8,934 bases of DNA from Pseudomonadota bacterium. GTDB lineage: Bacteria; Desulfobacterota; Desulfobulbia; Desulfobulbales; Desulfobulbaceae. The position numbers were made by a program, and so were the translations under genes. Positions 1 to 8,934 of the stretch are shown here, one piece after another (position 1 is the stretch's first letter; the number at the start of each line of letters is the position of its first letter). The stretch spans positions 1 to 8,934 of the forward strand of contig WQUH01000263.1 in NCBI GenBank assembly GCA_009782165.1, given 5' to 3'. The notes under the pieces were generated by a model that made no database searches, was not told the DNA's origin, and worked only from the letters and a program-made list of their open reading frames with translations.

Positions 1-1
1 T

Positions 2-76
<75 letters not shown>

Positions 77-86
77 GAAAAATCAA

Positions 87-121
87 GCGGTTACAGCGAT
101 AAAGGCTGTAGCCGCTTTTTT
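87..121 (+). terminator. Rho-independent terminator of the tRNA-Gly gene, possibly bidirectional
   Basis: An 11-bp stem (87-97 with 105-115, one G-U pair) with a 7-nt loop is followed by six T residues (116-121). It sits 10 nt after the tRNA CCA. On the minus strand the same stem is followed by a T-rich stretch, so it could also end transcription of the toxin-antitoxin operon arriving from the right. Confidence 0.85.
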
Positions 122-188
122 CTTTCTCTGTGATTTGTAACCACATTGTAAGCAAATTTCGTCAATCCAATTCAACCTGAGAAGCTAA

Positions 189-542
189 TTACAGGAAAAC
201 CCGGTAATCGGTGTTCAACACCGCCGCCAGCTTTTTGGCGTTTTCCTTGCCGATGGAACGTTTGCCGTTCTCCATTTCGCTGATGTGCCGCTGCGGGATG
301 CCGGATTTCTCGCACAATTGGCGCTGAGTCAGTCCTTCCCGGTGCCTGGCTCCCACGAGGTAGGTGCCTTGTTCGTTCTCCCGCAAGCCGGGGAAAGCGT
401 CTTTCCAGGAGAGGGCGCCGCCATCACCGACATTGACAAAGCCCATATCGCGCAGGGTATTGATAGCGTCGTGACGTTTATTTTCTGGCCCCTTGAATCT
501 GAGTTCGATTTCAGTAAGGGGCTTTTTCGTGGGTTCCAGCAT
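189..542 (-). CDS. XRE-family antitoxin of a type II toxin-antitoxin pair
   Basis: A 117-residue protein. The N-terminal part (about 1-60) is unassigned but may be the toxin-neutralising region. The C-terminal part (about 61-115) is a Cro/C1-type helix-turn-helix, recognisable by the GLTQRQLCEKSGIPQRHISE segment followed by ENGKRSIG and KKLAAVL. The start ATG (542-540) is preceded by a strong ribosome binding site, GAGGTGA at 552-546, and lies inside the 3' end of the toxin gene, a 32-nt overlap implying translational coupling. Toxin-first order matches HigBA-like systems. By family knowledge the protein should bind the toxin and repress the shared promoter at 792-820. Antitoxin identity is well supported by the domain and the neighbour; the exact TA family is not settled. 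Confidence 0.88.
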   Translation of the reverse strand: MLEPTKKPLTEIELRFKGPENKRHDAINTLRDMGFVNVGDGGALSWKDAFPGLRENEQGTYLVGARHREGLTQRQLCEKSGIPQRHISEMENGKRSIGKENAKKLAAVLNTDYRVFL

Positions 543-789
543 AGATCACCTCAACCAGTCTTATTTCCTTATCTATCACTTGCCAAACAGCAACATAGGT
601 GGGCTTCCCTTTCTTCAAGTGGCAATGATGTAGGTCTTTGCCAAGTTTGCCGTAATTCGCCCAATTACCTCTTGCCGGGCCAGACAATTCAATTTCTCGC
701 AGCAGCAAAGCAAGGTTCGTCCGTACCATGGCCGGAAGCTTGGCTATGCTCTTCCGAACCTTCGAGTGAAGAGTGACATTCCAATCCAT
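511..789 (-). CDS. RelE/HigB-like toxin of a type II toxin-antitoxin pair
   Basis: A 92-residue basic protein typical in size for RelE/HigB-fold ribosome-dependent mRNA interferases. It begins with an N-terminal basic helix region (HSKVRKSIAKLP, residues 8-19), and the C-terminal strands include the KKGKPTYVAVWQV segment (59-71) and the ending YAGTHEKAPY, a pattern I associate with this toxin group. It lies upstream of and overlaps the antitoxin gene. Its ATG (789-787) follows the -10 box by only two bases, with no ribosome binding site, so the message is either leaderless or starts elsewhere. Cleavage of translated mRNA is the known family activity, not shown here. A ParE-like target cannot be excluded. 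Confidence 0.85.
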   Translation of the reverse strand: MDWNVTLHSKVRKSIAKLPAMVRTNLALLLREIELSGPARGNWANYGKLGKDLHHCHLKKGKPTYVAVWQVIDKEIRLVEVIYAGTHEKAPY

Positions 790-791
790 AT

Positions 792-820
792 ATTATACCA
801 TTTTAAGGTATCAAAAACAA
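792..820 (-). promoter_or_regulatory. Sigma-70 promoter with overlapping operator for the toxin-antitoxin operon
   Basis: Read on the minus strand, TTGTTT (820-815) and a perfect TATAAT (797-792) are separated by 17 bp. The spacer contains the inverted repeat ATACC-N7-GGTAT, which runs into the -10 box, placed so that a bound antitoxin would block polymerase. Autoregulation is inferred from the position. The -10 box ends only 2 nt before the toxin ATG. Confidence 0.75.
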
Positions 821-849
821 GATGGCGGTTTACTTCTTGCCGCCAACCG

Positions 850-1180
850 CTACCAGTCGCACTGGGCGGGCTGTTCATCTGGTACGGATAGACCGGCTTG
901 CTCAAGAATCCACTCTTCGAGTTTCACATGCCATTTGCGCAACAAATCCAATGGCCGGACTCGGTAATGGCATTCCGCCGTCGCGCTTGGCTTGTGTCCC
1001 ATGACCTGAGCAACAATTCCGGCAGGCATTTCGAGCCATTCCGCTAGTGAACCGGAAGAGCGTCGTAACCCATGCAGGGTCAAATCTTCAATACCCGCGA
1101 CGAGCAGGCATTTATTATGAGCCTTCCTTGGTTCCTGGATACGGCCAGAAGTGGCGGTCGGGGAGGAGAATACCACTTCT
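850..1180 (-). pseudogene. C-terminal remnant of a tyrosine-recombinase integrase
   Basis: The reading frame encodes about 110 residues that look like the end of a phage-type integrase: a VFSSPTATSGRIQEPRKAHN-like segment, then LTLHGLRRS (the H-x-x-R box), then MGHKPSATAE and HYRVRPLDLLRKWH. These hold the second catalytic arginine, a conserved GHK histidine and the likely tyrosine nucleophile. The N-terminal DNA-binding domain and the first catalytic arginine are absent. In-frame codons upstream of about 1180 no longer resemble an integrase and run into the sigma-54 regulatory module, so the gene was cut there. It is very unlikely to recombine on its own and probably marks a decayed island linked to the tRNA-Gly gene. 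Confidence 0.8.
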
Positions 1181-1202
1181 CCTTGTCGTCGCAAGAAGCG
1201 TC

Positions 1203-1219
1203 TGTGGCAAAACGACACA
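1203..1219 (+). promoter_or_regulatory. Putative activator-binding site (UAS), copy 1
   Basis: TGTGGCAAAACGACACA is an imperfect dyad with half-sites TGTGGC and GACACA around a 5-bp centre. It matches 14 of 17 bases of the element at 6824-6840. It lies 112 bp upstream of the GG of the -24 element, a normal distance for an NtrC-type enhancer site. GGCAAAAC recurs 18 bp downstream (1225-1232), which may be a partial second site. The response regulator encoded at 5321-6760 is the natural candidate to bind it (inference). Confidence 0.65.
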
Positions 1220-1262
1220 GGCGCGGCAAAACACTCCCAGAAATTCTTTTTTTGCCCGGAAA

Positions 1263-1281
1263 ATGAGGCGTTTCGCCGCAT
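1263..1281 (+). promoter_or_regulatory. Second conserved dyad in the regulatory module, copy 1
   Basis: ATGAGGCGTTTCGCCGCAT has arms ATG.GGCG and CGCC.CAT around TTT. It agrees with 6883-6901 at 16 of 19 positions and lies 50 bp upstream of the -24 GG. It may be a second regulator site. What binds it cannot be told from the sequence. Confidence 0.5.
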
Positions 1282-1300
1282 CCTTTTTGTATTTCATCTT

Positions 1301-1313
1301 TAACTACATGATA
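1301..1313 (+). promoter_or_regulatory. IHF-like site, copy 1
   Basis: TAACTACATGATA matches the reverse-complement IHF consensus YAAN4TTGATW with one mismatch. It sits between the enhancer dyad and the -24 element, where IHF usually bends DNA at sigma-54 promoters. An A-rich tract follows. A diverged counterpart lies at the same relative place in copy 2. Confidence 0.45.
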
Positions 1314-1331
1314 ATATTAAATAAAAAAAAC

Positions 1332-1345
1332 GGCATAGCTTTTGC
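1332..1345 (+). promoter_or_regulatory. Sigma-54 promoter (-24/-12) of alcohol dehydrogenase
   Basis: GGCATAGCTTTTGC has the invariant GG-N10-GC layout and resembles the TGGCAC-N5-TTGCA consensus. The 17 nt from 1332 to 1348 are identical to 6950-6966 upstream of the aldehyde oxidoreductase. The start site should fall near 1357, giving a leader of about 70 nt before the ATG at 1429. Activation would need an AAA+ enhancer-binding protein, and one is encoded at 5321-6760. Confidence 0.85.
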
Positions 1346-1428
1346 TTTAGACGCTATATACCGGGATAGGAAATGGTTCATGTTCCGGTCGTGCAATACA
1401 GCGCAACTTTTTACTACAGGAGGTTTAT

Positions 1429-2610
1429 ATGGCTCGTATCGAACAGGTTTTTGGATTTTTTATGCCTTCCATCACCCTTATCGGTTATGGCGCGGCCAAA
1501 GAAATCCCTGCCCGCATCAAAGCGCTGGGCGCCAAAAAACCCCTGATCGTCACCGACCAGGGTATCGTCAAAAGCGGCATTCTTGCCACGGTGGAGGGCT
1601 ATCTCAAAGAGCAAAAGATGGCCTACGCCGTTTATGCCGATACCGTCCCCAACCCCACGGATGAGAACGTGCATAAGGGTGTTGATGTCTACAAAAAGCA
1701 TAACTGTGACGCGCTGATCACCCTGGGCGGCGGCAGCTCCCACGACTGCGGCAAGGGCATCGGTCTGGTGGTCGCCAATGGCGGCAAAATCCATGACTTT
1801 GAAGGCGTGGACAAATCCACCAAGCCCTTTGTCCCCTATCTGGCAGTGAACACCACCGCTGGTACGGCGTCGGAGATGACTCGTTTCTGCATTATCACCG
1901 ACCTGTCCCGCCATGTGAAGATGGCTATTGTCGACTGGCGCTGTACCCCCAATATCGCCATCGACGACCCGGCGCTCATGCTGGGCATGCCACCGGCGCT
2001 GACCGCGGCCACCGGTATGGACGCCCTGACCCATGCAGTCGAGGCCTATGTGTCCACCGCTGCCACCCCGATGACCGATGCCAGCGCTGAAAAGTGCATC
2101 TGGCTGGTCGGCAAATACCTGCGCAAGGCGGTTGCCTTGGGCAGCGATGCCGAGGCCCGCGAAATGATGGCCCATGCCCAATATCTGGGCGGCATGGCCT
2201 TCAATAACGCCAGCCTCGGCTATGTGCATGCCATGGCGCACCAGTTGGGCGGCTTCTACGACCTGCCGCACGGCGAGTGCAACGCCATCCTGCTGCCCTA
2301 TGTCTCCGAGTTCAATATCAACGCAAAAATGGAGCGTTTCGCCAAAATTGCCGAGTTGCTGGGCGAGTGCACCTGCGGCAAGAGTGAACGCGAGGCGGCC
2401 TATATGGCAATTGACGCCATCCGCAAGCTCTCGGCGGATGTCAGCATCCCCGCCGGCCTGAAAGCGCTTGGCAAGCGCTATGGCAAAAACGTACAGGAAA
2501 AAGATGTCGCGGTCATGACCGGCAATGCGCAGAAAGATGCCTGTATGCTCACCAACCCGCGTTCGGCGACCGATCCGCAGGTGACCGCACTGTATATGGC
2601 CGCCATGTGA
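1429..2610 (+). CDS. Iron-containing (class III) alcohol dehydrogenase
   Basis: A 393-residue cytoplasmic enzyme expected to oxidise a primary alcohol to its aldehyde with NAD(P)+, or the reverse. The N-terminal nucleotide domain contains GGGSSHDCGKG (about 100-110) and TTAGTASE (142-149). The C-terminal helical domain carries the metal ligands D198, H202, H267 and H281, in the contexts GMDALTHAVEAY, GYVHAMAHQLGG and LPHGECNA, matching the four FucO ligands; H271 is also kept. The length is normal. AGGAGG at 1418-1423, five bases before the ATG, fixes the start. The gene has its own sigma-54 promoter and is closed by a terminator at 2716-2747, so it is probably monocistronic. Ethanol or a related short alcohol or diol is the likely substrate, given the aldehyde oxidoreductase under the same type of control. 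Substrate and metal are inferred from the family. Confidence 0.95.
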   Translation: MARIEQVFGFFMPSITLIGYGAAKEIPARIKALGAKKPLIVTDQGIVKSGILATVEGYLKEQKMAYAVYADTVPNPTDENVHKGVDVYKKHNCDALITLGGGSSHDCGKGIGLVVANGGKIHDFEGVDKSTKPFVPYLAVNTTAGTASEMTRFCIITDLSRHVKMAIVDWRCTPNIAIDDPALMLGMPPALTAATGMDALTHAVEAYVSTAATPMTDASAEKCIWLVGKYLRKAVALGSDAEAREMMAHAQYLGGMAFNNASLGYVHAMAHQLGGFYDLPHGECNAILLPYVSEFNINAKMERFAKIAELLGECTCGKSEREAAYMAIDAIRKLSADVSIPAGLKALGKRYGKNVQEKDVAVMTGNAQKDACMLTNPRSATDPQVTALYMAAM

Positions 2611-2654
2611 TTTTTACAGAAGCGGTTTGTGAAAGACCCCATTAACGTGGGAAA

Positions 2655-2689
2655 AAGGCCCTTCGGGAATTTGCCGCCTGAAGGGCCTT
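2655..2689 (+). other. Perfect inverted repeat after the alcohol dehydrogenase gene
   Basis: AAGGCCCTTC (2655-2664) and GAAGGGCCTT (2680-2689) form a perfect 10-bp stem with a 15-nt loop, 45 nt after the stop codon. No T-tract follows, so it is not a classical terminator. It may protect the 3' end of the message or assist the terminator just downstream. Confidence 0.7.
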
Positions 2690-2715
2690 GCCGGGTAAGG
2701 ATTTCCGGCGTGATA

Positions 2716-2747
2716 AAGCCGTCGCATTTTTGCGGCGGCTTGTTTTT
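2716..2747 (+). terminator. Rho-independent terminator after alcohol dehydrogenase
   Basis: AAGCCGTCGCA (2716-2726) pairs with TGCGGCGGCTT (2731-2741), one G-U pair, around a TTTT loop, followed by GTTTTT. It separates the sigma-54-driven dehydrogenase from the downstream regulatory operon. Confidence 0.88.
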
Positions 2748-2768
2748 GCAGGTACGTTTTATTATATT
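2740..2768 (+). promoter_or_regulatory. Candidate sigma-70 promoter of the ErcA-like/kinase/regulator operon
   Basis: TTGTTT (2740-2745) and TATATT (2763-2768) are 17 bp apart. The -35 box overlaps the end of the preceding terminator. It leaves an untranslated leader of about 85 nt that contains a GCAGGC/GCCTGC hairpin. Basal transcription from a housekeeping promoter would suit a sensor operon, but the call rests only on box matches. Confidence 0.5.
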
Positions 2769-2859
2769 ACGGCAGGCTTTTTGGCCGCCTGCGAGCCGCG
2801 CTTCGCGCTCCACGGCAAGAAAAGAGTGAAGGCGGGGGAAAAAATAGCAGGAGCCAGGT

Positions 2860-4008
2860 TTGACGATTCGTGTCACCAAATTTGCCATTCCGGAGATCCT
2901 CTTTGGCCGAGGAAGTGTGCAGCATCTCGTATCCTGCGCGCGCGGACTTGGGGCAAAGAACGTATTCCTGGTCAGTGACGCTGGCTTGGAAGAGGCGGGG
3001 TGGCTGAGCAAACTCAGGAAGATGATCCATGCGGCCGGGCTGGCTTGTGTCGAATTCTGCGATGTAACCGCCAATCCGCGCGATTTTCAGGTGCATAAGG
3101 GGGCGCAGCTTTACAGCTCCTCTGAGGCGGATGTCATCATCGCCCTGGGGGGTGGCAGTCCTATGGACGCCGCCAAGGGTATCGGCATTGTGGCCAGTAA
3201 TGGGCGTACCATTGCCGACTATGAAGGGGCGAACCGCATCGAGCGGCCCCTGCCGCCCATGATCTTTCTCCCCACCACGGCTGGCAGTGGTTCGGACCTC
3301 TCACAGTTCTGCATCATCACCGACGTGCGGCGCAAGCTGAAGATGTCAATCATCAGCCGCTCGCTTGTCCCGAATATTTCCATTATCGATCCGGATTTTC
3401 TGGTAACCAAGAGCGTCTCCCTGATTGTGGATTCGGCCATTGACGCCCTGGCGCACGCCGTTGAATCGTTTGTCTCCATCGCCGCTTCGCCTTTTTCTGA
3501 AAACCAGGCCCGCCTCGCCCTCTGCCTTTGGCGCGATAACATTGACGAGGCCGCGAGAAACCGTTCCAGCACCGCCCTGGAAAATCTGAGCCTGGTGGGC
3601 GCGGCGGCGGCTATGTCGTTTAGCAACGCCGGCCTCGGCGTCGGTCATGCCTTGGCCCATGCCCTGGGGGGCCGTCTGGACCTCCGGCACGGCATGATGC
3701 ATTCCATCCTGTTGCCCGCGGTTATGCGCTACAACAGAAGCCATTGCCTGCCCAAACTTCGCGAAGTGATGCACACCCTCTACCCAACCCGTGATTTCCA
3801 TAACGAACAGGATCTCCTCGAGGGTGTTCACTCCTTAGAAAGGCATTTTGAGGACTTGGGCGTGCCTGTGCGGCTGCACTCGGTACTTCCTGATAAAGAA
3901 TGTTTACCTGAAGTCTGTGAGGCCGCGGCCAACGATGTCTGCATGCTCACCAATCCGCGCCAAGCCACGGTCGAGGATCTGCTGGCTATCTGTAACGAGG
4001 CGTGGTGA
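2860..4008 (+). CDS. ercA: ErcA-like iron-containing alcohol dehydrogenase homologue, probably regulatory
   Basis: A 382-residue class III dehydrogenase paralogue of the protein at 1429-2610. It has the nucleotide-binding GGGSPMDAAKG (about 97-107), PTTAGSGSDLSQF (138-150), and all four metal ligands: D195, H199, H263 and H277. It starts with TTG, supported by CAGGAG (2848-2853) six bases upstream. The NPRD, GGGSPMDAAKGIGIV and TTAGSGSDLSQFCII segments resemble ErcA, an alcohol dehydrogenase-like protein linked to regulation of ethanol oxidation in Pseudomonas aeruginosa. The resemblance is from memory, not alignment. Its stop codon overlaps the start of a histidine kinase gene (TGATG), so the two are translationally coupled. 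A sensing or signal-generating role is therefore plausible, for example making the aldehyde or changing the NADH level the kinase perceives. With ligands intact it may equally be a working dehydrogenase; the gene symbol is tentative. Confidence 0.85.
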   Translation: MTIRVTKFAIPEILFGRGSVQHLVSCARGLGAKNVFLVSDAGLEEAGWLSKLRKMIHAAGLACVEFCDVTANPRDFQVHKGAQLYSSSEADVIIALGGGSPMDAAKGIGIVASNGRTIADYEGANRIERPLPPMIFLPTTAGSGSDLSQFCIITDVRRKLKMSIISRSLVPNISIIDPDFLVTKSVSLIVDSAIDALAHAVESFVSIAASPFSENQARLALCLWRDNIDEAARNRSSTALENLSLVGAAAAMSFSNAGLGVGHALAHALGGRLDLRHGMMHSILLPAVMRYNRSHCLPKLREVMHTLYPTRDFHNEQDLLEGVHSLERHFEDLGVPVRLHSVLPDKECLPEVCEAAANDVCMLTNPRQATVEDLLAICNEAW

Positions 4009-5264
4009 TGGCGGAAGAGCTGAAAGAAAATCTTGTTTACAGCATTCTTGGCATCAAACAGACCAAGCTAGGCTTTTTCCAGGAATGGCAGCGCAACCTA
4101 CGGGCCCTTAAACTGGCCCATCAGGAATCCGAGCGCCAGCGCCTGGCTAATACCGCTATCCTGGAGGGTATTACCGATGTCATGATGGTGTTGGATAAGG
4201 ACATGCGCATCCTTTCCGTCAACCGGGTGATGGAAAACCTCTTCCCCGGCCGGAACTGTGTGGGGGAATACTGCTACCGGCTCTTCGCCAACGCCGCCGG
4301 TCCCTGTCCGGAATGCCCGGCCTTTTCTTCGCTGCTGCGCCAGACCGTGAACCGGGGAAGCGCCATCTTTCAGATCGGCGGCGGAAACCGGCATTTTGAC
4401 ATGGTGGCCTCACCCCTGCCGGAACAACCCGGGAGCGGCAAGACTGTCCTGATGTTCAAACGTGATGTCACCAAGGAAAAGGCTTTGCAGGCGCAGATCT
4501 ATCAGGCGGAGAAAATGGCTTCCATTGGAATGCTGGCCGCCGGCGTCGCCCATGAAATCAATAATCCCCTGACCGCCATCACCGGATTTGCCGAGGGTAT
4601 CCGGCGCCGCATTCCCCAGCTCATGAAAAACGCCCCGCCCGAATTCGTGGCGGATCTGGAAGAATATTCCAGTATTATTCTGCAAGAATCCAGCCGCTGC
4701 CGCGACATCGTCCAGGCCCTGGTCAACTTCAGCCGGTCCCAGCCCTCGAAAAAAGCCGTGTGCCTGCCCGCCATGATTGAAGAAACCTTTTCACTTTTGC
4801 GGCACAGCATCAAGCAATTCAAGGGGATTGTCATCCGGCTGGAGCTGGACCGGGACATGCCCGATGTTTGGCTGGACGATACTCAGGTGCGCCAGGTGGT
4901 ACTCAATCTGGTCACCAATGCCCTCGACGCGCTGACGATCAGTCCTAACGGAGAAGAAATCAAGGACCCGCAAGGGAGTATCGTTATCCGAACGATGCGG
5001 GAAACCGGCTCGGTGATCCTGCAGGTGGAGGACAGCGGCGCGGGCATCGAGCCTCGGCATCTGCGTATGGCCTTCGATCCTTTTTTTACCACCAAGGCCA
5101 AAGGGCTGGGCCTCGGGCTTACCATCTCCTATAGCGTGGTCAAGGCCCATGGCGGCGACATCAGACTGATGCGTACCCCCCAGGGAACAACGAAGGTCAC
5201 GGTCAGCCTGCCGCTGCAGGACACTGACGTCGTTGTGCCAGTAAGTGAGGCTGTTGGGGACTAA
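4008..5264 (+). CDS. Soluble PAS-domain sensor histidine kinase
   Basis: A 418-residue protein without membrane segments or signal peptide, so it senses a cytoplasmic cue. After a short N-terminal helical stretch comes a PAS domain (about 49-155) with a cysteine group: C84, C89, C100 and C103, the last two as GPCPECP. The dimerisation/phosphoacceptor domain holds H182 in the box GVAHEINNPLTAI. The ATP-binding domain shows the N box (N304 in LVTNALDAL), the G1 box EDSGAGI (341-347), FFTTK (359-363) and the G2 box GLGLG (366-370). ATG 4008 overlaps the ErcA-like stop and lies seven bases after GAGG; the upstream GTG codons at 4002 and 4005 sit too close to that ribosome binding site. It is a NtrB/ZraS-type kinase and the likely partner of the response regulator 56 nt downstream. 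The ligand is unknown. Confidence 0.93.
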   Translation: MAEELKENLVYSILGIKQTKLGFFQEWQRNLRALKLAHQESERQRLANTAILEGITDVMMVLDKDMRILSVNRVMENLFPGRNCVGEYCYRLFANAAGPCPECPAFSSLLRQTVNRGSAIFQIGGGNRHFDMVASPLPEQPGSGKTVLMFKRDVTKEKALQAQIYQAEKMASIGMLAAGVAHEINNPLTAITGFAEGIRRRIPQLMKNAPPEFVADLEEYSSIILQESSRCRDIVQALVNFSRSQPSKKAVCLPAMIEETFSLLRHSIKQFKGIVIRLELDRDMPDVWLDDTQVRQVVLNLVTNALDALTISPNGEEIKDPQGSIVIRTMRETGSVILQVEDSGAGIEPRHLRMAFDPFFTTKAKGLGLGLTISYSVVKAHGGDIRLMRTPQGTTKVTVSLPLQDTDVVVPVSEAVGD

Positions 5265-5320
5265 AAGCTATTTTCTCCATTTTTGTAAGACCTTGAAACA
5301 ACGGCAACGATAAACGTTTC

Positions 5321-6760
5321 ATGCAATCCGACTATTATTCCATCCTGGTTGTGGATGATGAGGACTCCATCCGCCGCCTGTTGCAGAAAGAGCTGGCCTC
5401 GCCGCGCCGCCGTATCCATACCGCCGCCTCGGCCACCGAGGGTCTGCGCCTCTGCCACCAGGAGAGCTTCGAAGTTATTTTGCTGGATATCCGCCTGGAT
5501 GACGGCAACGGCCTCGATCTGCTCCCCGATTTCCTCCGCCTTTTGCCCGACGCCAAGATCATTATGATTACCGGCTATGCCGACCTGGACGGCGCGGTCA
5601 CGGCCATGCGCAATGGGGCCTATGACTTTGTGGCCAAGCCTTTCACCTTAAGCAAACTGGAGCTTATCGTCGAACGGGCCTTCGAACATACTTCCCTCGC
5701 CTGTGAAAACCGCAGCCTGCGTCTGGCCTCCGGCAACAAGGAGCATGCGCTTGTCGGCAACAGCCTGGCCATGCGCGACTTAGTTTTTCTGTTGAAAAAG
5801 GTGGGGCCGACGGATGTCCCGGTGCTGATCACGGGGGAATCCGGCACCGGCAAGGATGTGGTGGCGGCGGAGATTCACCGGGCCAGCGCCCGCCGCACCC
5901 GGCCTTTTGTGGTGAAAAACTGCGCCGGTCTGCAGAAGGAGCTGGCGCGCAGCGAGTTGTTCGGTCATGTGAAAGGCTCGTTTACCAATGCGCTGGAGTC
6001 CACCGAGGGCTTGATGACCTTTGCCAACCGGGGTACGCTTTTTTTGGATGAGGTGGGCGAACTACCCCTCGAGGTGCAAGCCCTGCTGTTGCGGGTGCTG
6101 GAAAACCAGCGTTACCGCCGGGTGGGTGAAAAGGACGAGCGCAACGCCAATGTGCGTTTTCTCTTCGCCACGAATCGCAATCTGGCCGACGAGGTGCAGC
6201 GGGGCAATTTCCATGAAGCCCTGTACCACCGCATCAATGTCTTTCAGATCAGCCTGCCCGCCTTGAAAGAACGGCGGGAGGACATCCCCCTGCTGGTAGC
6301 CCACTTTCTTGCCCAGCTCGGCGGGGACAGGGCGCGTTACAGCATCTCTCCCGAGGCCATGAATTGTCTGATGCATTATCATTGGCCGGGTAATGTCCGG
6401 GAATTGCGCAATGTCATTGAACGTGGCCTGATCCTGGCTGAAAACAATATTATTTCCGAAAAAACCCTGCCCCGTGACCTGGTGGAGTCCGTAGCGGGAT
6501 CTGTATCGCGCCCCGCCCCATCTTTGGCGCCGGCAACGACACCATCCGATGGGAGAAAAAAGCTGCTGCCCGCTTCCAGGAGAAAGATCGGCGGAGAATC
6601 CATGCTTCCTGGCGTTTCTCTGCTGCTGGACGATGTGGAGCGCGGTCATATTGCTCAGGTACTGGCCATGTTCGGCGGCAACAAGCAAAAGGTCGCCAAG
6701 GCCCTTGGCATAGCGCGTAAGACGTTATACCGGCGGCTGAAAACCATGGGGCTTGAATAA
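5321..6760 (+). CDS. Sigma-54-dependent response regulator (NtrC family)
   Basis: A 479-residue activator with the standard three parts. The receiver domain (about 6-120) has acidic residues D12 and D13, phosphoacceptor D56, T84 and K106. The AAA+ domain (about 142-385) has Walker A GESGTGKD (172-179), Walker B TLFLDE (239-244) and WPGNVREL (355-362). A linker rich in S, P and A (about 390-425) leads to a Fis-type helix-turn-helix (about 435-478). The sigma-54 contact loop reads GSFTNA (219-224) rather than GAFTGA, and the arginine-finger region reads FHEALYHR (297-304), with histidine in place of the first of two usual arginines while R304 is kept. The ATG has no clear ribosome binding site. 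It is probably phosphorylated by the upstream kinase and likely acts at the dyads near 1203 and 6824. Confidence 0.95.
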   Translation: MQSDYYSILVVDDEDSIRRLLQKELASPRRRIHTAASATEGLRLCHQESFEVILLDIRLDDGNGLDLLPDFLRLLPDAKIIMITGYADLDGAVTAMRNGAYDFVAKPFTLSKLELIVERAFEHTSLACENRSLRLASGNKEHALVGNSLAMRDLVFLLKKVGPTDVPVLITGESGTGKDVVAAEIHRASARRTRPFVVKNCAGLQKELARSELFGHVKGSFTNALESTEGLMTFANRGTLFLDEVGELPLEVQALLLRVLENQRYRRVGEKDERNANVRFLFATNRNLADEVQRGNFHEALYHRINVFQISLPALKERREDIPLLVAHFLAQLGGDRARYSISPEAMNCLMHYHWPGNVRELRNVIERGLILAENNIISEKTLPRDLVESVAGSVSRPAPSLAPATTPSDGRKKLLPASRRKIGGESMLPGVSLLLDDVERGHIAQVLAMFGGNKQKVAKALGIARKTLYRRLKTMGLE

Positions 6761-6823
6761 AAAGCGGATTGCATTTTTCCTAGAAACGGAAGAGAAAACA
6801 TCCTTCTCGATTAGGTAGATCTG

Positions 6824-6840
6824 TGTAGCAAAGTGACACA
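6824..6840 (+). promoter_or_regulatory. Putative activator-binding site (UAS), copy 2
   Basis: TGTAGCAAAGTGACACA matches the site at 1203-1219 in 14 of 17 bases, and the GACACA half-site is identical. In this copy the flank gives a slightly longer dyad, CTGTGT...ACACAG. Binding by the adjacent response regulator is inferred. Confidence 0.65.
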
Positions 6841-6882
6841 GGAACGTTTGACTACACCGGTAAAACGCTTTTTGCCCAAAAA

Positions 6883-6901
6883 ATGGGGCGGTTTGCCGCA
6901 T
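6883..6901 (+). promoter_or_regulatory. Second conserved dyad in the regulatory module, copy 2
   Basis: ATGGGGCGGTTTGCCGCAT agrees with 1263-1281 in 16 of 19 bases and lies 48 bp upstream of the -24 GG. The outer ATG/CAT and the GGC/GCC arms are kept. No binding protein can be named. Confidence 0.5.
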
Positions 6902-6919
6902 CTTTTTTTCTACCTTCTT

Positions 6920-6932
6920 TAACGTATTAATA
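6920..6932 (+). promoter_or_regulatory. IHF-like site, copy 2
   Basis: TAACGTATTAATA matches YAAN4TTGATW with one mismatch. It lies 17 bp before the -24 GG, against 18 bp in copy 1, and an A-tract follows. The matching position in two diverged modules supports a real architectural site. Confidence 0.45.
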
Positions 6933-6949
6933 ATGCTAAAAAAAATCCA

Positions 6950-6963
6950 GGCATAGCTTTTGC
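6950..6963 (+). promoter_or_regulatory. Sigma-54 promoter (-24/-12) of aldehyde:ferredoxin oxidoreductase
   Basis: GGCATAGCTTTTGC again gives GG-N10-GC and is identical to the core at 1332-1345, including three further T bases. The start site should be near 6975, which leaves about 250 nt of leader before the ATG at 7227. Confidence 0.85.
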
Positions 6964-6974
6964 TTTGCTTTCCA

Positions 6975-7226
6975 TACTTGATGGGCGCTGAAATTACGGT
7001 ATGGATACCCGTTTATACGCATTTGGCAATCTCGTCAATTTTGCCGGAGGAGGATAATTTCCCTGAAAAACAGGAGGTGATTGGCAATACGAGGGTATTG
7101 TGCTAACTTTTCAAACAATCCGTTGTACTACTGCCGATCTTCGCTTCAGGATCGATACCGCCGACAAGTACCGGCGCAATGTCCCGAGGGAGCCCGGCGC
7201 CTCATTCTTACTATCTGGAGGATGAA
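6975..7226 (+). other. Long structured 5' leader of the aldehyde oxidoreductase mRNA
   Basis: No convincing gene lies here. Visible structure includes CCATAC (6972-6977) complementary to GTATGG (6999-7004), the palindrome GGTATGGATACC (6998-7009), and a hairpin CAATAC/GTATTG (7085-7090 with 7095-7100, GAGG loop) that can be extended to TTGG/CTAA with a bulge. Further on are nested pairs, GTACT/AGTAC enclosing CGATC/GATCG. Two ribosome-binding-site-like sequences, GGAGGAGG (about 7046-7053) and AGGAGGTGA (7072-7080), precede no obvious coding sequence. The real site for the oxidoreductase is GGAGG at 7217-7221. A regulatory or stability role is possible; I do not recognise a known riboswitch. 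Confidence 0.5.
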
Positions 7227-8934
7227 ATGGCTGATAAAATTTTGCGTGTCAACATGTCGGACCTGAGCACCAAGGTCGAAGCGGTACCGGCGGCATGGAT
7301 GGGGCTTGGCGGCCGCGGTCTGACCTCGACCATCGTCGCGGCGGAAGTTGTTCCCACCTGCCACCCGCTCGGGAAGCATAACAAGCTGGTTTTTGCCCCC
7401 GGGCTTCTTTCCGGCACCGCCGCGGCCAACTCCGGCCGCCTTTCCTGCGGCGCTAAAAGTCCGTTGACCGGTACCATCAAAGAAGCGAACGCCGGCGGCA
7501 CCTCGGCGCAGATGCTGGCCAAACTCGGCGTCAAGGCCCTGATTATCGAAGGGAAACCCGCCGACGACTCCGCCTGGTACAGCCTGCATATCGATGCGAA
7601 CGGCGCGACCATCAAAAAAGAAACCGAAGTGATCGGCAAGGGCAACTTTGCCGTGGTCGAGGCGCTGAACAATCGCCTGGGGCCGAAAGTCGGCGTGATC
7701 AGCATCGGCCCGGCCGGCGAGATGCGCATGTCCGGGGCCAACATCTCGGTCAAAGATCCGGAAGGCCATGTACGTTCCCATGGCCGTGGCGGCCTTGGCG
7801 CGGTCATGGGCTCGAAGAAAATCAAGTTCATCTCGATCGAACCCACCGATCAAAAGGTGGAACTCGCCGACGCCGCAGCCTTCCAGGCGGCAAACCGCAT
7901 TTTTACCAAGGCCCTGGCCGAAAACCCCATCAGCAAGGCCCTGGGCCAGTACGGCACCAACGTTCTGGTCAACGTTATCAATGAAGCCGGCGGCCTTCCC
8001 ACCAAAAACTTCACCAAAGGGCAGTTTGAAGGGCATGAGGCCATTTCCGGCGAGACCATGCACGACACCATGGTTGCCCGTGGCGGTAAGCCGAAACACA
8101 ACTGCCATCCGGGTTGCGTTATCCAGTGTTCCCAGATTTATAACGATGCCAAAGGCGCGTACAAAACCTCCGGCTTCGAGTACGAAAGCATCTGGGCTCT
8201 GGGGGCGGACTGCTGCATCGACAACCTTGACCATGTGGCCGAGGCGGATAGCCTGATGGATGATATTGGCCTCGATTCCATCGAGACCGGGGTGGCCTTC
8301 GCTGTCGCCATGGAGGCAGGCGTACTCAAATTCGGCGACGGCGCCGCGCTGTGCCGCATTCTTAAGGAAGATGTGGCCAAAGGAACCCCGCTTGGCCATA
8401 TTATCGGCAATGGCGCGGCTTCCGTCGGCAGGAGCTTCGGCATCACCCGCGTGCCCGTGGTCAAGAATCAGGGGATTCCCGCCTACGACCCGCGCGCCAT
8501 CAAAGGCATCGGCATCACCTACGCCACCTCCACCCAGGGCGCGGATCACACCATGGGATACACCATTGCCACCAACATCCTTGGCGTCGGCGGCAAACTT
8601 GATCCACTGAGCAAGGAAGGCCAGGTCGAACTGTCCCGTAACCTGCAGATCGCCACCGCCGCCATCGACAGCACCGGCATGTGCCTGTTCATCGCCTTTG
8701 CCGCCCTCGACGACGCCACCTGTCTGCCGGCCTTAATCGATATGATCAATGCCCGTTTCGGCATCAAGTTGGTGGCCGACGATGTCACTAACCTGGGCAA
8801 AACCATCCTCAAGACCGAACGCGCCTTCAACCTCGCCGCCGGTTTCACCAACAAGGACGACCGCTTGCCCGAATTCTTCGCCGAAGAGCCGATCGCGCCC
8901 CACAATGTCGTCTGGGATATGACCGACGAGGCCA
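7227..8934 (+). CDS. Aldehyde:ferredoxin oxidoreductase, tungsten-type (3' end beyond window)
   Basis: The frame stays open for 569 codons to the window end. Family members run to about 600 residues, so only a short C-terminal piece is probably missing. The enzyme oxidises aldehydes to carboxylic acids and normally passes electrons to ferredoxin, using a tungsten-bis-pyranopterin and one [4Fe-4S] cluster. Visible features are a GGRGL segment near the N-terminus (28-32), FAPGLLSGTAAANSGR with GAKSPLTG (about 56-82), SHGRGGLGAVMGSKK (184-198), and cluster cysteines C293, C297 and C301 in NCHPGCVIQCS with a distant C486 in DSTGMCLF. The first two cysteines are three residues apart rather than the two of the Pyrococcus enzyme. 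GGAGG at 7217-7221, five bases upstream, supports the ATG. The sigma-54 module ties it to the alcohol dehydrogenase at 1429. Tungsten rather than molybdenum is assumed from the family. Confidence 0.93.
   Translation, partial: MADKILRVNMSDLSTKVEAVPAAWMGLGGRGLTSTIVAAEVVPTCHPLGKHNKLVFAPGLLSGTAAANSGRLSCGAKSPLTGTIKEANAGGTSAQMLAKLGVKALIIEGKPADDSAWYSLHIDANGATIKKETEVIGKGNFAVVEALNNRLGPKVGVISIGPAGEMRMSGANISVKDPEGHVRSHGRGGLGAVMGSKKIKFISIEPTDQKVELADAAAFQAANRIFTKALAENPISKALGQYGTNVLVNVINEAGGLPTKNFTKGQFEGHEAISGETMHDTMVARGGKPKHNCHPGCVIQCSQIYNDAKGAYKTSGFEYESIWALGADCCIDNLDHVAEADSLMDDIGLDSIETGVAFAVAMEAGVLKFGDGAALCRILKEDVAKGTPLGHIIGNGAASVGRSFGITRVPVVKNQGIPAYDPRAIKGIGITYATSTQGADHTMGYTIATNILGVGGKLDPLSKEGQVELSRNLQIATAAIDSTGMCLFIAFAALDDATCLPALIDMINARFGIKLVADDVTNLGKTILKTERAFNLAAGFTNKDDRLPEFFAEEPIAPHNVVWDMTDEA

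Follow-up and report, generated by a model that had tools for sequence, protein, structure and literature searches.

Two copies of a -24/-12 promoter block probably link the genes for an alcohol dehydrogenase and an aldehyde oxidoreductase to the response regulator encoded between them

The 8,934-nucleotide stretch of DNA analysed here (the window; contig C263 of a 57% complete, 1.47-Mb bin) comes from a Desulfobulbus-group bacterium. One -24/-12 promoter block with upstream dyads occurs in it as two diverged copies, at 1203-1348 and 6824-6966. The first lies before adh, which encodes an Fe-containing alcohol dehydrogenase, and the second before the gene for an aldehyde:ferredoxin oxidoreductase (AOR). 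The dyads are likely sites for the regulator whose gene lies at 5321-6760, a protein predicted to turn on adh and AOR together when alcohol is present; the probability of this reading is put at about three in four. The features are as follows.

1203..1219, + strand: module 1, dyad 1, predicted response-regulator site (15.1 bits with the motif of relatives' adh promoters, rank 1 of 8918)
1264..1280, + strand: module 1, dyad 2, probably a weak second site (rank 12 in the window, at 1.3 bits; dyad pair aligned as 1263-1281)
1332..1348, + strand: module 1, -24/-12 promoter core (GG-N10-GC, exact match to GGCAYRNNNNTTGCW)
1429..2610, + strand: adh, Fe-containing alcohol dehydrogenase (PF00465/PF25137)
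2716..2741, + strand: intrinsic-terminator-like hairpin between adh and the sensor unit (11-pair stem, T-rich tail)
2860..4008, + strand: ErcA-like Fe-ADH homologue, predicted sensor component (PF00465, PF25137; best NCBIfam model ErcA NF041833)
4002..5264, + strand: histidine kinase (PAS_4; no transmembrane segment predicted)
5321..6760, + strand: NtrC-type response regulator (receiver PF00072, AAA+ PF00158 (Sigma54_activat), Fis-type HTH PF02954; GSFTNA loop)
6824..6840, + strand: module 2, dyad 1 (12.6 bits, rank 2 of 8918)
6884..6900, + strand: module 2, dyad 2 (4.9 bits, rank 5 in the window; dyad pair aligned as 6883-6901)
6950..6966, + strand: module 2, -24/-12 promoter core (same letters as the module 1 core)
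7081..7226, + strand: AOR leader with a possible old sigma-70-type -35 element, TTGGCA (leader alignment of 10 loci)
7227..8933, + strand: AOR, running off the window (PF02730/PF01314)

The likeness of the two modules was the starting point of the original prediction, and it holds in each of the elements named there except the sites for IHF. Dyad 1 is identical at 14 of 17 positions (1203-1219 versus 6824-6840), dyad 2 at 16 of 19 (1263-1281 versus 6883-6901), and the 17-nt core GGCATAGCTTTTGCTTT is the same at 1332-1348 and 6950-6966. Spacing differs by 1-3 bp: the centre of dyad 1 lies 121 bp before the GG in one module and 118 bp in the other, and that of dyad 2 lies 60 and 58 bp before it. 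When the modules are aligned over about 145 bp, the local score is 85, while the best of 1000 dinucleotide-shuffled pairs reaches 31. The identity is concentrated in the three elements (45 of 51 positions, versus 65 of 114 elsewhere). Both cores have the form of a sigma-54 promoter, GG-N10-GC with the flanking consensus, and match GGCAYRNNNNTTGCW exactly at 1332 and 6950.

A third module is encountered on another contig of the bin, C127, where it precedes a second copy of AOR. The AOR protein there is 93% identical to that of the window, and the regulator encoded upstream of the module is 86% identical. Compared with module 2, the third module matches at 42 of 51 positions in the elements and at 65 of 113 in the remainder. 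Exact matches to GGCAYRNNNNTTGCW number seven in the 1.47-Mb bin, with one for the reversed control, and three of the seven belong to the two window modules and the C127 module. A 167-position model built from the three modules matched these three alone in the bin; as it was trained on them, the result says no more than that a fourth module did not turn up. The GC content of C127 is 62%, compared with 56% for the window contig and 56-66% for other stretches of the bin; C127 may represent either another cassette in the same cell or a contig of a near relative that was sorted into the bin.

IHF-like sites had been proposed in both modules. They fit 8 of 9 consensus positions (WATCAA-N4-TTR) in each, yet when these stretches are shuffled, 31% and 11% of the shuffles do as well; in C127 the best fit is 7 of 9, elsewhere in the module (53% of shuffles). 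These loose matches do not rise above chance, and the sites were discarded.

Between the two modules, the window encodes adh followed by a three-gene unit. The adh product is 64-77% identical to the best adh genes in genomes carrying this unit, and AOR is 83-87% identical to nine loci of the same genus. The sensor unit includes the second Fe-ADH gene (2860-4008), whose stop codon overlaps an ATG of the kinase gene (TGATG). In the regulator, PF00072, PF00158 and PF02954 each score above cut-off, which is the NtrC-type domain set. The sigma-54 contact loop usually reads GAFTGA or GSFTGA, and is GSFTNA in the regulators of both the window and C127. Among 72 regulators (one locus represented twice), the loop is GSFTGA in 47, GAFTGA in 22 and GSFTNA in 2, with one unread; this loop counts against control by the regulator. 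The same is true of the hairpin at 2716-2741 that splits adh from the sensor unit, for which one such structure was found and 0.6 expected from shuffles.

The unit is conserved well beyond the window. An alignment of seven ErcA-like proteins was used to scan 84,980 species genomes; these seven were taken from loci found via the regulator and so were not a seed independent of the unit. The scan gave 97 pattern matches, 71 of which encode a relative. An ErcA-like Fe-ADH, a soluble kinase and an NtrC-type regulator occur together in 66 of the 71 loci, and the other five run into a contig end. Judged by record title, most loci belong to Desulfobulbales and Desulfovibrionales, in addition to two in Syntrophobacteraceae, one in Thermodesulfovibrionales and one in Desulfobacula. 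In 30 of the 71, adh stands immediately behind the regulator gene (within a limit of 1500 bp, a count that misses L084 owing to an additional regulator match), and in 14 AOR follows adh. One locus, L062, has adh immediately before the unit, as in the window. Among plasmid records, none of the 82 retrieved with the regulator DNA reached 80% query coverage, and all 1874 retrieved with the ErcA-like protein were below 60% identity.

The ErcA-like protein is a member of the Fe-ADH superfamily by its Pfam domains and metal-ligand residues. It scores 383.4 bits with NF041833, below the cut-off of 550 for ErcA itself, and 253 bits with the next model, and is called ErcA-like here for that reason. The neighbouring adh product scores 403.1 bits with the ErcA model, which is above the 383 of the ErcA-like protein and counts against the main reading, though adh is fitted better still by other models (485 bits with one of them). 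The residues D195, H199, H263 and H277, which we take to be the D/H/H/H metal ligands as in FucO-type enzymes, are kept in 74 of 74 ErcA-like rows (one locus represented twice). In 30 nearly fixed columns the ErcA-like and adjacent adh types differ; one of these is position 281, which is H in 74 of 74 ErcA-like rows versus N in 33 of 33 adh rows. The kinase lacks a hydrophobic segment (best 19-residue mean 1.0), and the signal that reaches it is therefore probably cytoplasmic.

The link between the modules and this type of regulator comes from a motif learned in other genomes. Expectation-maximisation with a palindrome constraint was run on 35 adh upstream regions of relatives, with the window and C127 excluded, and several seeds converged on TG(G/T)GTCATWATGAC(C/A)CA, i.e., TG(G/T)GTCA-N3-TGAC(C/A)CA. 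In a scan of all 8918 positions of the window, the two highest scores fall on dyad 1 of module 1 (15.1 bits) and dyad 1 of module 2 (12.6 bits); ranks 3 and 4 (10.1 and 9.0 bits) fall within AOR. After shuffling, matches as good as these two dyads would be expected 0.0005 and 0.002 times in the respective intergenic regions, and 0.03 and 0.12 times per whole window. Shared control by the regulator encoded between the modules had been suggested from the window itself; that a motif from the relatives' adh promoters alone ranks both copies of dyad 1 first and second argues for it.

At a threshold of at least 9 bits, the motif is present in 35 of 35 adh regions, which are the training set, and, outside training, in 32 of 73 regions upstream of the ErcA-like gene of the unit itself (one locus twice, L056 being L078), compared with a shuffle background of about 0.03-0.04 sites per region. 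The palindrome accompanies this regulator type in both Desulfobulbales and Desulfovibrionales. The other 41 of the 73 ErcA-gene regions carry no site at this threshold, which weighs against the shared-regulator reading. The exact string GGGTCANNNTGACCC occurs at 8 places in 6 of 23 genomes of the genus, versus 3 for the reversed control; it was too weak for mapping a regulon and was abandoned.

Dyad 2 is a more difficult case. Its scores with the motif are low, at 1.3 and 4.9 bits, second best within its own intergenic region each time, and these poor values, which may mean that it is another protein's site, count against the main reading. As a palindrome it is the stronger of the two (14 and 12 of 19 positions, versus 10 of 17 for dyad 1), and it is conserved in C127. 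One alternative is that dyad 1 is the regulator's site, while dyad 2 is bound by a different protein, whether a repressor or another activator, with each module then integrating two signals. This is possible, but rather unlikely. The form of dyad 2, TGNGGC-N5-GNCNCA, resembles the site TGGGGCATTTTGTCCCA of L106, and its place is also familiar. When sites of at least 7 bits are counted and the best-looking core is chosen, 34 of the 35 adh promoters from relatives have a site centred 153-211 bp ahead of the GG, and 28 of the 35 have pairs of sites 30-32 bp apart. A nearer site lies 62-73 bp before the GG in 11 of the 35 adh regions; upstream of the ErcA-like gene, such a site is found at 51-65 bp in 21 distinct loci. 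This nearer place suits dyad 2, at 58-60 bp. Because of its form and place, dyad 2 is probably a weak second site of the same regulator. The original description of two dyads stands in that both are conserved, but a single regulator binding at both is more likely than two different elements.

The geometry of the window nevertheless differs from that of relatives, and this also counts against the main reading: its site centres lie about 120 and 59 bp before the GG, versus the usual 196, 165 and 63 bp in relatives, and the place of dyad 1 (118-121 bp) has no counterpart among the relatives' adh promoters.

The promoters of adh genes far from the unit bear on a further alternative. Here the modules would still be sigma-54 promoters, but some other one of the cell's many sigma-54 activators, and not the regulator encoded between them, would recognise the dyads. 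The bin encodes at least 30 matches to related regulators, and TGT-N10-12-ACA is described as a common enhancer pattern of sigma-54 activators (PMC6615313). In addition, one 99% complete genome (G022) has an adh with sites and core, but its best match to the regulator (E 6e-90) is not a close homologue, which counts against the shared-regulator reading. This alternative is nonetheless improbable, since in two orders the motif is seen again at adh genes next to this regulator type, stands in 32 of the 73 ErcA-gene regions, and is present at adh on other contigs in genomes that have the unit.

To this last point, 27 distinct adh upstream regions were read, four of them already in the training set, and 21 have a site of at least 9 bits. 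Several of these adh genes are on another contig than the unit or at least 9 kb away (L145-L149, L171, L176). In Nitratidesulfovibrio and related genomes, adh is either on a separate contig from the unit or about 9.5 kb off. The five promoters of L145-L149 have one site each, 209 bp before a GG-N10-GC core, and the site of L149, TGTGGCATTTCGACCCA, is close to dyad 1 of the window; some of the contig breaks in these five may hide the same 9.5-kb link. In two Desulfobulbus genomes (G010 and G011; L171 and L176), sites and core are present while adh and the unit are on different contigs. The six regions without a site belong to more distant homologues, at 52-71% (L155, L156-L158, L180 and L183). 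L156-L158 are second adh genes in Solidesulfovibrio and a kin strain and, with L180 and L183, act as controls. L155 is the best adh homologue (63%) of G064 and lacks a site although G064 has the unit, which speaks against the shared-regulator reading.

The AOR gene differs from adh in that a module before it is exceptional. In relatives, AOR commonly follows adh and as a rule has no such module, which counts against the main reading. Motif sites were found upstream of AOR in 2 of 14 linked cases (at 9 bits or more) and in 1 of 9 cases in the genus, one locus being in both sets; the genus case, L187, has two sites 32 bp apart. No clear GG-N10-GC core was seen at the usual distance in the relatives' AOR regions with the motif. 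An Rfam search with E up to 1 returned a tRNA as the sole match, and so no known riboswitch in the AOR leader.

The least probable alternative is a chance or neutral duplication of the modules without joint function. AOR would then depend on a sigma-70-like promoter of its own, which may also be the case in relatives. The conservation of TTGACA in 8 of the 10 AOR leaders aligned (that of C127 among them) and the usual lack of a module before the AOR of relatives would suit this view, but it is very improbable given that conservation sits in the elements and not the spacers, that the third copy keeps these elements, and that the window leader has TTGGCA with no sigma-70-type site passing a consensus scan in 6740-7260.

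In a midpoint-rooted tree of the unit with 69 rows, the window and Desulfovibrionales fall on one side with support of 0.98, and the window branch has 0.78. AOR is Desulfobulbus-like, with one Fundidesulfovibrio AOR, at 85%, about as near. Vertical descent of the regulator unit within Desulfobulbales is not favoured by these groupings. Because the regulator unit groups beside Desulfovibrionales and AOR with Desulfobulbus, the locus appears to be a hybrid, with a module copy placed before AOR. A Desulfovibrionales-like block (module, adh, ercA, kinase, regulator) would have come to stand before a Desulfobulbus-type AOR, and a copy of the module now lies before AOR, upstream of its older leader; the order of these events is conjectural. 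This would be a plausible case of regulatory capture, brought about by copying a promoter while AOR retained its older leader.

As to how the system might work, the ErcA-like protein would sense alcohol or its redox state in the cytoplasm and stimulate the soluble kinase, which would phosphorylate the regulator. Binding of the regulator to dyad 1, and less strongly to dyad 2, would then allow its AAA+ domain to open sigma-54 RNA polymerase at GG-N10-GC. If so, one signal would turn on both steps of ethanol oxidation. One can go further and propose that a three-protein alcohol switch, with a moonlighting alcohol dehydrogenase as its sensor, is present in sulfate reducers and related bacteria, and that in this lineage the switch captured the resident AOR through a copy of its own promoter block, turning a sigma-70 gene into a sigma-54 gene and placing both ethanol-oxidation steps under one signal. 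This wider proposal is tentative, and its chance is judged to be somewhat less than even.

Systems of this kind are known, and it is the AOR with its own module that is unusual. In Clostridiales, sigma-54 control of both ADH and AOR genes is predicted through TGT/ACA dyads, but by two separate activators, AdhR for adhA and AorR for aor-moaD (PMC6615313); here, one two-component regulator is predicted for both. In Pseudomonas, an Fe-ADH-like protein (ErcA/YiaY) is likewise encoded with a histidine kinase (ErcS, PP_2683), and losing YiaY or its kinase represses the alcohol-oxidation (ped) cluster (PMC12997753). ErcS is described there as a hybrid kinase, probably membrane-located, unlike the simple kinase without a membrane segment that is paired here with an NtrC-type regulator. 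The present locus points to an ADH-like protein as the likely alcohol sensor in sulfate reducers, which is relevant to the ErcA/YiaY mechanism in Pseudomonas (PMC12997753).

Another close system is that of DVU2394 in D. vulgaris, an NtrC-type regulator of DVU2405-2397, the adh-hdr-flx operon (PMC3333781). Its loop is listed as GSFTGA (PMC4641369). One 90,615-bp contig of Desulfovibrio sp. A2 (L162) has adh and then, after about 9.5 kb, the ErcA-like, kinase and regulator genes, a layout that parallels DVU2405 ... 2396, 2395, 2394. The D. vulgaris numbering, DVU2405 (Adh1), 2403-2399 (Hdr, Flx) and 2396 (called Adh2), follows this order (PMC10920352); orthology with DVU2394 rests on layout and locus numbers. 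The window shares the linkage of an ErcA-like/kinase/regulator unit to adh that marks this group, its unit being behind adh. The two differ in their motifs. The one published for DVU2394 is a direct repeat, in Hildenborough and Miyazaki only (PMC3333781), and not the palindrome found here, which counts against the main reading; the palindrome and its promoter geometry are common to two orders, and provide a concrete pattern for a regulator family whose published motif is confined to two strains. They also differ in the second module on AOR, as the portions of PMC3333781 and PMC4641369 covered here describe no AOR target. In the open-licence literature, so far as its accessible portions go, there is no account of this palindrome or of an AOR target for a DVU2394-type regulator.

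Other data from D. vulgaris concern the unit itself. The first count column of a proteome table gives 2 for DVU2396 and 111 for DVU2405, which suits a sensor better than a main enzyme. In laboratory-evolved D. vulgaris, DVU2394, DVU2395 and DVU2396 are listed as recurrent mutation targets (PMC7439460), the first two also in a second report (PMC8319347); that the three are shared targets fits their action in one pathway.

A second copy of the arrangement of regulator, promoter module and AOR gene (aldehyde:ferredoxin oxidoreductase) occupies positions 1-5080 of locus L044, on another contig of the same bin, C127, and is 86-93% identical to that of the window. This copy is either a second cassette or part of a contig from a near relative. 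The predicted NtrC-type regulators of both the window (5321-6760) and C127 carry GSFTNA as their sigma-54 contact loop; GSFTGA or GAFTGA is found in 69 of the 72 regulators read, with one locus counted twice.

At the left end of the window, four features precede the first promoter module, all on the reverse strand:

2-76, (-), tRNA-Gly(CCC) gene
189-542, (-), HTH_3 protein (Pfam)
511-789, (-), 92-aa frame adjoining the HTH_3 protein
850-1200, (-), fragment similar to a tyrosine recombinase C-terminal part (PF00589, E 0.005, below the cut-off)

The recombinase-like fragment, which directly precedes the module, is 29-37% identical to 370-427-aa frames of four relatives. Given this fragment and the tRNA gene, it is possible that an integrated element has left a remnant here. 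The 92-aa frame has no Pfam match, and the layout of this frame and the HTH_3 gene looks like that of a toxin-antitoxin pair.

Motif-like sites also occur before AOR in relatives. At locus L187, they lie at -333 and -301, spaced by 32 bp, with no evident -24/-12 core in this upstream region; they are perhaps another tie between AOR and the NtrC-type regulator. In Desulfobulbus sp. Tol-SR (L113), three consecutive motif-like sites with 19 bp spacing are located between adh and AOR, at -289 to -235 upstream of the latter.
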